From Glycomyces lechevalierae (GTDB lineage: Bacteria; Actinomycetota; Actinomycetes; Mycobacteriales; Micromonosporaceae): a stretch of DNA of 64,000 bases. The notes below the pieces were generated by a model that saw nothing but the letters and a program-made list of their open reading frames with translations, was not told the DNA's origin and ran no database searches. The stretch covers positions 62,001-126,000 of the forward strand of contig NZ_JAPZVQ010000001.1 of the NCBI RefSeq assembly GCF_027622945.1, read 5' to 3'. Below are positions 1 through 64,000 of the stretch, piece after piece. Made by a program: the position numbers and the translations under genes. Every line of letters starts with the position of its first letter. The first letter of the stretch is position 1.

Positions 1-1
1 G

Positions 2-1222
2 TTCGAGCTGCCCCGGAACGTCGAGCATGTGGCGAACGCGGCCGTGTGGGCTATCGAGCCGGTCGACGGCGGGCACCGCGTGCACCTGCGGGTGGGCCCG
101 GCCGACGGACCGGACCGGAAGGGGCGGGCCGTGGAGGCGCGGGCGCTCGTGCTCGCCACGGGCGCTTACGATCGCGCGCTGCCGTTCCCGGGCTGGGACC
201 TGCCGGGCGTGTTCACCGCCGGTGCGGCGCAGGCGATGGCGAAGGGCCAGGGCGTCGCGGTCGGCGACCGGGTCGTGGTCGGCGGGACCGGGCCGTTCCT
301 GCTGCCGGTGGCGGCCTCGCTGATCGGCGCGGGCGCGCGGGTCGTGGAGGTCGCGGAGGCGAACGCGGCGGTGACCGGATGGCTGGCGAACCCAAAGGGG
401 GCGCTGGCGGGCTGGTCGAAGACCGGTGAGCTGATGCGGTACGCGGGGACGCTGGCGCGGCACCGGGTGCCGTACCGGTCGCGCACGGCCGTGATCGAGG
501 CGCACGGCAGCGACTGCGTGGAGTCGGTGACCGTGGCGCGGCTCGACGCGCTGTGGAACCCGGTGCCGGGTTCGGAGCGGCGGCTCGAGGCGGACGCGGT
601 GGCGGTCGGGTTCGGGTTCACGCCGCAGTTGGAGCTGGCGCTGGCGGCGCGGTGCCGGGTCGAGGACGGGTTCGTGGCTGTCGATGCGGTGCAAGGGACT
701 TCGGCTCCGGGCGTGTTCGCGGCCGGGGAGTTGACGGGCATCGGCGGGGCCGAGCTGGCGGCGTCCGAGGGCGCGGTCGCGGGTGCGGCGGCGGCGAAGT
801 TCGTGGGCGCGGCGGTCGAGCCGCCGGTGCGGGCGATGGCGAAGGTGCGGTCGGGCCGGCGGTTCGCGGCGGCGCTGAACGCGGCGTACCCGGTGCGCTC
901 GGGCTGGCACGACTGGCTGCGCGACGACACGATCGTGTGCCGGTGCGAGGAGGTCACGAAGCGCGCGCTGTTCCGGGCCGTGGACGAGCGGGACGTGGGC
1001 GCGGTGCGCTCGCTCAAGCTCGTGAGCGGGGCCGGGCTGGGCCTGTGCCAGGGCCGGGTGTGCGGGCGGAACGTGGCCGAGCTGGCGGGCGTGGACGCGA
1101 CCGGGTTCGCCAAGCGGCCGATCGCGTCGCCGATCCGCTTGGCCGAACTGGCCGAGGAGGAGCCGGTGGAGTCGCCGATCGACGCGGAGGAGTCGGGCCG
1201 GGCGCTGGGCGTCGAGTACTAG
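2..1222 (+). CDS. FAD-dependent oxidoreductase with C-terminal [2Fe-2S] (BFD-like) domain, 5' end missing
   Basis: The reading frame is open to the left edge of the window, so the true start and the N-terminal FAD-binding motif lie outside; a GTG at 29 is only an internal codon candidate. What remains (about 406 residues) is a pyridine-nucleotide-disulfide oxidoreductase fold with a second nucleotide-binding stretch (VVVGGTGPFLLPVAASL) and a C-terminal BFD-like cluster domain with CRCEEV and, about 35 residues later, GLCQGRVCG, giving the Cys-x-Cys...Cys-x4-Cys pattern. This layout is that of HcnB, opine oxidase A and D-hydroxyproline dehydrogenase alpha subunits, which oxidise amino acids or imino compounds in multi-subunit complexes. 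The partner subunits would be upstream and are not visible, so the substrate cannot be assigned. Confidence 0.8.
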   Translation, partial: FELPRNVEHVANAAVWAIEPVDGGHRVHLRVGPADGPDRKGRAVEARALVLATGAYDRALPFPGWDLPGVFTAGAAQAMAKGQGVAVGDRVVVGGTGPFLLPVAASLIGAGARVVEVAEANAAVTGWLANPKGALAGWSKTGELMRYAGTLARHRVPYRSRTAVIEAHGSDCVESVTVARLDALWNPVPGSERRLEADAVAVGFGFTPQLELALAARCRVEDGFVAVDAVQGTSAPGVFAAGELTGIGGAELAASEGAVAGAAAAKFVGAAVEPPVRAMAKVRSGRRFAAALNAAYPVRSGWHDWLRDDTIVCRCEEVTKRALFRAVDERDVGAVRSLKLVSGAGLGLCQGRVCGRNVAELAGVDATGFAKRPIASPIRLAELAEEEPVESPIDAEESGRALGVEY

Positions 1223-1312
1223 ACACGAGCAGGTCGAGGAGCCGTCCGCCGGTGCGGGCGGCTCTCGGCGTCTCCGGGGCCGCTCGTGGAAGCGGCGCGC
1301 TCGGATTGAGGG

Positions 1313-1342
1313 TTGACATACGCTCCCGAGGTTGCGTACGGT
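1313..1342 (+). promoter_or_regulatory. predicted promoter of the GH42 gene
   Basis: A -35 box TTGACA (1313-1318) lies 18 bases from TACGGT (1337-1342), which fits the TAnnnT form of actinobacterial -10 boxes. It is 32 bases upstream of the ATG at 1375. The -10 box is inside a palindrome (1334-1346), which suggests control by repressor binding. Confidence 0.5.
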
Positions 1343-1360
1343 ACGCCTGACTACGTAGTC
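1334..1360. promoter_or_regulatory. two adjacent palindromes, candidate operators
   Basis: GCGTAC-G-GTACGC (1334-1346) is an odd-length perfect palindrome that covers the predicted -10 box. GACTACGTAGTC (1349-1360) is a perfect 12-base palindrome next to it. Both lie between the promoter and the ribosome binding site (AAGGAG, 1363-1368) of the GH42 gene. LacI- or TetR-type repressor binding is the natural reading, but no such regulator is seen nearby. Confidence 0.45.
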
Positions 1361-1374
1361 ATAAGGAGCCGCAG

Positions 1375-3489
1375 ATGAGCAACTGGCCGAACCCGATCCT
1401 GTTCGGGGCCGCGTACTACTTCGAGTACCAGCCGGACGCCGCCGAAGGATTCGACACCGAGGCCGCCCGCGCGCGGCTCAAGAACGACCTCGACCTCATG
1501 GTCGAAGCCGGCTTCTCGGTGATCCGCGTCGGCGAGTCCGTATGGAGCACTTGGGAACCCGAGAACGGGCAGTTCGACCTCGACTGGCTGCAGCCGGTCC
1601 TCGACGGCGCCCACGAGCGCGGCATCGCCGTCATCCTCGGCACCCCCACGTACGCCGTCCCGCCGTGGCTCGTGCGCCTCTACCCCGAGATCGCCGGCGA
1701 GCACCGCACCGGCCAGCGCTTCAACTGGGGCGAGCGCCAGGAGGTCGACTACACCCACGCCGCGTTCAAGTTCCACGCCGAGCGGGTCATCCGCAAGATC
1801 CTCGCGCGCTATGCCGACCACCCGGCCGTGATCGGCTACCAGGTCGACAACGAGCCGGGCCTGCGGATCTACCACAACGAGGGCGTCTTCCAGCAGTTCG
1901 TCGACCGCCTGCGCCACCAGTACGGCGACGTCGAGACCCTCAACCGCGAATGGGGCCTGGTCTACTGGTCCCACCGGCTCGCCACCTGGGCCGACCTGTG
2001 GCGGCCCGACGGGAACGCTCAGCCGCAGTACACGCTCGCCTGGCGCAGGTTCCAGGCGGACCTGACCACCGAGTTCATCGGCTGGCAGGCGGACATCGCC
2101 CGCGAGTACGCGCGCGAGGACCAGTTCGTGACCACGTGCATCTCCTACTCCCGCCCCGGGATCGACGACCCCTCGCTCACCGCGGGCCTCGACGTGACCG
2201 CCGGGAACCCGTACTACGCGATGCAGGACGGCCTCGCCATGCCGGCCGAGGACAGCGGCAGCGCGATCGACTGGAACACCAAGGGCTCCTGGGCGCTCTA
2301 CCACTCCGCCGACCGCATGTACTCCTCGAAGCAGGCGCCGTACCTGGTCACCGAGACCAACGCGCAGGCCATCGGGATGCCGTGGTGGAACGAGCCGGCC
2401 TACGACGGGCAGTGGCGCCAGTGCGCGTGGGCGCTCGTCTCGCGCGGCGCCTCGATGATCGAGTACTGGCAGTGGCAGACCCTCCACTTCGGAGCCGAGA
2501 CGTACTGGGGCGGGGTGCTCCCCCACAGCCAGCGGCCCGGGCGGACCTACCGCGAGCTGGCGCAGATCGGCAAGGAGCTGCGCAAGGCCGGCACGGCCCT
2601 CGACGGCCTCGTGCCCGGCGCGGACGTCGCGATCCTCTACTCCAAGCGCAGCGAGTGGGCCCTCGCCGCCGAGCCGCAGATCCAGAACGACGACGGCGGC
2701 CCCGAGCACCGCTCGTTCGAGGCGATCCACGGTTCGTTCTATCGCAGCGCGTTCGACGCCGGCCTCCAGGCGCGGATCGTCCACACCAGCCAGCTCGGCT
2801 CGCCCGAGGAGGCCGCCGCGGAGTACCCGGTGCTCGTCGCGGCCGGCCTGTACGCCGAGGACGACGCGATGCTCGACTGGCTCACCGCTTACGCGGCGGC
2901 CGGCGGGCACCTGGTCGTCGGTCCGCGCACCGGTTACTCCGACGAGGAGGCCCGCGCGCGCCTGGACGTGAAGCCCGCGCGGCTCACCGAGGCCGCCGGG
3001 GTCTGGTACGAGGAGTTCGCGAACCTCACCGGGGAACTCCCGGTGCAGGCCGCGGCGGGCTCGCCGCTGGAGTTGGAAGCCGGTGCGGCGGCGGTGAAGT
3101 GGGCCGACGGGCTCTATGCCGAAGGGGCCGAGCCGCTCGCCGAGTACGTGCACCCGCACTACGGCAAGTTCGCGGCGGCCGCGACGAAGGCGCACGGCGC
3201 GGGCCGCGTGACCTACGTGGGCACGATCCCGAACCCGGCCTTCGGGAAGTCGCTGTTCAAGTGGATCGCTCCGGCGAACCCGTGGCACCCCGAGCACCCG
3301 AGTGTGACGGTGACCAGCGGCGTCACCGGTGACGGCCGCACGGTGCGGTTCGTGCACAACTGGTCGTGGAACGAGGTCGACTACCCGCTCCCGGCGGCGG
3401 CGACCGACGCGATCGACGACTCGGCCCACGAGGCGGGCGCTTCCCTGCGCCTCGGCCCGTGGGACGTGAAGGTCCTCATCGAGCAGTAG
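1375..3489 (+). CDS. beta-galactosidase, glycoside hydrolase family 42
   Basis: A 704-residue GH42 enzyme, near the usual family length. It removes terminal beta-D-galactosyl residues from oligosaccharides. The N-terminal TIM barrel begins with a GAAYYFEYQP-type motif; the acid/base is Glu160 in YQVDNEPG and the nucleophile is Glu327 in LVTETNAQ. A trimerisation-like domain and a small C-terminal beta domain follow. There is no signal peptide, so it acts in the cytoplasm on imported sugars. The ATG is preceded by AAGGAG at six bases. It is monocistronic, with its own promoter and a strong hairpin after the stop. Together with the GH30 and GH127 enzymes elsewhere in the window it would suit galactan or arabinogalactan side chains, though lactose-like substrates cannot be excluded. 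Confidence 0.93.
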   Translation: MSNWPNPILFGAAYYFEYQPDAAEGFDTEAARARLKNDLDLMVEAGFSVIRVGESVWSTWEPENGQFDLDWLQPVLDGAHERGIAVILGTPTYAVPPWLVRLYPEIAGEHRTGQRFNWGERQEVDYTHAAFKFHAERVIRKILARYADHPAVIGYQVDNEPGLRIYHNEGVFQQFVDRLRHQYGDVETLNREWGLVYWSHRLATWADLWRPDGNAQPQYTLAWRRFQADLTTEFIGWQADIAREYAREDQFVTTCISYSRPGIDDPSLTAGLDVTAGNPYYAMQDGLAMPAEDSGSAIDWNTKGSWALYHSADRMYSSKQAPYLVTETNAQAIGMPWWNEPAYDGQWRQCAWALVSRGASMIEYWQWQTLHFGAETYWGGVLPHSQRPGRTYRELAQIGKELRKAGTALDGLVPGADVAILYSKRSEWALAAEPQIQNDDGGPEHRSFEAIHGSFYRSAFDAGLQARIVHTSQLGSPEEAAAEYPVLVAAGLYAEDDAMLDWLTAYAAAGGHLVVGPRTGYSDEEARARLDVKPARLTEAAGVWYEEFANLTGELPVQAAAGSPLELEAGAAAVKWADGLYAEGAEPLAEYVHPHYGKFAAAATKAHGAGRVTYVGTIPNPAFGKSLFKWIAPANPWHPEHPSVTVTSGVTGDGRTVRFVHNWSWNEVDYPLPAAATDAIDDSAHEAGASLRLGPWDVKVLIEQ

Positions 3490-3493
3490 CGAG

Positions 3494-3532
3494 TGGTCGG
3501 TGGCCGGCCTCAGTGAGGAAGGCCACCGACCA
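3494..3532 (+). terminator. hairpin terminator after GH42 gene
   Basis: Perfect 12-base inverted repeat, TGGTCGGTGGCC (3494-3505) with GGCCACCGACCA (3521-3532), loop of 15 bases, starting four bases after the stop codon. No U-tract, as is usual in actinobacteria. The rest of the gap to 3721 shows nothing recognisable. Confidence 0.7.
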
Positions 3533-3721
3533 TCTCGGGCCGCGAACGGCCGGAAATGTCGTACCCCTCTGCGACCGTTGCATAAGGGCACTTCTTCCCG
3601 GGCGCCAGAGGCGTCGCCCCTGCCCGGAAACGTCGGGCAGGCCGTACCGTGCTCCGGGCAGCCGTCGGCAGCGGCGGTCGCGACCATCAAGTCGCCCTTG
3701 GGTTCCGCTCGAGAGTCGCGC

Positions 3722-4612
3722 TCAGGCCTCGGTGGGCGCGAGGTCCAGCGCCGCGATCGCGGCCGGGTCGTTCATGATCTCGATGCTCGCGATCCTGCCG
3801 TCGACCACCGCGAACGACAGCACCGAACGCGGTGTCCCGCCCGGCGCCCACATCGCACCCGCGAGCCCGTCGACCAGCACGGTGACCGCGTCCCTCGCCT
3901 GGCCGTTGAAGATCTTCGCCACCGCAGAAGCCCCGATGACCTCGCGCCCCGAGAAGCCGGTCGCGACCGCGTCCGCGTCGGCGACCACGGTGATGCCCGG
4001 GTCGAGCACCGCCAGCAGGTCCTCGAAGCGGCCCTCCCGGGCGGCCGCCAGGAACGCGTCGACCACCGACTTCCGCTGCGCCGCATCACGATCCGCCGCC
4101 GCGCGATTGCCCTCGCGCACCCGCCGGCGCGCCCGGCTCGCGAGCTGACGCGTCGCCTCCGGCGTGCGGTCCAGGACCGGGGCGATGCGGTCGAACGGCA
4201 CGCCGAACAGGTCGTGCAGCACGAACGCCACCCGCTCGGCAGGGCCGAGCGCGCCGATGACCACCTGCAGGGCCAGTCCGACCGAGTCGGCCATGACCGC
4301 GTCGGACTCCGGATCGCCGCCCGCGTTCGGACCCGCGGCCAGCGGCAGGTCGGATTCAAGCGCGTCCTCGCGGCGGGTCCGCCGCGAGCGCAGCAGGTTC
4401 AGGCAGACCCGCGAGACGACCGTGGTGAGCCAGCCGCGCAGATTCTCCACCTCGGCGGTGTCCGTGCGGGCGAACCGCATCCACGTCTCCTGCACGGCGT
4501 CGTCCGCGTCCCCGGAGCTGCCGAGCATCCGGAAGGCGACAGCCCGCAGATGCTCGCGGTGCTCCTCGAAGCGCTGCACCGGACTGTGCTCAAAAACGAC
4601 GCCCTCGCTCAT
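3722..4612 (-). CDS. SigJ-like ECF sigma factor with C-terminal SnoaL/NTF2-like domain
   Basis: A 296-residue sigma-70 family factor. Region 2 (about residues 8-75) carries HLRAVAFRMLGSSGDADD and the following helices; region 4 (about 120-170) has a helix-turn-helix with RIAPVLDRTPEATRQLASRA. The last 120 residues form an NTF2/SnoaL-like domain, as in ECF41-type factors, in which that domain controls activity without a classical anti-sigma factor. The start at 4612 is chosen because GGAGG sits six bases upstream; an in-frame extension to 4777 has no ribosome binding site. The linker lacks the WLPEP motif that the second such factor in this window has, so it belongs to a diverged subgroup. It is divergent from the DUF4267 gene. 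Confidence 0.88.
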   Translation of the reverse strand: MSEGVVFEHSPVQRFEEHREHLRAVAFRMLGSSGDADDAVQETWMRFARTDTAEVENLRGWLTTVVSRVCLNLLRSRRTRREDALESDLPLAAGPNAGGDPESDAVMADSVGLALQVVIGALGPAERVAFVLHDLFGVPFDRIAPVLDRTPEATRQLASRARRRVREGNRAAADRDAAQRKSVVDAFLAAAREGRFEDLLAVLDPGITVVADADAVATGFSGREVIGASAVAKIFNGQARDAVTVLVDGLAGAMWAPGGTPRSVLSFAVVDGRIASIEIMNDPAAIAALDLAPTEA

Positions 4613-4786
4613 CTCATCCTCCGCTCGAAACCCCACGACTCTACTGACCCGGCCGCGAGAGGAAACGTGACAAGACCGGGCGAAAGCCGAGGTCGGAGCG
4701 CGTGAGCTGTCGCACGCGACGGCCAGGCCGGGGTTCCGTTGGGGGCGTGGGCGATCGGCGGGAGACCAGCGTCGCACCCACGATCG

Positions 4787-4849
4787 CTAGCAGCGCTAGA
4801 TCTCCGGGCAGACGTGTGCTAGCGTCTTACTCAGACCTAGCAACGCTAG
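4787..4849. promoter_or_regulatory. paired CTAGC-N3-GCTAG palindromes, candidate TetR-type operators
   Basis: Two near-identical 13-base palindromes, CTAGC-agc-GCTAG (4787-4799) and CTAGC-aac-GCTAG (4837-4849), lie 50 bases apart. Between them is a GCTAGC core (4818-4823) overlapping TAGCGT (4820-4825), a plausible -10 box for the DUF4267 gene. The layout suggests a dimeric repressor that covers the promoter; no TetR gene is present in the window. Confidence 0.5.
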
Positions 4850-4879
4850 ATTTCCTGCCCTTGCTTAAGGAGTTCCCCC

Positions 4880-5269
4880 ATGGCCCGTCGCATCACCGCC
4901 AACGTCCTCACCTTCATCGTCGCTCTCGGCATCATGTACGTCGGCGTCTCCTACATGCTCGCGCCCGCCGCCACCGCGTCCGACTTCGGTTTCCACACGC
5001 CGCCCACCGGGGCCGCGGCCGACATGCTCACCGTCAAAGGCGTGCGCGACTTCATGACCGGCGTCATCCCGCTGACGCTCCTCGCCCTCGGCCAGCGCCG
5101 GGCGCTCGGCTGGGTCCTGCTCTGCGAGGCCCTCATCCCGATCGGCGACGGCAGCATGATCCTCCTCCACGGCGGCAGCGTCGCCACCGCGTTCGCCGTC
5201 CACTACGCCACCGCCGCGCTCGTGATCGTCGCCGGCATCCTTCAGCTCCAGGTCGCACGGCGTTCCTAG
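4880..5269 (+). CDS. DUF4267-type small membrane protein
   Basis: A 129-residue protein with about four hydrophobic helices: residues 5-30, 56-72, 76-95 and 100-124. The arrangement and the central segment around VRDFMTGVIPLTLLALGQRRALGW resemble DUF4267 proteins of actinobacteria, whose function is not known. ATG at 4880 follows AAGGAG (seven bases away). It appears monocistronic and is preceded by paired palindromic operators, so expression is probably induced by a ligand through a repressor that is encoded elsewhere. Confidence 0.7.
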   Translation: MARRITANVLTFIVALGIMYVGVSYMLAPAATASDFGFHTPPTGAAADMLTVKGVRDFMTGVIPLTLLALGQRRALGWVLLCEALIPIGDGSMILLHGGSVATAFAVHYATAALVIVAGILQLQVARRS

Positions 5270-5318
5270 CGCGCGCAAATCCGTTGCGGGCGTTGTGATC
5301 GGCTGTGATACTCGGCCG

Positions 5319-5837
5319 ATGACAGTGATCAGACGCGAAATCGAGGGCGACGCGCCCCTCATCCACGCCCTTCACGACGCCGCCTTCGCCACCGTCGAAT
5401 ACGCCTCGGGCACCGAGGCCGCCATCGTCGACGCACTCCGCGCCGGCGAGGACTGGGTGCCGCAGCTCTCGCTCGTCGCGGAGATCGACGGGAAGCCGGT
5501 CGGGCACGTCGTGTGCTCGTACGGGCGGCTCGGCGAAGAGCGCATCCTCGGCCTCGGCCCGATCGGCGTCGATCCCGAGCTGCACGGCAAGGGCGTCGGC
5601 TCCGCCCTCATGCACGCGGCGATCGCCGCCGCCGACGCGATGGGCGAGCCCGCGATCATCCTGCTCGGCGACCCGGGCTACTACAGCCGCTTCGGTTTCG
5701 AGCTCGCCGCGCGGTACGGGATCGAACCGCAGGAAGCCGCCTGGGCTCCCGCGTTCCAGATCCGCACGCTCGCCAACTGGCGCGACGACCTCCGCGGGAA
5801 GTACGTCTACTCCCCCGGCTTCGACGCCCAGAACTGA
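5319..5837 (+). CDS. GNAT family N-acetyltransferase (YhbS-like)
   Basis: A 172-residue acetyltransferase of the GNAT fold. The acetyl-CoA pyrophosphate loop is seen in the segment GPIGVDPELHGKGVG (residues about 80-94, with the Q/R-x-x-G-x-G/A type signature as HGKGVG). The downstream GDPGYYSRFGFELA segment is typical of YhbS-like N-acetyltransferases. The acceptor substrate cannot be predicted. The start at 5319 matches the conserved IRREIEGD beginning of the family; an upstream in-frame codon at 5295 gives an unneeded extension. It is convergent with the MFS gene, and the two share a bidirectional terminator. Confidence 0.8.
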   Translation: MTVIRREIEGDAPLIHALHDAAFATVEYASGTEAAIVDALRAGEDWVPQLSLVAEIDGKPVGHVVCSYGRLGEERILGLGPIGVDPELHGKGVGSALMHAAIAAADAMGEPAIILLGDPGYYSRFGFELAARYGIEPQEAAWAPAFQIRTLANWRDDLRGKYVYSPGFDAQN

Positions 5838-5863
5838 GCCGCCCCGGCGCGGACCGGTACAAG

Positions 5864-5898
5864 AGCGGCCCCCTGGGATGCGATCCCAAGGGGCCGCT
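5864..5898. terminator. bidirectional terminator between acetyltransferase and MFS genes
   Basis: Sixteen-base arms (5864-5879 and 5883-5898) with one mismatch and a three-base GCG loop. It lies between convergent stop codons at 5837 and 5961. Confidence 0.75.
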
Positions 5899-5960
5899 TC
5901 GCCGTCCGCGCCAGGGGCTCGCGGACCCGTCGCGAGCGGGCATACCTCGCGCGCTTCCGA

Positions 5961-7256
5961 TCAAGCGGCCACAGGGACGGGTTCGGGCTCCGGGCTCGGG
6001 AGCTCCCGCAGGTTCCGCAAGGGCGAGAAGAAGACCGGGAGGAACGCGGTGCAGACGCCGATGGCGGCGATCCACAGCGTGGTCCGGGCGCCGAGGGCTT
6101 GGCCCAAGGCGCCGCCGAGCAGGGCACCGACCGCGTACGCGCCGTAGACGATGAAGCGCACTGTCGCGTTCATGCGGCCGAGCATCCGGTCCGGTGTGAG
6201 GCGCTGGCGGAAGCTCACCTGGGTGACGTTGTAGACGACGCCGCCGATGCCGACGAACGTCATCGCGGCCGCGCCGACCCAGACGCCCCAGCCTGGTTCC
6301 GCCAAGGGGATGAGGACGATCCACGGCGAGGTCGCCGCGACCGAGATCCACACGACGCGGCCCTGGCCGAGCCAGCGGGTCGCCGGGCCGACGACGAACA
6401 CGCCCGCGACGCCGCCGACGCCGAAGAGCGCGAAGAACAGGCCGATCTCGCCGGGCGTCAGGCCCATGTCGCGGGGCAGGAAGACCACGATCATCGCCAT
6501 GAACGCGCCCATCCAGAAGTTCCAGGAGCCGGTGCAGGCGATGATCGCGGCGAGGATGCGGTTCTTGAAGACGAACCGCAGGCCGTCCTTGACCTCGGTC
6601 GTGATCCGGGAGCCTTGGGCGGTTTCGGGTCGGGGCTCGCGGCGGCGGATGCGGAGCAGGAAGAGGGCCGAGGCGCCGAGCGCGACCGCGTCGAAGGCGA
6701 GCGCCACGGGTGCGGTGAGCCAGGCGATGAGCTGGCCTGCGAGGACGGGGCCGCCGAGCTGGGCGGTGGAGCGGACGGTCTCGAGCTTCGCGTTGCCCTC
6801 GACGAGCTTGTCGCGGCCCACGAGGTGCGGCAGGTAGCTCTGGTAGGAGACGTCGAAGAAGACGGTGAAGGCGCCGATCACCAGGGCGACGGCGTAGAGC
6901 TGCCAGATGGTGAGCGTCTCCGTCCACCAGGCGATCGGGACGCTGAGCAGGACGGCGGCACGGACGACGTCGCTCACGATCATGACGCGGCGGCGGCGCA
7001 TCCGGTCCACCCAGGCGCCGGCGGGGAGTCCGATGAGGACGAACGCGATCATGGTCATGGAGGAGAGCGCGCCGACCTCGAGCTCGCCGGCGTCGAGCGC
7101 GAGGACCGCCGCGAGCGGCAGCGCGAGCGAGGTGATCTGGTAGCCCACCTGGGCGACCGTGGTCGAGAGGAAGAGGTCGCGGAAGTCGCGTTCGCGGAGG
7201 AGGCCGAGGCGGTCACGCCGTTGAGGCACGGCGACGCCGTCACCGAGGGAGATCAT
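5961..7256 (-). CDS. MFS transporter, probable drug or metabolite efflux
   Basis: A 431-residue major facilitator with about twelve hydrophobic segments and the RMRRRRVMIV loop between helices 2 and 3. It resembles the MFS_3 (EntS-like) exporters. The start is set at ATG 7256 because a TTGACA / AATACT promoter ends seven bases upstream, which implies a leaderless mRNA beginning at or next to the A; a TTG at 7274 would lie inside the promoter. The divergent neighbour at 7318 is an ArsR-type regulator and the promoter spacer carries a palindrome, so repression by that regulator is likely. Cargo is unknown; no siderophore genes are near. Confidence 0.85.
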   Translation of the reverse strand: MISLGDGVAVPQRRDRLGLLRERDFRDLFLSTTVAQVGYQITSLALPLAAVLALDAGELEVGALSSMTMIAFVLIGLPAGAWVDRMRRRRVMIVSDVVRAAVLLSVPIAWWTETLTIWQLYAVALVIGAFTVFFDVSYQSYLPHLVGRDKLVEGNAKLETVRSTAQLGGPVLAGQLIAWLTAPVALAFDAVALGASALFLLRIRRREPRPETAQGSRITTEVKDGLRFVFKNRILAAIIACTGSWNFWMGAFMAMIVVFLPRDMGLTPGEIGLFFALFGVGGVAGVFVVGPATRWLGQGRVVWISVAATSPWIVLIPLAEPGWGVWVGAAAMTFVGIGGVVYNVTQVSFRQRLTPDRMLGRMNATVRFIVYGAYAVGALLGGALGQALGARTTLWIAAIGVCTAFLPVFFSPLRNLRELPSPEPEPVPVAA

Positions 7257-7263
7257 GCGATTG

Positions 7264-7292
7264 AGTATTCCCAATCAATTGGGTTCTGTCAA
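7264..7292 (-). promoter_or_regulatory. leaderless promoter of MFS gene with embedded operator
   Basis: On the minus strand TTGACA (7287-7292) and AATACT (7264-7269) are 17 bases apart, and the ATG at 7256 begins eight bases beyond the -10 box. The spacer contains the inverted repeat CCCAAT-CA-ATTGGG (7270-7283), a likely operator for the divergently encoded ArsR-type regulator. Confidence 0.6.
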
Positions 7293-7317
7293 TCACTCGG
7301 ACCGCTAGGATGAAGGC

Positions 7318-7863
7318 GTGGCAGAGCAGCGGAAATCAGAGGGCTTCAAGGACGACCGGCCGCTGGCCTCCGAGGCGGAGGCCAAGGCGGTGGCGTCGGC
7401 CGTGCGGCTGCGCATCCTGCGGCTGTGCCTCGACCAGCCGCTGACGAACAAGGAGATCGCGCTGCGGCTCGGCTCGAACCCGGCCACCGTGCTGCACCAC
7501 GTGCGCAAGCTCGTCGATACGGGATTCCTTGCAGCGCAGGAGGAACGGGTGGGCGCGCGCGGGTCGCGGGAGATCCCCTACCTGGCGACGCGGAAGTCCT
7601 GGGCGCTGCGGCTGGGCGAGGAGTACTGGTCCGACCTCTCGACGGCGATGATGGACGCGTTCCGCACCGAGGTGGCGGAGCTCGGCGACCCGTCGAAGGT
7701 GAACGTCGGGCGGCTCGGCCTGCGGCTCGACGACGACCAGTACCAGGAGGTCACGGCGAGGTTCAAGGTGCTCTTCGACGAGCTGGCGGCGATCCAGCCG
7801 GGCCCGGACGCGAAGCCGTACTCGCTCTTCATGGCGATCCACCCGGACGCCGGACGGGAATGA
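7318..7863 (+). CDS. ArsR/winged-helix transcriptional regulator
   Basis: A 181-residue regulator. The winged helix-turn-helix covers about residues 20-90 (VRLRILRLCLDQPLTNKEIA, then ATVLHHVRKLVDTGFL), an HTH_20/ArsR-like arrangement; the C-terminal half is helical with no metal-binding cysteines, so metal sensing is unlikely. GTG at 7318 follows an AGGATGAAGG purine tract. It is divergent from the MFS exporter gene, with 61 bases between the starts and a palindrome in the exporter's promoter. It most likely represses the exporter and itself until a small molecule binds. Confidence 0.85.
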   Translation: MAEQRKSEGFKDDRPLASEAEAKAVASAVRLRILRLCLDQPLTNKEIALRLGSNPATVLHHVRKLVDTGFLAAQEERVGARGSREIPYLATRKSWALRLGEEYWSDLSTAMMDAFRTEVAELGDPSKVNVGRLGLRLDDDQYQEVTARFKVLFDELAAIQPGPDAKPYSLFMAIHPDAGRE

Positions 7864-7970
7864 CGGGGCTTTCCCGGCGCTAGCCTTCAAATCGGATACC
7901 CGGGGACCCCCCGATTCCACTATGGCACGGGGGTGTGAAAGCCGCTTCGGGCCTGGGCCGCAGACGATAT

Positions 7971-8013
7971 GACGGGGCCGCGACGCGAATGGCATTCACG
8001 TCGCGGCCCCGTC
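7971..8013. terminator. bidirectional terminator between ArsR gene and glpD
   Basis: Perfect 15-base arms, GACGGGGCCGCGACG (7971-7985) and its complement (7999-8013), around a 13-base loop. It ends seven bases before the glpD stop codon (8020) and lies 107 bases after the ArsR stop. Confidence 0.75.
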
Positions 8014-8019
8014 GCTCCC

Positions 8020-9642
8020 TCATTGATTCCGGTCGAGTACCGCCTGGACCTTGGCCCGCACCTCGGGGGTGTCGAGGCCGCGGATCATCAGGGTGGTGCG
8101 GCGGCGCAGCACGTCGTCCGCGGTCTGGGCCCATTCGACGTCGCGGGCGTAGACGACCTGGGCCATGATCTCCGGCGCGTCCGGGTGGACGCGCGCGGCG
8201 AGCTCCGGGTGCTCCCCCGCCAGGCGGGTGATGTCGAAGGCGAGCGAACCGTAATGCGTCGCAAGGTGCTTCGCGGTGTCCTCGCCGAGGTTCGGCAGCG
8301 GCGCGCCGCCGTCCGAGAGCAGCCGGTGCTCCACCGCGTGCGGGTTCGCGATGCCCGGCAGCGGCAGGCGGTGCGGCAGGTTCGCCATCGGCTCCATCTC
8401 CGAGCCGAGCGAGTACCCCGGCAGGGCCGCGAGCTTCTTCATCACGGTCCGTCCGATGTGGCGGAACGTGGTCCACTTGCCGCCCGCCACCGAGAGCATC
8501 CCGCCGCGCCCCTCGGTCACCACGGTCTCCCGCTTGGCCTTCGAGGTCGCGCCCGGCCCGCCCGGCAGGACCCGCAGGCCCGCGAACGCGTACGTGATGA
8601 GCTCCGGGTTCAACTGCTGCGAGCGCACGGAAAGGCTCGCCTCGTCGAGGATCTGCTTGAAGTCGGCCTTCGTCGGCGAGACCTGGCCCGGGTCGCCCTC
8701 GTAGACCTCGTCCGTGGTGCCGAGCAGGAGCATGTCCTCCCACGGCAGCGCGAACGTGATGCGGTACTTGTCGACCGGCGTCGCCAGCGCCGCGCCCCAG
8801 TCGGCGGTGCGCTTGAGGACGAGGTGCGCGCCCTTGGACAGGCGGATCGACGGGTCGGCCGCCGGGTTCTCCATGCGGCGCAGGTGGTCGACCCAGGGGC
8901 CGGTGGCGTTGAGGATGACGTGGGCGTTGACGCCGAACTCGGTGCCGTCCACCTTGTCGCGCAGGTCGGCGCCCGTGACCCGGCCGTCCGTGAAGCGCAG
9001 GCCGGTGACCTCGGCGTAGTTCAGGACCGTGGCGCCTGCCTCGACCGCCGCGCGGGTGGTCATGAGGGCCATGCGGGCGTCGTTCATCTGGCTGTCGCCG
9101 TAGACGGCGACGGCCTTGAGGTTCTTGACGCGCAGCTCCGGCACGGCCGCGCGGGCCTTGGCGGGACTGAGCAGGTGGCCGACGCCGTCGCCGAAGCCGG
9201 AGAGCGCGGAGTAGGCGAAGACGCCTGCCCCGAGCTTCGCCGCGCCGTGCGGGCCGCCCTTGTAGACGGGCAGGTAGAACTTGAGCGGGCGGGAGAGGTG
9301 CGGCGCCACCTGGCGGGTGACGGCGCGCCGCTCGAAGTGGTTCTCCGCCACCAGCTTCACCGCGCCGGTCTGCAGGTAGCGCAGGCCGCCGTGGAGGAGC
9401 TTGGAGGAGGCGGAGGAGGTGGCGCCGGCGAAGTCGCCGGCGTCCACGAGTGCCACCCGCAGCCCCGACTGGGCGGCGTGCCAGGCGGTGGAGATGCCCA
9501 GGATGCCGCCGCCGATGACGAGCAGATCGCACTGGGCGTTCGAGAGCTGCTCGCGCGCTTCGGCTCGGCTCACGCGCGCGGTGAAGTGCGCGGAGCCGGT
9601 CGGGTTCGTCTCCGGGCCGGAGACGTGCTGCAAGGTGGTCAT
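8020..9642 (-). CDS. glpD: aerobic glycerol-3-phosphate dehydrogenase
   Basis: A 540-residue flavoprotein that oxidises sn-glycerol 3-phosphate to dihydroxyacetone phosphate and passes electrons to the quinone pool at the membrane. The FAD-binding Rossmann motif is VIGGGILG (42-49); the GATSSASSKLLHGGLRYLQ block that follows is characteristic of GlpD. The C-terminal DAO_C domain starts near residue 420. Length fits the family. ATG 9642 is preceded by GGGAG. It lies 13 bases after glpK in the same operon, the order being regulator, glpF, glpK, glpD as in the Streptomyces gyl operon. Confidence 0.95.
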   Translation of the reverse strand: MTTLQHVSGPETNPTGSAHFTARVSRAEAREQLSNAQCDLLVIGGGILGISTAWHAAQSGLRVALVDAGDFAGATSSASSKLLHGGLRYLQTGAVKLVAENHFERRAVTRQVAPHLSRPLKFYLPVYKGGPHGAAKLGAGVFAYSALSGFGDGVGHLLSPAKARAAVPELRVKNLKAVAVYGDSQMNDARMALMTTRAAVEAGATVLNYAEVTGLRFTDGRVTGADLRDKVDGTEFGVNAHVILNATGPWVDHLRRMENPAADPSIRLSKGAHLVLKRTADWGAALATPVDKYRITFALPWEDMLLLGTTDEVYEGDPGQVSPTKADFKQILDEASLSVRSQQLNPELITYAFAGLRVLPGGPGATSKAKRETVVTEGRGGMLSVAGGKWTTFRHIGRTVMKKLAALPGYSLGSEMEPMANLPHRLPLPGIANPHAVEHRLLSDGGAPLPNLGEDTAKHLATHYGSLAFDITRLAGEHPELAARVHPDAPEIMAQVVYARDVEWAQTADDVLRRRTTLMIRGLDTPEVRAKVQAVLDRNQ

Positions 9643-9655
9643 CGCGATGCTCCCT

Positions 9656-11185
9656 CTACTCGTCCTGCCAGCCCATGGTCCGCTGGACGGCCTTGAGCCA
9701 GTGCTTGTATTCCCGGTCGCGGACCTCGGGGTCCATGTCGGGGGTCCATTCGGCGGCGCGGCGCCAGTTCGCGCGCAGATCCTCGACGTTCTCCCAGAAG
9801 CCGACCGCGAGGCCCGCGGCGTAGGCGGCGCCGAGGCAGGTGGTCTCGGCGACCATGGGGCGCACGACGGGCGCGTCGAGCACGTCCGCGAGGAACTGCA
9901 TGAGGAGGTTGTTGGAGGTCATGCCGCCGTCGACCTTGAGCGCGGAGAGCTCGACGCCGGAGTCCTTGGTCATGGCGTCGGTGATCTCGCGGGTCTGCCA
10001 GGCGGTGGCCTCCAGGACGGCGCGCGCGATGTGCGCCTTGGTGACGTACCGGGTGAGGCCGGCGATGACGCCCCGCGCGTCGGAGCGCCAGTAGGGGGCG
10101 AAGAGCCCGGAGAAGGCCGGCACGAAGTACGCGCCGCCGTTGTCCTCCACGGACATCGCGAGCGTCTCGATCTCGGCGGCGGTCTTGATGAGCCCCATCT
10201 GGTCGCGCATCCACTGCACGAGCGAGCCGGTGACGGCGATCGAGCCTTCGAGGGCGTAGACCGGGTCCTGGTCGCCGATGCGGTAGCCGACGGTGGTGAG
10301 CAGCCCGGACTCGGAGTGGATGAGCTTCTCGCCGGTGTTCATGAGCATGAACGTGCCGGTGCCGTAGGTGGACTTGGCCTCGCCGGTGGCGAAGCAGGTC
10401 TGTCCGAAGAGGGCGGCCTGCTGGTCGCCGAGCGCGGAGGCCACGGGGACGCCGGCGAGGAGCCCGCCGAGGGGACCGCCGGTGACGGTGCCGTAGACCT
10501 CGGAGGAGGAGCGGATCTCGGGGAGCACCTGCATGGGCACGCCCATCTCGGCCGCGATCTCCTCGTTCCACTTCAGGTCGTCGAGGTTCATCAGGAGCGT
10601 GCGGGAGGCGTTGGTGACGTCGGTGACGTGCACGCCGCCGTTCACGCCGCCGGTGAGGTTCCAGATGACCCAGGAGTCCATGGTGCCGAAGAGGAGCTCG
10701 CCGGCTTCGGCGCGCTCGCGGAGCCCGGAAACGTTGTCGAGAAGCCAGGCGATCTTGGGGCCGGCGAAGTAGGCGGCGAGGGGCAGGCCGGTCTCGCGGC
10801 GCCAGCGGTCCTGGCCGATCTCCCCGCCGAGCTTCTTGCAGAGGACGTCGGTGCGGGTGTCCTGCCAGACGATCGCGTTGTGGACGGGCTTGCCGGTGCG
10901 CTTGTCCCACAGCATGGTGGTCTCGCGCTGGTTGGTGATGCCGATGGAGAGGATGTCCTCGCGGGAGGCGCCGGCCTTGACCATGGCCCCGGCCACGACG
11001 TCCTGCACGTTCTTCCAGATCTCGGCGGCGTCGTGCTCGACCCAGCCGGGCTTGGGGAAGATCTGCTCGTGCTCCTTCTGGTCGACGGCCACGATGCGGC
11101 CGTCGCGGTCGAAGATGATGCACCGCGAGGAGGTGGTGCCCTGGTCGATGGCCGCGATGAACGGGCCGGTGTGCGTGTCGGTCAT
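9656..11185 (-). CDS. glpK: glycerol kinase
   Basis: A 509-residue FGGY-family kinase that phosphorylates glycerol with ATP to glycerol 3-phosphate in the cytosol. It opens with the phosphate-binding [15 protein letters not shown] and carries the [21 protein letters not shown] region and the C-terminal [19 protein letters not shown] of the family. The start is ATG 11185 with GGAGC upstream; a longer in-frame extension to 11266 lacks the conserved family start and a ribosome binding site. It lies between glpF (67-base gap) and glpD (13-base gap) and feeds the latter directly. Confidence 0.96.
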
Positions 11186-11252
11186 GGTTCGCTCCAGAAC
11201 GTCGTTGTCGTGGTGGGAGTCGGCGAGGGATACGTCGATTGTGTCCTCATCG

Positions 11253-12026
11253 CTACCCGAGGGCAACGTTGTAGAGGAGTCCGGCGGCCACGCCGCCGAC
11301 GATCGGGCCGACCACGGGGATCCAGGCGTAGCCCCAGTCGGAGCGGCCCTTGCCCTTGATGGGCAGGATCGCGTGGGCGATGCGGGGGCCGAGGTCGCGG
11401 GCCGGGTTGATGGCGTAGCCGGTGGGGCCGCCGAGGGAGAGGCCGATGCTGACGACGACGAGGGAGGTGATGAGCACGCCGAGCGTGCCGAGGCCGTTGC
11501 CGTCGGCGTTGAGGCCCTGGGTGAGGATCGCGAAGACGAGCACGAAGGTCGCGATGATCTCGGTGACGAGGTTCTGGGCGGTGCTGCGGATCTCGGGGCC
11601 GGTGGAGAAGATGCCGAGGACCGGGCCGGCCTTGGCGTCCTCGGGGCCTTCGACCGCCTCGGGCTGGTTTTCGATGTCGGCCATGTGGGCCTGGAACTGG
11701 CCGTAGTAGGCGGCCCAGGCGAGCGTCGCGCCGAGGATGGCGCCGACCATCTGGGAGAGGATGTAGACCGGGACCTGATCCCACGGGACGTTGCCCTGGA
11801 CGGCGAGGCCGAGGGTGACGGCCGGGTTGAGGTGGGCGCCGGAGATGCCGGCCGAGATGTAGGCGGCGGTCAGGACCGCGAAGCCCCACCCGAAGGCGAT
11901 GGCGAGCCAGCCCGCGTTCTGGGCCTTGGACTTCTTGAGCGTGACGGCGGCGCACACGCCCGCGCCGAGGAGGATCAGCATCGCGGTGCCGACGACCTCG
12001 CCGAGGATGATGTCTGAGTTGGACAC
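11253..12026 (-). CDS. glpF: glycerol uptake facilitator (aquaglyceroporin)
   Basis: A 257-residue MIP-family channel with six membrane helices and two half-helices bearing NPA motifs: [11 protein letters not shown] and [13 protein letters not shown]. The Asp after the second NPA-Arg is the signature of glycerol-conducting rather than water-selective members. The chosen start is GTG 12026, because AAAGGAG lies five bases upstream; an in-frame ATG at 12059 would put this ribosome binding site inside the gene. A hydrophilic insert near residues 115-140 is longer than in E. coli GlpF. It is the first gene of the glycerol catabolic operon. Confidence 0.93.
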
Positions 12027-12155
12027 ACCGACTCCTTTGTCTGCGTCCGAGGCCGTCACCGGGGCTTCGACCTCGTTGGAAGGGCTTGTTCGACACGGAA
12101 GGCGAGGCGAGCACCGAAGCCGTTAGGCGTTCGACAATGCCGACCGATGTACGAA

Positions 12156-12184
12156 AGTGTTCTCCTTCATTACCAACCCGTCAA
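12156..12184 (-). promoter_or_regulatory. predicted promoter of the glpF-glpK-glpD operon
   Basis: On the minus strand TTGACG (12179-12184) and AACACT (12156-12161) are 17 bases apart. The leader to the GTG at 12026 would be about 120 bases. A CRP-like palindrome sits directly upstream. Confidence 0.45.
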
Positions 12185-12189
12185 GTGCT

Positions 12190-12207
12190 ATGTGACCGCC
12201 ATCACAT
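12190..12207. promoter_or_regulatory. CRP/GlxR-like operator, ATGTGA-N6-TCACAT
   Basis: ATGTGACCGCCATCACAT is a perfect six-base inverted repeat with a six-base spacer and matches the TGTGA-N6-TCACA consensus of cyclic-AMP receptor proteins. It ends six bases upstream of the -35 box of the predicted glpF promoter, where an activator would be expected. Confidence 0.65.
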
Positions 12208-12298
12208 CCTCTTTTGCGAACCATCCGAAACGCCTGCAAGACAGGCATACCAGGGTCACATGGGAGCCGCCGGAACATGGCGGAAACGGACGAAAACG

Positions 12299-13063
12299 CT
12301 AGAAGGGCTTGGCCCCGAGATCACGCGAGACGGAACGGGCCGTGTCGCGCACGGCGGCGATCAGCTCCGGGCGCAGTTCCCCGTCGCGGCACACCCGTTC
12401 GACGGCACCGGTAATGCCGACCGCGCCGACCGCGAGGCGGCGCCGGTCGTAGATCGGGGCGGCCACGGCGGCGACCCCTTCCAGGGTCTCCTCGTTGTCC
12501 ACGGCGTAGCCCTGGGCGCGGGTCAGGTCGAGGGTGCGCTCGATCTCGTCGAGCTCGGTGACCGTGCGGGCCGTGAACGGCTCGCGCTTGGCGTCCACGA
12601 GCTCGGCGTGCGCGACCGGGTCGGTCGCGGCGAGGACCTTGCCGAGGGCGGTGGAGTGCAGCGGCTGCATGGCGCCCACTTCGAGCACCTGGCGGCTGTC
12701 GTCGGGGCGGAACACGTGGTGGACGATGAGCACGCCGTGCTGGTGCAGCACACCGAGATAGACCGCCTCGCCCGAGGAGCGGGCCAGGTCGTCCGTCCAC
12801 ACCAGGGCGCGGGCCCGCAGCTCGTGGACGTCGAGGTAGGTGGTGCCGAGGCGCAGCAGCTCGGCGCCGAGCTGGTAGCGGCCCGAGCCGGGGTCCTGCT
12901 CCACGAAGCCCTCGTGCTGCAGGGTGCGGAGGATGCCGTGGGCCGTGGCCTTCGCCAGGCCGAGCGAGGAGGCGATGTCGGACAGGCCGAGGCGCCGCTC
13001 GCCGCCCGCGAGCAGCCGCAGCATGGCCGCCGCCCGCTCCAGCGACTGGATGTTCTTCGCCAT
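12299..13063 (-). CDS. IclR-family regulator of the glycerol operon (GylR-like)
   Basis: A 254-residue IclR protein. The N-terminal winged helix (residues 1-65) includes LGLSDIASSLGLAKATAHGI; the effector domain (about 75-250) carries MQPLHSTALGKVLAA and a C-terminal AVAAPIYDRRRLAVGAVGI block typical of the family. ATG 13063 has GGAGG eight bases upstream. It precedes glpF on the same strand, the position held by gylR in Streptomyces, so it most likely represses the glycerol genes and is relieved by glycerol or glycerol 3-phosphate. The 272-base gap to glpF holds the operon promoter, so the regulator is probably a separate transcription unit. Confidence 0.9.
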   Translation of the reverse strand: MAKNIQSLERAAAMLRLLAGGERRLGLSDIASSLGLAKATAHGILRTLQHEGFVEQDPGSGRYQLGAELLRLGTTYLDVHELRARALVWTDDLARSSGEAVYLGVLHQHGVLIVHHVFRPDDSRQVLEVGAMQPLHSTALGKVLAATDPVAHAELVDAKREPFTARTVTELDEIERTLDLTRAQGYAVDNEETLEGVAAVAAPIYDRRRLAVGAVGITGAVERVCRDGELRPELIAAVRDTARSVSRDLGAKPF

Positions 13064-13203
13064 CCGCGCGCCTCCGTTCCCTCGGTGAGTCCGGAGCGCC
13101 CCTTTGACGGTGCTCCGTTCGACAATGCTAAACGCTATCGGCTGTTGCCGACCAACCGTGTCCGCATCAAAGAGGCACGGCGTGGGGGTCCGGGCGCACG
13201 GGA

Positions 13204-13233
13204 ACGGCGGCGGACCCGGAGGTCCGCCGCCGT
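13204..13233 (-). terminator. hairpin terminator after the CBM2 metallopeptidase gene
   Basis: Perfect 13-base arms, ACGGCGGCGGACC (13204-13216) and its complement (13221-13233), with loop CGGA, 12 bases beyond the stop codon at 13246. Confidence 0.75.
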
Positions 13234-13245
13234 CAGAGGGAGGTC

Positions 13246-14496
13246 TTAATAGCCGTAGCGGCTCTTGAGGTGGCGCCACCAGTCGCGGAGCATCCACTGG
13301 TCGAAGGTGGTGATGGTGGCCGAGGAGCCCGCGTTCATGATGAAGCAGCACTGGCCCGTGGGCGTCCAGTCGTAGAAGTCGTCGAGGCCGAAGGTGTGGC
13401 CGAGCTCGTGCAGATAGATCGTGATCTGCGTGGAGCCCAAGGAGTTCACGAAGTACTCCTGGCCCATGCGCTGGCCCCAGTCGCCGCCGGCGCCGCCGCC
13501 CATGCCCTGGGTCAGCCAGAGGCTCTGGTCGTAGTGGTGCGCCGCGCCGCCCGGGCACTGCGAGTAGTTCCCGTCCTGGTGGAAGAAGCGGCCGCAGGCC
13601 TCGGAGCACTGCGGGGCGTCCTCGCGGATGTCCCCGATGTAGACGTCCACCGCATTGTCGCTCCACTGCAGGAGGTTGCGGTCGTAGGCGGCCCAGCCGA
13701 CGACGTTCACGTCGATCTGGTCGAAGGGCCACTCGCTCCAGCCCTTCATCTGGTCGAACCAGAGGTTGTACTGCTGCTGGAGCTTCGCCTCGATCGCGTC
13801 GCGGGTCTGCAGGGTCACGCTGTTGCGCGAGTCCCAGCGGACGCAGTAGTCGATCGTGCCGCCGGTGGCCATGACCTGGTCCCACCCGAAGTTGCGGAAG
13901 TTCAGGTTGTAGGTGTCCTCCACATGCGCCCAGACCTCGTTCAGGGGCTGGACGAGGTTCGACGGCGGGTTCCACTCGTCCTGCTCGGGGCCGCCGGTCG
14001 GCAGCTCGGTGGGCGAGGCGGTCACATTGGTGGGCGGGTTCGTGGGCGAGGGGCCCGCGTCGCCGGTGCACGCGATCCCGTTGAGCTTGAACGAGGTCGG
14101 GACCGCGTTCGTGGATCCGGTGAAGGTGCCGCTGAAGCCGAAGCTCGCGGTCGAGGCGGCGGCCAGCCGCTTGTTGTAGTCGACGCCGGCGGCGGTGACG
14201 TGCGCGCCCGACTGCGTCGCGGTGGTGTTCCAGGCGTTGGAGACCTTCTGCGTCCCGGGGAAGTCCCATTCGAGCTTCCACGGGTCGAGCGCGGTGTCAC
14301 CGAGGTTGGTGATGTCCACATTGGCGTTGAAGCCGCCGGGCCACTCGGCGGTGACCTGGTAGTCGACTGCGCAGCCGGTGGTGGCGGCCTCGGCCGTCAT
14401 CACGGTGAACGCCGTGGCGCCCGCGGCGACCACGGCCACCGCGGTGGCGGCGATCGCGGCGCGCAGGCGCGTGCGTCTGGGGAGTGCCGGTCCCAT
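13246..14496 (-). CDS. secreted CBM2-linked zinc metallopeptidase
   Basis: A 416-residue exported protein. After a signal peptide (hydrophobic to about residue 35, AEA cleavage) comes a CBM2 cellulose-binding module (about 40-145) with WPGGFNANVDITN and conserved tryptophans, then a short Pro/Thr linker, then a catalytic domain with HELGHTFGLDD, a metzincin-type HExxHxxGxxD zinc site. FIMNAG further on could be the Met-turn. The cysteine-rich segment in the middle (PQCSEACGRFF and later GQCCFIMN) suggests disulfides. Start 14496 is preferred for GGGAA at six bases; an ATG at 14514 has no ribosome binding site. It would attack proteins in cellulose-rich material such as plant cell walls; the substrate is not known. 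Confidence 0.8.
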   Translation of the reverse strand: MGPALPRRTRLRAAIAATAVAVVAAGATAFTVMTAEAATTGCAVDYQVTAEWPGGFNANVDITNLGDTALDPWKLEWDFPGTQKVSNAWNTTATQSGAHVTAAGVDYNKRLAAASTASFGFSGTFTGSTNAVPTSFKLNGIACTGDAGPSPTNPPTNVTASPTELPTGGPEQDEWNPPSNLVQPLNEVWAHVEDTYNLNFRNFGWDQVMATGGTIDYCVRWDSRNSVTLQTRDAIEAKLQQQYNLWFDQMKGWSEWPFDQIDVNVVGWAAYDRNLLQWSDNAVDVYIGDIREDAPQCSEACGRFFHQDGNYSQCPGGAAHHYDQSLWLTQGMGGGAGGDWGQRMGQEYFVNSLGSTQITIYLHELGHTFGLDDFYDWTPTGQCCFIMNAGSSATITTFDQWMLRDWWRHLKSRYGY

Positions 14497-14563
14497 GTTC
14501 GTTTCCCGTCTCATAGCGGCGGCCGGGTCCGTCCCGGGCGGCCTTCGGTTCGAGCTAACGTGA

Positions 14564-14582
14564 GTGCGGCCCAGTGCCGCAC
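14564..14582. promoter_or_regulatory. inverted repeat GTGCGGC-N5-GCCGCAC in a divergent promoter region
   Basis: Perfect seven-base arms (14564-14570 and 14576-14582) lie between the divergent metallopeptidase and SMP-30 genes. It could be an operator; no regulator is assigned. Confidence 0.3.
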
Positions 14583-14635
14583 CAGATGATCGGGCTGTGC
14601 ACGATCACACGAACAGGCTATATCGAGGAGTTTCG

Positions 14636-15526
14636 ATGCACAATGCTCCGGTGGGTTTCCGAAAATTCGACGAGCGCTTCGCCGTCGCCGGCGACGACTA
14701 CCTCGAATGCCTGTTCTCCGGCGGGCGCTGGACCGAAGGCCCGGTCTATGTGCCCTCGGGGAGGTACCTGCTCTTCAGCGACATCCCGAACGACCGGATC
14801 ATGCGCTGGGACGAAACGGACGGCTCGGTGAGCGTCTTCCGCTCCCCCGCCGGGTACACGAACGGCCACACCCTCGACCGGCAGGGGCGGCTCGTGTCCT
14901 GCTCGCACGGCGAGCGGCGGGTCGAGCGGACCGAACTGGACGGTTCGGTCACGGTGCTCGCCGACCGCTGGGAGGGCAAGCGGTTCAACAGCCCCAACGA
15001 CGTGGTCGTCTCGAGTGACGGCGCGGTCTGGTTCACCGACCCGCCGTACGGGATCACCAGCGACTACGAGGGCCACCGCTCCGAGCCCGAGATCGACGAC
15101 TGCCACGTGTACCGCGTGGACCCGGCCTCGGGCGCGGTCGAGCGCGTCGCGGACGACTTCCAGCGGCCCAACGGGCTCGCCTTCTCCCCCGACGAGTCCG
15201 TGCTCTACATCGCCGACACGCCCGGCGGCCACATCCGCCGCTTCGACGTGGACGGCGGGAAGCTCACCGGCGGTGAGGTGTTCGCGGAGACCCCGGGCGG
15301 GGGCTTCGACGGCCTGCGGGTCGACGTCGAGGGCCGGGTCTGGGCCGCCGCGGCGGACGTCTACTGCTTCGACCCCGACGGCACGCACCTCGCGACGCTG
15401 CCGATCCCGCAGCCCTCGGTGTCGAACCTGGTCTTCGGCGGCCCGAAGCGCAACCGGCTCTTCATCACCGCCACCGACTCGGTCTACTCGATCATGCTGA
15501 ACACCAACGGGACCTGGCGGCTCTGA
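14636..15526 (+). CDS. SMP-30/gluconolactonase-like sugar lactonase
   Basis: A 296-residue six-bladed beta-propeller of the SMP-30/gluconolactonase/LRE family. The metal ligands are visible: Glu in WTEGPVY, Asn in NSPNDVVV and Asp in LYIADTPGGH. Such enzymes hydrolyse aldonolactones in sugar acid pathways. No signal peptide is present, so it is cytosolic. Start ATG 14636 has GAGGAG seven bases upstream; an upstream in-frame start at 14564 would run through a palindrome. It stands alone and is convergent with the acyl-CoA oxidase-like gene, with only ten bases between the stops. The true lactone cannot be told. Confidence 0.85.
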   Translation: MHNAPVGFRKFDERFAVAGDDYLECLFSGGRWTEGPVYVPSGRYLLFSDIPNDRIMRWDETDGSVSVFRSPAGYTNGHTLDRQGRLVSCSHGERRVERTELDGSVTVLADRWEGKRFNSPNDVVVSSDGAVWFTDPPYGITSDYEGHRSEPEIDDCHVYRVDPASGAVERVADDFQRPNGLAFSPDESVLYIADTPGGHIRRFDVDGGKLTGGEVFAETPGGGFDGLRVDVEGRVWAAAADVYCFDPDGTHLATLPIPQPSVSNLVFGGPKRNRLFITATDSVYSIMLNTNGTWRL

Positions 15527-15536
15527 GGCGGCGGCG

Positions 15537-17270
15537 CTAGCCCCAGAACGGTTCGAACCCGAACTCGGCGATGAAGGCCTCGAGATAGTCGTCCGCGGCG
15601 AGGAAGGAGCGGGTGAACTCCTCGTCGATGCCGAAGGCGTCCACCAGGTCCGCCGCGTGCGGCAGCAGCCGGTCGCATGCCTCGCCCACCAGGCGGTCGA
15701 CGGCGTCGAGCGTCTCGGGCCCGGCGAGGCCGCACCTGAGCAGGCTGCCGATCCGGCGGCGCAGCCACCCGGCGCCGTGGAGGAGCAGCAGGTCCTCCCC
15801 CGCCCGGTCGCGCACTGAGGCGGCGAAGCGCGCCATCAGCAGCCGTTCGGCGTAGACCCCGGCGAGATCCTGCGCGGCCTCCAGCTCCTCGCGCCAGACC
15901 GCGAAGTCCTCGTCCGAGTCCTTCCGGGCCGCCGCGAGGCGGTCGCGCAGACGCGCGTGCAGGCGGCGCTCGCAGGCCTCGGCGAGGCGCAGGAAGTCCG
16001 CGCCCGTCCGCAAGGCCGCGGGCGGATCGTCCTGCGGCGGTGCGTATCCGGCGTTCGCGGCCATGTTGCGGGCCGTGTCGAGGCGGATGAGCGCGTTGTC
16101 TCCGCCCGCCGAGCGGTACCCGTCCACGAGGGACTGGTAGGCGAGCGGCCAGCGCGTGCCGCCGTACGCGAGGCCGCCGCAGCGCTCGCGGCAGGACATC
16201 GTGACGCGCCAGGCCGCTTCGACCGCGACGGCCTTGTGGAGGGGCAGCAGCGGGTCGACGGCCGACCAGGGGGCCCAGGCCGCGCCTCCGGCGGCGGCGG
16301 TCTCCACTTGGGAGGCGGGGTCGGCGAGGGCGGTGAGCGCGTAGGCGTCGGCGAGGTCGGTGAGGAGTTCGACGTGCTGGTTGCGGTAGTCGAGGACGGG
16401 CCGGGTGCCGGAGATCTTGTCGGCGGTGAGGCGGGTGAGGGAGTAGCGGATCGCCATGGCGGTGGCGGCGCGGGAGACGGCGGCGACGGCGGCGGTGATG
16501 GAGATCCAGGTTTCGACGCCGACGGCCATGGAGCGGCTCATGCGGGCTTCGGGTGAGCCGAGCGGGTCGGTGAAGGTGCCGTCGGGGTCGAAGGCGGCGC
16601 CGTCGCTGAGCCAGGCGTCGAAGGGGAGGCGGACGCCGTCGAAGGCGACGGCGACGGTGTCCGTGGGGAGGTTGCCGGATTCGTAGGCGTGGCGGATCTG
16701 GAGTCCGGCGGGGACGCCGTGGCGGCCGCCGATGTGGACGAGGAAGCCGAACACGCCGTGGTCGGTGTCGCCGTTGCGGAGGCGGGCGTAGACGAGGGCG
16801 GCTTTGGGGGCGGCGTGCTCGCCGGCGGTGTTGGGGAATTTGACGGCTTCGGGGCCGGGGGTGCGGAGGGTGAATTCGCGGGTGGCGGGATCGAAGCGGG
16901 CTTCGGTGCGCATGGCGCCGTGGCTGTTGGAGCGTCCGGCCTCGGTCATGAGGACGACGCCGGTGGCGCCGTCGGCGCGGATGCGGGCGAGGACGGCGTC
17001 GGGGTCGGGGGCGAAGCGGACGATGCCGTTGAGGCAGAGGCAGTAGTGGAGGAGGACGGTGTGGTAGAGGACGGGGTCGCGGAGGGCGGTGAGGGCCGAG
17101 AGCTCGGCGAGGCGGGCGCGGTCGGCGAGGAGGTCGGCGGCGGGTCCGACGGCGTCGGCGAGGAGGCGCATGCGCCGGTAGTTGTGCTGGTGGAACTGGG
17201 TGGCGGTGAGGTCGCGGGGGCGGTCGAAGCCGGGTCCGGAGAGGAGTTCTCGGAGGTCGTCGTCGGTCAT
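15537..17270 (-). CDS. acyl-CoA oxidase-like flavoprotein with altered active site
   Basis: A 577-residue acyl-CoA oxidase/dehydrogenase. Residues 1-100 are the helical N-domain, 100-215 the beta domain (VLMTEAGRSNSHG, where family members have TExGHGSN; then FTLRTPGPEAVKFP), and the rest the C-terminal helical domains. The helix that carries the catalytic Glu in the family (EGDN in a CGG...EGDN context) reads AGGDN near residue 390, so the base is a Gly here. It may therefore bind but not oxidise acyl thioesters normally, or use another base. It is the last gene of the ketosynthase operon; its ATG overlaps the KAS III stop as ATGA, with AAAGGA upstream. A role in desaturating or gating the acyl product is inference. 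Confidence 0.78.
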   Translation of the reverse strand: MTDDDLRELLSGPGFDRPRDLTATQFHQHNYRRMRLLADAVGPAADLLADRARLAELSALTALRDPVLYHTVLLHYCLCLNGIVRFAPDPDAVLARIRADGATGVVLMTEAGRSNSHGAMRTEARFDPATREFTLRTPGPEAVKFPNTAGEHAAPKAALVYARLRNGDTDHGVFGFLVHIGGRHGVPAGLQIRHAYESGNLPTDTVAVAFDGVRLPFDAWLSDGAAFDPDGTFTDPLGSPEARMSRSMAVGVETWISITAAVAAVSRAATAMAIRYSLTRLTADKISGTRPVLDYRNQHVELLTDLADAYALTALADPASQVETAAAGGAAWAPWSAVDPLLPLHKAVAVEAAWRVTMSCRERCGGLAYGGTRWPLAYQSLVDGYRSAGGDNALIRLDTARNMAANAGYAPPQDDPPAALRTGADFLRLAEACERRLHARLRDRLAAARKDSDEDFAVWREELEAAQDLAGVYAERLLMARFAASVRDRAGEDLLLLHGAGWLRRRIGSLLRCGLAGPETLDAVDRLVGEACDRLLPHAADLVDAFGIDEEFTRSFLAADDYLEAFIAEFGFEPFWG

Positions 17271-18274
17271 GTGCGTTCCTTTCCGGGAGGGTTCCAGGTG
17301 ATGAGGGCGGAGCCCCAGGTGAGTCCGGCGCCGACGGCGGCGAGGAGGACGCGGTCGCCGGGTTTGAGGCGGCCGTCGGCTTCGGCGGCGGTGAGGGCGG
17401 TGGGGATGGAGGCGGCGCCGATGTTGCCGAGGTGTTCGCCGATGACGGCGAGTTTGGCGTGGGGGATGCCGGCGCGGTCGGCGTAGAGGCGGAGGGTGCG
17501 GGGGTTGGGCTGGTGCGGGACGAGGAGGTCGATGTCGTCGATGGTGAGGCGGTGGGCGGTGAGGGTGGCGGCGAGGGCGCGGTCGAAGGTCTCGGGGATG
17601 GCTTTGCGGAGGGCGGGGGCGTCCATGCGGATGCGGTGGGCGCCTTCGCGGACGGTGTCGGGAGTGGCGGGGCGGCGGCTGCCGCCGGCGGGGATGAGGA
17701 CGGTGTCGGCCTGGGTGCCGTCGCTGCCGAGGTGGACGCCGGCGATGCCGGTGCCGGCGGGGACGCGGCCGAGGACGCTGGCTCCGGCGCCGTCGCCGAA
17801 GAGGAGGGCGGTGGCGCGGTCGGCGGGGTCGAGGAAGCGGGAGTAGACCTCGGCGCCGATGACGAGGGCGCGGCCGTGCGTCGGGTCGGCGGCGAGCCAG
17901 TCGCGGGCGATCTTGAGGCCGAAGAGGTAGCCGGAGCAGGCGGCGCCGATGTCGAAGGCGACGGCGCGGCGGGCGCCGATGAGGGCTTGGACGCGGCAGG
18001 CGGTGGAGGGGGCGGGTTCGTCGGGTGTGGAGGTGCCGACGATGAGGAGGCCGAGGTCGGCGGGGTCGCAGGCGGCTTGGGCGAGGGCGGCGCGGGCGGC
18101 TTCGGCGGCGAGGTCGGAGGCGGCTTGGGCGGGTGCGGCGCGGCGGCGTTCGCGGATGCCGGTGGAATCGAGGATGCGCTGGGGGTCGATGCGGAGGGCG
18201 GCGGCGATCTCGGGGTTGGCGGCGATGTGGGGCGGCGTGTAGGCGCCGGTGCCGAGGAGGCCCCATGCGTGCAT
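17267..18274 (-). CDS. beta-ketoacyl-ACP synthase III-like enzyme (FabH family)
   Basis: A 335-residue KAS III thiolase-fold enzyme with the full triad: Cys113 in DIGAACSGYLFG, His254 in LVPHQPN and Asn284 in EHLGNIGAAS. FabH enzymes start chains by condensing an acyl-CoA with malonyl-ACP; relatives in product clusters esterify or transfer acyl groups. The N-terminus differs from housekeeping FabH (GLLGTGAYTPPHIAANPEIA) and fits secondary pathway members. It starts two bases after the preceding ketosynthase-like gene and overlaps the next by ATGA. Most likely it sets the starter unit for the ACP-bound chain made by the neighbouring enzymes. Confidence 0.85.
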   Translation of the reverse strand: MHAWGLLGTGAYTPPHIAANPEIAAALRIDPQRILDSTGIRERRRAAPAQAASDLAAEAARAALAQAACDPADLGLLIVGTSTPDEPAPSTACRVQALIGARRAVAFDIGAACSGYLFGLKIARDWLAADPTHGRALVIGAEVYSRFLDPADRATALLFGDGAGASVLGRVPAGTGIAGVHLGSDGTQADTVLIPAGGSRRPATPDTVREGAHRIRMDAPALRKAIPETFDRALAATLTAHRLTIDDIDLLVPHQPNPRTLRLYADRAGIPHAKLAVIGEHLGNIGAASIPTALTAAEADGRLKPGDRVLLAAVGAGLTWGSALITWNPPGKERT

Positions 18275-18276
18275 GG

Positions 18277-19278
18277 TCAGGCCCTTCCGATGAGGCAGCC
18301 GGCGAGGCCGCGGCGGTCGAGGGTGGTGACGGCGAAGGCGTCGCCGGGGGCGGTGGCGTCGAGGGCGTGGAGGAGCGCGAAGGCGGCCGCGGCGGCGGAG
18401 GTGTCGCCGATGGCGGTGTGGGCGGTGAGGCGGGTGGCGGCGGGGCCGAGGACGGCGGTGAGGGCGCGGGTCTCGGCGTCGTGGTGGCCGTCGAGGGCGG
18501 CGGTGGTGGCGGCGGTGCGGATCTCGTCGGGGTCGGTCGCGGCGGTGGCGAGGGCGCGGCGCAGGGCGGTGGCGAGGGCGGAGGCGGGATCGCCGGTGCA
18601 GTCGAGTTCGGTTGCGGCGGCGGTGATGCGGGGGCCGGGGGCGGTGTCGGCGACGAGGCGGAGCATGGCGCAGCCTTCGCCGATGGGGACGGTGGGGGCG
18701 GTGGCGGGGCGGGTGCGGTGCTCGAGCCAGGCGCGGGCGGGGGTGGCCTCTTCGCTGGCGCCGCAGAGGACTTGGTCGACGCGGCCGGAGGCGAGGAGGC
18801 GCCGGGCGTAGCGGAGCGCGAGGACGGGGGCGCTGCGGCCGCCGGGGAGGATGACGCCGGGGCCGGTGATGCGGTGGTGGATGGCGCATTGGCCGGCGGC
18901 GTAGTTCATGACGCCGACGGGGATGCGGCCCGGGTCGACTTGGTGCGGTCTGGGTTTGGTGAGGGAGTCGGTGCCGAGGTCGAGCATGGTCTGGAGGCTG
19001 CCCGCGGTGGTGGCGAGGACGAGTGCGGTGCGGGAGCGGTCGGCGGGCGCGGCGCGGTCGAGGAGGCGGCCGGCGGCGGCGACGGCGAAGGCGGTGGCGC
19101 GGTCCATGGAGCGGATGCCTTTGGGGCCGATCTCGACGGCGGGGTCGAAGCCTGGGACGGGGCGGATGCCGCCGGGCGGGAGGTCCGGGGCGTGCACCGC
19201 GGCTGCGGGTTCGGTGTCGAGTGCGTCTGGGCCGCAGGCGGACCAGGTGGCGCGGTCGGCGATGCGCAGGGTGGTCAT
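18277..19278 (-). CDS. Cys-less ketosynthase-like protein (chain-length-factor-like)
   Basis: A 333-residue thiolase-fold protein related to KAS II but shorter. Aligning the QVLCGASEE strand with ALCGGSDS of the adjacent ketosynthase places Arg148 (in PGGRSA) where that enzyme has its catalytic Cys. The His motifs (HGTGTP and GHAMGAS in the neighbour) are also absent or rewritten, for example AHTAIGDTSAA. A ketosynthase without its Cys, encoded beside an intact one, is the pattern of type II PKS chain length factors, which form a heterodimer with the active subunit and shape the chain tunnel. It overlaps the ketosynthase gene by ATGA, which favours equal synthesis. The heterodimer is inferred. 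Confidence 0.75.
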   Translation of the reverse strand: MTTLRIADRATWSACGPDALDTEPAAAVHAPDLPPGGIRPVPGFDPAVEIGPKGIRSMDRATAFAVAAAGRLLDRAAPADRSRTALVLATTAGSLQTMLDLGTDSLTKPRPHQVDPGRIPVGVMNYAAGQCAIHHRITGPGVILPGGRSAPVLALRYARRLLASGRVDQVLCGASEEATPARAWLEHRTRPATAPTVPIGEGCAMLRLVADTAPGPRITAAATELDCTGDPASALATALRRALATAATDPDEIRTAATTAALDGHHDAETRALTAVLGPAATRLTAHTAIGDTSAAAAAFALLHALDATAPGDAFAVTTLDRRGLAGCLIGRA

Positions 19279-20486
19279 GCGGCGGCCTTGGCGATGAGGA
19301 CGACGGCGTTGGAGCCGCCGAAGCCGAAGCCGTGGTTCTCGACGACGCGGAGTGCGGCGGGCCTGCCGGTGTTGGGGACGCAGTCGACGTCGCATTCGGG
19401 GTCGGTGCGGCGGTGGTTGACGGTGGGCGGCAGGAATTGGGCGTCGAGGGCGACGGCGGCGGCGATCGCGCCGAGGGCGGCGGAGGCGCCCATGGCGTGG
19501 CCGAGCATGGATTTGACGGCGACGACGGGCGGGACGGCGTCGCCGAAGACCTTGCGGATGGAGCGGGCCTCGTTGACGTCGTTGACGGGGGTGCCGGTGC
19601 CGTGCGCGCAGATGGCGTCCACTTGGGAGGGTTCGATGCCGGCGTCGAGGTGGGCCAGGCGGATGCACTCGGCGACTGAGGCGGTGTCGGGGGCGACGGG
19701 GTGCCGGGCGTCGCAATTGGAGGCGGCGCCCGCGACCTCGCCGATGATCCGGGCGCCGCGCGCGAGGGCGCGGTCGAGGGCTTCGAGGACGAGGACGCCC
19801 GCACCTTCGCCGACGACGGTCCCGGCCCGGTCGGCGTCGAAGGGGCGGCAGGCGTCGGGCGCGAGGGTGCCGACCCGGTGGAAGGACGCGAACATGCGGC
19901 GCGAGAAGGAGTCCGAGCCGCCGCACAGGGCGATGTCCGCGTCCCCCATGCGGATCGCGTCGAGGCTGTGGGCGATCGCGTGGTTCCCGGCGGCGCAGGC
20001 GGCGGAGAGGTCGACCGGTTCGGCGCCGGGCAGGTTCAGGTCGCGGGCGACCTGGACGGCGGTGCCGCCGGTGTAGCGGGCCGCGGTGGCCGAGTCGAAT
20101 CCCGCCGGGCCGCCGGCCGCGGCCTCGACCGCGAGCCGGTCTTCCTCCTGCGCTTCGGTGTCGCTGGTGCCCATGGCGATGAGCACCGCTGCGCCGCGGA
20201 GGCCGGCGGGGTCGAGCCCGGCGTCGGCGAGGGCGAGGCGGGCCGCCGCGACGGCGAACGCCGCGCCGCGGCCGGTCGCGGCCGGGTCGAGCCGTTCGAG
20301 CCACGCGGCGGGGTCGAAGTCGGGGACTTCGCAGCCGTGCCGGATCTGGAAGCCCGCCGGGTCGAAGGCGGTGACGGGGCGCCGGCCGCTGCGGCCGGCG
20401 AGCAGCGCTTCGGCGAAGGCGGCCCGGCCGGTCCCGATGGGGCTGACGGGGCCGAGGCCGGTGATGGCGACGCGGCGCGCGCTCAT
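19275..20486 (-). CDS. beta-ketoacyl synthase (KAS II/FabF type), active-site complete
   Basis: A 403-residue condensing enzyme. The Cys-His-His triad is Cys164 (LSAACAAGNHA), His295 (CAHGTGTP) and His330 (KSMLGHAMGAS, with Lys325); the glycine-rich FGFGGSNA closes the protein. It would extend an acyl chain on the neighbouring ACP with malonyl units. It begins in overlap with the ACP stop (ATGA, 20483-20486) and ends in overlap with the Cys-less partner. This pairing, together with the ACP, ketoreductase and KAS III, marks a type II system separate from primary fatty-acid synthesis, whose fabD, fabI and second fabH genes are not present here. Confidence 0.9.
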   Translation of the reverse strand: MSARRVAITGLGPVSPIGTGRAAFAEALLAGRSGRRPVTAFDPAGFQIRHGCEVPDFDPAAWLERLDPAATGRGAAFAVAAARLALADAGLDPAGLRGAAVLIAMGTSDTEAQEEDRLAVEAAAGGPAGFDSATAARYTGGTAVQVARDLNLPGAEPVDLSAACAAGNHAIAHSLDAIRMGDADIALCGGSDSFSRRMFASFHRVGTLAPDACRPFDADRAGTVVGEGAGVLVLEALDRALARGARIIGEVAGAASNCDARHPVAPDTASVAECIRLAHLDAGIEPSQVDAICAHGTGTPVNDVNEARSIRKVFGDAVPPVVAVKSMLGHAMGASAALGAIAAAVALDAQFLPPTVNHRRTDPECDVDCVPNTGRPAALRVVENHGFGFGGSNAVVLIAKAAA

Positions 20487-20719
20487 CGCGGGGCCTCGGC
20501 GGCGAGGAGGTCGCGGATCTCGGCGAAGCGGGACGGCGGCTCGCCGGGGACGGTGTCGAGGCCGAGGTCGTCTTCGAGGACGGCGTTGATCTCGGCGAGC
20601 TGGAGGGAGTCGGCTTCGAGGTCGTCGCGGAAGTCCGCGTCGTCGGTGACCGCTTCGGGCGCGACTTCGAGGATCTTGGCGATGAGCTCGCGGGCCTTGG
20701 CGGTCGGGTCGTCGGTCAT
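20483..20719 (-). CDS. acyl carrier protein
   Basis: A 78-residue acidic four-helix carrier. Ser38 in EADSLQLAE is the phosphopantetheine site (DSL motif). It carries the growing chain between the ketosynthase pair, the ketoreductase and the hotdog protein encoded beside it. ATG 20719 has AAAGGA upstream; the gene begins 16 bases after the ketoreductase stop and overlaps the ketosynthase start by four bases. Ala and Pro near the C-terminus and the LQLAE helix II differ from housekeeping AcpP (DSLDxVE), which supports a dedicated partner. Confidence 0.9.
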   Translation of the reverse strand: MTDDPTAKARELIAKILEVAPEAVTDDADFRDDLEADSLQLAEINAVLEDDLGLDTVPGEPPSRFAEIRDLLAAEAPR

Positions 20720-20735
20720 GGGAGGTCCTTTCGGG

Positions 20736-21545
20736 TCAGGCGGCCGCGCGGCCGAGGCCGAGGAGGCCGCGGGCGACCGCGGAGAGCTGGCTGGTGAGGC
20801 CGCCGTCGAGGACGAGGACGGCCCCGGTGACGAGGCGGGCGCCGTCGCCGGAGAGGAAGACCGCCGCGTCGGCCACGTCTTCGGGCTCGGCCCATCGGTT
20901 CTGGGGCACTTCGTGCTGCAGCGCCTCCTTCACCTGCGGGTGGCCGGTGAAGCCGCTGGTGAGCTTCGTGTCGATCCAGCCGGGCGCGATGGCGTTGACG
21001 CGGATGCCCTGGGCGGCCCATTCGACGGCGAGGGTCTTGGTGAGCGAGACCATGGCGGCCTTGCAGACGGCGTAGAGGGACAGGCGCGGCGCGCCGCCGA
21101 GCCCGGCGATGGAGGTGACGTTGAGGACCGAGCCGCCGCCGTTGGCGGCCAACTCGGTCCCCGCGAGGCGCAGGAGTTGCACCGTGGGGTCGAGGTTGAG
21201 GCCCCGGGTGCGCTCCCAGTCGCCTTGGGTGAGTTGGAGGAACGGCCCGGAGTGGTAGAAGCCGCCCGCGTTGTTCACGACCGTGTCGAGCCCGCCGAGA
21301 CCCTCGACGGACTCCGCGAACGCGGCGGCGAGGCGGTCGGGGTCGGTCACGTCGCAGGTGACCGGGACGGCGAGGCGGCCGAGTGCCTTGATCTCGCGGG
21401 CGACCGCGTCGAGGGCGTCGGTGCCGCGGGCCAGGACCGCGACGTCGGCCCCGGCGGCGGCGAGGCGAAGCGCGACGGCCCGGCCGATCCCGCGCGAGGC
21501 TCCGGTGACGAGGGCTCGTTTGCCTTGCAGCGGCGGCGTGTTCAT
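20736..21545 (-). CDS. short-chain dehydrogenase, probable 3-oxoacyl-ACP reductase
   Basis: A 269-residue classical SDR. NADP(H)-binding TGASRGIG is at 14-21 with NNAG near 91-94; the catalytic residues are Ser145, Tyr158 and Lys162 (SLYAVCKAAM). C-terminal VTGAVLVLDGG is typical of FabG-like enzymes. Its position between a hotdog protein and the ACP gene makes reduction of beta-ketoacyl-ACP to beta-hydroxyacyl-ACP the most likely role. The start overlaps the upstream stop as ATGA (21542-21545). The last 20 residues (SQLSAVARGLLGLGRAAA) extend beyond the usual FabG end. Confidence 0.87.
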   Translation of the reverse strand: MNTPPLQGKRALVTGASRGIGRAVALRLAAAGADVAVLARGTDALDAVAREIKALGRLAVPVTCDVTDPDRLAAAFAESVEGLGGLDTVVNNAGGFYHSGPFLQLTQGDWERTRGLNLDPTVQLLRLAGTELAANGGGSVLNVTSIAGLGGAPRLSLYAVCKAAMVSLTKTLAVEWAAQGIRVNAIAPGWIDTKLTSGFTGHPQVKEALQHEVPQNRWAEPEDVADAAVFLSGDGARLVTGAVLVLDGGLTSQLSAVARGLLGLGRAAA

Positions 21546-22264
21546 CGGTGCTCCAAGAGTTCGGTGCGGTCGGCGCGGGCGGCCTCGCGGGCCCGTTCGC
21601 CTTCGAGGCGGTCGAAGTGCGCGCGTTCGAAGACCCTGGCCTGGAACCGCATCGTCGCGGCGGCGAGTCCCGATTGGATGATGGTGGCGGTGAGGTCGGC
21701 GGCGAGGACGTCGGGGCGCGGCCATCCGGTGCGGTCGGCGCGCAGCTCCACGGTCGCGGGGAGCGGGAAGACGAAGGCCGCGAACTCGATGTCGAGCCGT
21801 TTCGTGGTGAAGACGTAGCCGCCGCCGTGCGGCAGCAGGTACGCCTCGGTGACGGCCATGGCCATCTGCGAGCAGGCCTCGACCTCGACCATCCCGGGCA
21901 GGTGCGCGGTGCCGTTGTCGCGGTCGGCGAGCACCGCGTTGTCGGCGTGGACGACGAGCGCGGCGCGCCAGCGGCGGCGGTCGACCCGCTCGAGGTCGCC
22001 GATGAGGATGTTGCGCGGATCGCGCTTGTACAGGCCCGCGTCGGCGAGGGCCGGTTCTCGGCGGGGCGCGGCGGCGGCCCCGGTGGCGGTGATCGCGGCC
22101 CAGTCGGCCGCGCTGAGGCCCTGGCCCGCGCGCAGTGCTGAGCCGCGCGGCCCGGTGGTGCCGTCCGGCGGCCCGGCCAGGGCGGCGTCGGCGGTCAGGC
22201 CGCCGACCTGTGCGGCGAAGCGGGCGAAGGAACGCCCGACGACCGGAATGATGTGCGTTGGCAT
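21542..22264 (-). CDS. AfsA-like/hotdog-fold protein, possible dehydratase
   Basis: A 240-residue protein. The central part (about residues 78-205) reads like an AfsA-type hotdog domain: LYKRDPRNILIGD, then a strand ending in VVHADNAVL, a short acidic loop and GMVEVEACSQMAMAVTEA, followed by paired strands FTTKRLDIEF and VELRADR. AfsA proteins make gamma-butyrolactone precursors; other hotdog enzymes dehydrate hydroxyacyl-ACP. No dehydratase is otherwise present in the operon, so that role is possible. The first 75 residues are low complexity. The ATG at 22264 has no ribosome binding site and lies ten bases after the IclR stop, so it may depend on coupling. The family call is tentative. Confidence 0.5.
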   Translation of the reverse strand: MPTHIIPVVGRSFARFAAQVGGLTADAALAGPPDGTTGPRGSALRAGQGLSAADWAAITATGAAAAPRREPALADAGLYKRDPRNILIGDLERVDRRRWRAALVVHADNAVLADRDNGTAHLPGMVEVEACSQMAMAVTEAYLLPHGGGYVFTTKRLDIEFAAFVFPLPATVELRADRTGWPRPDVLAADLTATIIQSGLAAATMRFQARVFERAHFDRLEGERAREAARADRTELLEHR

Positions 22265-22273
22265 GCAAGGAGG

Positions 22274-23139
22274 CTATGGAGGATCGACGCCGTCCGGCCC
22301 GGTCGCGCGCGTACGTTCCGGCTCCCGGAACAGGGTTGTTCCGGGTGGCGGAACGGGCCGTTCGGGGAGGCGCCGCACGGCCGCCGCAGCGGCCCTGGCG
22401 ATCTCGCGCAGCCGCGCCACGTGCTCGGCCGGTTCGAAACCGCGCACGGGCCCGGCCAGGCCGAGCGCGGCCACGGCGGTCCCCCGCCCGCCGATGACGG
22501 GCGCGGCCGCGCCCCAGAAGCCGAGCAGGTGTTCCTCCGCGTCGAGGGCCACGCCGCGCAGACGCGCCGCTATGAGGTCCCGGTCGAGCTCGCGTCGGGT
22601 GCCGATGCTGTTGCGGGTCAAGCGGACGAGCTCGGCCTCGCGGAGGTACCGCTCGGCGGCGGCCGGGTCGTGCGCGAGGATCGCCTTGCCGGTGGCGGTG
22701 CAGTGCAGCGGGACCTCCTCGGCGGTCCGCAGGATCGCGTCGGTGAACCGGTGGGGGTAGAGCACGTCGAGGAAGCGGGCCATGTGGCCCTCCGCGGTCG
22801 CGAGGGTCACCACATGGCCGGTGCCCTGGTACAGCTCGAGCAGGAAGGGCTTGAGCACCTTCCGCATCCGCGCCTCGTGCGGGGAGCAGCGGCGGGCTTC
22901 GCGGTGCGGGCCGCGGTCGCGCCACGCGGGGGTCTCGGCGAGGCGTAGCGGCGCCCGCTGCGGTCGACGACCCCGCCGGCCTCGAGATCGGCCAGGAGCC
23001 GGTGGACGGTGGTCTTCGGCAGGCGCGTGCGCCGCGACAGGAGCGTGACGCCCACCGGTTCTCGGTGGGCGGCGAGCTCGTGCAGGAGAAGGATCAGCTT
23101 GGCGGCGACACCCCGCGGGACCGGCTCGTGACCGTGCAA
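22274..23139 (-). pseudogene. IclR-family regulator interrupted by a frameshift
   Basis: The N-terminal winged helix (GVAAKLILLLHELAAHREPV and then LPKTTVHRLLADLEAGGVVD) lies in one frame and the effector domain (MRKVLKPFLLELYQGTGHVV through FWGAAAPVIGGRG to the stop at 22274) in another. The break is near 22946: the first frame reads GRRYASPRPP whereas a regulator would continue RRY-RLAETPAWRD, so a single missing base restores one protein of about 288 residues. The start is set at TTG 23139, which has GAGGTG five bases upstream. It precedes the ketosynthase operon on the same strand and was probably its regulator. A sequencing error cannot be excluded. Confidence 0.75.
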
Positions 23140-23159
23140 TGCGGCACCTCTGCAGAATC

Positions 23160-23181
23160 GGACAATGTGGACAACATGTCC
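23160..23181. promoter_or_regulatory. GGACA/TGTCC repeats upstream of the IclR gene, candidate operator
   Basis: GGACA-aca-TGTCC (23169-23181) is a 13-base palindrome and a further GGACA half-site starts at 23160, nine bases away. It overlaps the region just upstream of the IclR ribosome binding site, a typical place for autoregulation. Confidence 0.4.
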
Positions 23182-23261
23182 ATTCATTCTCCGCACGCGC
23201 TCCCACGAATCCACGCGACTGCCCATGATCCGACAGTCCGCTCACCCGAACGAGGGAGTCC

Positions 23262-24947
23262 TCATGTCATGGCGTGGGCCATGGCGACGACGATCGGGCC
23301 CAGCAGCGGCAGGACGACGTTCGAGAAGGCGTAGACGATCGTGTAGGCCATGAGCGGCGTCGCGTTGCCCGCGGCGGCCTGCACGGCCGTGACGCCCGGC
23401 GTGGAGCACTGCTGCCCGGTGACCGAGCCGAGCGTGAGCGGCGCCGGGAGCTTCATGAGCTTCCAGGCCACCAGGAACGAGACGAAGGCCGGGATCGCGG
23501 TCATGCACACGCCCGCGATCGGCAGGCCGACGCCGAACTCCTTCACGAGCTCGACGGCCTGCGGGCCCGAGGAGAGCCCGACCGCGCAGATGAAGACGGC
23601 GAGGCCGAGGGTCTTGATGACGTCCGCCGCGCCCGAGTCGTACTGGCCGAACGTGGGGCGCTTGGAGCGGATCCAGCCGAACAGGAGGCCGGCGAGCAGG
23701 CAGCCGCCGCCGGTGCCGAGGGTCAGCGGGATCGTCCCCACGGTCCACACCAGCATGCCGATGAGGAAGCCGAGGACGACGCCGATCGCGATGAACACCA
23801 TGTCGAACCGCACCGCCGGGTCGAGCCGAAAGCCGACCATCGGGATCACCCGGCTCAGGTCGCGGCCCGCGCCCGCGAGGCGCACCGTGTCGCCGTGCTG
23901 GATCAGCGTCGAGGGCTGCACCGGCAGCTCGTGGTCGCCGCGGGTGATCTTCTGGAGGTACACACCCTGGCGCTGGTCCTCGAAGTCGCGGCGGATCTGG
24001 GCGAGCGTGGTGGCCTTGTAGTCCTTGCGGGTCACGACCACGTCCGCGAGGTCGAGGCTCATCGCCATCGACTCGTCGAGTGCGACCTCCTCGCCGATGC
24101 GGCTCGCCGAGCCCACGAGGGCTTCGCGGCGGCCCACGACGAGCACGCGGTCGCCTTGCTCCAGTTGAAGGTCGGGAACGAGCTTCACTTGCCCCCCGCC
24201 GCGCAGGACCTCTTCGACGGTGACGTCCCCGAGGTCGGCCTGGAGCTCGGCCACGGTGCGGCCGGTGGCGGCCGTGACCTTGTACTCGCGGCCGACGACG
24301 GCCGGGGCGGCGGGCGCGGCCGTCTCCTCGTCCGCGGTGCCGCCCAACTGCTTCCAGAGCTTCGCGGCCTCCTGGCGCAGGTCGATGCGCATGATGAGCG
24401 GGAAGAACTGACTCGAGAGCAGCACGATCGTGATGAGGCCGCAGATGTACGAGATCGAGTACGCGGTGCCCACGTTGTTCTGCAGCGTCTGGATCTGGTC
24501 GGCCGGCAGGTCGAGCCGGCCGATCGCGTCCGTCGCCGTGCCGACCGCCGCGGACTCGGTGGCGCCGCCGGCGAGGAGCCCGGCGGCCGTGCCCACGTCC
24601 AGGTTCATGATGAGGATCGCCGCGGCCGTGATCACCAGGACCGAGACGACCTCGATCCCGGTGAACGTGGCGAACTTGAGGCTCTTGCGGTTGAGGCTCG
24701 CGAAGAACGTGGGCCCCGAGATGTAGCCCAGCGTGAAGATGAACAGCGCGAAGGCGATCGTCTTGACCTGGTCGTTCAGCTCAATGTCCGCGAACATCCC
24801 GAGGAAGATCGCCACCACCAGCGTCCCTGCCACGCCGCCCAGCGAGATCTTCCAGATCCGCACCTTGCCCAGCGCGAACCCCAAGGCGAGGCAGACGAAC
24901 AGCGCGATCTCGGGCGTGCCCGAGAGTGTGTCCTTGATCCAGTCCAT
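23262..24947 (-). CDS. aspT: aspartate:alanine exchanger (AspT family)
   Basis: A 561-residue AAEx-family antiporter. It has two groups of hydrophobic helices (about residues 10-185 and 380-560), each with family repeats (LFVCLALGFALGKVRI; GATESAAVGTATDAIG; later GQQCSTPGVTAVQAA), and a large cytosolic loop with two RCK_C-like domains (about 215-370). It exchanges external aspartate for internal alanine. With the decarboxylase encoded just upstream it forms a cycle that consumes a proton inside and exports charge, thus generating proton-motive force. ATG 24947 has GGGGGAAG upstream. The gap to aspD is 46 bases and includes a short hairpin. Confidence 0.92.
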   Translation of the reverse strand: MDWIKDTLSGTPEIALFVCLALGFALGKVRIWKISLGGVAGTLVVAIFLGMFADIELNDQVKTIAFALFIFTLGYISGPTFFASLNRKSLKFATFTGIEVVSVLVITAAAILIMNLDVGTAAGLLAGGATESAAVGTATDAIGRLDLPADQIQTLQNNVGTAYSISYICGLITIVLLSSQFFPLIMRIDLRQEAAKLWKQLGGTADEETAAPAAPAVVGREYKVTAATGRTVAELQADLGDVTVEEVLRGGGQVKLVPDLQLEQGDRVLVVGRREALVGSASRIGEEVALDESMAMSLDLADVVVTRKDYKATTLAQIRRDFEDQRQGVYLQKITRGDHELPVQPSTLIQHGDTVRLAGAGRDLSRVIPMVGFRLDPAVRFDMVFIAIGVVLGFLIGMLVWTVGTIPLTLGTGGGCLLAGLLFGWIRSKRPTFGQYDSGAADVIKTLGLAVFICAVGLSSGPQAVELVKEFGVGLPIAGVCMTAIPAFVSFLVAWKLMKLPAPLTLGSVTGQQCSTPGVTAVQAAAGNATPLMAYTIVYAFSNVVLPLLGPIVVAMAHAMT

Positions 24948-24977
24948 GGCGGCTTCCCCCTGTGCCCGGCGCTAGCG

Positions 24978-24992
24978 GTCGCGCTGCGCGAC
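24978..24992 (-). terminator. small hairpin between aspD and aspT
   Basis: GTCGCG-CTG-CGCGAC is a six-base inverted repeat that begins right after the aspD stop codon (24994-24996). Its first 13 bases recur in the aspD coding end (25000-25012), a direct repeat with a 22-base period. It may attenuate transcription into aspT or protect an mRNA end; evidence is structural only. Confidence 0.35.
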
Positions 24993-24993
24993 T

Positions 24994-26619
24994 CTACTTG
25001 TCGCGCTGCGCGTATTCGGTCGTGTACTCGTCGCCGATGCGGCGCAGCCACGACCCGATCTTGCGGTAGGAGTCCATCGGCAGGTTCGCGAGCGAGACGC
25101 GCACCGACCATTCCGGACCGTCGAAGCCGCCGCCGTTGAGCAGTACCACCGAGGCCTGCTCGGCGAGGCGGAAGATCGGGTCTGTGGGCTCGTAGTTCTC
25201 GCGCATCCACTCGGCGAACTCGGCGCCCAGGTGCTGCTCGGCCCAGCTCAAGAGATCGAGCTCGACGTAGTAGCGGGCCGCGTTCGGGTCCTGCGGGAGG
25301 TCGACGCCGAGGCCCTCGGTGAGGGCCTTCATGCGCCGGGCGATGATCGCCTGGCAGTCGCGCTTGTACTGGTTCCCGGTGTCCTTCAGGCAGTGCAGGG
25401 CGAACAGGGCCATCTGCACCTGCTGCGGGGTCGAGAGCCCGGCGGTGTGGTTGAGCGCCACGTCCCGGGAGTCGGCCACCATGCGGTCGATGAACCGGAT
25501 CTTCTCCGGTTCGAGCGAGATCGCCGAGTACCGCTTCGCCAGCGCGTCCTTCTTCGCCTGCGGGAGGGCCGCGATCTGCTCGTCGAAGACGTTGTCCTTG
25601 CCTACGGCGATGACGCCGAGGCGCCAGCCGGTGCAGCCGAAGTACTTCGAGAAGGAGTAGACGCCGATGGTGTTGCGCGGGACGACGGACATGAGCGACT
25701 GGAAGCCGTCGACGAAGGTGCCGTAGACGTCGTCGGTGATGATCGTGAGGTTCGGGTTGTCCTCTTCGACGATCTTGGCGATCTGGTCGACGGCGGCGGT
25801 GTCGAGTTTGACCGACGGCGGATTGGTGGGGTTGACGCAGAAGAGCGCCTTGATACTCGGGTCCTTGAGCTTGTCGATCTCGTCGGGCGAGTACTGCCAG
25901 GAGTGGAAGCCGTTCTCGGTGAAGCGGTCGGCTTCGAGCCGGACGACCTCGAAGGAGAAGCGCTCGAGTTCGGGGATCTCCAGGTAGGGGGTGAAGATCG
26001 GCGTCATGATCGCGATCTTGTCGCCCCGGTTCAGGAGCCCGTTGACCTGGGAGGAGTCGAAGAGGTAGCACATCGCGGCGGTGCCGCCCTCGGTCGGGAA
26101 GAGGTCCCAGCCGCTGTCGGGCGCGCCGCCCATCTCCTGGGCGAGGTAGGCGTGGACGACCTGTTCGGTGTGGACGAGGGCGCGGTCGGGTTCGGGGTAG
26201 TGGTCGCCGATGACGGCGTCGGCGAGTTCGGCGACCCACGCGTCGGGGTCGAAGCCGAGGCGGTCGATGCCGTGGTCGACGGCGGCGCCGAGTTCGGCGG
26301 CGCCGGGGGCGTCGGAGTGCTTGCCGAGCCAGTCCTTGAGGCGGGCGGCGATGCCGGCCTTCTGGGGCATGCCGCCGAGGTCGGCGAACTCGTCCCAGTC
26401 GCGGCGGCACTCTTCGACGGCGAAGAGGTTGAGCTGCGCGAAGGCTTCGCGGGGGGCGGTGGCGGTCCAGTTCGGGTTGCCGCGCCCGGCGTTGATCATG
26501 GTGATCGCCTCGAGCTTCTGGTTCTCGTCGGCGAGGGCGATGAGCTCGCCCTTGAGTTCGAACGGGCTGAGCGCTTCGAGGCGCTGCTGCTCATCGCGTC
26601 GGGTGTGCTGTTCGGTCAT
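24994..26619 (-). CDS. aspD: aspartate 4-decarboxylase (PLP-dependent)
   Basis: A 541-residue fold-type I PLP enzyme of the aspartate beta-decarboxylase family, which converts L-aspartate to L-alanine and CO2. The characteristic N-terminal region (INAGRGNPNWTATAPREAF) distinguishes it from plain aminotransferases; the PLP Lys is in SFSKYFGCTGWRLG (about residue 324), with CVNPTNPPSVKLD and ITDDVYGTF around the cofactor site. ATG 26619 has GAAGGAG eight bases upstream. It lies between an exchanger remnant and an intact exchanger gene, so product alanine and substrate aspartate are exchanged at the membrane. Confidence 0.94.
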   Translation of the reverse strand: MTEQHTRRDEQQRLEALSPFELKGELIALADENQKLEAITMINAGRGNPNWTATAPREAFAQLNLFAVEECRRDWDEFADLGGMPQKAGIAARLKDWLGKHSDAPGAAELGAAVDHGIDRLGFDPDAWVAELADAVIGDHYPEPDRALVHTEQVVHAYLAQEMGGAPDSGWDLFPTEGGTAAMCYLFDSSQVNGLLNRGDKIAIMTPIFTPYLEIPELERFSFEVVRLEADRFTENGFHSWQYSPDEIDKLKDPSIKALFCVNPTNPPSVKLDTAAVDQIAKIVEEDNPNLTIITDDVYGTFVDGFQSLMSVVPRNTIGVYSFSKYFGCTGWRLGVIAVGKDNVFDEQIAALPQAKKDALAKRYSAISLEPEKIRFIDRMVADSRDVALNHTAGLSTPQQVQMALFALHCLKDTGNQYKRDCQAIIARRMKALTEGLGVDLPQDPNAARYYVELDLLSWAEQHLGAEFAEWMRENYEPTDPIFRLAEQASVVLLNGGGFDGPEWSVRVSLANLPMDSYRKIGSWLRRIGDEYTTEYAQRDK

Positions 26620-26642
26620 GTGCGGTCTCCTTCGGAATCGGG

Positions 26643-26920
26643 TCAGGCGAGGACGGCCACGATGAGCGCGCCCCAGATCGTGAGCAGGACGTTGCCGATG
26701 GCGCAGGGGATCGTGTGGCCGAGGGGACCTGGCTCTCGGCGGTGTCGGTGACGGCGCCGATGGACGCGGTGGTGGTGTTGGCGCCGGCGACGGGGCCGAG
26801 GGCGATGCCCTTGATCGTGAGCTTGCCGACGAGGAAGCCGAGTCCGAGTGCCGGGAAGATCGCTGTCTCAGGGTGTGCCACGAGCGCGTCGGACAGCCAA
26901 TGCCACATCGCGACCTCCAC
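26643..26920 (-). pseudogene. remnant of a second AspT-family exchanger (internal deletion plus frameshift)
   Basis: The start encodes an AspT-like N-terminus (WLSDALVAHPETAIFPALGL, then FLVGKLTIKGIALGPVAG). After about 47 residues it jumps straight to a C-terminal exchanger sequence, ASIGAVTDTAESQVP, and, after a one-base frame change near 26724, PLGHTIPCAIGNVLLTIWGA with a stop at 26643. Some 450-500 residues of the middle are therefore missing. The remnant lies immediately upstream of aspD on the same strand, in the place where a first antiporter gene would be. It should be annotated as broken, not as a small membrane protein. Confidence 0.8.
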
Positions 26921-27009
26921 GCAACTCTCGGTAGTGCCGCTGAATGTAATCGAAATGGAGGGTCCGCCTCCCGGATTCGCGGCGACGGGGCCGTATCATG
27001 TTGCGGCAA

Positions 27010-27024
27010 TGAAAACTTTCTTCA
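27010..27024. promoter_or_regulatory. TGAAAACTTTCTTCA motif, candidate operator of the peptide-import operon
   Basis: GAAA-AC-TTTC (27011-27020) is an inverted repeat within TGAAAACTTTCTTCA. Similar TGAARNTTYT elements occur twice upstream of the NagZ-type gene (37970, 38001). The form resembles sites of RpiR/SIS-domain regulators such as MurR, but the regulator is not encoded in the window. Confidence 0.35.
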
Positions 27025-27029
27025 CTTCA

Positions 27030-27059
27030 TTGACAACTCAAGAAGTGTTCCGTCATTCT
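27030..27059 (+). promoter_or_regulatory. predicted promoter of the peptide ABC transporter operon
   Basis: TTGACA (27030-27035) and CATTCT (27054-27059) are 18 bases apart. The -35 box is enclosed by CACTTC (27023-27028) and GAAGTG (27042-27047), another inverted repeat. The predicted leader to the ATG at 27137 is about 70 bases. Confidence 0.45.
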
Positions 27060-27136
27060 GATCGGTACATCGAGGACCGGTGGCGTGCCCGCCGGGGCGC
27101 CCGACTCCTGGAACCGAATGCGAGGACTTGCACCCC

Positions 27137-28954
27137 ATGAATCCCCATGCCCTGATACGGCGGTGCCTCTCGGGCGCCGCCGCGCTGGCCCTCTCGGCCG
27201 GCGCGCTCGCGGTGGCCGCGCCCGGCGCCGCCGCCCAGGAGGACGAGACCGACAGCCTGCTCATCGCCACGAGCCAGGAGGTCGACACCTTCAACCCGTT
27301 CAAGTCGCGGTACACCCTCACGTACAACACGAACATGATGTCCTACGACACGCTGGTCAGGGCCGGTGCGGACGACTACCAGCCCGTGCCGGGGCTGGCG
27401 ACGGACTGGACGGAGTCCGCGGACGGCCTGGAGTGGACGTTCACGATCCGCGACGACGCGACCTGGTCGGACGGCGAGCCGCTGACCGCGCAGGACGTGG
27501 CCTATACGTACAACCTGCTCATCGAGAACCCGGCGATCCACGACTGGAACATCGACTTCTCGGCGAACCTCGTCAGCGCCGAGGCGCCCGACGACACCAC
27601 GTTCGTGCTCACCCTCCTCGCCCCGGCTCCCGCGGAGGTGCTCAATCGGGCCGTGTTCGTCGTGCCCGAGCACATCTGGTCGGCCTACCCCGACCCGTCC
27701 GCCGACGACGCGAACCAGCTGCCGCTGGTGGGCTCGGGCCCGTTCCAGGTCACCGAGTACAAGCCCGACGAGCTGATCCGCCTCGACGCCAATGAGGACT
27801 ACTGGGCGGGCGCGCCCGGCTTCGACGAGGTGGTCTTCGACTACTACGCCGAGACCGACGCGGCCGTGGCCGCGCTCGAAGCGGGCGAGGTCGACATCGT
27901 CAACGGCCTCAACCCGGCCCAGATGGACGCCCTGAAGGGCCAGGACGGCATCACCGTCAACAACGCCCAGGGCCGCCGGTACGTGTCGCTCACCATCAAC
28001 CACGGCACGGTCACGCAGGACGGCACCGAGTTCGGCGACGGGCATCCGGCGCTCAAGGACCCGGTGGTGCGCACCGCGATGCACACCGCGATCGACAAGC
28101 AGGCCCTGGTGGACACCGTCCTCGACGGGAACGGGACCCCGGCGACCTCGCTGATCCCGGCGATCTTCGAGCAGTGGCACTGGGACGGCGGCGACGATCT
28201 CGTCGAGTTCGACCTCGACGAGGCGAACCGCCTGCTCGACGAGGCCGGCTACGCGCGCGGCGAGGACGGCGTCCGGACCATGCCCGGCGGCGGCGACCGG
28301 TTGAGCTTCCGGTTCTACTACCACGCGGACGAGACCAACTACGCCACCATCGTGGACTTCGTGACCGAGTGGTGGACCCAGATCGGCCTGGAGATCAAGC
28401 CCGAGCCGATCGAGCAGGGCACGCTCAACGACCTGGCCTACCTGGGCGAGTTCGACATCGCGTTCTCCGGCTGGGGCGTGGGCCCGAACCCGACCGAGCA
28501 GCTCGGCATGCACACCTGCGCGGTCCTGCCGACCCTGACCGACGGCACCGAGCGCGCCAGCGAGAACTCGTACTGCAACCCCGAGTTCGACGCGCTCCAC
28601 GAGCAGCAGAAGCTCGAGTCCGACCCGGACGCGCGCGCCGAGATCGTCAAGGAGCAGCAGCGGATGCTCTACACCGACGCGCCGGTGATCTGGCTGTACT
28701 ACCAGAACGTCATGGAGGCCTACCGCAGCGACCACGTGACGGGCATGCTCACCCAGCCCGCCGAGAACGGCATGATCACCGGCCAGGAGGGCTTCACCTG
28801 GTCCTACTGGTCGGCGCAGCCGGCCGGTGCTTCGGAGGACGGCGGCACCCCGGCGTGGGTCTGGATCACCGTCGCCGCGGCGGTCGTCCTCGTGGCGGCG
28901 GCCGGAGTCTTCTTCGTGCTGCGGCGCAGGAAGACGGCGGACGAGCGCGAATGA
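27137..28954 (+). CDS. ABC peptide transporter substrate-binding protein with C-terminal membrane anchor
   Basis: A 605-residue family 5 solute-binding protein (DppA/OppA type). A signal peptide (residues 1-34, ending APGAAAQ) has no lipobox Cys. The binding domain runs to about 555, with the family block LATDWTESADGLEWTFTIRD and later TYNLLIENPA. Unusually, the protein ends in a hydrophobic helix and a basic tail (TPAWVWITVAAAVVLVAAAG, then RRRK), so it is held by a C-terminal anchor, not a lipid. It would bind oligopeptides outside the cell for the permeases encoded next. ATG 27137 follows GAGGAC. The next start overlaps its stop. Confidence 0.9.
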   Translation: MNPHALIRRCLSGAAALALSAGALAVAAPGAAAQEDETDSLLIATSQEVDTFNPFKSRYTLTYNTNMMSYDTLVRAGADDYQPVPGLATDWTESADGLEWTFTIRDDATWSDGEPLTAQDVAYTYNLLIENPAIHDWNIDFSANLVSAEAPDDTTFVLTLLAPAPAEVLNRAVFVVPEHIWSAYPDPSADDANQLPLVGSGPFQVTEYKPDELIRLDANEDYWAGAPGFDEVVFDYYAETDAAVAALEAGEVDIVNGLNPAQMDALKGQDGITVNNAQGRRYVSLTINHGTVTQDGTEFGDGHPALKDPVVRTAMHTAIDKQALVDTVLDGNGTPATSLIPAIFEQWHWDGGDDLVEFDLDEANRLLDEAGYARGEDGVRTMPGGGDRLSFRFYYHADETNYATIVDFVTEWWTQIGLEIKPEPIEQGTLNDLAYLGEFDIAFSGWGVGPNPTEQLGMHTCAVLPTLTDGTERASENSYCNPEFDALHEQQKLESDPDARAEIVKEQQRMLYTDAPVIWLYYQNVMEAYRSDHVTGMLTQPAENGMITGQEGFTWSYWSAQPAGASEDGGTPAWVWITVAAAVVLVAAAGVFFVLRRRKTADERE

Positions 28955-30018
28955 CCGACGGCATGCCCTCCGGCACGACCGAACCCGCGGACGGGGCCTC
29001 CACCGAGGCCCCGTCCGCGGGGCGCTCCGAGCGGCGCGGCTCCAGCGGCTTCGGGCGGTACCTGCTCAAGCACGTCGGCGGCGCGGCCGTGTCGCTCCTG
29101 CTCGTGCTGTTCTCCTCGTTCTTCATCTTCCGGCTCATCGCCGGGGACCCGATCGACCAGCTCACCAAGGAACGGCCGGTCACCCCCGAGCAGCGCGAGG
29201 CGATGCGGGCCGAACTCGGGCTCGACAAGCCCTTGTGGGCCCAGTTCGTCGACTACATCACCGGGACGCTCAGCGGCGACCTCGGCAGCTCCTTCCAGTT
29301 CCGCAGGCCGATCTTCGACCTCATCGTCGAACGGCTCCCGGCCACGCTCCTGCTCTCCGGCACGGGCATGGTGCTCGCGGTCCTGCTCGGCTTCTGGATC
29401 GGGACGCGCTCGGGCTGGCGGCAGGGCAGCCGCTTCGACAAGGGGCACGTCGCGACCGGCCTGCTCCTGTACTCGGCGCCCACGTTCTGGCTCGGGATGA
29501 TCGTGATCCTGGTCTTCGCGCGGTACCTGGGGCTGTTCCCCGTCAACGGGATGCGCTCGCCGGACACCCCGCCGGAGTTCTGGCCGCAGGCGGTCGACAT
29601 CGGCTACCACCTGGTGCTGCCGGTGCTCACCTACACCGCCGTGGTCTACGCCGGGTACCTCATGATCATGCGGTCCTCCCTGTTGGACGAGATCGGCAGC
29701 GACTACCTGACCACGGCCCGCGCCAAAGGGCTGCGCGACGACGAGGTGCGGACGAAGCACGCCGTGCCGAACGCCCTGCTGCCCACCGTGACCCTGGTGT
29801 TCCTGGCCCTGGGCGGCGTGGTGAACGGCTCGATCGTCACCGAGACCGTCTTCTCCTGGCCCGGACTCGGCAGCCTGTTCGTGCAGTCGATCTTCTACCC
29901 GGACCGCCCGGTCCTCCAGGCGCTGTTCGTCCTCTTCTCCAGCTCCACCATCCTCGCGGTGCTCGGCGCGGAGATCCTCTACTGGTTCATCGACCCACGC
30001 ATCAGAAGGTCCGGCTGA
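28951..30018 (+). CDS. dppB: ABC peptide transporter permease (DppB type)
   Basis: A 355-residue inner-membrane permease with about six helices. The first 40 residues are hydrophilic and precede LLKHVGGAAVSLLLVLFSSF. The binding-protein-dependent transport signature is seen in the cytosolic EAA-like loop YLTTARAKGLRDDEVRTKHA followed by VPNALLPTVTL. It overlaps the binding protein stop by ATGA, which makes it the second gene of the operon, and pairs with the DppC-type permease that follows seven bases later. Substrate is set by the binding protein. Confidence 0.92.
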   Translation: MTDGMPSGTTEPADGASTEAPSAGRSERRGSSGFGRYLLKHVGGAAVSLLLVLFSSFFIFRLIAGDPIDQLTKERPVTPEQREAMRAELGLDKPLWAQFVDYITGTLSGDLGSSFQFRRPIFDLIVERLPATLLLSGTGMVLAVLLGFWIGTRSGWRQGSRFDKGHVATGLLLYSAPTFWLGMIVILVFARYLGLFPVNGMRSPDTPPEFWPQAVDIGYHLVLPVLTYTAVVYAGYLMIMRSSLLDEIGSDYLTTARAKGLRDDEVRTKHAVPNALLPTVTLVFLALGGVVNGSIVTETVFSWPGLGSLFVQSIFYPDRPVLQALFVLFSSSTILAVLGAEILYWFIDPRIRRSG

Positions 30019-30025
30019 CACGGTC

Positions 30026-30934
30026 ATGACGACGACACCGATTTCCCCCCGCGCCCTCAGATGGGCGCGCAGGCGGCAGTCCTTCACGCGTTCCTGGAAC
30101 GCCTACCGCAGCCAGCGCACCGGCATGATCGGCCTGGTCCTCTTGGGCGCCATCGTGATCCTCGCGCTGGCCGCCCCGCTCCTGATCGACCAGTCGCAGC
30201 TCAGCGTCACGCAGGCGACCGGCGAGCGGATGGCCCCGCCCAGCGCCGGGTACCCGCTCGGCACCGACGAGGTCGGCCGCTCGATCCTGGCGCTGACGCT
30301 CTGGGGCTCGCGCCTGTCGCTCCTCATCGGACTCACCGCAACGGTGGTCGCGATCGTCATCGGCACCGCCCTGGGCGTCACCAGCGGCCACATCGGCGGC
30401 TGGTACGGCTGGGTCGCGCTGCGCGTCTCCGACTGGTTCATGGTGCTGCCCAGCCTGGTCGTGGCCATCGCGCTGCTCGCGGTGCTCGGACGGAGCATGT
30501 CGACCACGATCATCGTGATCGCGCTCGTCTCCTGGTCGGGCACGACGCGACTCGTCCGGGCCCAGACGCTCACGGTGCAGGCCCGGCCGTACCTGGAGCG
30601 CGCCCGCGCGCTCGGCGCCGGGCACTGGCACCAGATGAGCAAGCACATCCTGCCGAACGTGCTCCCGCTCGTGCTCGCCAGCGCGACCCTGCTGGTGCCC
30701 TCGGCGATCCTCATGGAGTCCTCGCTGGCCTGGCTCGGGCTCGGCGACCCGAACGTGGTGTCGTGGGGCTCGATCCTCAACCGCGCCTCCAACAACGGCG
30801 CCGTCTCCGCGCACGCGTGGTGGTACCTGCTGCCGCCGGGCCTGGCGATCCTGCTGGTGGTGCTCGCGTTCATGATGTGCGGACGGGCGCTGGAGGCCGT
30901 GTTCAACCCGAGGCTGCGAGGTGAGCAGGGGTGA
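30026..30934 (+). CDS. dppC: ABC peptide transporter permease (DppC type)
   Basis: A 302-residue permease with an N-terminal OppC_N segment and about six membrane helices. The short extracellular PLGTDEVGRSILALTLWGSR block after the first helix and the cytosolic loop YLERARALGAGHWHQMSKHI with LPNVLPLVL are typical of DppC/OppC. It forms the heterodimeric pore with the DppB-type protein. The gene ends in a GTGA overlap with the ATPase gene. Confidence 0.93.
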   Translation: MTTTPISPRALRWARRRQSFTRSWNAYRSQRTGMIGLVLLGAIVILALAAPLLIDQSQLSVTQATGERMAPPSAGYPLGTDEVGRSILALTLWGSRLSLLIGLTATVVAIVIGTALGVTSGHIGGWYGWVALRVSDWFMVLPSLVVAIALLAVLGRSMSTTIIVIALVSWSGTTRLVRAQTLTVQARPYLERARALGAGHWHQMSKHILPNVLPLVLASATLLVPSAILMESSLAWLGLGDPNVVSWGSILNRASNNGAVSAHAWWYLLPPGLAILLVVLAFMMCGRALEAVFNPRLRGEQG

Positions 30935-31911
30935 CGCTCCTGGAGTTCAAGGACCTGCGGGTGACCTACACCGGTTCGCGGGGGCGCCTCCCGGCGCTGC
31001 GCGGTGTGGACCTGACGGTGGAGGCCGGGCGGACGCTCGGCATCGCGGGCGAGTCGGGCTGCGGGAAGTCGACGCTCGCGATGGCGGTGCTGCGGCTGCT
31101 GCCCAAGACCGCTGAGGTGTCGGGCGAGATCCTGCTCGACGGCGAGGACCTGCTCGCGATGGGCTGGGGGCGGCTGCGCGCCGTGCGCTGGACGGGCGCG
31201 TCGATCGTCTTCCAGGGCGCGATGCACTCCCTCAACGCGGTGCACCGGATCGGGCGGCAGGTGGCCGAGCCGATCCTGGTGCACGAGAAGGGGACCACTC
31301 CGGCGCAGGCCGCGAAGCGGGCCGAGGCGCTGCTGGAGCGGGTCGGGCTGCCGGCCTCGCGGATGCGCTCCTACCCGCACGAGCTGTCGGGCGGGCAGCG
31401 CCAGCGCGTGATGATCGCGATGGCGCTGGCCTGCGATCCGCAGCTGGTGATCGCCGACGAGGCGACGACGGCGCTGGACGTGATGGTGCAGGCCCAAGTG
31501 CTGCAGTTGATCTCGGGACTGGTGACCGAGCGGGGCGTGGGGCTGATGATGATCAGCCACGACCTCTCGGTGCTGTCCTCGGTGTGCGACGAGGCCGCGG
31601 TGATGTACGCGGGCCGGGTCGTGGAGCGGGGGCCGGCGCACGAGGTGTTCGCGAACGCGCGGCACCCGTACTCGGCGGCGCTGGGCGCGGCGTTCCCGGT
31701 GATCGGGGACCCGGCGGCGCGCAAGAACCCGGGCGGCCTGGCCGGCGACCCGCCGGATCCGGTGCGGCTGCCGGAGGGCTGCTCGTTCCGGCCGCGGTGC
31801 GCGGTCGCGGTGGAGCGGTGCGGCGAGGATTCGCCGGAGCTGCTCGAGGTGGGCCCGAAGCGGGTCAGTGCTTGTTTCGTCGCGCAGGAAGGGATGCCCG
31901 TTGTCCTCTGA
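30931..31911 (+). CDS. dppD: ABC peptide transporter ATP-binding protein (DppD type)
   Basis: A 326-residue ATPase. Walker A is GESGCGKST, the signature is LSGGQRQRV, Walker B is LVIADEATTALD (the usual Pro of DEPTTALD is Ala) and the switch His is in MISHDLS. The Q-loop reads VFQGAMHSLN instead of FQDPMxSLN. A C-terminal oligopeptide-ABC domain with FRPRC and further cysteines suggests a [4Fe-4S] cluster or metal site, as in DppD. GTG start in overlap with the dppC stop. It pairs with the DppF-type subunit encoded next. Confidence 0.93.
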   Translation: MTLLEFKDLRVTYTGSRGRLPALRGVDLTVEAGRTLGIAGESGCGKSTLAMAVLRLLPKTAEVSGEILLDGEDLLAMGWGRLRAVRWTGASIVFQGAMHSLNAVHRIGRQVAEPILVHEKGTTPAQAAKRAEALLERVGLPASRMRSYPHELSGGQRQRVMIAMALACDPQLVIADEATTALDVMVQAQVLQLISGLVTERGVGLMMISHDLSVLSSVCDEAAVMYAGRVVERGPAHEVFANARHPYSAALGAAFPVIGDPAARKNPGGLAGDPPDPVRLPEGCSFRPRCAVAVERCGEDSPELLEVGPKRVSACFVAQEGMPVVL

Positions 31912-32917
31912 GGAGAAGACGCTGACGGCCCGGGGTCTCCGGGTCGAGTTCGGGCTGCCGGGCGGGCGGGTCGCGCGGGCCGTGGACGGGGTGGACCTGG
32001 ACGTGGCGCCGGGCGAGATCGTGGCGCTGGCGGGCGAGTCCGGTTGCGGGAAGACGACGTTGGCGCGCACGCTGCTGGGCCTGGAGAAGGCGACCGGCGG
32101 GACGGTGGCGTTCGACGGTGTGCCGCTGCGGTATTCGACGCGGGCGTTGAAGGCGTACCGGCGGCAGGTGCAGCTGGTGCTCCAGGACCCGAGCGGGGCG
32201 CTGAACCCGCGGCACACCGTGTACGACGCGGTGGCCGAGGGGCTGCGGATCCACGGGATCACAGACGACGAGCCGGGCCGGGTGGCCGATGCGCTGTCGC
32301 GGGCGGGTCTGCGGCCGCCGGAGCAGTTCTTCCTCGCGTACCCGCACGAGCTGTCGGGCGGGCAGCGCCAGCGGGTGGTGATCGCCGGGGCGCTGGTGCT
32401 GGAGCCGAGCATCCTGGTCGCGGACGAGCCGGTGGCGTCGCTGGACGCCTCGGTGCGGGGCGAGATCCTGTCGCTCCTGCTGCGGCTCAAGGAGGAGCAG
32501 GGCCTGGGGGCGCTGGTGATCACGCACGACCTGGGTCTGGCGTGGAGCATCGCGGACCGGATCGCGATCATGTACCTGGGGCGGATCGTGGAGCAGGGGC
32601 CGGTGGAGCAGGTGCTCACGGCGCCGAGGCATCCGTACACGCGGGCGCTCGTGTCGGTCCTGCCCGCCTCTCCCGTCTTGAGAGAAGCCGTGGCGGAGCC
32701 GATCGTGCTCGCCGGAGAGCTGCCGGACGCGTCGAAGATCCCGGGCGGGTGCCGGTTCCGGCCCCGCTGCCAGGAGGTCGCCTCCGGGAACGCCCTGCCG
32801 GTACTGCACCAGTGCACCGGCGAGGACCTGAAGGTCCTTGGGCCGGAAGCGGATTCGCATCAGGTCGCGTGCCATCTCGATCGGTCCTTGCACGGGGATG
32901 CGAGGATTGGGGTGTGA
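31901..32917 (+). CDS. dppF: ABC peptide transporter ATP-binding protein (DppF type)
   Basis: A 338-residue ATPase with Walker A GESGCGKTT, Q-loop LVLQDPSGALNP, signature LSGGQRQRV, Walker B ILVADEPVASLD and switch ITHDLG. The C-terminal region has FRPRC and further Cys residues. The start at TTG 31901 is favoured because AGGAAGGG lies a few bases upstream, giving an 11-base overlap with dppD; a GTG at 31868 is in frame but has a poor ribosome binding site. It ends in a GTGA overlap with the D-aminopeptidase gene. Confidence 0.9.
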   Translation: MSSEEKTLTARGLRVEFGLPGGRVARAVDGVDLDVAPGEIVALAGESGCGKTTLARTLLGLEKATGGTVAFDGVPLRYSTRALKAYRRQVQLVLQDPSGALNPRHTVYDAVAEGLRIHGITDDEPGRVADALSRAGLRPPEQFFLAYPHELSGGQRQRVVIAGALVLEPSILVADEPVASLDASVRGEILSLLLRLKEEQGLGALVITHDLGLAWSIADRIAIMYLGRIVEQGPVEQVLTAPRHPYTRALVSVLPASPVLREAVAEPIVLAGELPDASKIPGGCRFRPRCQEVASGNALPVLHQCTGEDLKVLGPEADSHQVACHLDRSLHGDARIGV

Positions 32918-33738
32918 AAATCCTCGTCAGTGCCGATATGGAAGGCGCCACGGGCGTCACCTGCCCCGACGACGTGCTGCCGGGAGGCCCCGGCTGGGAG
33001 CGGATGCGGCCGCTGTTCACCGACGAGGTGAACGCGGCCGTGGAGGGCCTGCACCGGGGCGGGGCCCGCGAGATCGTCGTCAACGACGCGCACTGGTCGA
33101 TGCGGAACCTCATGCCGGAGCGGTTCGAGTGGCCGGTCACGGTGATCAGCGGACGGCACAAGGAGCTCTCCATGATGGAGGGCGTGCGGGACGCGGACGC
33201 GGTGGTGTTCCTGGGGTACCACGCGGGGGCGGGCCTGGAGGGCGTGCTCGCGCACACGTATCTGGCGAACACGATCACCGGGGTGTGGCTCGACGGCGTG
33301 CGCGCCAGCGAGGGCCGTCTGAACGCGGCCGTGGCGGCCGAGTTCGGGGTGCCGGTGATCATGGTGACCGGGGACGACAAGACCGTGGAGGAGGCGCGCG
33401 ACTACGCGCCCAAGGCGGTGGGCATCGCGGTGAAGGACTACATCTCGCGGTATGCGGCGGCGTGCCGGACCCCGAAGTGGGCGGTCCGGGCGATCCGCAA
33501 GGGCGCTGCCGAGGCCGTGGCGCTGGCGGGGCGGCGGGCGCCGGTCGCCGAGCCGCACCGGATCGAGGTCGAGTTCGACGCCGAGCACCTGGCCGGGGCC
33601 GTGACGGTGATCCCGGGCGTGGAGCTCGCGGGCGAGCGGCGGGTCGCGTTCGAGCTCGCGACCATGTACGAGGCCATCCGGTGCTTCAAAGCCGTCACCC
33701 AGATCGCATCGGCGAGTCTGGAAGAGCAGTATGGTTGA
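32914..33738 (+). CDS. dppA: D-aminopeptidase, peptidase family M55 (DppA)
   Basis: A 274-residue zinc peptidase. Metal ligands are visible as Asp8 and Glu10 in VSADMEGATG, His in VVNDAHWS, His in LGYHAGAG and Glu in RASEGRLNA. In B. subtilis the same enzyme is the first gene of the dpp operon; it releases D-Ala from D-Ala-D-Ala and related peptides and thus recycles murein peptides. No signal peptide, so it acts on imported peptides. GTG 32914 overlaps the dppF stop and the gene overlaps the M20 peptidase by eight bases, which means that import and cleavage are co-expressed. Confidence 0.93.
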   Translation: MKILVSADMEGATGVTCPDDVLPGGPGWERMRPLFTDEVNAAVEGLHRGGAREIVVNDAHWSMRNLMPERFEWPVTVISGRHKELSMMEGVRDADAVVFLGYHAGAGLEGVLAHTYLANTITGVWLDGVRASEGRLNAAVAAEFGVPVIMVTGDDKTVEEARDYAPKAVGIAVKDYISRYAAACRTPKWAVRAIRKGAAEAVALAGRRAPVAEPHRIEVEFDAEHLAGAVTVIPGVELAGERRVAFELATMYEAIRCFKAVTQIASASLEEQYG

Positions 33739-35035
33739 CGCCCAAGCGCTCGCGGAGGTCGTCCGGTTCACCTCCGAGCTGATCCGGATCGACACCACCA
33801 ACCACGGCGGCGGGGACGGGAACGAGCGCGAGGCCGCCGAGTACGCGGCCGCGAAGCTCGCCGACGCCGGCATCGAGGCGCGGATCCTGGAGAAGGCCCC
33901 GAACCGCTCCAATGTGGTCGCCCGTATCGAGGGGACCGAACCGGAGGCCCCGGCGCTGCTGGTGCACGGGCACCTGGACGTGGTCCCGGCCGAGGCGGCC
34001 GACTGGAGCGTGGACCCGTTCTCCGGGGAGATTCGAGACGGGATGCTCTGGGGCCGCGGGGCGATCGACATGAAGTCGATGGACGCGATGGTCCTCGCGG
34101 TCGTGCGGTCCTGGGCCCGTGAAGGGTTCCGGCCGCGGCGGTCGATCGTCATCGCGTTCACCGCCGACGAGGAGGCCAGCGCGGAGTTCGGCGCGGGGTA
34201 CCTCGCCGACGCCCACGCGGAGCTGTTCGCGGACTGCACCGAGGGCGTCTCGGAGTCCGGCGGGTTCACCTTCCACGGCGGGAACGGGCTGCGGCTCTAC
34301 CCGATCGCGGCGGGCGAGCGCGGGACGGCGTGGCTGCGGCTCTCGGCGCGCGGCACGGCCGGGCACGGTTCGCGGGCCAACCCGGACAACGCGGTGAGCA
34401 AGCTCGCGGCCGCGATCGCGCGGATCGGCGCGCACCGGTGGCCGGTGCGGCTGACGCCCACGGTGACGGCGGCGCTGACCGAGCTCGCCGAGGCGTACGG
34501 CGTCGAACCGGACCTGGACGATGTGGACGGGCTCCTGGCGAAGCTCGGCCCCGCCGCGCAGCTGGTCGAGTCGACGCTGCGCAACAGCGCGAACCCCACG
34601 GTGCTGCAGGCGGGGTACAAGGTGAACGTGATCCCCGAGCACGCCTACGCCGAAGTGGACGGCCGGGTGCTGCCGGGCGGCGAGGCCGAGTTCGAGGCGA
34701 CCATGGACGAACTGTGCGGCCCGGACGTGCACTGGGAGTACCAGCACCGGACGCGGCCGCTCGCGGCCCCGGTCGACTCGCCGACGTTCGCGGCGATGCG
34801 CGCGGCGGTCCGCAGGTTCGACCCCGAGGGGCGTCCGGTGCCGTTCTGCATGTCCGGCGGCACGGATGCGAAGCAGTTCGCGCAGCTCGGCATCACCGGG
34901 TACGGGTTCTCGCCGCTCGGGCAGACCGCTGAACTCGGGTACGGGCGGCTCGCACACGGCGTGGACGAGCGGGTCCCCGTCGAGGGGCTCGAGTTCGGGC
35001 TGCGGGTCTTGGACGACTTCCTGCGGAACGCATAG
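33731..35035 (+). CDS. M20-family metallopeptidase
   Basis: A 434-residue M20/M25/M40 enzyme (ArgE/DapE/CPG2 clan). The first zinc His-x-Asp is in LLVHGHLDVVP, the bridging Asp in WGRGAIDMKS, the general base pair in FTADEEAS, and a late His in GRLAHGVDERV. The dimerisation domain covers about residues 190-310. Such enzymes remove C-terminal or N-acyl groups from small peptides; here the position between D-aminopeptidase and prolyl oligopeptidase genes implies breakdown of imported peptides. No signal peptide. It starts eight bases before the upstream stop. Confidence 0.9.
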   Translation: MVDAQALAEVVRFTSELIRIDTTNHGGGDGNEREAAEYAAAKLADAGIEARILEKAPNRSNVVARIEGTEPEAPALLVHGHLDVVPAEAADWSVDPFSGEIRDGMLWGRGAIDMKSMDAMVLAVVRSWAREGFRPRRSIVIAFTADEEASAEFGAGYLADAHAELFADCTEGVSESGGFTFHGGNGLRLYPIAAGERGTAWLRLSARGTAGHGSRANPDNAVSKLAAAIARIGAHRWPVRLTPTVTAALTELAEAYGVEPDLDDVDGLLAKLGPAAQLVESTLRNSANPTVLQAGYKVNVIPEHAYAEVDGRVLPGGEAEFEATMDELCGPDVHWEYQHRTRPLAAPVDSPTFAAMRAAVRRFDPEGRPVPFCMSGGTDAKQFAQLGITGYGFSPLGQTAELGYGRLAHGVDERVPVEGLEFGLRVLDDFLRNA

Positions 35036-35047
35036 AGGAGAACACTG

Positions 35048-37030
35048 GTGCAGCAGTCCCCTTACGGCGCTTGGGAATCCCCGATCACCGTCGACATGGT
35101 CGCGGCCGCGGACGGGCGGCCCGGGTTCCTCGGGACCGTCGGCGAGGAGCTGTGGTGGACCGAGCCGCGCCCCGAGGAGGGCGGGCGGCGGGCCCTCATG
35201 CGCCGCAAGGCGGACGGGACCGTGGCGTCGGTGCTGCCGGAGCCGTGGAACGTGCGCAGCCGCGTCCACGAGTACGGCGGCACCCCCTGGACCGGCGTCA
35301 TCGGCGAGCGCGGCCCGCTCGTGGTCTTCACGGACTTCGCCGACCAGCGGCTGTACGCCTTCGAACCCGACGCCGGCGCGGAGCCGCGGCCGCTGAGCCC
35401 GGTCGGGTCCGTGCCGAGCGGCATGCGCTGGTGCGAGCCGCTGGTCATGGAGGAGTTCGGCGAGGTCTGGGCGGTGCTCGAGGAGTTCACCGGCGAGCGG
35501 CCCACCGAGGTGCGGCGCGTGCTCGCGGCGGTCCCGCTCGACGGCTCGGCCGCCGAGGACCGCGCTAGGGTCCGCGAGCTCACCGACGACTCGTACCGGT
35601 TCCTCACCGGCCCGAAGCTGAGCCCGACCCGGACGACGCTCGCGTGGATCGCCTGGAACCACCCGCACATGCCTTGGGACGAGACCGAACTGCGGGTCGC
35701 CGGGATCACCGTCACCGGGGAGCTGCGCGACCTCGAGACCATCGCGGGCGGCGACGGGGAGTCGATCGCGCAGGCCGAGTGGGCCGCCGACGGGACGCTC
35801 GTCCTCGCCGGGGACCGCTCGGGCTGGTGGAACCTCGGCTGGAAGGAGCCGTGGGGGCCCGAGCAGGGCACGGTCCTCGCCGCCGAAGAGGAGTTCGCCG
35901 GTCCCATGTGGACGTTGGGGATGCGGTGGTTCCAGATCCTCGCCAGCGGCGACATCGCCGCGATCCACGGCGCGGGCGAGAGCCGGCTCGGCATCTTCGA
36001 CGGCTGGGAGCGCAAGCTCAACCCGGTGGAGGGACCCTGGACCGACTGGGCGCCCGGGCTGGTCGCCTTGGGCGACACCGTGTACGGGCTCGCCGCGAGT
36101 CCGAACACCGGGTACGAGGTGGTCGAGGTCGACGCCGTGAAGGGCACGACGCGGGTCGTCGCCGCAGCGCACGAGGTCGCCGTGGACCCGGCGTACCTGC
36201 CGGTGCCCGAGCACCGGACCTTCGCGGGCGAGGACGGCCGCGAGATCCACGCGCACGTCTACCCGCCGCGCAACCCCGACTACGCAGCGCCCGAAGGGGA
36301 ACTGCCGCCGTACGCGGTGTGGGTCCACGGCGGGCCGACCAGCCACGTGCGGGCCGTGCTCGACATGGAGCTGGCCTACTTCACCTCGCGCGGCATCGGC
36401 GTGGTCGAGGTCAACTACGGCGGCTCCACCGGTTACGGCCGCGCCTACCGCGAACGGCTGCGCGAGCGCTGGGGCGAGGTGGACGTGGAGGACTGCGCGT
36501 CCGTCGCGCGGGCGCTGGCCGCCGAGGGCACCGCCGACCCGGCGCGGCTCGCGATCCGCGGCGGCAGCGCCGGCGGCTGGACCGCCGCGGCCTCGCTCAC
36601 TTCGCCTGCGGCCCAAGGCGTGTACGCGTGCGCGGTGGTGAAGTACCCGATTCTGGACCTCTCGGGGTGGACGGGGAACGACACGCACGACTTCGAATCG
36701 CAGTACGTGTACTCGCTCGTCGGCCCGCCCGAGGTCCTGGAGGAGCGCTCGCTCGAGCGGTCCCCCGTGCACCACGCCGACCGCATCACCGTGCCGTTCC
36801 TCCTGCTGCAGGGCCTGGAGGACGCGATCTGCCCGCCCGCGCAGGCCGAGAAGCTGCTGCAGGCCGTCGCGGGCCGGGGCGTGCCGCACGCCTACCGCAC
36901 CTATGAGGGCGAGCAGCACGGCTTCCGGAAGGACTCCACGATCGTGGACGCCGTGCTCGCCGAGCACGCCCTGTACGCGCAGGTCTTCGGCTTCGCAGGT
37001 CCCGACTTCGAGTTGGAGCTGAAGCCGTGA
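35048..37030 (+). CDS. S9-family prolyl oligopeptidase-like serine peptidase
   Basis: A 660-residue S9C-type peptidase: beta-propeller (about 40-390), then an alpha/beta hydrolase domain. The family HGGPTSHV is followed by the nucleophile Ser (about 506) in RGGSAGGWTAA, an acid in GLEDAICPP and His in EGEQHGFRK. It has no signal peptide. Members act as dipeptidyl or acylaminoacyl peptidases on short peptides. GTG 35048 has AGGAG upstream. It overlaps the S66 gene by GTGA, so it belongs to the same import-and-digest operon. Confidence 0.9.
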   Translation: MQQSPYGAWESPITVDMVAAADGRPGFLGTVGEELWWTEPRPEEGGRRALMRRKADGTVASVLPEPWNVRSRVHEYGGTPWTGVIGERGPLVVFTDFADQRLYAFEPDAGAEPRPLSPVGSVPSGMRWCEPLVMEEFGEVWAVLEEFTGERPTEVRRVLAAVPLDGSAAEDRARVRELTDDSYRFLTGPKLSPTRTTLAWIAWNHPHMPWDETELRVAGITVTGELRDLETIAGGDGESIAQAEWAADGTLVLAGDRSGWWNLGWKEPWGPEQGTVLAAEEEFAGPMWTLGMRWFQILASGDIAAIHGAGESRLGIFDGWERKLNPVEGPWTDWAPGLVALGDTVYGLAASPNTGYEVVEVDAVKGTTRVVAAAHEVAVDPAYLPVPEHRTFAGEDGREIHAHVYPPRNPDYAAPEGELPPYAVWVHGGPTSHVRAVLDMELAYFTSRGIGVVEVNYGGSTGYGRAYRERLRERWGEVDVEDCASVARALAAEGTADPARLAIRGGSAGGWTAAASLTSPAAQGVYACAVVKYPILDLSGWTGNDTHDFESQYVYSLVGPPEVLEERSLERSPVHHADRITVPFLLLQGLEDAICPPAQAEKLLQAVAGRGVPHAYRTYEGEQHGFRKDSTIVDAVLAEHALYAQVFGFAGPDFELELKP

Positions 37031-37950
37031 CCCTCGCAGCGCTGCGGCGCCCGAGGCGGCTCGTGCCCGGCGACAAGGTCGCGATCGTCTCCCCCGCGAG
37101 CCCTTATCCCGCAGGCGGTCTCGACGCCGGCCTGGCGGTGCTGCGCAGCTGGGGCCTGGAGCCGGTCCTCATGCCGCACGCCGCCGAGACGCACCTGTTC
37201 CTGGCCGGGCGCGACGCGGACCGGGCCGCGGACTTCGCCGAGGCCTGGCTCGACCCGTCGTTCGCGGCCGTCATCGCCTCGCGCGGCGGCTACGGCTCGC
37301 AGCGGATCGTCGAGCACATCGACTGGGACCTACTGCGAACGGTCGAACCCAAGGTGTTCGTGGGCTTCAGCGACATGACGGCGATCCACGAGGCCATCGC
37401 CCTCGAACTGGGCGCGGCCTCCGTGCACGGCCCGATGCCGAGCTGGACGCTGTTCGCCGAAGGCCCGCAGATGCAGGAGCACCTGCGGCTCCAGCTCTTC
37501 GCACCCGAACGGGCGCAGCTCATCGCCTCCCCCGCCGCGAAGCCGCTCATCGGCGGCACCGCCACGGGCGTCACCTTCGGCGGAACCCTCACGCTCCTGG
37601 CCGCAGAAGCCGGGACCGCGCACCACCGGCAGGACGTCGCGGGCGGGCTGCTGCTCCTGGAGGACATCGGCGAGGCGCCGTACCGGATCGACCGGGCCCT
37701 GACCCAGTTGGACCGGGCCGGGTACCTCGACGGCATCGCCGGGGTCGTGCTCGGCTCGTGGGCCGACTGCGGCCCCTACGAGGCCGTGCGCGAGGTGCTG
37801 CACGACCGCTTCGCAGGGAGGGGCGTGCCGGTCGTCGAGGAGTTCGGGTTCGGGCACTGCGCGGGATCGCTCACGATCCCCTTGGGACGCAAGGCGACGC
37901 TCGACGCCGACGCGGGGACGCTCCACTTCGGCGAACCCGCGCTCGCCTGA
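37027..37950 (+). CDS. LD-carboxypeptidase, peptidase family S66
   Basis: A 307-residue S66 enzyme. Catalytic residues are Ser (about 114, GFSDMTA), Glu (LLLEDIGEAPYR) and His (GFGHCAGS). LD-carboxypeptidases remove the D-Ala from the L-centre of murein tetrapeptides; YkfA in the B. subtilis dpp-ykf region is in this family, while MccF relatives cleave peptide-nucleotides. No signal peptide, so it works on imported stem peptides. Its GTG overlaps the S9 stop. It is the last gene of the operon; a 165-base gap with direct repeats follows. Confidence 0.9.
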   Translation: MTLAALRRPRRLVPGDKVAIVSPASPYPAGGLDAGLAVLRSWGLEPVLMPHAAETHLFLAGRDADRAADFAEAWLDPSFAAVIASRGGYGSQRIVEHIDWDLLRTVEPKVFVGFSDMTAIHEAIALELGAASVHGPMPSWTLFAEGPQMQEHLRLQLFAPERAQLIASPAAKPLIGGTATGVTFGGTLTLLAAEAGTAHHRQDVAGGLLLLEDIGEAPYRIDRALTQLDRAGYLDGIAGVVLGSWADCGPYEAVREVLHDRFAGRGVPVVEEFGFGHCAGSLTIPLGRKATLDADAGTLHFGEPALA

Positions 37951-37960
37951 ACGTCACCGC

Positions 37961-38014
37961 GCCTTCATCTGAAAATTCTTTCCGTAGTCTTGCCTTCATC
38001 TGAAGTTTTCTGCC
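37961..38014. promoter_or_regulatory. direct repeat GCCTTCATCTGAA with TGAARNTTYT elements
   Basis: GCCTTCATCTGAA occurs at 37961-37973 and 37992-38004, a period of 31 bases (three helical turns). Each copy runs into an AT-rich half, TGAAAATTCTTTCC (37970) and TGAAGTTTTCTGCC (38001), like the motif at 27010. This is a candidate operator pair of the NagZ-NamZ-AmiE genes. Confidence 0.45.
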
Positions 38015-38115
38015 AGGATGAGCCGATCGGGTCAACAGGGACACTGCGCACATTCACGGCTCGCAAGCGTCACCGAGGCCCGTCCAACCGATTCCCCGCC
38101 AACCTGGAGGAGCCC

Positions 38116-39924
38116 ATGACGCATCCCCGCCGCACCGTGCTCGCAGCCGCCCTCGGCGCCGCCGCGGCCGCCGCCACCGCGAGCGCCGCCCAGGCCGACG
38201 GTGCTCAGGACGACAGTGCTCAGGCCGACAATGGCCGGGGCGAGAAGCGGTTCGTCAAGCGCCGCTTGAAGGCCATGAGCCTCGAAGAGAAAGTGGGCCA
38301 GCTCTTCACCGTGTACGCGTACGGACGCACCGTGGACACGACCGACGCCGCCGACGTCGCGAAGAACCAGGAGACGCACGGCGTGAACAACGCCGCCGAG
38401 CTCATCGCCGCCTACAAGGTCGGCGGGATCATCTACTTCACCTGGTCGAACAACGTCGCCAACCCCGCCCAGATCACCGGCCTCTCCAACGGACTCCAGG
38501 CCGCGTCCACAGCGGACGGCGGCGAGCCGCTGCTCATCGCCACCGACCAGGAGCACGGCCTCGTCGTGCGCATCACCGCGCCCGCCACGCAACTGCCCGG
38601 CGCGATGGCGCTCGGCGCGACCCACGACACCGGCGCCGCCTACGACGCGGCCGTCATCAGCGGCGCCGAGCTGCGCGCCATGGGCCTCAACACGAACTTC
38701 GCGCCCGACGCGGACGTCAACGTCAACCCGGCCAACCCGGTGATCGGCGTGCGCTCCTTCGGGTCCGACGCCGCGCACGTCGCCGCGTTCGCCGCCGCCC
38801 AAGTCGAGGGCTACCAGGCCCGCGGGGACCTCGCGGCCACCGTCAAGCACTTCCCCGGGCACGGCGACACCGAGGACGACAGCCACACCGACCTCCCGCA
38901 GATCGACCACACCTACGAGGAGTGGCAGGAGGTCGACGCCCCGCCGTTCCGGGCCGCGATCGACGCCGGGGTCGGCGCGATCATGAGCGCCCACATCCAG
39001 TTCCCCGCCCTCGACCCGACCCTGACGCCCGCGACGCTCTCGAAGCCGATCCTCACCGGGCTGCTGCGCGAGGAGCTGGGCTACGAGGGCGTCATCGTCA
39101 CCGACTCGCTCGCCATGGAGGGCGTGCGCGAAGGCTACGGCGACGACCGGATCCCCGTGCTCGCGCTCCTCGCCGGGATCGACATGCTGCTCATGCCCGT
39201 CGACCTCGACCTGGCCTACAACGCCGTCCTCGCGGCCGTCGCGAACGGCGAGCTGACCGAGGCGCGCATCGACGAGTCGGTGACCCGCATCCTCGGCCTC
39301 AAGTACCGGCTCGGGCTCTACGACGACCCGTACGCCGACCCCGACGAGGTCGCGAACGTCGTCGGCATCGCGCCGCACCTCGAAGCGGCCCAAGCGCTCT
39401 CGGACCGGACCACGACGCTCGTCACCAACGACGGCACCCTGCCGATACCCGTCGACGGCGGCTCCGTCCTCGTGACCGGCTGGGGCGAGACCACCACGAA
39501 CCTGCTCACCGCCGAGTTCACCAAGCGCGGCTTCGCCCCCACCCGCGTCGTCACCGGCATCGCGCCGACCCGGGCGCAGATCGACGCGGCCGTGGCCGCC
39601 GCCGCGGGCAAGGGCTTCATCGTAGTGAGCACCAACGGGGTCGCGGACAACCCGACCCAGGCGGACCTCGTCAAGGCCCTCGCCGCCACGGGCGTGCCCG
39701 TGGTCGCGCTCGGCGTCAAGAACCCCTACGACATCGCGCACCTCGGCGACGACGTCAACGCCTACCTCGCGACCTACTCGTACGCGGCCGACGGGCTCGA
39801 ATCGGCCGTCGCCGTCGTGCTCGGGCACCTCGCCCCGCAGGGCAGGCTGCCCGTGGACATCCCGAGCGCCGAGGACCCCGAGTCGGTGCTGTTCGCCTTC
39901 GGCCACGGCCTCTCGTACGAGTAA
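38116..39924 (+). CDS. nagZ: exported beta-N-acetylglucosaminidase, GH3 (NagZ type)
   Basis: A 602-residue GH3 enzyme. The NagZ hallmark KHFPGHGDTEDDSHTDLP supplies the Asp-His acid/base pair, and the nucleophile is Asp in VIVTDSLAMEGV. A C-terminal GH3_C domain (about 420-600) makes it two-domain like the B. subtilis protein. A twin-arginine-like signal (HPRRTVLAAALG then AAQADG) predicts export. It would remove GlcNAc from the non-reducing end of murein glycans. ATG 38116 has GGAGGA upstream. The NamZ gene begins ten bases after its stop. Confidence 0.92.
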   Translation: MTHPRRTVLAAALGAAAAAATASAAQADGAQDDSAQADNGRGEKRFVKRRLKAMSLEEKVGQLFTVYAYGRTVDTTDAADVAKNQETHGVNNAAELIAAYKVGGIIYFTWSNNVANPAQITGLSNGLQAASTADGGEPLLIATDQEHGLVVRITAPATQLPGAMALGATHDTGAAYDAAVISGAELRAMGLNTNFAPDADVNVNPANPVIGVRSFGSDAAHVAAFAAAQVEGYQARGDLAATVKHFPGHGDTEDDSHTDLPQIDHTYEEWQEVDAPPFRAAIDAGVGAIMSAHIQFPALDPTLTPATLSKPILTGLLREELGYEGVIVTDSLAMEGVREGYGDDRIPVLALLAGIDMLLMPVDLDLAYNAVLAAVANGELTEARIDESVTRILGLKYRLGLYDDPYADPDEVANVVGIAPHLEAAQALSDRTTTLVTNDGTLPIPVDGGSVLVTGWGETTTNLLTAEFTKRGFAPTRVVTGIAPTRAQIDAAVAAAAGKGFIVVSTNGVADNPTQADLVKALAATGVPVVALGVKNPYDIAHLGDDVNAYLATYSYAADGLESAVAVVLGHLAPQGRLPVDIPSAEDPESVLFAFGHGLSYE

Positions 39925-39934
39925 GGGGATTCCC

Positions 39935-41179
39935 ATGCAGCGCAGGAAACTCCTCGGGGGCGCACTGGCCGGGGCCGCGCTCGCGACCGCCGCCGCGGGC
40001 CCGGCCGCGGCAGGCGGGCGGCGGGTCCGCACCGGCATCGAAGTCCTCGCCGAAGACGGCTTCGCCGAACTGGCGGGCCAGAAGGTCGGCGTCATCTCCA
40101 ACCCCACGGGCGTGCTCCCCGACCTCACCCACGAGGTCGACCTCATGCACGCCAGCGGGAAGGTGGACATCGTGGCCGTGTTCGGGCCCGAGCACGGCTT
40201 CCGCGGGGTCTCGCAGGCCGGCGAGGGCGAGGACTACTTCCTCGACCCGAAAACGGGCATCCCGGTCTACAACGCGTACAACGACAAGGACCGGATGGCC
40301 GAGCTCCTGGCGGAGGCCGGGGTCGAGACGCTGGTCTTCGACATCCAGGACGTCGGCTCGCGGTTCTACACGTACATCTGGACCATGTACCTTGCCCTGG
40401 AGGCGGCCGGGCAGCTCGGGCTGCGGTTCGTCGTGCTCGACCGGCCCAACCCGATCACCGGCCGCGAGGCGAGCGGGCCCGTGCTCCACCCCGAGCACGC
40501 CACCTTCGTCGGCCTCAAGCCGATCGCGCAGCGGCACGGCATGACCGTGGGCGAACTCGCGTCCCTGTTCAACGGCGAGTTCGCGCCCGCACCCGCCGAC
40601 CTCACCGTCGTGAAGATGCGCGGCTGGAAGCGCGACATGTACTTCGAGGAGACCGGCCTGCCCTGGGTCGCGCCCTCGCCGAACATGCCCACCGTCGCGA
40701 CGGCCGTCGCCTACCCCGGGACCTGCCTGTTCGAGGCGACCGCGCTCTCCGAGGGGCGCGGCACCACGAAGCCGTTCGAGCTGCTGGGCGCGCCCGGCGT
40801 CGACCACACGTGGGCCGAGGCGGTCCAAGGGCTGCCGGGCGCGCGGTTCCGCGAGGCGTACTTCACGCCCACGTTCTCCAAATGGGCGAGCAAGGTCTGC
40901 GGCGGCGTCGAGCTGCAGGTGACCTCCCGGCGCGACTTCGACCCGATCCGCACCGCCCTCACGATGATCATCGAGCAGCGGCGCGCCTTCCCGCAGTACG
41001 GGTGGCGCTCGCAGGACACCACCTCGTTCTGGCTGGACAAACTGACAGGGAACGGGGCGGTCCGTCAGGCGATCGAGGCGGGCGCCGGCATCGACGACGT
41101 CACGACGCTCTGGACCGCCGAATTGGATGCGTTTTCCGAGCAAAGAGAGTCGTATTTGCTCTATCGCCGCACCGCTTAG
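39935..41179 (+). CDS. namZ: exo-beta-N-acetylmuramidase (DUF1343/GH171)
   Basis: A 414-residue DUF1343 protein, matching NamZ (YbbC) of B. subtilis, which releases MurNAc from the non-reducing end of murein strands after NagZ has removed GlcNAc. Conserved blocks are VFGPEHGFRG near residue 85, VFDIQDVGSRFYTYIWTM, PNPITG, and SEGRGTTKPFE. A twin-arginine-type signal (MQRRKLLGGALAG, then GPAAAG) predicts export together with the GH3 enzyme. It lies between NagZ- and AmiE-like genes, the same set as in B. subtilis. Confidence 0.92.
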   Translation: MQRRKLLGGALAGAALATAAAGPAAAGGRRVRTGIEVLAEDGFAELAGQKVGVISNPTGVLPDLTHEVDLMHASGKVDIVAVFGPEHGFRGVSQAGEGEDYFLDPKTGIPVYNAYNDKDRMAELLAEAGVETLVFDIQDVGSRFYTYIWTMYLALEAAGQLGLRFVVLDRPNPITGREASGPVLHPEHATFVGLKPIAQRHGMTVGELASLFNGEFAPAPADLTVVKMRGWKRDMYFEETGLPWVAPSPNMPTVATAVAYPGTCLFEATALSEGRGTTKPFELLGAPGVDHTWAEAVQGLPGARFREAYFTPTFSKWASKVCGGVELQVTSRRDFDPIRTALTMIIEQRRAFPQYGWRSQDTTSFWLDKLTGNGAVRQAIEAGAGIDDVTTLWTAELDAFSEQRESYLLYRRTA

Positions 41180-41206
41180 TGATGGCACGATAACCAGGAG
41201 ACACGA

Positions 41207-42952
41207 ATGCAGCGTCGAACCATGCTCGGGGGCGCGGCGGGGGCGGCGTTGGCGCTCGCGCTGGCCTCCCGCGCCAACGCCGAGGAGATCCCCTCCATGC
41301 CCGAACTCACCGGTCCGCCAACGGCCGGCCCCTACGACGTGACGTTTCCTGAAACACCAGTTCAGCTGCGGTACGGCTCCTGCGGCGACGCCCGGCTCAC
41401 GCCCGCCCACATCGACCGGATCACGCCCGGCCTGGACGCCTTCATGGAGGGGCCGACGCCCGCGTTCCCCGGCTACACCGTGGTCGCGGCGCGTGACGGC
41501 GTCGTCGTCCGCCACGCGGCAGGCGGCCACCGCCTCCGCTACTCCGGCTGGGACGAGGCGACCAAGGCCGCCCTCGAACTCCCGCCGGACCAGTGGCTGC
41601 CCGCCGAGACCGACACCGTCTACGACCTCGCCTCGATCTCGAAGCTGTTCACCGCCACCGTCACCGGCGCGCTCATGGACGACGGCCTCATCGACCTCAA
41701 ACTGCCCGTGGTCGAGTACCTGCCCGACTTCGACGCCCTCGACCCGCAGAAGACCCCGATCACCCTGGGGCACCTCTTGTCCCACACCTCCGGGATGATC
41801 GCGTTCATCAACCTGTACGACCTGCCCGACGAGCAGGCGCGCATGGAGGCGATCTACGCCCGCCCGCTGCGCCGCCCGCCCGGCAGCGGCTACGAGTACT
41901 CCGACCTGAACCTCATCGTGCTCGGCAAGATCCTCGAGCTCGTGGCCGAGCAGCCGCTCGACGCGCTCGTGAACGAGATCATCTGCGAGCCCTTGGGCCT
42001 CAAGGACACCGGGTACCACCCGGCCGACCGCGCCCGCACCGCCGCCACCGAGTACCAGCCCTGGACCGGCCGGGGCATGGTCCACGGCGAGGTGCACGAC
42101 GAGAACGCGTGGGCCTTCGGCGGCGTCGCCGGGCACGCCGGCGTCTTCGCCACCGCCTGGGACCTCGCCGTCTTCGGGCAGATGATCCTCAACGGCGGCC
42201 GCTACGGCGGCGCCGAGATCCTCACCCAGAACACCGCGCGGCTCGTCTTCACCGACAAGAACGCCGGCATGGGCGAGAGCGCCGCGCGCGGCCTGGGCTG
42301 GCAGCTCGGCCAGCGCTGGTACATGGACGCCATGTCCTCGCCGGTCACCGTGGGCCACACCGGGTACACGGGCACCTCGATCGTCCTCGACCCGCTCGCC
42401 GGGACCCTCCTGGTGCTGCTGACGAACCGGGTGCACCCGACCCGGAACTGGGGCACCGCGAGCGCGTACCGGCGGGCGGCGAGCCGCCCGATGGGCCGGG
42501 CCGTACCGGTGGAGCCCAAGACCGGGCGGCAGGCCTGGTACGCGGGGCAGGCGGACGCGGCGACGGCGACGCTGACGGGGACGCTGCCGCGCGCGGTCTC
42601 GGGGGCGAAGGCCTCGTTCGCGCTCTGGTACGACACGGAGGCGACGGACCAGGCGGTGCTCGAGGCGAGCCCGGACGGTGCGACGTGGACGCCCGTACCG
42701 CTGGACCTGCGCACGGAGGACCACTGCTGGCGGACCGAGGGCGTGTTCTCGGGGTACGCGGGTCGGCAGTGGATCAAGGCCGAGGCGGTGCTGCCGGACG
42801 GGACGGCACGGGTGCGCTGGCGGTACACGAGCGACCCGACGTACCAGGGCCGCGGGGTCTATGTGGACAAGGTGAAGGTCCGGGAGGGCCGCGCCCTCTT
42901 GTGCGAGGACGCGGACCTGGTCCCGGACGGCTGGGAGCTCGTGGGCGATTAG
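41207..42952 (+). CDS. exported beta-lactamase-fold serine hydrolase, probable AmiE-type amidase
   Basis: A 581-residue class C-type serine hydrolase. SxxK is ASISKLFT, the YxN motif is YSDLN and the third box is HTGYTG. A twin-arginine-like signal (MQRRTMLGGAAG, cleavage near ANAEE) predicts export. B. subtilis AmiE, the MurNAc-L-Ala amidase encoded with NagZ and NamZ, is of this fold, so the same job is likely here. An additional C-terminal beta-domain of about 160 residues (RAASRPMGR to the end, with GVYVDKVKVREG) is not part of the usual enzyme and may bind wall polymer. The 27-base gap to namZ and the shared order support one operon. Confidence 0.85.
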   Translation: MQRRTMLGGAAGAALALALASRANAEEIPSMPELTGPPTAGPYDVTFPETPVQLRYGSCGDARLTPAHIDRITPGLDAFMEGPTPAFPGYTVVAARDGVVVRHAAGGHRLRYSGWDEATKAALELPPDQWLPAETDTVYDLASISKLFTATVTGALMDDGLIDLKLPVVEYLPDFDALDPQKTPITLGHLLSHTSGMIAFINLYDLPDEQARMEAIYARPLRRPPGSGYEYSDLNLIVLGKILELVAEQPLDALVNEIICEPLGLKDTGYHPADRARTAATEYQPWTGRGMVHGEVHDENAWAFGGVAGHAGVFATAWDLAVFGQMILNGGRYGGAEILTQNTARLVFTDKNAGMGESAARGLGWQLGQRWYMDAMSSPVTVGHTGYTGTSIVLDPLAGTLLVLLTNRVHPTRNWGTASAYRRAASRPMGRAVPVEPKTGRQAWYAGQADAATATLTGTLPRAVSGAKASFALWYDTEATDQAVLEASPDGATWTPVPLDLRTEDHCWRTEGVFSGYAGRQWIKAEAVLPDGTARVRWRYTSDPTYQGRGVYVDKVKVREGRALLCEDADLVPDGWELVGD

Positions 42953-42977
42953 CGCTGCGCTCTGCACGCCCCCCTGA

Positions 42978-43976
42978 CTACATCGCCTTGGGGGTGTAGC
43001 GTTCCGCGAGCCAGTCCATCGTCTTGTCGGCGTCGGCGTCCACGACCTGGTGCTCGGGGTGGGCGTCGAGCCACTCGACGACCTCGCGGGCGCCGAGCCG
43101 GTAGGGGGTGGCGCCGAGGCCGAACTGGGGCACGAGGCGCTTGAGCTTGGTGTTGTCGAAGACCATGGAGTGGGCCTTGTCGCCGAGGAGGCCGGCGCCC
43201 CAGCGGGGGTCGGCGGCGGCGATGGCGTCGCTGGCGACGTGCACGAGGTTCGGTTCGACGCCGGCGGCTTCGGCGACCCACCCGAAGATCTGGTTCCAGG
43301 TGGGGGCCTCGTCGCCGGTGATGTGGAAGGCCTCGCCGATCGCCTCGTCCCTGCCGAGGAGGCCGGTGAAGCCGACGGCGAAGTCGCGGGCGTGGGTGAT
43401 GGTCCACAGCGAGGTGCCGTCGCCGTGGACGATGACGGGCTTGCCCGCGCGCATGCGGTCGACGACGGTCCAGCCGCCGTCGAAGGGCAGCATGGTCTCG
43501 TCGTAGGTGTGCGAGGGGCGGATGATCGTGGCGGGGAAGTCGCGTTCGCGGTAGGCGGCGACGAGCAGTTCCTCGCAGGCGATCTTGTCGCGGGAGTACT
43601 GCCAGTACGGGTTCTTGAGCGGGGTGGACTCGGTGACGGGCAGGCGCGCGGGCGGGGTCTGGTAGGCGCTCGCGGAGCTGATGAAGAGGTACTGGCCGGT
43701 GCGGTCGGCGAAGAGGTCGATGTCCCGCTGCACTTGCGCGGGAGTGAAGTTGACCCAGTTGACGACGGCGTCGAAGGTGCGATCGCCGAGGGCGTCGCGC
43801 ACCGACTGCGGGTCGTTGGCGTCGCCGGTGAGGAGGGCGACCTCGGGCGGCAGGGGCCGTTCGGCGGTGCGTCCGCGGTTGAGGACGGTGACGTCCAGGC
43901 CTTGCCGCACGGCCTCGCGCACGCACGAGGTGGAGATGCGGCCGGTACCGCCGATGAACAGCACGCTGACGGTCAT
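42978..43976 (-). CDS. NAD-dependent epimerase/dehydratase family protein
   Basis: A 332-residue extended SDR. FIGGTGRIS at the N-terminus binds NAD(P); the usual YxxxK catalytic pair appears as YSRDK (about 126-130), after the LFISSASAY strand. The C-terminal half (IFGWVAEAAGVEPNLVHVAS) fits enzymes acting on nucleotide sugars or reduced aldehydes, but the substrate is not apparent. ATG 43976 has AAAGGGG upstream. It is convergent with the AmiE-like gene, 25 bases away, and not linked to the Asp23 operon behind it. Confidence 0.8.
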   Translation of the reverse strand: MTVSVLFIGGTGRISTSCVREAVRQGLDVTVLNRGRTAERPLPPEVALLTGDANDPQSVRDALGDRTFDAVVNWVNFTPAQVQRDIDLFADRTGQYLFISSASAYQTPPARLPVTESTPLKNPYWQYSRDKIACEELLVAAYRERDFPATIIRPSHTYDETMLPFDGGWTVVDRMRAGKPVIVHGDGTSLWTITHARDFAVGFTGLLGRDEAIGEAFHITGDEAPTWNQIFGWVAEAAGVEPNLVHVASDAIAAADPRWGAGLLGDKAHSMVFDNTKLKRLVPQFGLGATPYRLGAREVVEWLDAHPEHQVVDADADKTMDWLAERYTPKAM

Positions 43977-44020
43977 GTGGAAACCCCTTTCGACGCTGGC
44001 ACGGGCCCACCCTACCCGGG

Positions 44021-44197
44021 TCAGCGGCGGCGGCGCCGGGGGTGACGGAAGGCGCTCCCCTCGCCGCCGAGCAGGGCTCCGGCGACGTAGCCGAGCCCGC
44101 CGAGCACGAGGACGAGCAGGACGGCCATGGCCTGTCCGACGATGATGGCGATGGCCAGGAGCATCCCGGCGAGCAGTCCCACGTATGACGCGCGCAT
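44021..44197 (-). CDS. small DUF2273-type membrane protein (Asp23-associated)
   Basis: A 58-residue protein with two hydrophobic helices (about 5-20 and 22-44) and a basic tail (RHPRRRRR). Length, the GLLAGMLLA start and the VLGGLGYVAGALLGG segment fit DUF2273 proteins, which are encoded with Asp23/AmaP. ATG 44197 has GAGGAGG upstream. It is the last gene of the operon, 74 bases after AmaP. A paralogue of the same length is at 45711. Confidence 0.75.
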   Translation of the reverse strand: MRASYVGLLAGMLLAIAIIVGQAMAVLLVLVLGGLGYVAGALLGGEGSAFRHPRRRRR

Positions 44198-44271
44198 GGC
44201 GCCTCCTCGGTGTGAGGGACCGGGGGTCGGTCCCGTTCCACTGTGGGTACCCGGATGAAGCGGGACTGAAC

Positions 44272-44835
44272 CTAGTGGACGCGGGGCGTGCGGCGGGCGC
44301 GTTCGCGGCGCGGGCCGTCGACGATGACGCGGACGGTGACCTCGCCGTCGGGGAAGGCCGTGGCGACGGTCTCGGCGAGGCTGCCGGCGGCCTTGATGAG
44401 CGATTCGCCGTCGGCGCGCGGGTCGACGTGGGCGCGCAGCCGGATGACTTGGCCGCCTTTGCGATCGAGACGGCGGCTGGTGACGTGGTCGACCGGGGCG
44501 TTGCGTTCGAGGTCGGCGCGCAGGCGGGGCGCGACGGAGCGGGCGTCGAGCTCGATCCGGTCGGATCCGTTGGCGGTCAAGGCGACACGGCCTTCGGCGG
44601 GGCGCGGGACGCGGGCGAGGAGCCACCAGACGGCGAGGACCGCGAGCACGACGGCGGCGGCGAGGGCGACCCATGCGAACCAGTCGGCGTCCACGACCCG
44701 GTCGACCGCGTCCGGGTCGAAGCGGCTCCAGACGCCCGCGAAGTCGAAGCGCCAGTCGGCGATGACGCCGCCGGCGGCGAGGAGGGCCAGGCCGATGACG
44801 GCGGCGGCGGGGCGGTCGATCGCGGGGGTCCTCAT
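44272..44835 (-). CDS. amaP: AmaP-like Asp23 membrane anchor
   Basis: A 187-residue protein with two N-terminal membrane helices (about 9-25 and 52-73) and a C-terminal cytosolic Asp23-like alpha/beta domain. In Firmicutes, AmaP anchors the alkaline shock protein Asp23 to the membrane. It overlaps the preceding gene by ATGA. The association with three Asp23-type proteins in one operon gives the assignment; the sequence itself is only moderately similar to the family. Confidence 0.7.
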   Translation of the reverse strand: MRTPAIDRPAAAVIGLALLAAGGVIADWRFDFAGVWSRFDPDAVDRVVDADWFAWVALAAAVVLAVLAVWWLLARVPRPAEGRVALTANGSDRIELDARSVAPRLRADLERNAPVDHVTSRRLDRKGGQVIRLRAHVDPRADGESLIKAAGSLAETVATAFPDGEVTVRVIVDGPRRERARRTPRVH

Positions 44836-45353
44836 CGGTGCGCCTCCTTGGCCTGCACGGCGACTTCGAGTTCGGCGAGGCCCTGCAGCCGCTCCCCCAC
44901 CGTCTCGAGGATGTCCGCGACGGCGGCTTCGCGGCCGGGCGCGAGCAGGGCCTTGACCTTGAGGCGGCGGCGGCGCAGTTCGCTGTCGGCGTGGAGGACG
45001 CCGGGGGCGCGGACGGCGGCGTCAGAGGCGAGCGCCTCGACGGCGCGGGGCGAGATCCAGAGGTCGCCGTCGCCGTCGGCGGGCAGGTGGCTGCGGCGGG
45101 CCGGGAGGAACGCGGCGATGAGGAACCAGAGTCCGAGGAGGACGGCGGCGGCGCCGCCGATCAGGACCCAGACGGAGGGTTCCGAATCGTGAAGGGCGGC
45201 AGCGGCGCTGCGCAGCCATGAGTCGGCGCCGGTCCAGCCGAGTTCGGCGGCGGCGTGCTGGGCGAGGAGCAAGGCGAGACCGGCGAGGAGGAGCGCGGCG
45301 AGGACGGCGGGCCAGGTGGCGGCGGGGCCGTGGCGGGGATCGCGGAGCTTCAC
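44832..45353 (-). CDS. DUF6286-type membrane protein
   Basis: A 173-residue protein with two membrane helices (about 14-32 and 61-84), then a cytosolic alpha/beta domain with LWISPRAVEALASDAA and a stretch LRRRRLKVKALLAPG, which is Asp23-like. Such proteins (DUF6286) are encoded in actinobacterial Asp23/AmaP clusters. It overlaps both its upstream and downstream genes by four bases. It probably works as a second anchor for an Asp23 protein. Confidence 0.7.
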   Translation of the reverse strand: MKLRDPRHGPAATWPAVLAALLLAGLALLLAQHAAAELGWTGADSWLRSAAAALHDSEPSVWVLIGGAAAVLLGLWFLIAAFLPARRSHLPADGDGDLWISPRAVEALASDAAVRAPGVLHADSELRRRRLKVKALLAPGREAAVADILETVGERLQGLAELEVAVQAKEAHR

Positions 45354-45718
45354 AGGACCCTCCGTTCGGCCCGCACGGGGGCGTCGACGAGGTGGATCAC
45401 GACGTCGAGGGAGACGAGGTCGTAGCCGGTGATGCGGGTGGTCTCGGCGCGCACACTGCTGGTCAGGTCGCGGGCGACCCGCCCGATGGGGCCGGGCCAG
45501 ACGATGCCGACGTCCAGGTGGGCCCAGATGCGGCCGTGCTTGACGGTGGCGTGGGCGCGCGGGCGGCGCGATGCGGCGGTGCCTTCGCAGGCGAGCGCGG
45601 CGCCTTCGAGGATATGGGCGACGGCGGCGTCGGCCAGGCGCAGGCCGCCGCGCTCCGCCGGTGGCCGGTCGGCGCCCGAGCCGGGGAGGTCGGCGAGGGT
45701 GAAGGCGGTGTCAGTCAC
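45350..45718 (-). CDS. Asp23/Gls24-family envelope stress protein
   Basis: A 122-residue protein with the Asp23 alpha/beta fold: LADAAVAHILEGAALACEG, the strand IWAHLDVGIVW, PIGRVARDLTSSVRAETTRI and the final VSLDVVIHLVD. It begins with GTG 45718, which overlaps the end of the small DUF2273 gene by eight bases, and it overlaps the DUF6286 gene by four. Function is envelope-linked and not defined in actinobacteria. Confidence 0.78.
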   Translation of the reverse strand: MTDTAFTLADLPGSGADRPPAERGGLRLADAAVAHILEGAALACEGTAASRRPRAHATVKHGRIWAHLDVGIVWPGPIGRVARDLTSSVRAETTRITGYDLVSLDVVIHLVDAPVRAERRVL

Positions 45719-45887
45719 GGCGGCCTCGGAAGCGCTCGAGGACGTCGAACTCGCCGCTGAGCCTCCCGGCGACCGCGAAGCCGATCGCGCCGAGGACGAC
45801 GGCGAGCAGGAAGCCGGTGAAGCCGCCGGCGATGGCGGCCAGCGCCAGCAGCAGCCCGGCCACCAGGCCGGCGAAGGAAGCCTTCAT
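45711..45887 (-). CDS. second small DUF2273-type membrane protein
   Basis: A 58-residue frame, ATG 45887 to TGA 45711, beginning MKASFAGLVAGLLLALAAIA and ending EFDVLERFRGRRD. Two hydrophobic stretches (about 5-21 and 24-42) and the same length and start as the 44021 gene mark it as a paralogue. It fills an otherwise empty 172-base gap between two Asp23-type genes and overlaps the downstream one by eight bases, the usual spacing of this operon. The segment upstream reads GGACTGACC, a weak ribosome binding site. Confidence 0.7.
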   Translation of the reverse strand: MKASFAGLVAGLLLALAAIAGGFTGFLLAVVLGAIGFAVAGRLSGEFDVLERFRGRRD

Positions 45888-45889
45888 GG

Positions 45890-46186
45890 TCAGTCCTCTT
45901 TCCTCGGTTCGGCGACGTCCTCGACGGTGACGGCGACGGGCCGCCCGCCCGCGAGGGGCGCCACGGCCGTGCGGATCGCGGCGGCGGTGAGCGGGATGTC
46001 GGCGTCCCAGTCGACGGCGACGTGGACCTCGCAGGCGGTGTCGCCGAGGCGCAGGCCGGGCACGCGGCGGCCGGGCAGCAGGACGGCGATCTCGCCTTGG
46101 ACGCCGCCGTGGAGGTCGCTCACGCCGGGCACGGCGCGGACGACGGCGGCGATGGCGTCCACGCTCGCGGCGAAGTCGTCGGGCAT
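45890..46186 (-). CDS. short Asp23-related protein
   Basis: A 98-residue protein from ATG 46186, which has GGAG eight bases upstream; a GTG at 46207 adds seven residues but its purine tract abuts the codon. Strands LRLGDTACEVHVAVDWDADI and AGGRPVAVTVEDV, with a helix between (PLTAAAIRTAVAPL), give a one-domain alpha/beta form like half of an Asp23 unit. It follows the first Asp23 gene and precedes the 58-residue membrane protein by two bases. The role in the complex is not known. Confidence 0.65.
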   Translation of the reverse strand: MPDDFAASVDAIAAVVRAVPGVSDLHGGVQGEIAVLLPGRRVPGLRLGDTACEVHVAVDWDADIPLTAAAIRTAVAPLAGGRPVAVTVEDVAEPRKED

Positions 46187-46214
46187 CTTCTCGGCTCCGT
46201 TGCTCACCCTTTGG

Positions 46215-46658
46215 CTATTCGACCCGCGGTTCGGCCTCGGGCTCGTTGTCGGCTTCATCGGGCAGGTGCACGTCGTGGACGACGAGGTTGACCTCGGTGA
46301 CCTCGAGGCCGGTCATGCGCTCGACCGAGGCGATGACGTTGCGGCGCACGCCGGCGGCGAGGTCGGCGATGGCGACCCCGTATTCGGCGACGACGTCGAG
46401 GTCGACGGCGGCCTGGCGTTCGCCGACTTCGACGGAGACGCCTTGGCCGTAGTTGGTGCGCGAGCCGGGGATGCGCTCGCGGAGGGCGCCCACGGCGCGG
46501 CTGCCGGAGCCGCCGAGCTGGTGGACACCTTCGACCTCGCGGGTGGCGATCCCGGCGATCTTGGCGACGACCTGGTCGGCTATCACGGTCTTGCCCTGCT
46601 CGCTGGCGAGCGGTCCGTCGTCCTTGGTCTCGATGGTCGTGGCGCGCTTCTCCGTCAT
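46215..46658 (-). CDS. Asp23/Gls24-family envelope stress protein, first gene of operon
   Basis: A 147-residue Asp23 protein with KTVIADQVVAKIAGIATREV, the glycine-rich LGGSGSRAVGAL, VSVEVGERQAAVDLDVVAEYG and a final LEVTEVNLVVHDVHLPD, all typical. The acidic C-terminus (DEADNEPEAEPRVE) is outside the fold. ATG 46658 has GGAGGA upstream. It leads a seven-gene operon that runs to 44021. No stress promoter could be recognised with confidence in the 172-base gap to the divergent GH30 gene. Confidence 0.88.
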   Translation of the reverse strand: MTEKRATTIETKDDGPLASEQGKTVIADQVVAKIAGIATREVEGVHQLGGSGSRAVGALRERIPGSRTNYGQGVSVEVGERQAAVDLDVVAEYGVAIADLAAGVRRNVIASVERMTGLEVTEVNLVVHDVHLPDEADNEPEAEPRVE

Positions 46659-46757
46659 CACTGTCCTCCCCTGTCGCAGTCCGCCTCTCACCGTCGCACA
46701 TGACGAGGGGGTTGTCACGGAAAGTGATGATCGCGGGTGGCGGCCTTTTTCTCATGC

Positions 46758-46783
46758 TTTATCGAAGGAGTTGACTTTATCGA
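46758..46783 (+). promoter_or_regulatory. TTTATCGA direct repeats around a -35-like TTGACT
   Basis: TTTATCGA occurs at 46758-46765 and 46776-46783, 18 bases apart, with TTGACT at 46771-46776. They are upstream of the GH30 gene start at 46831 and may hold its promoter or an activator site. No clear -10 box is seen. Confidence 0.3.
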
Positions 46784-46830
46784 TTCGCGGTGCCATCATC
46801 GGAGCCATCCCGACCTTCTGGAGGCTCGCC

Positions 46831-48288
46831 ATGCGTCGTCGCACCCTCATCTCCGCCGCCGGCGCCGGCTCGCTCGGCGCCCTCGCCGCGCCCGGCGCGG
46901 CGCAGGCCGACTACACGACCACCGTCAACCCGGGCACGAACTGGGGCACCTGGGAGGGCTGGGGCACCTCGCTCGCGTGGTGGGGCAGGGCCTTCGGCAA
47001 CCGCAACGACCTCGCGGACATCATGTTCACGCGCAACACCGTCGCGTTCGGCGGCGCGAACCTGCCGGGCCTGGGCCTGAACATCGTCCGGTACAACGCC
47101 GGCGCCTGCTCGTGGAACTCGATCGACGGCCAGTCGATGGTCGTCTCTCCGAACATGATGCGCTCGCGCCAGATCGACGGGTACTGGCTCGACTGGAACT
47201 CCAGCGACCCGGCGTCCTCGTCCTGGGACTGGTTCGTCGACAGCGCGCAGCGCAACCTCATGTGGAAGGCCCGCGACCGGGGCGCGAACATCTTCGAGCT
47301 GTTCTCGAACTCGCCGATGTGGTGGATGTGCGTGAACCACAACCCCTCCGGCGGCTCGGACGGGAACGCGGACAACCTGCAGTCGTGGAACCGGCAGCAG
47401 CACGCCGTGTACATGGCCACGGTGGCGAAGTACGCGCACGACAACTGGGGCGTGGACTTCGACTACGTGGACCCGTTCAACGAGCCGATCGCGAACTGGT
47501 GGACGGCCACCGGCACGCAGGAGGGCTGCCACTTCAACGTCGCGACCCAGTCGGTCGTCATCGACCACCTCCGGGCGGAGCTGGACGCGCGCGGGCTCTC
47601 GTGGCTGCCGATCACCGCCTCGGACGAGTCGCTGTACGACCAGGCCGTGAGCACCTGGAACGGCCTCACCAGCTCCGCGAAGGGCAAGATCGGGAAGGTC
47701 AACGTCCACGGCTACCAGTACGAGAACGGCCGCCGCGACTCCGTCTACAGCGCCGTGAGCGCCGCCGGGAAGAAGCTCTGGAACTCCGAGTACGGCGAGA
47801 ACGACGCCACCGGGATGCGCCTGGCGCGCAACCTGAACCTCGACTTCCGCTGGCTGCACCCGACCGCGTGGTGCTACTGGCAGGTCCTCGACGGCGGCGG
47901 CTGGGGCCTCATCGAGGCCAACAACGAGACCGGCTCGCTCGGCTCCGCGAACGCCAAGTACTTCGTGTACGCCCAGTACGCGCGGCACATCCGGCCCGGG
48001 ATGCGGATCATCGACGGCGGCGAGGCCAACACGGTCGCCGCCTACGACGCGGCCGCGCGGCGGCTCGTGCTCGTCACCACGAACTACGGTACGGCGCAGA
48101 CGGTCACGTACGACCTCTCGCGCTTCGCCACGGTGCCGAACGGGACGGTCACGCGCTGGTCGACCCAGACCGGCGGCTCCGAGCGGTACGCGCGGTACAC
48201 GGACACGCAGGTGTCGTCCAAGCGGTTCTCGCGCACGTTCCCGGCGAACACGGTGCAGACCTTCGAGATCGAGGGCGTCGTCATCTAG
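46831..48288 (+). CDS. secreted GH30-family glycosidase, probable endo-beta-1,6-galactanase
   Basis: A 485-residue secreted enzyme. A twin-arginine-like signal (MRRRTLISAAGAG, cleavage near AQAD) leads into a TIM barrel with the GWGTSLAWWG start of GH30 subfamily 5. Acid/base is Glu218 in DPFNEP and nucleophile is Glu320 in LWNSEYGE. A beta-sandwich follows (about 390-485) and completes the GH30 layout. Relatives from Streptomyces and fungi cut beta-1,6-galactan side chains of arabinogalactan proteins. ATG 46831 has GGAGG upstream. It is monocistronic, divergent from the Asp23 operon. Confidence 0.82.
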   Translation: MRRRTLISAAGAGSLGALAAPGAAQADYTTTVNPGTNWGTWEGWGTSLAWWGRAFGNRNDLADIMFTRNTVAFGGANLPGLGLNIVRYNAGACSWNSIDGQSMVVSPNMMRSRQIDGYWLDWNSSDPASSSWDWFVDSAQRNLMWKARDRGANIFELFSNSPMWWMCVNHNPSGGSDGNADNLQSWNRQQHAVYMATVAKYAHDNWGVDFDYVDPFNEPIANWWTATGTQEGCHFNVATQSVVIDHLRAELDARGLSWLPITASDESLYDQAVSTWNGLTSSAKGKIGKVNVHGYQYENGRRDSVYSAVSAAGKKLWNSEYGENDATGMRLARNLNLDFRWLHPTAWCYWQVLDGGGWGLIEANNETGSLGSANAKYFVYAQYARHIRPGMRIIDGGEANTVAAYDAAARRLVLVTTNYGTAQTVTYDLSRFATVPNGTVTRWSTQTGGSERYARYTDTQVSSKRFSRTFPANTVQTFEIEGVVI

Positions 48289-48389
48289 GAAGACGGGCGA
48301 AGCCGGGCGTGTTGTCTGGCTGTTTTCGGCATGATCGTCCTGAGCCGGATGCGGAGAATGACACGCCCGTAATCCGTCGCGACCAGGGG

Positions 48390-48409
48390 TCCGGGGCCTT
48401 GACCCCGGA
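48390..48409 (+). terminator. hairpin downstream of GH30 gene
   Basis: TCCGGGG (48390-48396) pairs with CCCCGGA (48403-48409) around a six-base loop; nested in a longer imperfect GGGGTC/GACCCC repeat. It lies 100 bases after the GH30 stop. Confidence 0.4.
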
Positions 48410-48506
48410 TCTCGGAGCTCACTGCAACCCGCCAACCTATGCTGTCGGAGGGAGGATCCCAGAGGGGTCGTCGAATAGCACGAACGCGATGCTATTGGAG
48501 GTAGTG

Positions 48507-49097
48507 ATGCGATCACCTTCCACACCGTCAGTCCACAACGGACGACGCGAAGAGCAGTCTCACCGCAATCGACCGTTGCTTCGGGTGTTGCTCGAAGCAG
48601 CAGGAGCCATGACGCTCGTCATGGGCGTCATCGCGACTTCGCCCGCAGGCGGAGATCGGGAGCAAGCACCCGAAGTCGCACACGACTTCGAACTCGTCGA
48701 CTTCCAGCCGCTCGACACGGGCGACGACGCAATGATGGACGACGAAACGATGATGGAGGAGTCGGACGACGGCACCTCCGAGGAACCGCAGATGCAGGAG
48801 TCCGAATCCACGGATCCCGCGTTCATGTACGAGAACTGCGACGCGGCACGCGAGGACGGCGCGGCTCCCGTCCTCGAGGGCGAACACGGCTTCGGCCCGC
48901 ACCTCGACGCCGACAACGACGGCATCGGGTGCGAGCACTGGTCCGGGCCCAGCAACGGAGATACCAATACCTCCGAGTCCGGGTACCAGAACTGCACCGA
49001 GGCCAGTGCTGACGGGAGGTTCGACATCCCCGAAAGCGATCCTGCGTACGCAGAACACCTGGACGGCGACAACGACGGCGTCGCTTGCGAAAGCTAG
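48507..49097 (+). CDS. exported protein with two Excalibur calcium-binding domains
   Basis: A 196-residue protein. A hydrophobic stretch (about 24-45) after a basic start is a signal or membrane anchor. An acidic, methionine-rich linker (about 50-105) follows. Two Excalibur domains lie at about 108-143 (YENCDAA...DADNDGIGCE) and 160-196 (YQNCTEA...DGDNDGVACES); each has the paired cysteines and DxDxDGxxCE loop thought to bind calcium outside the cell. ATG 48507 has GGAGG upstream. Base composition is less GC-biased in the first part than in its neighbours. The function is not known. Confidence 0.85.
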   Translation: MRSPSTPSVHNGRREEQSHRNRPLLRVLLEAAGAMTLVMGVIATSPAGGDREQAPEVAHDFELVDFQPLDTGDDAMMDDETMMEESDDGTSEEPQMQESESTDPAFMYENCDAAREDGAAPVLEGEHGFGPHLDADNDGIGCEHWSGPSNGDTNTSESGYQNCTEASADGRFDIPESDPAYAEHLDGDNDGVACES

Positions 49098-49117
49098 TGC
49101 ACTGTCGTCGAGCGGAA

Positions 49118-49146
49118 GCGCCGCTCGCCCGTTGGGCGGGCGGCGC
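49118..49146 (+). terminator. hairpin terminator after Excalibur gene
   Basis: Thirteen-base arms (49118-49130 and 49134-49146) with a single G-T wobble and a three-base loop, 20 bases after the stop codon at 49097. Confidence 0.7.
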
Positions 49147-49307
49147 CCGTTCTCTGCATGAGGACGACCCCGCCGTTCTAGACGATGCCGCGGCCTGTTT
49201 CAGCAGGTTCTAGGTGGTCCCGCCGTTGGGCCGCCGTCGTCGATATCCTGCGCCGGACACGGCTGTGGGGCGGCCCGTGCGAGCCGCCCTGAATGTCGTC
49301 CAGCGCG

Positions 49308-49712
49308 TCAGCGGTACTCGGTGATCTCAGGCGCCTTGGCGACCGCGATGGCCCAGATGCTGAAGATCGCCAGGGCGATGATCAGCAGCGACCAGAACGG
49401 GTAGAACGGCAGGTACAGGAAGTTGTTGATGAGTACCAGGCACGCCAGGACGATACCTGCGACGCGCGCCCAAGTGGCCCCGCTGAAGAGCGAGAAGCCC
49501 ACGAGTGCCGTGATCACGCCGAGGATCAGGTGGATCCAACCCCAAGCGGTCGTGTCCACGTTGACCACGTAGTCGGCGACCTCGGTGTAGAAGTCGTCGG
49601 TCGCGATGCCGAAGATGCCCTCGATGGCCTGCCAGACGCCGATCATGATCATGCTGACTGCGGCGAAGACCATGCCTCCGGCGGCCCAGGCCGCCTTGGT
49701 TTCCCGGTCCAT
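49308..49712 (-). CDS. four-helix membrane protein (DUF7144-like)
   Basis: A 134-residue protein with four hydrophobic helices (about 8-33, 53-71, 77-96, 99-121). The WGWIHLILGVITALVGFSLF segment in helix 2 and the TWARVAGIVLACLVLINNFL segment in helix 3 match a widespread actinobacterial family of unknown role (DUF7144). ATG 49712 has GAGGAGGG upstream; a longer in-frame start at 49745 is not needed. It is monocistronic between unrelated genes. Confidence 0.78.
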   Translation of the reverse strand: MDRETKAAWAAGGMVFAAVSMIMIGVWQAIEGIFGIATDDFYTEVADYVVNVDTTAWGWIHLILGVITALVGFSLFSGATWARVAGIVLACLVLINNFLYLPFYPFWSLLIIALAIFSIWAIAVAKAPEITEYR

Positions 49713-49811
49713 ATCGATCCCTCCTCGGGATGGTGATGCCTTCACGGTATGCCCGTTCGGCCTCGGACCTGGGCGAATGCGGAAGATTCGGCTGAAACGG
49801 ACGCGCGAAAA

Positions 49812-49841
49812 CCGCCGGGCGCCTCTGGGAGCGCCCGGCGG
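49812..49841 (-). terminator. hairpin terminator after CBM2-SGNH gene
   Basis: Perfect 11-base arms, CCGCCGGGCGC (49812-49822) and its complement (49831-49841), loop of eight bases, 54 bases beyond the stop codon at 49896. Confidence 0.7.
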
Positions 49842-49895
49842 CCGGGTTCAGCCGAAGCCGAGGTCAGGACAGGCCGTGCTCAGGAGAGGCTGCGC

Positions 49896-50990
49896 TCAGG
49901 AGAGGACCTGGTCGAGGGCCTCGAACCAGTTGGCGGCGAGTTTGACGTAGCCGTCCTCGTCGGGGTGGACGCCGTCGTAGGTGTCGACCGCCGGGTCGAA
50001 ACCGGTCCACTGGTCGACCACGATGACCGGGGATTCGGCCGTGGTCTGCCCGGCGGCCCAGGCGGGGATCGTGGCGTTGAAGTCGATCGCGCGCTGCGGG
50101 CAGTCGGTGCAGCCGAACGACGCGTCGGGATGCAGCGGGATGATCTGCGCGACGAGGATGACCGCGTCCGGGTTGAGTTCGCGCAGGTCGGCGACGATCT
50201 GGGTGTAGGCGGCGAGGATCTGGGAGGGCGGGATCGCCGACCAGACGTCGTTGGTCGCGAAGTGCATCATCAGCACATCTGGGGTGTTCTGCTCCAGCCA
50301 CATGCGGACGTTGCCGTTCGCGACGGACTGGGTGACCTGGTAGCCGCCGTGGCCCTCGTGGTCGGGGTCGGAGCCGGCCGGGTTGCAGGCCTGGGAGAGG
50401 GAGCCGACGAAGTCGACCTCGTGGCCGGCCTTGTCGAGGAGGTCCCAGAGGTTGCCGCGCCAGCAGCCGGGGCTGCCGGTGATGGAGTCGCCGAGCGGCA
50501 TGATCTTGACGGCCTCGCCGGGCGGTTCCTCGGTGGGCGTCTCGGTCGGGTCGGTGGGCCCGGTCGTGGGGTCCACCTGGCCGTCGCAGAGGTCGCCGTT
50601 GAGGGTGATCGACTGCGGGGCGGCGGTGCTGCCCGAGCCGATGAAGCCGAAGACCTCGCGGGTCTGGCCGGAGGCGATGGCGCCGTTCCAGCCGACGTCG
50701 GAGCCGGTGAAGCCGGTGCCGGTCTGGTGCCAGTCGACGTTCCACGCGCTGGAGACCTGGGTGCCTGCCGGGAAGTCCCAGGTGAGGTCCCAGCCGTTGA
50801 TCGGTTCGGCGGCGGTGATCGAGACGTTCGCCTGGAATCCGCCGCCCCAACTGGAGACGATCGTGTAGTCGACCTCGCAGCCGTCTTCGGCCTGGGCCTG
50901 GTTGGCGGTGGCGATCGTCAGCGCACCCGCGCTGAGGGCCGCGACCGCGGCGGTGGCGAGGGCCAGCCGCCTCTTTCTGGTGTTTCGCAT
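49896..50990 (-). CDS. secreted SGNH-hydrolase with N-terminal CBM2 (acetylxylan esterase-like)
   Basis: A 364-residue exported protein. Signal peptide (1-34, ending QAQAED), CBM2 module (about 36-136; WGGGFQANVSITAAEPINGW, then WNVDWHQTG), a Thr/Pro/Glu linker (about 138-158) and an SGNH/GDSL hydrolase domain: block I GDSITGSPG with the nucleophile Ser, an FATNDVW block with Asn, and DGVHPDEDG with the Asp-His pair. This arrangement is that of CE3-type carbohydrate esterases, which deacetylate xylan on plant walls. ATG 50990 has AAAGGA upstream, just after a CebR-like operator. Control by cellobiose is likely. Confidence 0.88.
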   Translation of the reverse strand: MRNTRKRRLALATAAVAALSAGALTIATANQAQAEDGCEVDYTIVSSWGGGFQANVSITAAEPINGWDLTWDFPAGTQVSSAWNVDWHQTGTGFTGSDVGWNGAIASGQTREVFGFIGSGSTAAPQSITLNGDLCDGQVDPTTGPTDPTETPTEEPPGEAVKIMPLGDSITGSPGCWRGNLWDLLDKAGHEVDFVGSLSQACNPAGSDPDHEGHGGYQVTQSVANGNVRMWLEQNTPDVLMMHFATNDVWSAIPPSQILAAYTQIVADLRELNPDAVILVAQIIPLHPDASFGCTDCPQRAIDFNATIPAWAAGQTTAESPVIVVDQWTGFDPAVDTYDGVHPDEDGYVKLAANWFEALDQVLS

Positions 50991-51003
50991 ATCGCAACGT
51001 CCT

Positions 51004-51021
51004 TTCGGGAGCGCTCCCGAA
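51004..51021. promoter_or_regulatory. CebR-like operator upstream of the CBM2-SGNH esterase gene
   Basis: TTCGGGAGCGCTCCCGAA is a perfect 18-base palindrome with the GGGAGCGCTCCC core of the Streptomyces CebR box (consensus TGGGAGCGCTCCCA). It lies 14 bases upstream of the ATG at 50990, between the ribosome binding site and the promoter, so bound CebR would block transcription until cello-oligosaccharides appear. Confidence 0.8.
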
Positions 51022-51135
51022 GCATCGTAGCGAGGTTTAATTTACGTAGTCAAGTATATGAATGCCATGGTCTCGCACGGGCCTTCGTCGGATCCCGGGG
51101 GTACGCTCCGAAGCGGGCGACGGAAGGGGCGGGGC

Positions 51136-52050
51136 GTGGCGACTGGTACGGAAAGCGTTCCGGAGCACGGTCCTGAACAGCACGGTCTCGATGAGGCCGC
51201 CGCGACGTTCACGGCGGTGCGCCCGCGCCTGTTCGGCATCGCGTACCGGATGCTCGCCAGCGCCGCCGAAGCCGAGGACCTGGTGCAGGAGGTGTGGCTG
51301 CGCTGGCAGGCGTACGACCGCGCGCGGGTCGAGCACCCCGCCGCGTTCCTCGCGACCACGACCACGCGGCTCGCCGTCAACGCCCTCAAGTCCGCCCGCG
51401 CCCGCCGCGAGACCTACATCGGGCCGTGGCTGCCCGAACCGGTCGACACCGAGGCCGACCCTTACCTGGGCGCAGAGCGCGGCGAGGCCCTGGAGTTCGC
51501 GGCGCTGCTGCTCATGGAGCGCCTCTCCCCCAACGAGCGCGCCGCGTACGTGCTGCGGGTGGCCTTCGACTACCCGTACGGGCAGATCGCGGAGATCCTG
51601 GGGACGAGCGAAGCGTCCGTGCGGCAGTTGGTGAGCCGGGCGCGCAAGCACATGTCGGTCGGGCGGCGGGCGGCGGTGCGGCCGGACGCGCAGCGCCGGC
51701 TCCTGTCCGCGTTCCTGGCGGCGGCGAAGCACGGCGACATGGGCGAGCTCGAGAAGCTGTTCGCGGCGGACGTGACGAGCCTGTCCGACGGCAATGGCGC
51801 GCATCAGGTCTCGCGGCGCCCGGTGGTCGGCGCGGGCCGGGTCGCGAAGTTCCTCGCGGCCATCGCGGACTGGTTCTGGGAGGACCTCGAGATCGATCTG
51901 GTCGAGGTCAACGGCCAGACCGCCGCGGTGCTGCGCCGCGACGGCGGGGTGTACGGCGTGATCACCGTGGGCGCCACCGAGGAGGGCATCGACCAGGTGC
52001 TGTGGATCGTGAACCCCGAGAAGCTGACGGCGCTGCCGCAGCGGGGGTGA
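51136..52050 (+). CDS. ECF41-type sigma factor with SnoaL-like domain (SigJ family)
   Basis: A 304-residue ECF factor. Region 2 begins RPRLFGIAYRMLASAAEAED; region 4 has YPYGQIAEILGTSEASVRQL. The linker has the WLPEP motif (in IGPWLPEPVD) that marks ECF41, and the C-terminal NTF2-like domain (about 180-300) has SDGNGAH where ECF41 proteins have DGGGK. In this group the C-terminal domain controls activity. GTG 51136 is chosen for GGAAGGGG upstream; an ATG at 51058 is also in frame. The convergent NAD-binding gene is the partner expected for ECF41 (carboxymuconolactone decarboxylase, oxidoreductase or epimerase). Confidence 0.9.
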   Translation: MATGTESVPEHGPEQHGLDEAAATFTAVRPRLFGIAYRMLASAAEAEDLVQEVWLRWQAYDRARVEHPAAFLATTTTRLAVNALKSARARRETYIGPWLPEPVDTEADPYLGAERGEALEFAALLLMERLSPNERAAYVLRVAFDYPYGQIAEILGTSEASVRQLVSRARKHMSVGRRAAVRPDAQRRLLSAFLAAAKHGDMGELEKLFAADVTSLSDGNGAHQVSRRPVVGAGRVAKFLAAIADWFWEDLEIDLVEVNGQTAAVLRRDGGVYGVITVGATEEGIDQVLWIVNPEKLTALPQRG

Positions 52051-52053
52051 AGC

Positions 52054-52131
52054 CGGGCCCGCGCCCGGCACTGTCCCGCGGTCCGTATGACGATCGGATC
52101 GATCCGCGGGACGGGTCCGGGCGCGGGCCCG
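52054..52131. terminator. large two-step inverted repeat, bidirectional terminator
   Basis: Outer arms of 15 bases (52054-52068 and 52117-52131) and inner arms of 9 bases (52073-52081 and 52104-52112) are perfect; between them are four-base mismatches, and the loop has 22 bases. It fills the gap between the convergent sigma factor and oxidoreductase stop codons (52050 and 52137). Confidence 0.85.
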
Positions 52132-52136
52132 ACCGG

Positions 52137-52871
52137 CTAACGCGCGAGCCATTCGCGGTAGGTGATCTTCCCGATCACGGCGTCCCCCTTGGGCACCAGG
52201 GCGTCGCCCTTGACCGCGGCGAACAGCCCGGCCGTGTCGTCGGTGACGACCTTCCGCGAGTCGCCGCGGGCCTCCAGGGTGATCCGCCCGAGCTCGTCGA
52301 GCGTGAACACCTCGGGCCCGGCCACGTCGCGCGTGCCCTGGAGCGGCGCGCCCGCTGACGCCTTGGCGACCGCCTGGGCGATCTCCGCCGCCGCGATCGG
52401 CTGCATCGGGGTGGCGGGCAGGCGCACGGTGGTGTCGTCCGAGGTCCAGGACATGGTCGCGTCCATGAACTCGAAGAACTGTGTGGACCGCACGATCGTG
52501 TAAGGCACGGGACCGGCCTTGAGCAGGTCTTCCTGGAGCACCTTGGCCCGGTAGTAGTCGAGCTCGGGCACGAGGTCCGCGCCGACGATCGAGAGGATCA
52601 CCGCGTGGCCGACCCCGGCCGCTTCCGCGGCCTCGATCATGTTGTCCATGCTCTTCTGGAAGAACTCGAACGACGCCTCGTCGAACGTGGGCGAGTTCGT
52701 CAGGTTGACCACGACGTCCGCGCCCTCCAGCGCCTCCGCCATGCCCTTCCCGGTCAGCACGTCGAGCCCGGTGGACGGCGAGTGCGGCACCGCCTCGTGA
52801 CCGTGCCCGTTCAGCAGGTCCACGACCTGCGATCCGATGCGACCCGTACCGCCGAAGACAGCGATCTTCAT
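52137..52871 (-). CDS. NmrA/SDR-type NAD(P)-binding protein, ECF41 partner
   Basis: A 244-residue atypical SDR. VFGGTGRIGSQVVDLL at the N-terminus binds NAD(P); VVVNLTNSPTFD and the strand VILSIVGAD follow, and the catalytic Tyr-x3-Lys appears as YYRAK (about 106-110) after SIVGAD. Proteins of this kind (NmrA-like reductases or sensors) are encoded beside ECF41 sigma factors and are usual targets of them. It is convergent with the sigma factor, with a long hairpin between. The start at 52871 is 94 bases after the GntR stop, so it is likely a separate unit. Substrate unknown. Confidence 0.85.
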   Translation of the reverse strand: MKIAVFGGTGRIGSQVVDLLNGHGHEAVPHSPSTGLDVLTGKGMAEALEGADVVVNLTNSPTFDEASFEFFQKSMDNMIEAAEAAGVGHAVILSIVGADLVPELDYYRAKVLQEDLLKAGPVPYTIVRSTQFFEFMDATMSWTSDDTTVRLPATPMQPIAAAEIAQAVAKASAGAPLQGTRDVAGPEVFTLDELGRITLEARGDSRKVVTDDTAGLFAAVKGDALVPKGDAVIGKITYREWLAR

Positions 52872-52965
52872 GACTTCCTCCTCTTCGCGGGGGCGGTTCG
52901 CCGCCCCGTCACGAGCTAGGACAAGGCTGCCGCATGGTTTGTGACAGGAGGCCGGATATGAATGT

Positions 52966-53640
52966 TCAGCCGCGCGGGCGCGGATCTTCGGCCCGGCCCG
53001 CCCACCAGCCGATCGCGTGGCGGATGTGCTGGCGCATCAGGGCCTCGGCGGCGTCGGCGTCCCCGGCGGCGAGGTGGTCGAGGAGGCGGTGGTGCTCGTC
53101 GGCCGAGACGTGGAGGCGGCTCGACTCGACCATCGAGACGAGCCCGACAAGGCGGGTGCGCTCCCGCAGGTCCGCGATCGTCTCCACGAGCACGTCGTTG
53201 CCGAGCAGCGCGGTGAGTTCGAGGTGGAAGGCCTGGTCGGCGAGGAGGTAGGCCGGGAGGTCGCCCGAGCGGGCCCCGGCGACGATCGCGTCCGCCTGGG
53301 CGCGGAAGTCCGCGAGGCGCCCGGCCGGGAAGGCCCCGGCGACCCGGGCCATCGCGGGCGGTTCGAGGAGCAGCCGGATCTCCACGATGTCCTGCAGGAG
53401 CTCGTCGCTCACGGCCGTCACCCGGAAGCCCTTGTTGCGCACCGTCTCCACGAAGCCGCGCTTCTCGAGGTCGAGCATCGCCTCGCGGACTGGGGTGGCC
53501 GAGACCGCGAACCGCTCGGCGACGCGCGGGACGGTGAGCAGCGTGCCGGGCGCGAGCTCGCCGGAGATGATCGCGAGCGAGAGCATCCGGGCCACGCGCA
53601 CGCGCAGGCTCTCGCCCGGTTCCAGGCGCCGGTCGCTCAT
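52966..53640 (-). CDS. GntR-family regulator (FCD subfamily) of the peptide/arabinoside operon
   Basis: A 224-residue GntR protein. Winged helix at about 10-75 (SLAIISGELAPGTLLTVPRV, then SATPVREAMLDLEKRG), followed by an FCD effector domain of six helices (about 85-212), with potential metal ligands in AYLLADQAFHLELT and the histidines ADEHHRLLDHL. It is the last gene of the operon, overlapping the GH127 stop by ATGA. It most likely represses the operon and senses a breakdown product such as a sugar or amino acid; the operon promoter itself lies beyond the right edge. Confidence 0.9.
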   Translation of the reverse strand: MSDRRLEPGESLRVRVARMLSLAIISGELAPGTLLTVPRVAERFAVSATPVREAMLDLEKRGFVETVRNKGFRVTAVSDELLQDIVEIRLLLEPPAMARVAGAFPAGRLADFRAQADAIVAGARSGDLPAYLLADQAFHLELTALLGNDVLVETIADLRERTRLVGLVSMVESSRLHVSADEHHRLLDHLAAGDADAAEALMRQHIRHAIGWWAGRAEDPRPRG

Positions 53641-56036
53641 CGCGGGCCGTTCTTCCCGGGGATCACGAGCCGCCGCCGAGGCTCCTCGTTGCCCGCGCGG
53701 TCCGTCGCGGCGTACTCGATGACCTGGGATTCGGGGCCGATCGCGCGCACGAACGCCTCCTGGAAGGTGCCCCAGAACGTGCCCGGGCCCTCCCACTGGA
53801 TCCGCTCCACCCCGGAGACCTCGTCCGCGGCGTGGAGGGTGATCTCCCAGCTCGAGCCGAGGTCCTTCACGGTGGCGCGGGAGACCGGCGGGGCCGTGTC
53901 GACGCTGAGCTCGCGAACGGTGGTCGCAGTGCGGCCCTCGCTGTCGTGGACGCGGGCCTCGAGGTACTGCACGCCTTCGGTGTCGAGCGTGACGGGGGCC
54001 GTATAGGGCTGCCAGTCGCCTTGGCCGACACGGAGTTCGAGGCGCACGGCTTCCGCTTCGGCTTCGAGCGTGTGAAGTCGGATCGTGGGCGCGGTCGTGT
54101 ACCAGCCGGACGGGGCCGGCTCCTCCATGACCTCGATGGCGACGGCCGGCATGCCGGGCGGGACAGGGTCGAACGCGAACTCGGGCTCGCGGCTGCGGAC
54201 GTACATGTGGTACTTGGTGTCCAGGCCGGACCAGCAGGGTTCGAACTCGACGCCGTCGAGTCGCACTGTGCCCTTCGCGGCGAGCTCGGCGAGGAGTTCG
54301 GGCCCGGTCTGCTCGGTGATGACGTCGCCGTCCTCGCGGCGGCCCGCGAGCGGGAACGCCAGGGAGGTGGTCAGCTCCGAGCGGGCGAGGAGGAGCGTCG
54401 GGCCGAGGAAGAGCGCGCATTGGCGTTCGTCGTCGATCGCCGGTTCGGCGCGCAGGCGCGCGGGAGTGGTGAGGTGGAGTTCGTCGCCGGATCGCCAAGC
54501 GCGCGTGAGGGACACGTACCGGCCTGGAACGGGAGTCGCTTCGGCCGGTTCGCCGTTGAGGCGCAGTTCGAGGTCGCCCGCGGCCCAGGTCGGGACGCGG
54601 AGGTGGACGGTGCGCTCCTCGGCGGTCTCGCCTTCGAAGGCGAGCGTGATGCCTTCGCCCAGAGGGAAACCCGAGCGGAGCCGCACGCGCAGCCCGGCCT
54701 CGGCCCAGTGGAGGTCCGAGTCGATCGGGAGGTTCACGTAGAGGCCGTCGGGGCTGTGGAAGTAGATCGTGTCCTGGTACTTGACGTGGTTCTCCAGGCC
54801 CGTGCCGCCGCAGCACGTGCCCACGTTGCCGTACTCGCGGAACGCGCCCGGGTGCACCGGGAACATGTACGTGACCTCGGGACTGGTGTCCGATCGGACG
54901 GCGCGGCGCGAGCCCAGGACGTGGTTGAGGACCGTGCGCTCGTAGTAGTCCATATAGGCCGGATCGTGCGTGTGCGCGAAGAGCCGGCGGGCGAGTTTCA
55001 GCAGGTTGTAAGCCGCGCAGGTCTCGGCGTTGCGGTGGCCCACGTCCCCGGCCACGGTGTCCGGCGGGCCCCACAGCTCGCTCTCGCCGGTGCCGCCGTG
55101 GGCGTACATGCGGCCGGGCACGACCTGGTCCCAGATGCCCTGCGCCGCTTCGAGGTAGCGGGGCTCACCGGTCTGCTCGTGCTCCTCCACGTAGCCGATG
55201 AGCTGGGGCAGGTGCTGGTTGGCGTGCATGTCCGTGAGGACGTCCGTGCGCGAGGCGCCCGCTTCGAGGACGTTCTCCTGGTCGAAGAACGCGGCGGTCT
55301 CCAGGAACACGGGCTTGCGCGCGGCGGCGGCGAGGCGGGCCATGGTCTCGTTCATGCCGCCGAACTCCCCCGCGATGTAGAGCGACCACATGCGCTGGCG
55401 GCGTTCGGGATCGAGGCGGGAGAGGCGCTGATGGACCCAGTGGCCCATGGCGACGGCGATCGGCAGCGCCTGCTTGTTCCCGGTGAGCTCGTGGGCGTCG
55501 AGCAGCCCGGCCATGAGCTTGTGGCAGGTGTAGTAGGGCGCCCAGATCTCACCGTACGGGGCGAAGTCCTCGAGCCGCGAGAACTGCCATTCGCCGTAGG
55601 CCGCAAGGAAACCAGGGTGCGAGTAGCGACCGGTCGCCGCCAGGGCGGCCTGGACCTCGCCGAGGCCCATCACGAAGCCGTCCACTTTGGCCTTCAGGAC
55701 GGGGTCGTGCTCCCCCGCGGCCGCGAGGGCGAGCATGGAGAGGAAGTGCCCGGCGTAGTGGCCGCGCAGGAGGTTGGCGGTGGGGGCGTGCTCGCGGCCG
55801 GGATAGTCGGCCTCGCCCCAGGCCTGCTCGTCGGGGTGGCCGAAGTCCTCCCAGTTGCCGGGCGGGAGCGCGCCGCGCGTGTCGAGGCCGGCGTTGCGGC
55901 GGAAGACGGCGAGCAGGCGGTCGACGGGGTAGACGCGGGCGAGGTGCAGCATCTCGTCGCGGGCGCGCGCGAAGACGCTCGCACCGTCGATGCGGACGGC
56001 GCCGAGCGGGAAGGGCCGCAAGGAGGGCGCCGTCAT
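53637..56036 (-). CDS. GH127-family beta-L-arabinofuranosidase
   Basis: A 799-residue GH127 enzyme. The zinc/nucleophile site of the type enzyme HypBA1 is intact: Glu338 and Cys340 in NAETCAAYN and Cys408/Cys409 in VGTCCGGTGLENH. HypBA1 releases L-arabinofuranose from beta-1,2-linked arabino-oligosaccharides on hydroxyproline (extensin type). An (alpha/alpha)6 barrel (about 20-430) is followed by beta domains and a C-terminal Ig/OmpL47-like segment (about 640-790; LDTEGVQYLEARVHDSEG). No signal peptide is present, so it acts on material brought into the cell. It overlaps the M24 peptidase stop and the GntR start by four bases each. Confidence 0.93.
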   Translation of the reverse strand: MTAPSLRPFPLGAVRIDGASVFARARDEMLHLARVYPVDRLLAVFRRNAGLDTRGALPPGNWEDFGHPDEQAWGEADYPGREHAPTANLLRGHYAGHFLSMLALAAAGEHDPVLKAKVDGFVMGLGEVQAALAATGRYSHPGFLAAYGEWQFSRLEDFAPYGEIWAPYYTCHKLMAGLLDAHELTGNKQALPIAVAMGHWVHQRLSRLDPERRQRMWSLYIAGEFGGMNETMARLAAAARKPVFLETAAFFDQENVLEAGASRTDVLTDMHANQHLPQLIGYVEEHEQTGEPRYLEAAQGIWDQVVPGRMYAHGGTGESELWGPPDTVAGDVGHRNAETCAAYNLLKLARRLFAHTHDPAYMDYYERTVLNHVLGSRRAVRSDTSPEVTYMFPVHPGAFREYGNVGTCCGGTGLENHVKYQDTIYFHSPDGLYVNLPIDSDLHWAEAGLRVRLRSGFPLGEGITLAFEGETAEERTVHLRVPTWAAGDLELRLNGEPAEATPVPGRYVSLTRAWRSGDELHLTTPARLRAEPAIDDERQCALFLGPTLLLARSELTTSLAFPLAGRREDGDVITEQTGPELLAELAAKGTVRLDGVEFEPCWSGLDTKYHMYVRSREPEFAFDPVPPGMPAVAIEVMEEPAPSGWYTTAPTIRLHTLEAEAEAVRLELRVGQGDWQPYTAPVTLDTEGVQYLEARVHDSEGRTATTVRELSVDTAPPVSRATVKDLGSSWEITLHAADEVSGVERIQWEGPGTFWGTFQEAFVRAIGPESQVIEYAATDRAGNEEPRRRLVIPGKNGPR

Positions 56037-57490
56037 GGGGTCTCCTCGAGGCGGGCCCGGGTCCAGGCTTCGACCCCGGCGGCGTCGATCGGGAGGGCGG
56101 CGGAGAGGACTTCGGCGCCGTCCTCGGTGACGAGGAGGTCGTCTTCGAGGCGCACGCCGATGCCGCGCAGCTCCGGCGGCACGGTGAGGTCGTGGGCGTG
56201 GAAGTAGAGGCCGGGTTCGACGGTCATGACGACGCCGGGTTCGAGGTCGGCGCCCATGTACTCCTCGTATTCGGCGTGGCCGCAGTCGTGCGTGTCGAGG
56301 CCGAGGTGGTGGCCGATGCCGCAGGCGAGGTAGCGGCGGTGCTGCTGGCCCTCCGGCGAGAGGGCCTCGTCGACCGAGACGGGCAGGAGGCCCCAGTCGT
56401 GGAGGCCTTGGGCGATCACTTCCATTGCGGCGAAATGGAAGTCGAGGTACTGGACGCCGGGGCGGACCTGGGCCATGCCGGCGCGGTGGGCCTTCTCGAC
56501 GAGGTCGTGGACCTCGCGCTGCTGCGGGCTGAAGGTGCCGCTCGCCGGGAGGGTGCGGGTGACGTCGGCGGTGTAGAGGCTCTCGGCCTCCACACCCATG
56601 TCGAGCAGGAGCGCCGCGTCGGGGAGGACGGGGCCGTCGCAGCGGACCCAGTGGAGGACGGGCGCGTTGGGGCCGGAACCGACGATCGTGGTGTAGCCGG
56701 TGCCGTTGCCGTGGGTGCGGGCGTGGCGGTCGAAGGTGCCCTGGAGCCAGCGCTCGCCGAGGCCTTCGACAGCGCCGCTGCCGATGGCGCGCGGGATCTC
56801 GCGGGCGACGGCGGCGAAGCCCGTGACGGTGGCGTCGACGGCGAGGCGCATCTGCTCGATCTCCCAGGCGTCCTTGACCATGCGGAGGACGGAGAGGTGG
56901 CGGTCGAGGAGCGCGGAGGGGTCCAGGCCGTGGTCGGCGGCGAAGGTCTCGCTCGTGGTCTGGATCGTCAACGCGCCCTTGAGACTCGCGCCTTTCAACC
57001 CGTGGTCGTCGACGGCGTTGAGCGGTGCGACGTCGAGCTGGAGGGCTTCGGCCCATTCGGGGAGGCCGGGCGAGGCGCCGACCCACAGTTCGCCGTGGTT
57101 GGCGTCGCCGAAGAAGCCGGTGTCGCCGGGGCGGAAGGGCGGGGGCAGGTAGAGGCGGGCGTCGTGGCCGCCGGGGCGCGGGGTCATGACGAGGACGGCG
57201 TCCTCGGCGTGGCAGCCGGTGAGCCACACGAAGTCGCTGTCCGGGCGGAAGAGGTAGGTGTTGTCGTCGTTGCGGGTCGGGGCGGTGCCCGAGTGGACGA
57301 CGACGGTGGCGCCGGGGAGGCGTTCGCTCAGGCGGCGGCGGTGCTCGGCGGCGGCCTGCGCGGCGCCCTCGACCGGCCGCGCCGGGACGGGGTCGGTGCC
57401 CCAGCCGGAGGCGATGTGCTCGGTGAAGCCCTTGATGTCCTTGATCTTCGGGTAGCGGGTGCCCGCGTAGGGCGGCCTGGCGTCGGTCAT
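56033..57490 (-). CDS. M24B-family Xaa-Pro aminopeptidase (PepP-like)
   Basis: A 485-residue aminopeptidase P type enzyme. N-terminal AMP_N domain (about 45-180; YLFRPDSDFVWLTG) and pita-bread catalytic domain with the five metal ligands: Asp in LLLDMGVE, Asp in TADVTRT, His in GIGHHLGLD, Glu in TVEPGLY and Glu in VRLEDD. It removes an N-terminal residue that is followed by proline (or hydroxyproline). No signal peptide. Overlaps the hydrolase upstream and GH127 downstream by ATGA. Its place beside an iminopeptidase and an arabinofuranosidase points to proline-rich glycopeptide substrates. Confidence 0.92.
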   Translation of the reverse strand: MTDARPPYAGTRYPKIKDIKGFTEHIASGWGTDPVPARPVEGAAQAAAEHRRRLSERLPGATVVVHSGTAPTRNDDNTYLFRPDSDFVWLTGCHAEDAVLVMTPRPGGHDARLYLPPPFRPGDTGFFGDANHGELWVGASPGLPEWAEALQLDVAPLNAVDDHGLKGASLKGALTIQTTSETFAADHGLDPSALLDRHLSVLRMVKDAWEIEQMRLAVDATVTGFAAVAREIPRAIGSGAVEGLGERWLQGTFDRHARTHGNGTGYTTIVGSGPNAPVLHWVRCDGPVLPDAALLLDMGVEAESLYTADVTRTLPASGTFSPQQREVHDLVEKAHRAGMAQVRPGVQYLDFHFAAMEVIAQGLHDWGLLPVSVDEALSPEGQQHRRYLACGIGHHLGLDTHDCGHAEYEEYMGADLEPGVVMTVEPGLYFHAHDLTVPPELRGIGVRLEDDLLVTEDGAEVLSAALPIDAAGVEAWTRARLEETP

Positions 57491-58788
57491 CGCCGTTCTC
57501 CTCCTCGGTCGCGCACCAGCTCCCGGAGGCGGGCGAAGACCCGCTCGGCGCCGATGCCGTCGTGCTCGTACTCGTTGGTGACCCACGCCTGGGCGTTGCC
57601 GAGGCCGCGCAGGGTGTCGAGCTGCAGCCCGGAGTCGACGAACATGTCGTCGAAGTAGACGGCTGCGGCCACGGGGACCTCGTTGGCGGCCAGGCGTTCG
57701 GGGTCGAGGATCGGGCTCCACTCCGCGCGGGCGGCGAGGGCGTGGACGGCGGGCGCGAAGCCGCGCAGGAGCCGGACCTCCTCGAACATCCACGGGAACG
57801 CCATCTCGCCGGTGAACGGGAGGGGGCGGACCTCCTCGTCGAACTCGGGGCGGCGGTCGCGCTCCCGTTGGGCGGCCCAGGCGGTGGGACCGTTGGGTCC
57901 GTCGCCGTAGATGGACTCCTGCAGGGTCCAGAACAGGGGGTTCCCGGCGGAGGAGGTGCGGGCGAGGACGCCGGCGAGGAAGCCCTCGGAGAGGCGGTCG
58001 CCGCGGATGAAGGCGTCCTCGACGAGCCAGTGCATCCGCTCGAAGCCGGGCTTCATGCCGAAGTCGATGCCGAGGGACTGGAAGCGGCGCACGGTGAGCA
58101 CGTCGCCGTCCGGGAGCAGGACCGGTTCGGCCGCAAGGCGGTCGGCGATCCTGGCGACCTGCTCCACGTCGTGCGGGTAGCGGCGGTAGTACTCGGCGGT
58201 CTTGGCGGCGACGCGGTCGAAGGTGCGGCGGTAGACCTCCTCGGCACTCATCGGGTTGCCGGGGATGCCGCCGCACACGTACGCGGCGGTGAGCGCTTCG
58301 GGCGCGTGCGAGAGGTAGGCGAGGGTGAGCCAGCCGCCGTAGCTCTGCGCGAGCGTCGCCCACCGCCGTCCGCTGTAGACGGTCTGGCGGACGTGCTCGA
58401 GGTCGCGGACGATCGAGTCGGCCCTGAAGCGGGACAAGTGGTCCGCTCCGGTCTCGGCGTCCATTTCGGAGACGATTTGCGCGTCGAGCGGGGTGCTGCG
58501 GCCGGTGCCTCGCTGGTCGACCAGGACGATCCGGTAGTGCCGCAGCGCTTCCGCTATCCAGCCGCCCGGTTCGAGCGGGCGGGGGTTCGCCCCGCCTGGG
58601 CCGCCCTGGAGGTAGGTGACGAGCGGCAGGTCGTCCCCGCGCTTGTCCGGGTCCACGAGCTCGCGCACGAAGACCTCGATCGCGCCGGATTCGGGGTGCC
58701 ACCAGTCGAGCGGGACCGGGACGCGGCGCTCGCGCACCCACATGCCCGGCAGTTGGTATTCGACGTATTCGACACCGGGGTCCCTCAC
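57487..58788 (-). CDS. alpha/beta hydrolase, proline iminopeptidase-like (S33)
   Basis: A 433-residue S33-type hydrolase. The oxyanion motif is YLQGGPGGANP, LVDQRGTGRS follows, and the nucleophile Ser lies in LAQSYGGWLTL; a large cap domain is in the middle, and NEYEHDGIGAERV near the C-terminus holds the likely His. Enzymes with this build remove N-terminal proline from peptides. GTG 58788 (AGAGGAAG upstream) overlaps the upstream ATPase stop; an in-frame codon at 58845 would run deep into that gene. It gives the Pro-releasing step that complements the M24 enzyme encoded next. Confidence 0.87.
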   Translation of the reverse strand: MRDPGVEYVEYQLPGMWVRERRVPVPLDWWHPESGAIEVFVRELVDPDKRGDDLPLVTYLQGGPGGANPRPLEPGGWIAEALRHYRIVLVDQRGTGRSTPLDAQIVSEMDAETGADHLSRFRADSIVRDLEHVRQTVYSGRRWATLAQSYGGWLTLAYLSHAPEALTAAYVCGGIPGNPMSAEEVYRRTFDRVAAKTAEYYRRYPHDVEQVARIADRLAAEPVLLPDGDVLTVRRFQSLGIDFGMKPGFERMHWLVEDAFIRGDRLSEGFLAGVLARTSSAGNPLFWTLQESIYGDGPNGPTAWAAQRERDRRPEFDEEVRPLPFTGEMAFPWMFEEVRLLRGFAPAVHALAARAEWSPILDPERLAANEVPVAAAVYFDDMFVDSGLQLDTLRGLGNAQAWVTNEYEHDGIGAERVFARLRELVRDRGGERR

Positions 58789-59642
58789 AAGGCTTCCTCT
58801 CGCTCGCGGCGGGCCTGCTCGTTGCGCCGCCGCGCGGCGTCCCACTCGGGGCGGATGCGCGGCACGGCGGCCAGGAGCTTCTTCGTGTACTCGTGCTGCG
58901 GCGCACCGAAGACCGCGTCCCGGTCGCCGGACTCGACGATGCGGCCGCCGTTCATCACCGCCACCCGGGTCGCGATCTGGCGGACCACCGCGAGGTCGTG
59001 CGCGATGAACAGATAGCTGAACCCCTCCTCGTCCTGGAGGCGGCGCAGCAGGTTGATGACCTGCGCCTGCACCGAGACGTCCAGGGCCGAGACCGCCTCG
59101 TCGGCGATGATCAGCTTGGGGGACACCGCGAGCGCGCGGGCGATGCCGATGCGCTGGGCCTGCCCGCCCGAGAACTGGGCGGGGAAGCGGTTCGCGTGGT
59201 CGGGGTTCAGGCCGACGCGCTCGAGGAGCGCGCCGGTGAAGACGCGCGCGCCGCCGGGGATCGGGCGGCGCTGGTAGGCGAGCGGCGCGGTGACGATCCG
59301 CTCCACCGTGTGCTTCGGGTTCAGCGACGAGTACGGGTCCTGGAAGACCATCTGCACTTCACTGCGGAACGCGTGCAGGGCCTTCCCGGAGAGCGCGTGG
59401 ACCTCGCGGCCGTCGAACTCGATCGTGCCGCTCGTGGTGTCGATGAGCCGCGCGATCAGGCGCGCGGTGGTGGACTTGCCCGAACCGGACTCGCCCACGA
59501 GTGCGAGCGTCTCGCCCTTGGCGACCTCGAGCGAGACGTCGTCGACGGCGCGGAAGCGGCCGGAGCGGCCCAGGAGGCCGCCGCCGGAGACGGTGAACTC
59601 CTTGACCAGGTTCCGCGCGCGCAGCAGGGTTTCGCCGGTCAT
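58785..59642 (-). CDS. oppF: ABC oligopeptide transporter ATP-binding protein (OppF type)
   Basis: A 285-residue ATPase with Walker A GESGSGKST, Q-loop VFQDPYSSLNP, signature FSGGQAQRI, Walker B LIIADEAVSALD and switch IAHDLA. The C-terminal tail is rich in Arg and Glu (RRRNEQARREREEAL) and lacks the usual Cys-containing oligo_HPY extension. It overlaps the preceding OppD-type gene by ATGA. The pair drives the importer made by the genes upstream. Confidence 0.92.
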   Translation of the reverse strand: MTGETLLRARNLVKEFTVSGGGLLGRSGRFRAVDDVSLEVAKGETLALVGESGSGKSTTARLIARLIDTTSGTIEFDGREVHALSGKALHAFRSEVQMVFQDPYSSLNPKHTVERIVTAPLAYQRRPIPGGARVFTGALLERVGLNPDHANRFPAQFSGGQAQRIGIARALAVSPKLIIADEAVSALDVSVQAQVINLLRRLQDEEGFSYLFIAHDLAVVRQIATRVAVMNGGRIVESGDRDAVFGAPQHEYTKKLLAAVPRIRPEWDAARRRNEQARREREEAL

Positions 59643-60481
59643 CGGCCCTCCTCGGTGGACACGGTGCGGAGCAGCCCGATCTCGTCGTCGATGCGCGGCA
59701 CCGCGTCGAGCAGCATCCGCGTGTACGGCTCCTGCGGGTCCGTGAAGATCCGCTCGGCCGGGCCCTGCTCGACGAGGTCGCCGTCGCGCATGACGACGAT
59801 GTGGTCGGTGACCTCGCTGACGACGGCGAGGTCGTGGGTGATGAGGATGAGCCCGGCCCCGGTGTCCGCGCGGATCTCGGCCAGGAGGTCGAGGATCTGG
59901 GCCTGCACGGTCACATCGAGGGCGGTGGTGGGCTCGTCCGCGATGATGAGCTCGGGCTCCATGCTCAGCGTCATCGCGATCATGACGCGCTGGCGCATGC
60001 CGCCGGAGAACTGGTGCGGGTAGTGGTCGACCCTTCGGGCGGCGTCGCTGATGTGGACGCGTTCCATCGCCTCGATCGCCACATTGCGGGCCTGGCGGCG
60101 GGTCACGCCGGTGCGGTGCGAGCGGTAGGCCTCCATGATCTGCGTCCCGACCGTGTAGTACGGGTTCAGGGAGGAGAGCGGGTCCTGGAAGATCATCGCG
60201 ATCCGGTCGCCCCGGACCGAGCGCATGGCGCGTTCGGGCAGGGCCGTGAGCTCGGTGCCGTCGAACTCGATGGAGCCGGTGCGCTTGGCGCCCTTGGGGA
60301 GCAGGCCCATGACGGCGAGGCTCGTCATGGACTTGCCGGAGCCGGACTCGCCGACGATGCCGAGCGCGCCGCCCCGGGCCACGTCGAAGTCGAGGGACTT
60401 GACGACCTCGTTGGGGCCATGGATGTTCGGAAAGCCGACGGTGAGCATCCGCACCCGCAGCAGTGTGTCCGAAATGGTCAT
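59639..60481 (-). CDS. oppD: ABC oligopeptide transporter ATP-binding protein (OppD type)
   Basis: A 280-residue ATPase with Walker A GESGSGKSM, Q-loop IFQDPLSSLNP, signature FSGGMRQRV, Walker B LIIADEPTTALD and switch ITHDLA. Both ends overlap neighbours by ATGA. The C-terminal extension is short: YTRMLLDAVPRIDDE and then the end, without a cysteine cluster. Confidence 0.93.
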   Translation of the reverse strand: MTISDTLLRVRMLTVGFPNIHGPNEVVKSLDFDVARGGALGIVGESGSGKSMTSLAVMGLLPKGAKRTGSIEFDGTELTALPERAMRSVRGDRIAMIFQDPLSSLNPYYTVGTQIMEAYRSHRTGVTRRQARNVAIEAMERVHISDAARRVDHYPHQFSGGMRQRVMIAMTLSMEPELIIADEPTTALDVTVQAQILDLLAEIRADTGAGLILITHDLAVVSEVTDHIVVMRDGDLVEQGPAERIFTDPQEPYTRMLLDAVPRIDDEIGLLRTVSTEEGR

Positions 60482-61482
60482 GCCGAGCTCCCCACTCGCA
60501 CTCGCGGGTCGATGGCCGTGTACAGGAGGTCGACCACCATGTTGCCGATGACGACCAGGAAGGCCGCGAGCAGCGTGACGCCCATGATGACCGGCTGGTC
60601 GTTCTTGGTGATCGAGTCCGCGGCCATCTTGCCGATGCCGTTGAGCCCGAACACGGTCTCGGTGATGAGGGCGCCGCCGAGCAGGCCGGCGAAGTCCATG
60701 CCGAAGATCGTGACGATCGGCGTGAGCGCCGGCCGCAGCGCGTGCCGCCGCCACACCAGGCCGGGGCTGAGGCCCTTGGCGCGGGCGGTGCGCACGTAGT
60801 TCTCCTGCAGCGTCTCGATCACGTTCGCGCGCGTGAGTCTGGTGTAGACGGCCGCCATGCCGATGGCGAGCACGATCCAGGGCATCAGGAAGTTCTGGAA
60901 CCACTGGAACGGGTCGTCCGAGAAGGCGACGGCCTGCGGGAACGGCAGCCAGCCGAGGGTGACGACCAGCAGGAACTGGAGCGAGAGCGCCAGCACGTAG
61001 TTCGGGATCGACATGCCGGTGAGCGTGAGTCCCGCAATGAAGCGGTCCGCGAACCTGCCTTCCTTGACGGCGCTGAGCAGGCCGCCCGCGACGCCGGCGA
61101 GGAGCCAGAGGACGGCCGCGCCCACGGCGACGGTGGCGGACACCGGGAGGCGCTGCACGATCATGTCCGTGACGGCCTGGCTCGACTGGAACGAGTAGCC
61201 GAGGCACGGTGCGGCGCAGTCGATCGCGTTCGGCCCCGTACCGTAGGTGCGGCCCGCGAAGAGCCCGGCCAGGAACGTCCCGAACTGGGTCCAGAACGGC
61301 TGGTCGATGCCGAGGTTGGCGCGGATCTGGTCGATCGCCTCCGGCGTGCAGTTCTTGCCGCAGATCTGCACGGCCGGGTCCGGCGAGAGCACGAAGAAGA
61401 TCACGAAGGTGAACAGGCACACCAGGAACAGCACGATGATCATGCCGAGAACCCGGTTGGCGACGAAGCGAAGCGGGATCAT
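60478..61482 (-). CDS. oppB: ABC oligopeptide transporter permease (OppB type)
   Basis: A 334-residue permease with about six membrane helices. The first is VLGMIIVLFLVCLFTFVIFF. An extracellular loop has four cysteines (ICGKNCTPEA and IDCAAPCLG) that may form disulfides, which is not common in DppB/OppB. The EAA-like loop is YVRTARAKGLSPGLVWRRHA. Start ATG 61482 overlaps the upstream permease stop by four bases, with GGGAGGGG upstream. Confidence 0.92.
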   Translation of the reverse strand: MIPLRFVANRVLGMIIVLFLVCLFTFVIFFVLSPDPAVQICGKNCTPEAIDQIRANLGIDQPFWTQFGTFLAGLFAGRTYGTGPNAIDCAAPCLGYSFQSSQAVTDMIVQRLPVSATVAVGAAVLWLLAGVAGGLLSAVKEGRFADRFIAGLTLTGMSIPNYVLALSLQFLLVVTLGWLPFPQAVAFSDDPFQWFQNFLMPWIVLAIGMAAVYTRLTRANVIETLQENYVRTARAKGLSPGLVWRRHALRPALTPIVTIFGMDFAGLLGGALITETVFGLNGIGKMAADSITKNDQPVIMGVTLLAAFLVVIGNMVVDLLYTAIDPRVRVGSSA

Positions 61483-62447
61483 GCCATCCCCTCCCCCAAA
61501 AGTCTGCGGATGCGGTCGCCGAGCACCGTGAACGAGAGCACGAGCAGGAACAGGAAGGCCCCCGGGATGAGGAAGTACGCCGGGTCGACGGCGTACCAGG
61601 GCACGGAGCTCGCGATCATCTGGCCCCACGACGGGGTCGGCGGGACGACGCCCACGCCGAGGAACGACAGGCCCGCCTCGGTGCCCACGTAGCCGGGCAC
61701 GGCGAGGGTGGTCATGACGATGATCGTGGAGGCGAGGTTCGGCAGGATCTCCTTGAAGATGATCTGGGCGCTGGTCGCGCCCGAGGCTTTCGCGGCCTCC
61801 ACGAACTCCCTCTCCTTGAGCGACATGGTCTGTCCCCGCACGATGCGGGCGAGGTACGGCCAGCCGAAGAACGAGATCACCAGCACCAGCAGGAACTGGC
61901 GGTTCTCGGCGGGCAGGGCCGAGAGCACCGCGATCATGAAGATGAGCGCCGGGAAGGCCATGAGGAACTCCATGACGCGGGAGATCACCATGTCCACGCG
62001 CCCGCCGAAGTACCCGGCGATGAGCCCGAAGACCACGCCGAGGAAGGTCGTCAGCAGCGTCGCCGAGATCGCGATGAGCATCGAGACCCTGGCGCCGTAG
62101 ACGATCCGGGCGAAGAGGTCCCGCCCGTTCCCGGGCTCGACGCCGAACCAGTGGTCGGCGCCCATGCCTCCCGCCGCGCCGAGCGGGATGCCGCCCAGGT
62201 TCGGGTCGACGGCGTCCTGGTCGAATTCGAGGGGGCCGTAGCCGCTGATCTTGACCAGCAGCGGCGCGGCGACGGCCATCAGGATGATGAGCAGGATGTA
62301 GACGCCGCAGGCGACGGCCGCGCGGTCGCGGAGGAAGGCCCGGGCGAGGCGCCGCCCGGAGGCGGGCGGCGCGGCCGGAGCGCCGTCGCGCCCCGCCTCG
62401 CCGCCCGCGGCGCCTTCGACTTCGAGCTCGGTCGGAGTGAAGGTCAT
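61479..62447 (-). CDS. oppC: ABC oligopeptide transporter permease (OppC type)
   Basis: A 322-residue permease. A 35-residue Gly/Ala-rich hydrophilic start precedes an OppC_N helix (AVACGVYILLIILMAVAAPL). About six helices follow, with the EAA-like loop FVEAAKASGATSAQIIFKEI and LPNLASTIIV. It forms the pore with the OppB-type protein. The start is six bases after the binding protein stop. Confidence 0.92.
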   Translation of the reverse strand: MTFTPTELEVEGAAGGEAGRDGAPAAPPASGRRLARAFLRDRAAVACGVYILLIILMAVAAPLLVKISGYGPLEFDQDAVDPNLGGIPLGAAGGMGADHWFGVEPGNGRDLFARIVYGARVSMLIAISATLLTTFLGVVFGLIAGYFGGRVDMVISRVMEFLMAFPALIFMIAVLSALPAENRQFLLVLVISFFGWPYLARIVRGQTMSLKEREFVEAAKASGATSAQIIFKEILPNLASTIIVMTTLAVPGYVGTEAGLSFLGVGVVPPTPSWGQMIASSVPWYAVDPAYFLIPGAFLFLLVLSFTVLGDRIRRLLGEGMA

Positions 62448-62453
62448 CGGTGA

Positions 62454-64000
62454 TCAGCCCCGGGACGGGTCGCTCAGGCCGATGATCGTCAGGTCCGTCA
62501 TGCTCGTGTTCGGGATGTACCCGGCGATGTTCTCGCCCGGCAGGAACACGCTCGGCTCCTGCAGCAGCGGCACCATCGGGGCCAGCGCCATGACCTCCTC
62601 GTCGAACTCGCCCCACTCGACGTTGGCGGCCTCGAGGTCGGTCATCGCGCGGATCTCGTCGATGCGGGCGTTGAGGCCCGGGTCGTTGATCTGCGCGATG
62701 TTGGTGTTGCCCTTCTCGGTGATCACGCGGCCGTCGACCAGCGGCGGGACCATCGTGCTCGAGCTGGAGGCCCAGTCCGGGCACCAGCCGGTGATCGCGG
62801 CGTCGTGCATCTGCGAGGGCGTGCCGATGGTCTCGTAGAAGGTGGAGGTGTCGATGACGTTGAGCTGCACGTCCACGTCGATCTTGGCGAGGGCCTGCTG
62901 GATGGACTCGGCCTGCGCCTGCATGATCGGGTTGGAGCGGATGTCGAGGGTGAACGAGAAGCCGTCCCCGAGGCCTACGGACTCGAGCAGCTCCTTGGCC
63001 TTCTCCGGATCGCCGTTGTCGCCTTCGCTCGGGTAGAGGTCGAAGTCCTTGTGGCCGTTCACCGCGTTCGGGATGATCGTGGTGGCCGGGAGGGCGAGCT
63101 GGTTGCCGCCCGAGGCGGTCTGGAGCGAGGTGCGGTCGACGGCGTAGTTCATCGCCTGGCGCACTTCGAGCTTGTCGAACGGGGCCGCGGTGGTGTCCAT
63201 GCCCATGTAGGTGACGCAGTAGGCCTCGGCGCTGATGACGCGGTCCTGCAGCTCGGGGCTCTGGAGCCGCGCGAGGGTGGCCGGCTGGATCTTGCCGGAG
63301 ATGGCGTTGACGTCGGAGCCCTGGCCGGCGAGCAGGCGCTCGTCGATCGTGGCGCCTTCGAGGCCGATCTCGAACTCCCACGCGTCCGGGTAGGCCTTGC
63401 GCACGTCGTCGGTGGCCTGGTCCCAGTACTCGTTGCGCACCAGCTTGATCGAGCTGCCGGGCGTGTACGAGTCGAGGGTGTAGGGGCCGGAGGCGATGAC
63501 GTCCTTGATGAACTCGTCGCCCGCGCCGGTGCCGACCGGGAACGGCACGGCGTTCACCTGGGCCACGACGTTGTCGAACTCGGGGAACGGGGCCTTGAGG
63601 TGGAAGACGATGGTCTGCGCGTCGGGCGTCTCGATGCCCGGGTGCTCACCGGACTGGTACGGGCCCTTGTAGTCCTCGGGGGCGTCGATCGTGTTCTTGA
63701 GCCAGGGCGAGCCGATGCCGATCTCCGGGTCCCAGGCCCGGGAGATGCCGAACTTCAGCTCGGCCGAGGTGATGGGGTCGCCGTTGTCGAACTTGAGGCC
63801 CTCTTTGAGGGTGTAGGTCCAGGTGAGGCCGTCTTCCGAAGGGGTGCCGAGGCCTTCGGCCATGTCGGGGACGACCGCGTTCGGGTCGTCGGCGTCACCG
63901 GCGGCCTGCATGGTGAGGCCGCGGTAGATGAGGCGGTAGAAGGCGTTGACGCCGCCGTCCCAGCCGCGCGCGGGGTCGAGGTACGAGAAGTCGGCGTTCT
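62454..64000 (-). CDS. oppA: ABC oligopeptide transporter substrate-binding protein, N-terminus beyond window
   Basis: The frame is open to the right edge; an ATG at 63911 lies inside the domain, since conserved family sequence (DFSYLDPARGWDGGVNAFYR) precedes it. The visible 514 residues are a family 5 solute-binding protein with LTWTYTLKEGLKFDNGDPIT, KFGISRAWDPEIGIG and, near the end, WCPDWASSSSTMVPPL. It would capture the peptide or glycopeptide ligand outside the cell. Signal peptide and any lipobox are not visible. It is the first visible gene of the operon that ends with the GntR regulator. Confidence 0.92.
   Translation of the reverse strand, partial: NADFSYLDPARGWDGGVNAFYRLIYRGLTMQAAGDADDPNAVVPDMAEGLGTPSEDGLTWTYTLKEGLKFDNGDPITSAELKFGISRAWDPEIGIGSPWLKNTIDAPEDYKGPYQSGEHPGIETPDAQTIVFHLKAPFPEFDNVVAQVNAVPFPVGTGAGDEFIKDVIASGPYTLDSYTPGSSIKLVRNEYWDQATDDVRKAYPDAWEFEIGLEGATIDERLLAGQGSDVNAISGKIQPATLARLQSPELQDRVISAEAYCVTYMGMDTTAAPFDKLEVRQAMNYAVDRTSLQTASGGNQLALPATTIIPNAVNGHKDFDLYPSEGDNGDPEKAKELLESVGLGDGFSFTLDIRSNPIMQAQAESIQQALAKIDVDVQLNVIDTSTFYETIGTPSQMHDAAITGWCPDWASSSSTMVPPLVDGRVITEKGNTNIAQINDPGLNARIDEIRAMTDLEAANVEWGEFDEEVMALAPMVPLLQEPSVFLPGENIAGYIPNTSMTDLTIIGLSDPSRG

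Follow-up and report, generated by a model that had tools for sequence, protein, structure and literature searches.

An operon at the end of the window (the whole stretch of Glycomyces lechevalierae DNA analysed here, 64,000 nucleotides) quite probably serves, in our judgement, for import and digestion inside the cell within a system for utilising plant hydroxyproline glycoproteins. Hydroxyproline-rich glycoproteins (HRGPs) are a large and resistant fraction of plant cell walls. Known bacterial routes strip their sugars outside the cell and tell little of what becomes of the peptide and its hydroxyproline (Hyp). If our reading is right, a single conserved unit that joins glycopeptide import, cytosolic deglycosylation, peptidases and Hyp catabolism closes this gap, and would provide a genetic marker for extensin-eating actinobacteria.

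Organisation of the operon

Nine minus-strand genes between 52966 and 64145 form one tightly packed operon (Table 1), with 4-b overlaps at seven of its eight gene junctions and a 6-b gap between SBP5 and OppC. Counted from the binding-protein gene, the order is SBP5, OppC-B-D-F, S33 hydrolase, M24 peptidase, PF07944 glycosidase and GntR/FCD regulator. All the genes named in a preliminary description of this DNA were found where it had placed them, within 52966-64000; the operon itself extends beyond the end of the window, because the SBP5 gene starts 145 b further on, at 64145. No Rfam element matched in the window (0 matches).

The importer genes make up a complete set of family-5 binding protein, two permeases and two ATPases, in an order conserved in relatives, and the importer appears from sequence to be of the Opp/Dpp type, with peptide as its predicted ligand. 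By eye, the binding protein shows an LTAC lipobox. Its best PDB match is OppA2 of the clavulanic acid cluster (2wok, 3.7e-83), a closest solved relative that is uninformative on glycans.

Table 1. Features annotated in the window, in window coordinates.
Feature	Coordinates	Strand	Evidence
PyrRed-type subunit, 3' part, D-hydroxyproline-dehydrogenase-like oxidoreductase	2..1222	+	43% identity to Microbacterium Hyp-cassette subunit
GntR/FCD transcriptional regulator	52966..53640	-	PF00392, PF07729
GH146-type beta-L-arabinofuranosidase (predicted), C-terminal Ig/OmpL47-like extension	53637..56036	-	PF07944 1.8e-80
M24 peptidase, Xaa-Pro aminopeptidase type, AMP_N domain	56033..57490	-	PF00557 1.3e-43, PF05195 1e-18
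S33-like alpha/beta hydrolase, prolyl-aminopeptidase type (predicted)	57487..58788	-	Abhydrolase_1; PDB 8jgm/8jgn; triad motifs
OppF-type ATPase	58785..59642	-	ABC_tran + oligo_HPY
OppD-type ATPase	59639..60481	-	ABC_tran + oligo_HPY
OppB-type permease	60478..61482	-	PF00528, BPD_transp_1_N
OppC-type permease	61479..62447	-	PF00528, OppC_N
Lipoprotein solute-binding protein, SBP family 5 (SBP_bac_5)	62454..64000, gene extends to 64145	-	PF00496 1.5e-71

The glycosidase and its family

The glycosidase had been described as a HypBA1-type GH127 enzyme with a complete zinc/Cys site. The site is present: E338, C340, C408 and C409 (799-aa numbering) are exact in the window protein and, together with E320, invariant in 29/29 rows of an alignment that counts the window row and leaves out the non-operon rows L120 and L122 (wrong frame). 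Such a site is common to the GH127 and GH146 families (PMC10850190), and the GH127 label did not hold, as sequence, tree and predicted fold all class the protein as GH146-type. Pfam assigned it PF07944 and Glyco_hydro127M domains, with an OmpL47-type domain at the C terminus. Among PDB entries it matched BT0349 (1e-60, 209 bits) and Bll3HypBA1 (4e-46, 161 bits), against 67 bits for the GH127 enzyme Ara127N. Foldseek with the predicted fold returned GH146 structures as all of its top six matches, with E values of 6.5e-35 and 1.1e-31 versus 2.6e-22 for the best GH127-side structure. In a tree, the window-type glycosidase was split from four GH127 rows at 100/100; from the seven other PF07944 loci of its own genome this tree took L002, L004 and L006, leaving aside L001, L003 and L007 (frame and motif filter) and L008 (not entered). 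G000_L002 sits on a very long branch in it. Membership of the HypBA1 type of GH127 was also rejected on the lack of a match at E<=0.001 to either PF20737 (Glyco_hydro127C) or HypBA1 (3wkw), and on CCGG at the site where that type has CCPP.

These residues line up with the sequences of GH146 PDB entries, and by alignment Glu320 is the likely acid/base of this enzyme. No signal peptide was apparent by eye on the glycosidase, M24 or S33 proteins, which suggests a cytosolic GH146. The relabelling helps the substrate idea, because a GH146 enzyme of Xanthomonas euvesicatoria, XeHypBA1, acts mainly on Ara-Hyp (PMC6085000; family assignment in PMC10850190). Bll4HypBA1 is active on Araf-beta-Hyp. GH146 is not confined to Hyp, as Bll3HypBA1 is specific for beta1,3 linkages and BT0349 works on oligosaccharides derived from arabinan (all in the available text of PMC10850190).

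Two proline-type peptidases

Domains and motifs bore out the two peptidases proposed earlier, a proline iminopeptidase-like hydrolase and an Xaa-Pro aminopeptidase-like M24 enzyme. Over nearly its whole length (residues 11-413 of 433) the S33 hydrolase best matched PDB 8jgm/8jgn (6e-91), the Arabidopsis protein AT3g61540, which we take to be a prolyl aminopeptidase, and motifs place a Ser-Asp-His triad at S149, D380/381 and H409. Its matches to proline iminopeptidases were weak, below the curated cut-offs of the three matched prolyl-aminopeptidase models. We infer an enzyme of prolyl-aminopeptidase type, predicted to release N-terminal Pro or Hyp. The M24 protein combines AMP_N and Peptidase_M24 domains, matches an aminopeptidase P in the PDB (1e-48) and has motifs (D, D, H, E, E) at 294, 307, 391, 422 and 445, presumably the aminopeptidase P metal ligands. 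A count of S33, M24 and GH146 motifs across loci misses proteins whose stored match is a short or partial domain piece, and was not used.

Conservation of the gene set in relatives

In actinobacteria, 34 of 41 loci with this GH146 also carry its seven partner genes in conserved order, all 34 having been retrieved with GH146 as the query and so containing it by construction. The preliminary description had named lack of conservation in relatives as grounds for its own refutation; the co-occurrence found here passes that test and, as judged from sequence, speaks against a chance grouping. In the 23 other loci of that set, from Clostridia and Bacteroidota, S33 matched in 0/23 and M24 in two, at 24%. 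Relatives of this GH146 also occur without the operon (L120-L126, 7/7, 43-45%; L191-L193, 3/3, 47-50%), and two Nesterenkonia loci (L060, L066) have GH146 without Opp and M24 partners. The operon is sparsely distributed: in the remaining 393 genomes of the class, no GH146 match exceeded 52%.

S33 forms a broad family, with matches in 93/394 class genomes. We sampled 12 S33-centred regions from the upper end of the 92 other S33-positive genomes, skipping G419 and G552. Seven of the 12 held no other operon gene, whereas five had M24 beside S33, and four of those five (4/12 overall) showed the same operon with GH127 in place of GH146. The S33 gene alone was therefore rejected as an operon marker, being frequent and mostly without operon genes.

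This sample bears on the idea of a general importer of proline or hydroxyproline peptides, from collagen or unglycosylated HRGP for instance, whose glycosidase acts on an unrelated beta-arabinofuranoside. The 34 loci are no evidence on this point, because the query itself put GH146 in them. In the S33-centred search, however, 4/5 M24-S33 regions carry a PF07944 enzyme (GH127), and to our knowledge collagen Hyp carries no arabinose. We regard a general importer as very unlikely, even though S33 homologues are often found away from the operon and the regulator of a similar cassette in Streptomyces coelicolor also controls a collagenase gene (PMC6608401).

The cargo might instead be as small as a single Ara(n)-Hyp or a glycosylated peptide of two or three residues, released outside by proteases, with the peptidases serving only residual X-Hyp bonds. 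Opp systems commonly import short peptides, and the types of M24 and S33 enzyme present here free single N-terminal residues. The preference of XeHypBA1 for Ara-Hyp points the same way (PMC6085000). An importer that retains two peptidases in 34/41 loci counts against a free glyco-amino acid, which would need none, and makes this alternative unlikely.

Hydroxyproline catabolic genes

The preferred reading, digestion of hydroxyproline glycopeptides inside the cell, draws further support from a trans-4-hydroxyproline catabolic cassette that adjoins the operon in 27/34 loci (26 complete, one truncated where its contig stops) and takes four or more arrangements among relatives. Its families are an epimerase, a DAO/2Fe-2S/PyrRed dehydrogenase, a DHDPS deaminase and an ALDH, and the orthologue of the window's GntR/FCD regulator adjoins it in relatives. 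Six of the seven loci without an adjoining cassette come from genomes that encode the epimerase on a different contig (L077 was not covered). The cassette is not adjacent to the operons of L041, L042, L044, L048, L054, L080 and the window; the window genome carries it in two pieces, both elsewhere on the same contig. DAO and 2Fe-2S partners of the PyrRed-type subunit lie just outside the window, at C1:60408-61852, and the genome's epimerase keeps both Cys (C91, C259). PF05544 was found at E<=1e-60 in 14/14 operon genomes versus 58/136 others of a family sample. The 4HypE model gave the Microbacterium protein 353 bits, below its cut-off of 376. An L-arabinose isomerase match is present in the window genome.

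Divergent from the operon lies a GH36 gene, and beyond it are genes that we read by sequence as a LacI regulator, a sugar binding protein and a GH78. GH36 alpha-galactosidase occurs in some lineages, namely the window clade, Pseudoclavibacter and L190. The divergent neighbours would suit a system for beta-arabinofuranosides of arabinan, AGP or rhamnogalacturonan in which the Opp-type transporter carries oligosaccharides, as some family-5 binding proteins do. Activity of Bll3HypBA1 on AGP and arabinan is compatible with this (PMC10850190). The recurrent partners, however, are two proline-type peptidases and Hyp catabolic genes, and we hold an oligosaccharide system to be very unlikely.

Proposed route and relation to known systems

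For glycopeptide use, we propose that HRGP or extensin fragments bearing beta-L-arabinofuranosyl-hydroxyproline would be captured by the family-5 lipoprotein and imported via OppBCDF. As its family and the seeming absence of a signal peptide suggest, GH146 would take beta-L-Araf off Hyp in the cytosol by a Zn-Cys3-Glu mechanism, with Cys408 or Cys409 as nucleophile and Glu320 as probable acid/base. M24 aminopeptidase P and S33 prolyl aminopeptidase would cut Xaa-Hyp and Hyp-Xaa bonds. The genes found would then turn free trans-4-Hyp into 2-oxoglutarate by way of the epimerase, D-Hyp dehydrogenase (DAO/2Fe-2S/PyrRed), DHDPS-family deaminase and aldehyde dehydrogenase.

The HRGP route of Bifidobacterium longum (HypAA, HypBA2, HypBA1, an ABC transporter; Bll4HypBA1) likewise targets beta-L-Araf on hydroxyproline with GH127/GH146 cysteine glycosidases, and its HypBA1 is intracellular (PMC7263609, PMC6085000, PMC10850190). 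There, an extracellular beta-L-arabinobiosidase frees an arabino-oligosaccharide that is imported as sugar, whereas in the system proposed here a cytosolic beta-arabinofuranosidase would work with an importer of the Opp type, a pair of peptidases and the breakdown of Hyp. In the Xanthomonas set XeHypAA/XeHypBA2/XeHypBA1, the last enzyme, which takes Ara from Ara-Hyp, has an N-terminal signal peptide that was removed for expression (PMC6085000), unlike the window GH146, which has none apparent and is encoded in an importer operon. The HypR regulon of S. coelicolor (SCO6289-6293) comprises the same DAO/2Fe-2S/oxidoreductase/DHDPS/Pro_racemase cassette under a GntR-FCD repressor; what the available text of that report ties to it is a collagenase gene rather than an Opp importer with a beta-arabinofuranosidase (PMC6608401). 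A neighbourhood network of the proline racemase superfamily groups 4HypE with DAO, DHDPS, ALDH and transport systems, and its main text mentions neither GH127 nor DUF1680, with 'peptidase' once, for a Bacilli cluster (PMC4113996). For Latescibacteria, GH127, peptidases and peptide importers were proposed in silico to degrade extensin, as a genome-wide list with arabinose freed and imported as monomer; in the text examined, neither an operon nor a link to Hyp catabolism is described (PMC4454575). One open-access literature collection yielded no description of a coupled import-deglycosylation-peptidase-Hyp unit, and no paper that brings an arabinofuranosidase together with hydroxyproline epimerase.

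The fullest version of our reading is evenly balanced between true and false: an undescribed actinobacterial route, in many families though thinly, by which whole arabinosylated extensin-type glycopeptides would be imported and dismantled inside, GH146 or GH127 removing Hyp-linked arabinose, GH36 removing Ser-linked galactose in some lineages, and a co-regulated cassette burning the hydroxyproline. The importer could also take arabinosylated plant peptide hormones. GH146 or GH127 with M24 and S33 would form a small enzyme set, likely specific for arabinosylated Hyp peptides, of use in glycoproteomics.

A shared operator-like motif

An operator-like 17-mer stands upstream of both the SBP5 gene (C1:126248) and the DHDPS-epimerase operon (C1:231822) in the window genome; nowhere else in 5.6 Mb does it match perfectly, the pattern having been derived from the same two sites. 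One GntR/FCD regulator may thus bind before, and control, both parts of the system. The HypR motif core of S. coelicolor, ATGTCAC (PMC6608401), occurs on the other strand within the site before the epimerase operon. Together, Hyp catabolic genes beside the operon and a motif shared with the epimerase operon give an independent line to the same substrate. The substrate first suggested for this locus, arabinosylated Hyp (glyco)peptides, is accordingly supported by inference from the conserved gene set, the adjoining cassette and the shared motif, minus the GH127 label it came with; the data fit an imported Ara-Hyp glyco-amino acid too.

Fourteen sites differ from the operator pattern at 3 positions, and 10 of these lie between 174 and 290 kb on C1; only a few of their neighbours are annotated, and we therefore claim no regulon beyond the two perfect sites. 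A scan of 49 loci, some being the same genome twice, used a pattern chosen after some promoters had been inspected, and of its 102 matches, 53 lay elsewhere than in the 450 b upstream of SBP5, with many in front of DAO. It gave no match in the Microbacterium, Promicromonospora, Kineosporia, Actinosynnema, Actinoplanes, Symbioplanes, Ruaniaceae, Pseudoclavibacter, G006 and G084 loci. Microbacterium has a different palindrome before SBP5, and looser related sequences occur in other loci lacking matches.

Organization of the operon

The window covers C1:62001-126000 in a draft genome of 5.6 Mb. The nine genes overlap by four bases at seven of eight junctions, with a six-base gap at the first. This pattern would be expected of a single translationally coupled operon, and agrees with the tight overlap reported in the preliminary description. 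The first gene, encoding a family-5 solute-binding lipoprotein (SBP5), extends 145 bases past the window end; that part was taken from the genome sequence.

Coordinates of the operon and associated genes (C1, contig NZ_JAPZVQ010000001.1; L009, fetched locus)
Feature	Position	Strand or orientation	Remarks
Nine-gene operon	window 64145 down to 52966	-	SBP5, OppC, OppB, OppD, OppF, S33 hydrolase, M24 peptidase, PF07944 glycosidase, GntR/FCD regulator
GH36 alpha-galactosidase gene	L009:16413-18548 = window 64413-66548, beyond end	divergent from operon	promoter region in common with operon
DAO, 2Fe-2S, PyrRed genes	C1:60408-63222	+ (window part)	window 2-1222 = end of unit; D-hydroxyproline-dehydrogenase-like oxidoreductase
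ALDH, DHDPS, epimerase, GntR genes	C1:230130-234608		

Alignment of the S33 protein with Arabidopsis AT3g61540 covered residues 11-413 of 433 (6e-91), and curated prolyl aminopeptidase models matched it weakly. In the M24 protein both domains of the aminopeptidase P pair are present, together with the ligand motifs that would be expected. The nearest solved structure to SBP5 is OppA2 of the clavulanic acid cluster, a likeness that gives no indication of ligand.

Family of the glycosidase

The glycosidase had been labelled a HypBA1-type GH127 enzyme. The claimed site residues Glu338, Cys340, Cys408 and Cys409 are exact and, with Glu320, unchanged in 29/29 alignment rows, the window's among them; the zinc-cysteine site is reported to be common to GH127 and GH146 (PMC10850190). 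The family label did not hold. The best solved sequence relatives were GH146 BT0349 (209 bits) and GH146 Bll3HypBA1 (161 bits), against 67 bits for GH127 Ara127N; HypBA1 itself gave no sequence match at E<=0.001. Matches of the AlphaFold2 model (mean pLDDT 84) ranged from 6.5e-35 to 2.6e-31 for GH146 structures and were no better than 2.6e-22 for structures on the GH127 side. A 41-row tree placed the window in one group (100/100) with the 23 actinobacterial GH146 rows that had been drawn from the peptide-pattern scan, including two from Nesterenkonia that have no Opp partners; four GH127 rows stood apart from all others (100/100). By bit scores, model match and tree the enzyme is of GH146 type and not a HypBA1-type GH127. 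Its nearest named matches are from Glycomyces species (84-85% identity). Araf-beta-Hyp is a reported substrate of the GH146 enzyme Bll4HypBA1 (PMC10850190), and XeHypBA1, described as mainly active on arabinosylated hydroxyproline (PMC6085000), is classed as GH146 in PMC10850190.

Conservation in relatives

A search of 84,980 species genomes with six glycosidase-derived peptide patterns, which pick up close relatives, found 64 loci: 41 actinobacterial (L041-L080 and L096), the remaining 23 belonging to Clostridia or Bacteroidota. In 34/41 actinobacterial loci the seven partner genes all share a strand and follow window order, with a GH36 gene inserted in one (L054). These are from Glycomyces (14), Microbacterium (7), Promicromonospora (4), Actinoplanes (3) and Kineosporia (2), with one each from Symbioplanes, Actinosynnema, Pseudoclavibacter and a Ruaniaceae bacterium. 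Among the seven incomplete loci, three (L058, L068, L075) sit at contig ends, two from Nesterenkonia (L060, L066) have GH146 without Opp and M24, L069 had no S33 detected at the locus, and L071 lacks S33, OppC, OppB and OppD there.

The 23 Clostridia/Bacteroidota loci gave no S33 match, and an M24 match in L097 and L100 alone (24%). The distribution is thin: across a 394-genome class sample, GH146 matches exceeded 52% identity in the window's genome only. Opp and peptidase genes were absent around the three relatives at 51-52% (L191-L193) and around seven at 47-49% in the family sample (L120-L126), save OppD or SBP5 matches of <=30% in some of the seven.

In Nesterenkonia, an amidohydrolase and a major-facilitator transporter replace Opp and M24 near GH146 (L066:4563-14118, L060:1173-11475); L066, where the transporter was identified by reading its sequence alone, also has a hydroxyproline cassette nearby. 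In a Defluviitaleaceae MAG (L090:6051-18438), genes for GH4, OppF, DUF885, a family-5 binding protein and OppB/C/D come after GH146, possibly an independent glycopeptide importer in Clostridia. GH146 is also close to Opp genes in L084 (Defluviitaleaceae MAG); annotation covers L090 only.

Linkage to hydroxyproline catabolism

Genes adjoining the operon in relatives encode a DHDPS-family protein, a proline racemase/4-hydroxyproline epimerase (PF05544), an FAD oxidoreductase (DAO), a 2Fe-2S protein, a pyridine-nucleotide oxidoreductase (PyrRed), an aldehyde dehydrogenase (ALDH) and a GntR regulator. The first five are the same as Streptomyces coelicolor SCO6289-6293, as described in PMC6608401, which reports growth of wild type and regulator mutant with L-Hyp as sole carbon source.

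The epimerase gene adjoins the operon in 27/34 complete loci. In 17, comprising 10 from Glycomyces and 7 from Microbacterium (one of these, L059, truncated by its contig end), it lies inside the fetched locus, and in 10 (L052, L065, L067, L070, L072, L073, L074, L076, L078, L096) in stretches further upstream, each from a contig equal in length to that of the locus and also containing an SBP5 match. At least four arrangements occur. The cassette is downstream in Glycomyces, where DAO, 2Fe-2S and oxidoreductase-type genes follow the operon's GntR in 10 named loci (GntR-DAO-...-ALDH), and in Microbacterium (DHDPS-epimerase-...-ALDH). It is upstream on the same strand in Actinoplanes, Symbioplanes, Kineosporia and Actinosynnema (DAO-...-ALDH-GntR) and in the Ruaniaceae genome, but there with GntR first; in Promicromonospora it is upstream and divergent. 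Six of the seven remaining loci (L041, L042, L044, L048, L054, L080) have the epimerase on a different contig, although one DHDPS-like gene still adjoins the operon in L080; the seventh, L077, was left out of this comparison. In a 150-genome family sample, PF05544 matched at E<=1e-60 in 14/14 operon genomes and 58/136 others; the operon genomes are related, so they do not count as 14 separate events.

The window's genome has its cassette divided between two places on C1, and the epimerase has both catalytic-type cysteines. The end of the DAO/2Fe-2S/PyrRed unit occupies the opening 1.2 kb of the window, which starts inside the oxidoreductase gene, with the partners of that gene directly outside. 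Opp-like genes and another family-5 binding protein, preceded by a three-mismatch operator-like site, begin a few kb past the epimerase cluster (C1:237322 onward; L127:15322-20000).

A shared upstream motif

A 17-base motif, TATGTGAYATRTTACTG, lies upstream of the SBP5 gene (C1:126248) and of DHDPS-epimerase (C1:231822). Both sites served to define the pattern and so match it perfectly by construction; the informative part of the genome scan is that no third perfect match was found, including upstream of DAO. Allowing up to three mismatches gave 19 genome matches versus 0 for the reversed control. The opposite strand of the pre-epimerase site contains ATGTCAC, the HypR motif core described in S. 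coelicolor (PMC6608401).

A related 12-mer (<=1 mismatch) lies within 450 bases upstream of the SBP5 match in 13/14 named Glycomyces loci. In the 10 with an adjoining cassette it also occurs between GntR and DAO, <=250 bases from the DAO match in 9/10. Across 49 scanned loci it precedes SBP5 in 24 (49 hits versus 0.05 expected from shuffled upstream stretches), with 102 hits over their whole lengths. We infer that a regulator would bind these sites.

GH127 in the place of GH146

To test whether S33 belongs specifically to the operon, we searched the 394 class genomes at E<=1e-60. Matches in 93 ruled this out. Of 12 regions centred on S33 genes high in the match list, four (L188, L190, L194, L195) have an SBP5-OppCBDF-S33-M24 operon with GH127 and without GH146. 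A complete hydroxyproline cassette follows in L194 and L195, a DHDPS-like gene in L190 and, within the stretch, only a GntR gene in L188. All four GH127 proteins have SETC and CCPPN motifs; the one compared matched the BT3674 (1e-99) and HypBA1 (2e-85) structures. L189 has S33 and M24 together without the operon's Opp set, and the remaining seven have S33 alone. Pseudoclavibacter L054 has GH36, GH146 and GH127 after M24, and in Promicromonospora iranensis (L067) GH127 adjoins the operon. Two beta-L-arabinofuranosidase families in one operon position would be expected if the substrate were beta-arabinofuranosyl-hydroxyproline.

The S33 homologue of L187 is 72% identical to the operon's, with no other operon gene in 18 kb. 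L192 and L193 have adjacent GH127-like and GH146-like genes on the same strand, with no Opp or peptidase matches.

Proposed function and accessory glycosidases

The operon most probably serves to import arabinosylated hydroxyproline, as peptides or as glyco-amino acids. Substrates would come from plant hydroxyproline-rich glycoproteins; arabinose removal and peptide cleavage would take place within the cell, and the hydroxyproline would be oxidized. The data establish the gene set, how far it is conserved, its linkage and the motif; substrate and flux direction are inferred. GH146, Opp importers and the cassette are individually known; their coupling was not found in the open-access literature searched.

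In the window's genome and in L041, L042, L044 and L047, GH36 is oriented divergently to the operon; it adjoins the operon in L190 and is near the S33-M24 pair in L189. The proteins, including that of L054, are 45-51% identical between lineages. GH36 is a common family, and extensins carry Ser-linked galactose, which we suggest an alpha-galactosidase would suit.

A paralogous PF07944 gene in the window's genome (L008, G000:C2:92082-94613) matched as two pieces with an in-frame TAG. One internal TAG also occurs in matches from same-genus genomes G108, G124, G085 and G135.
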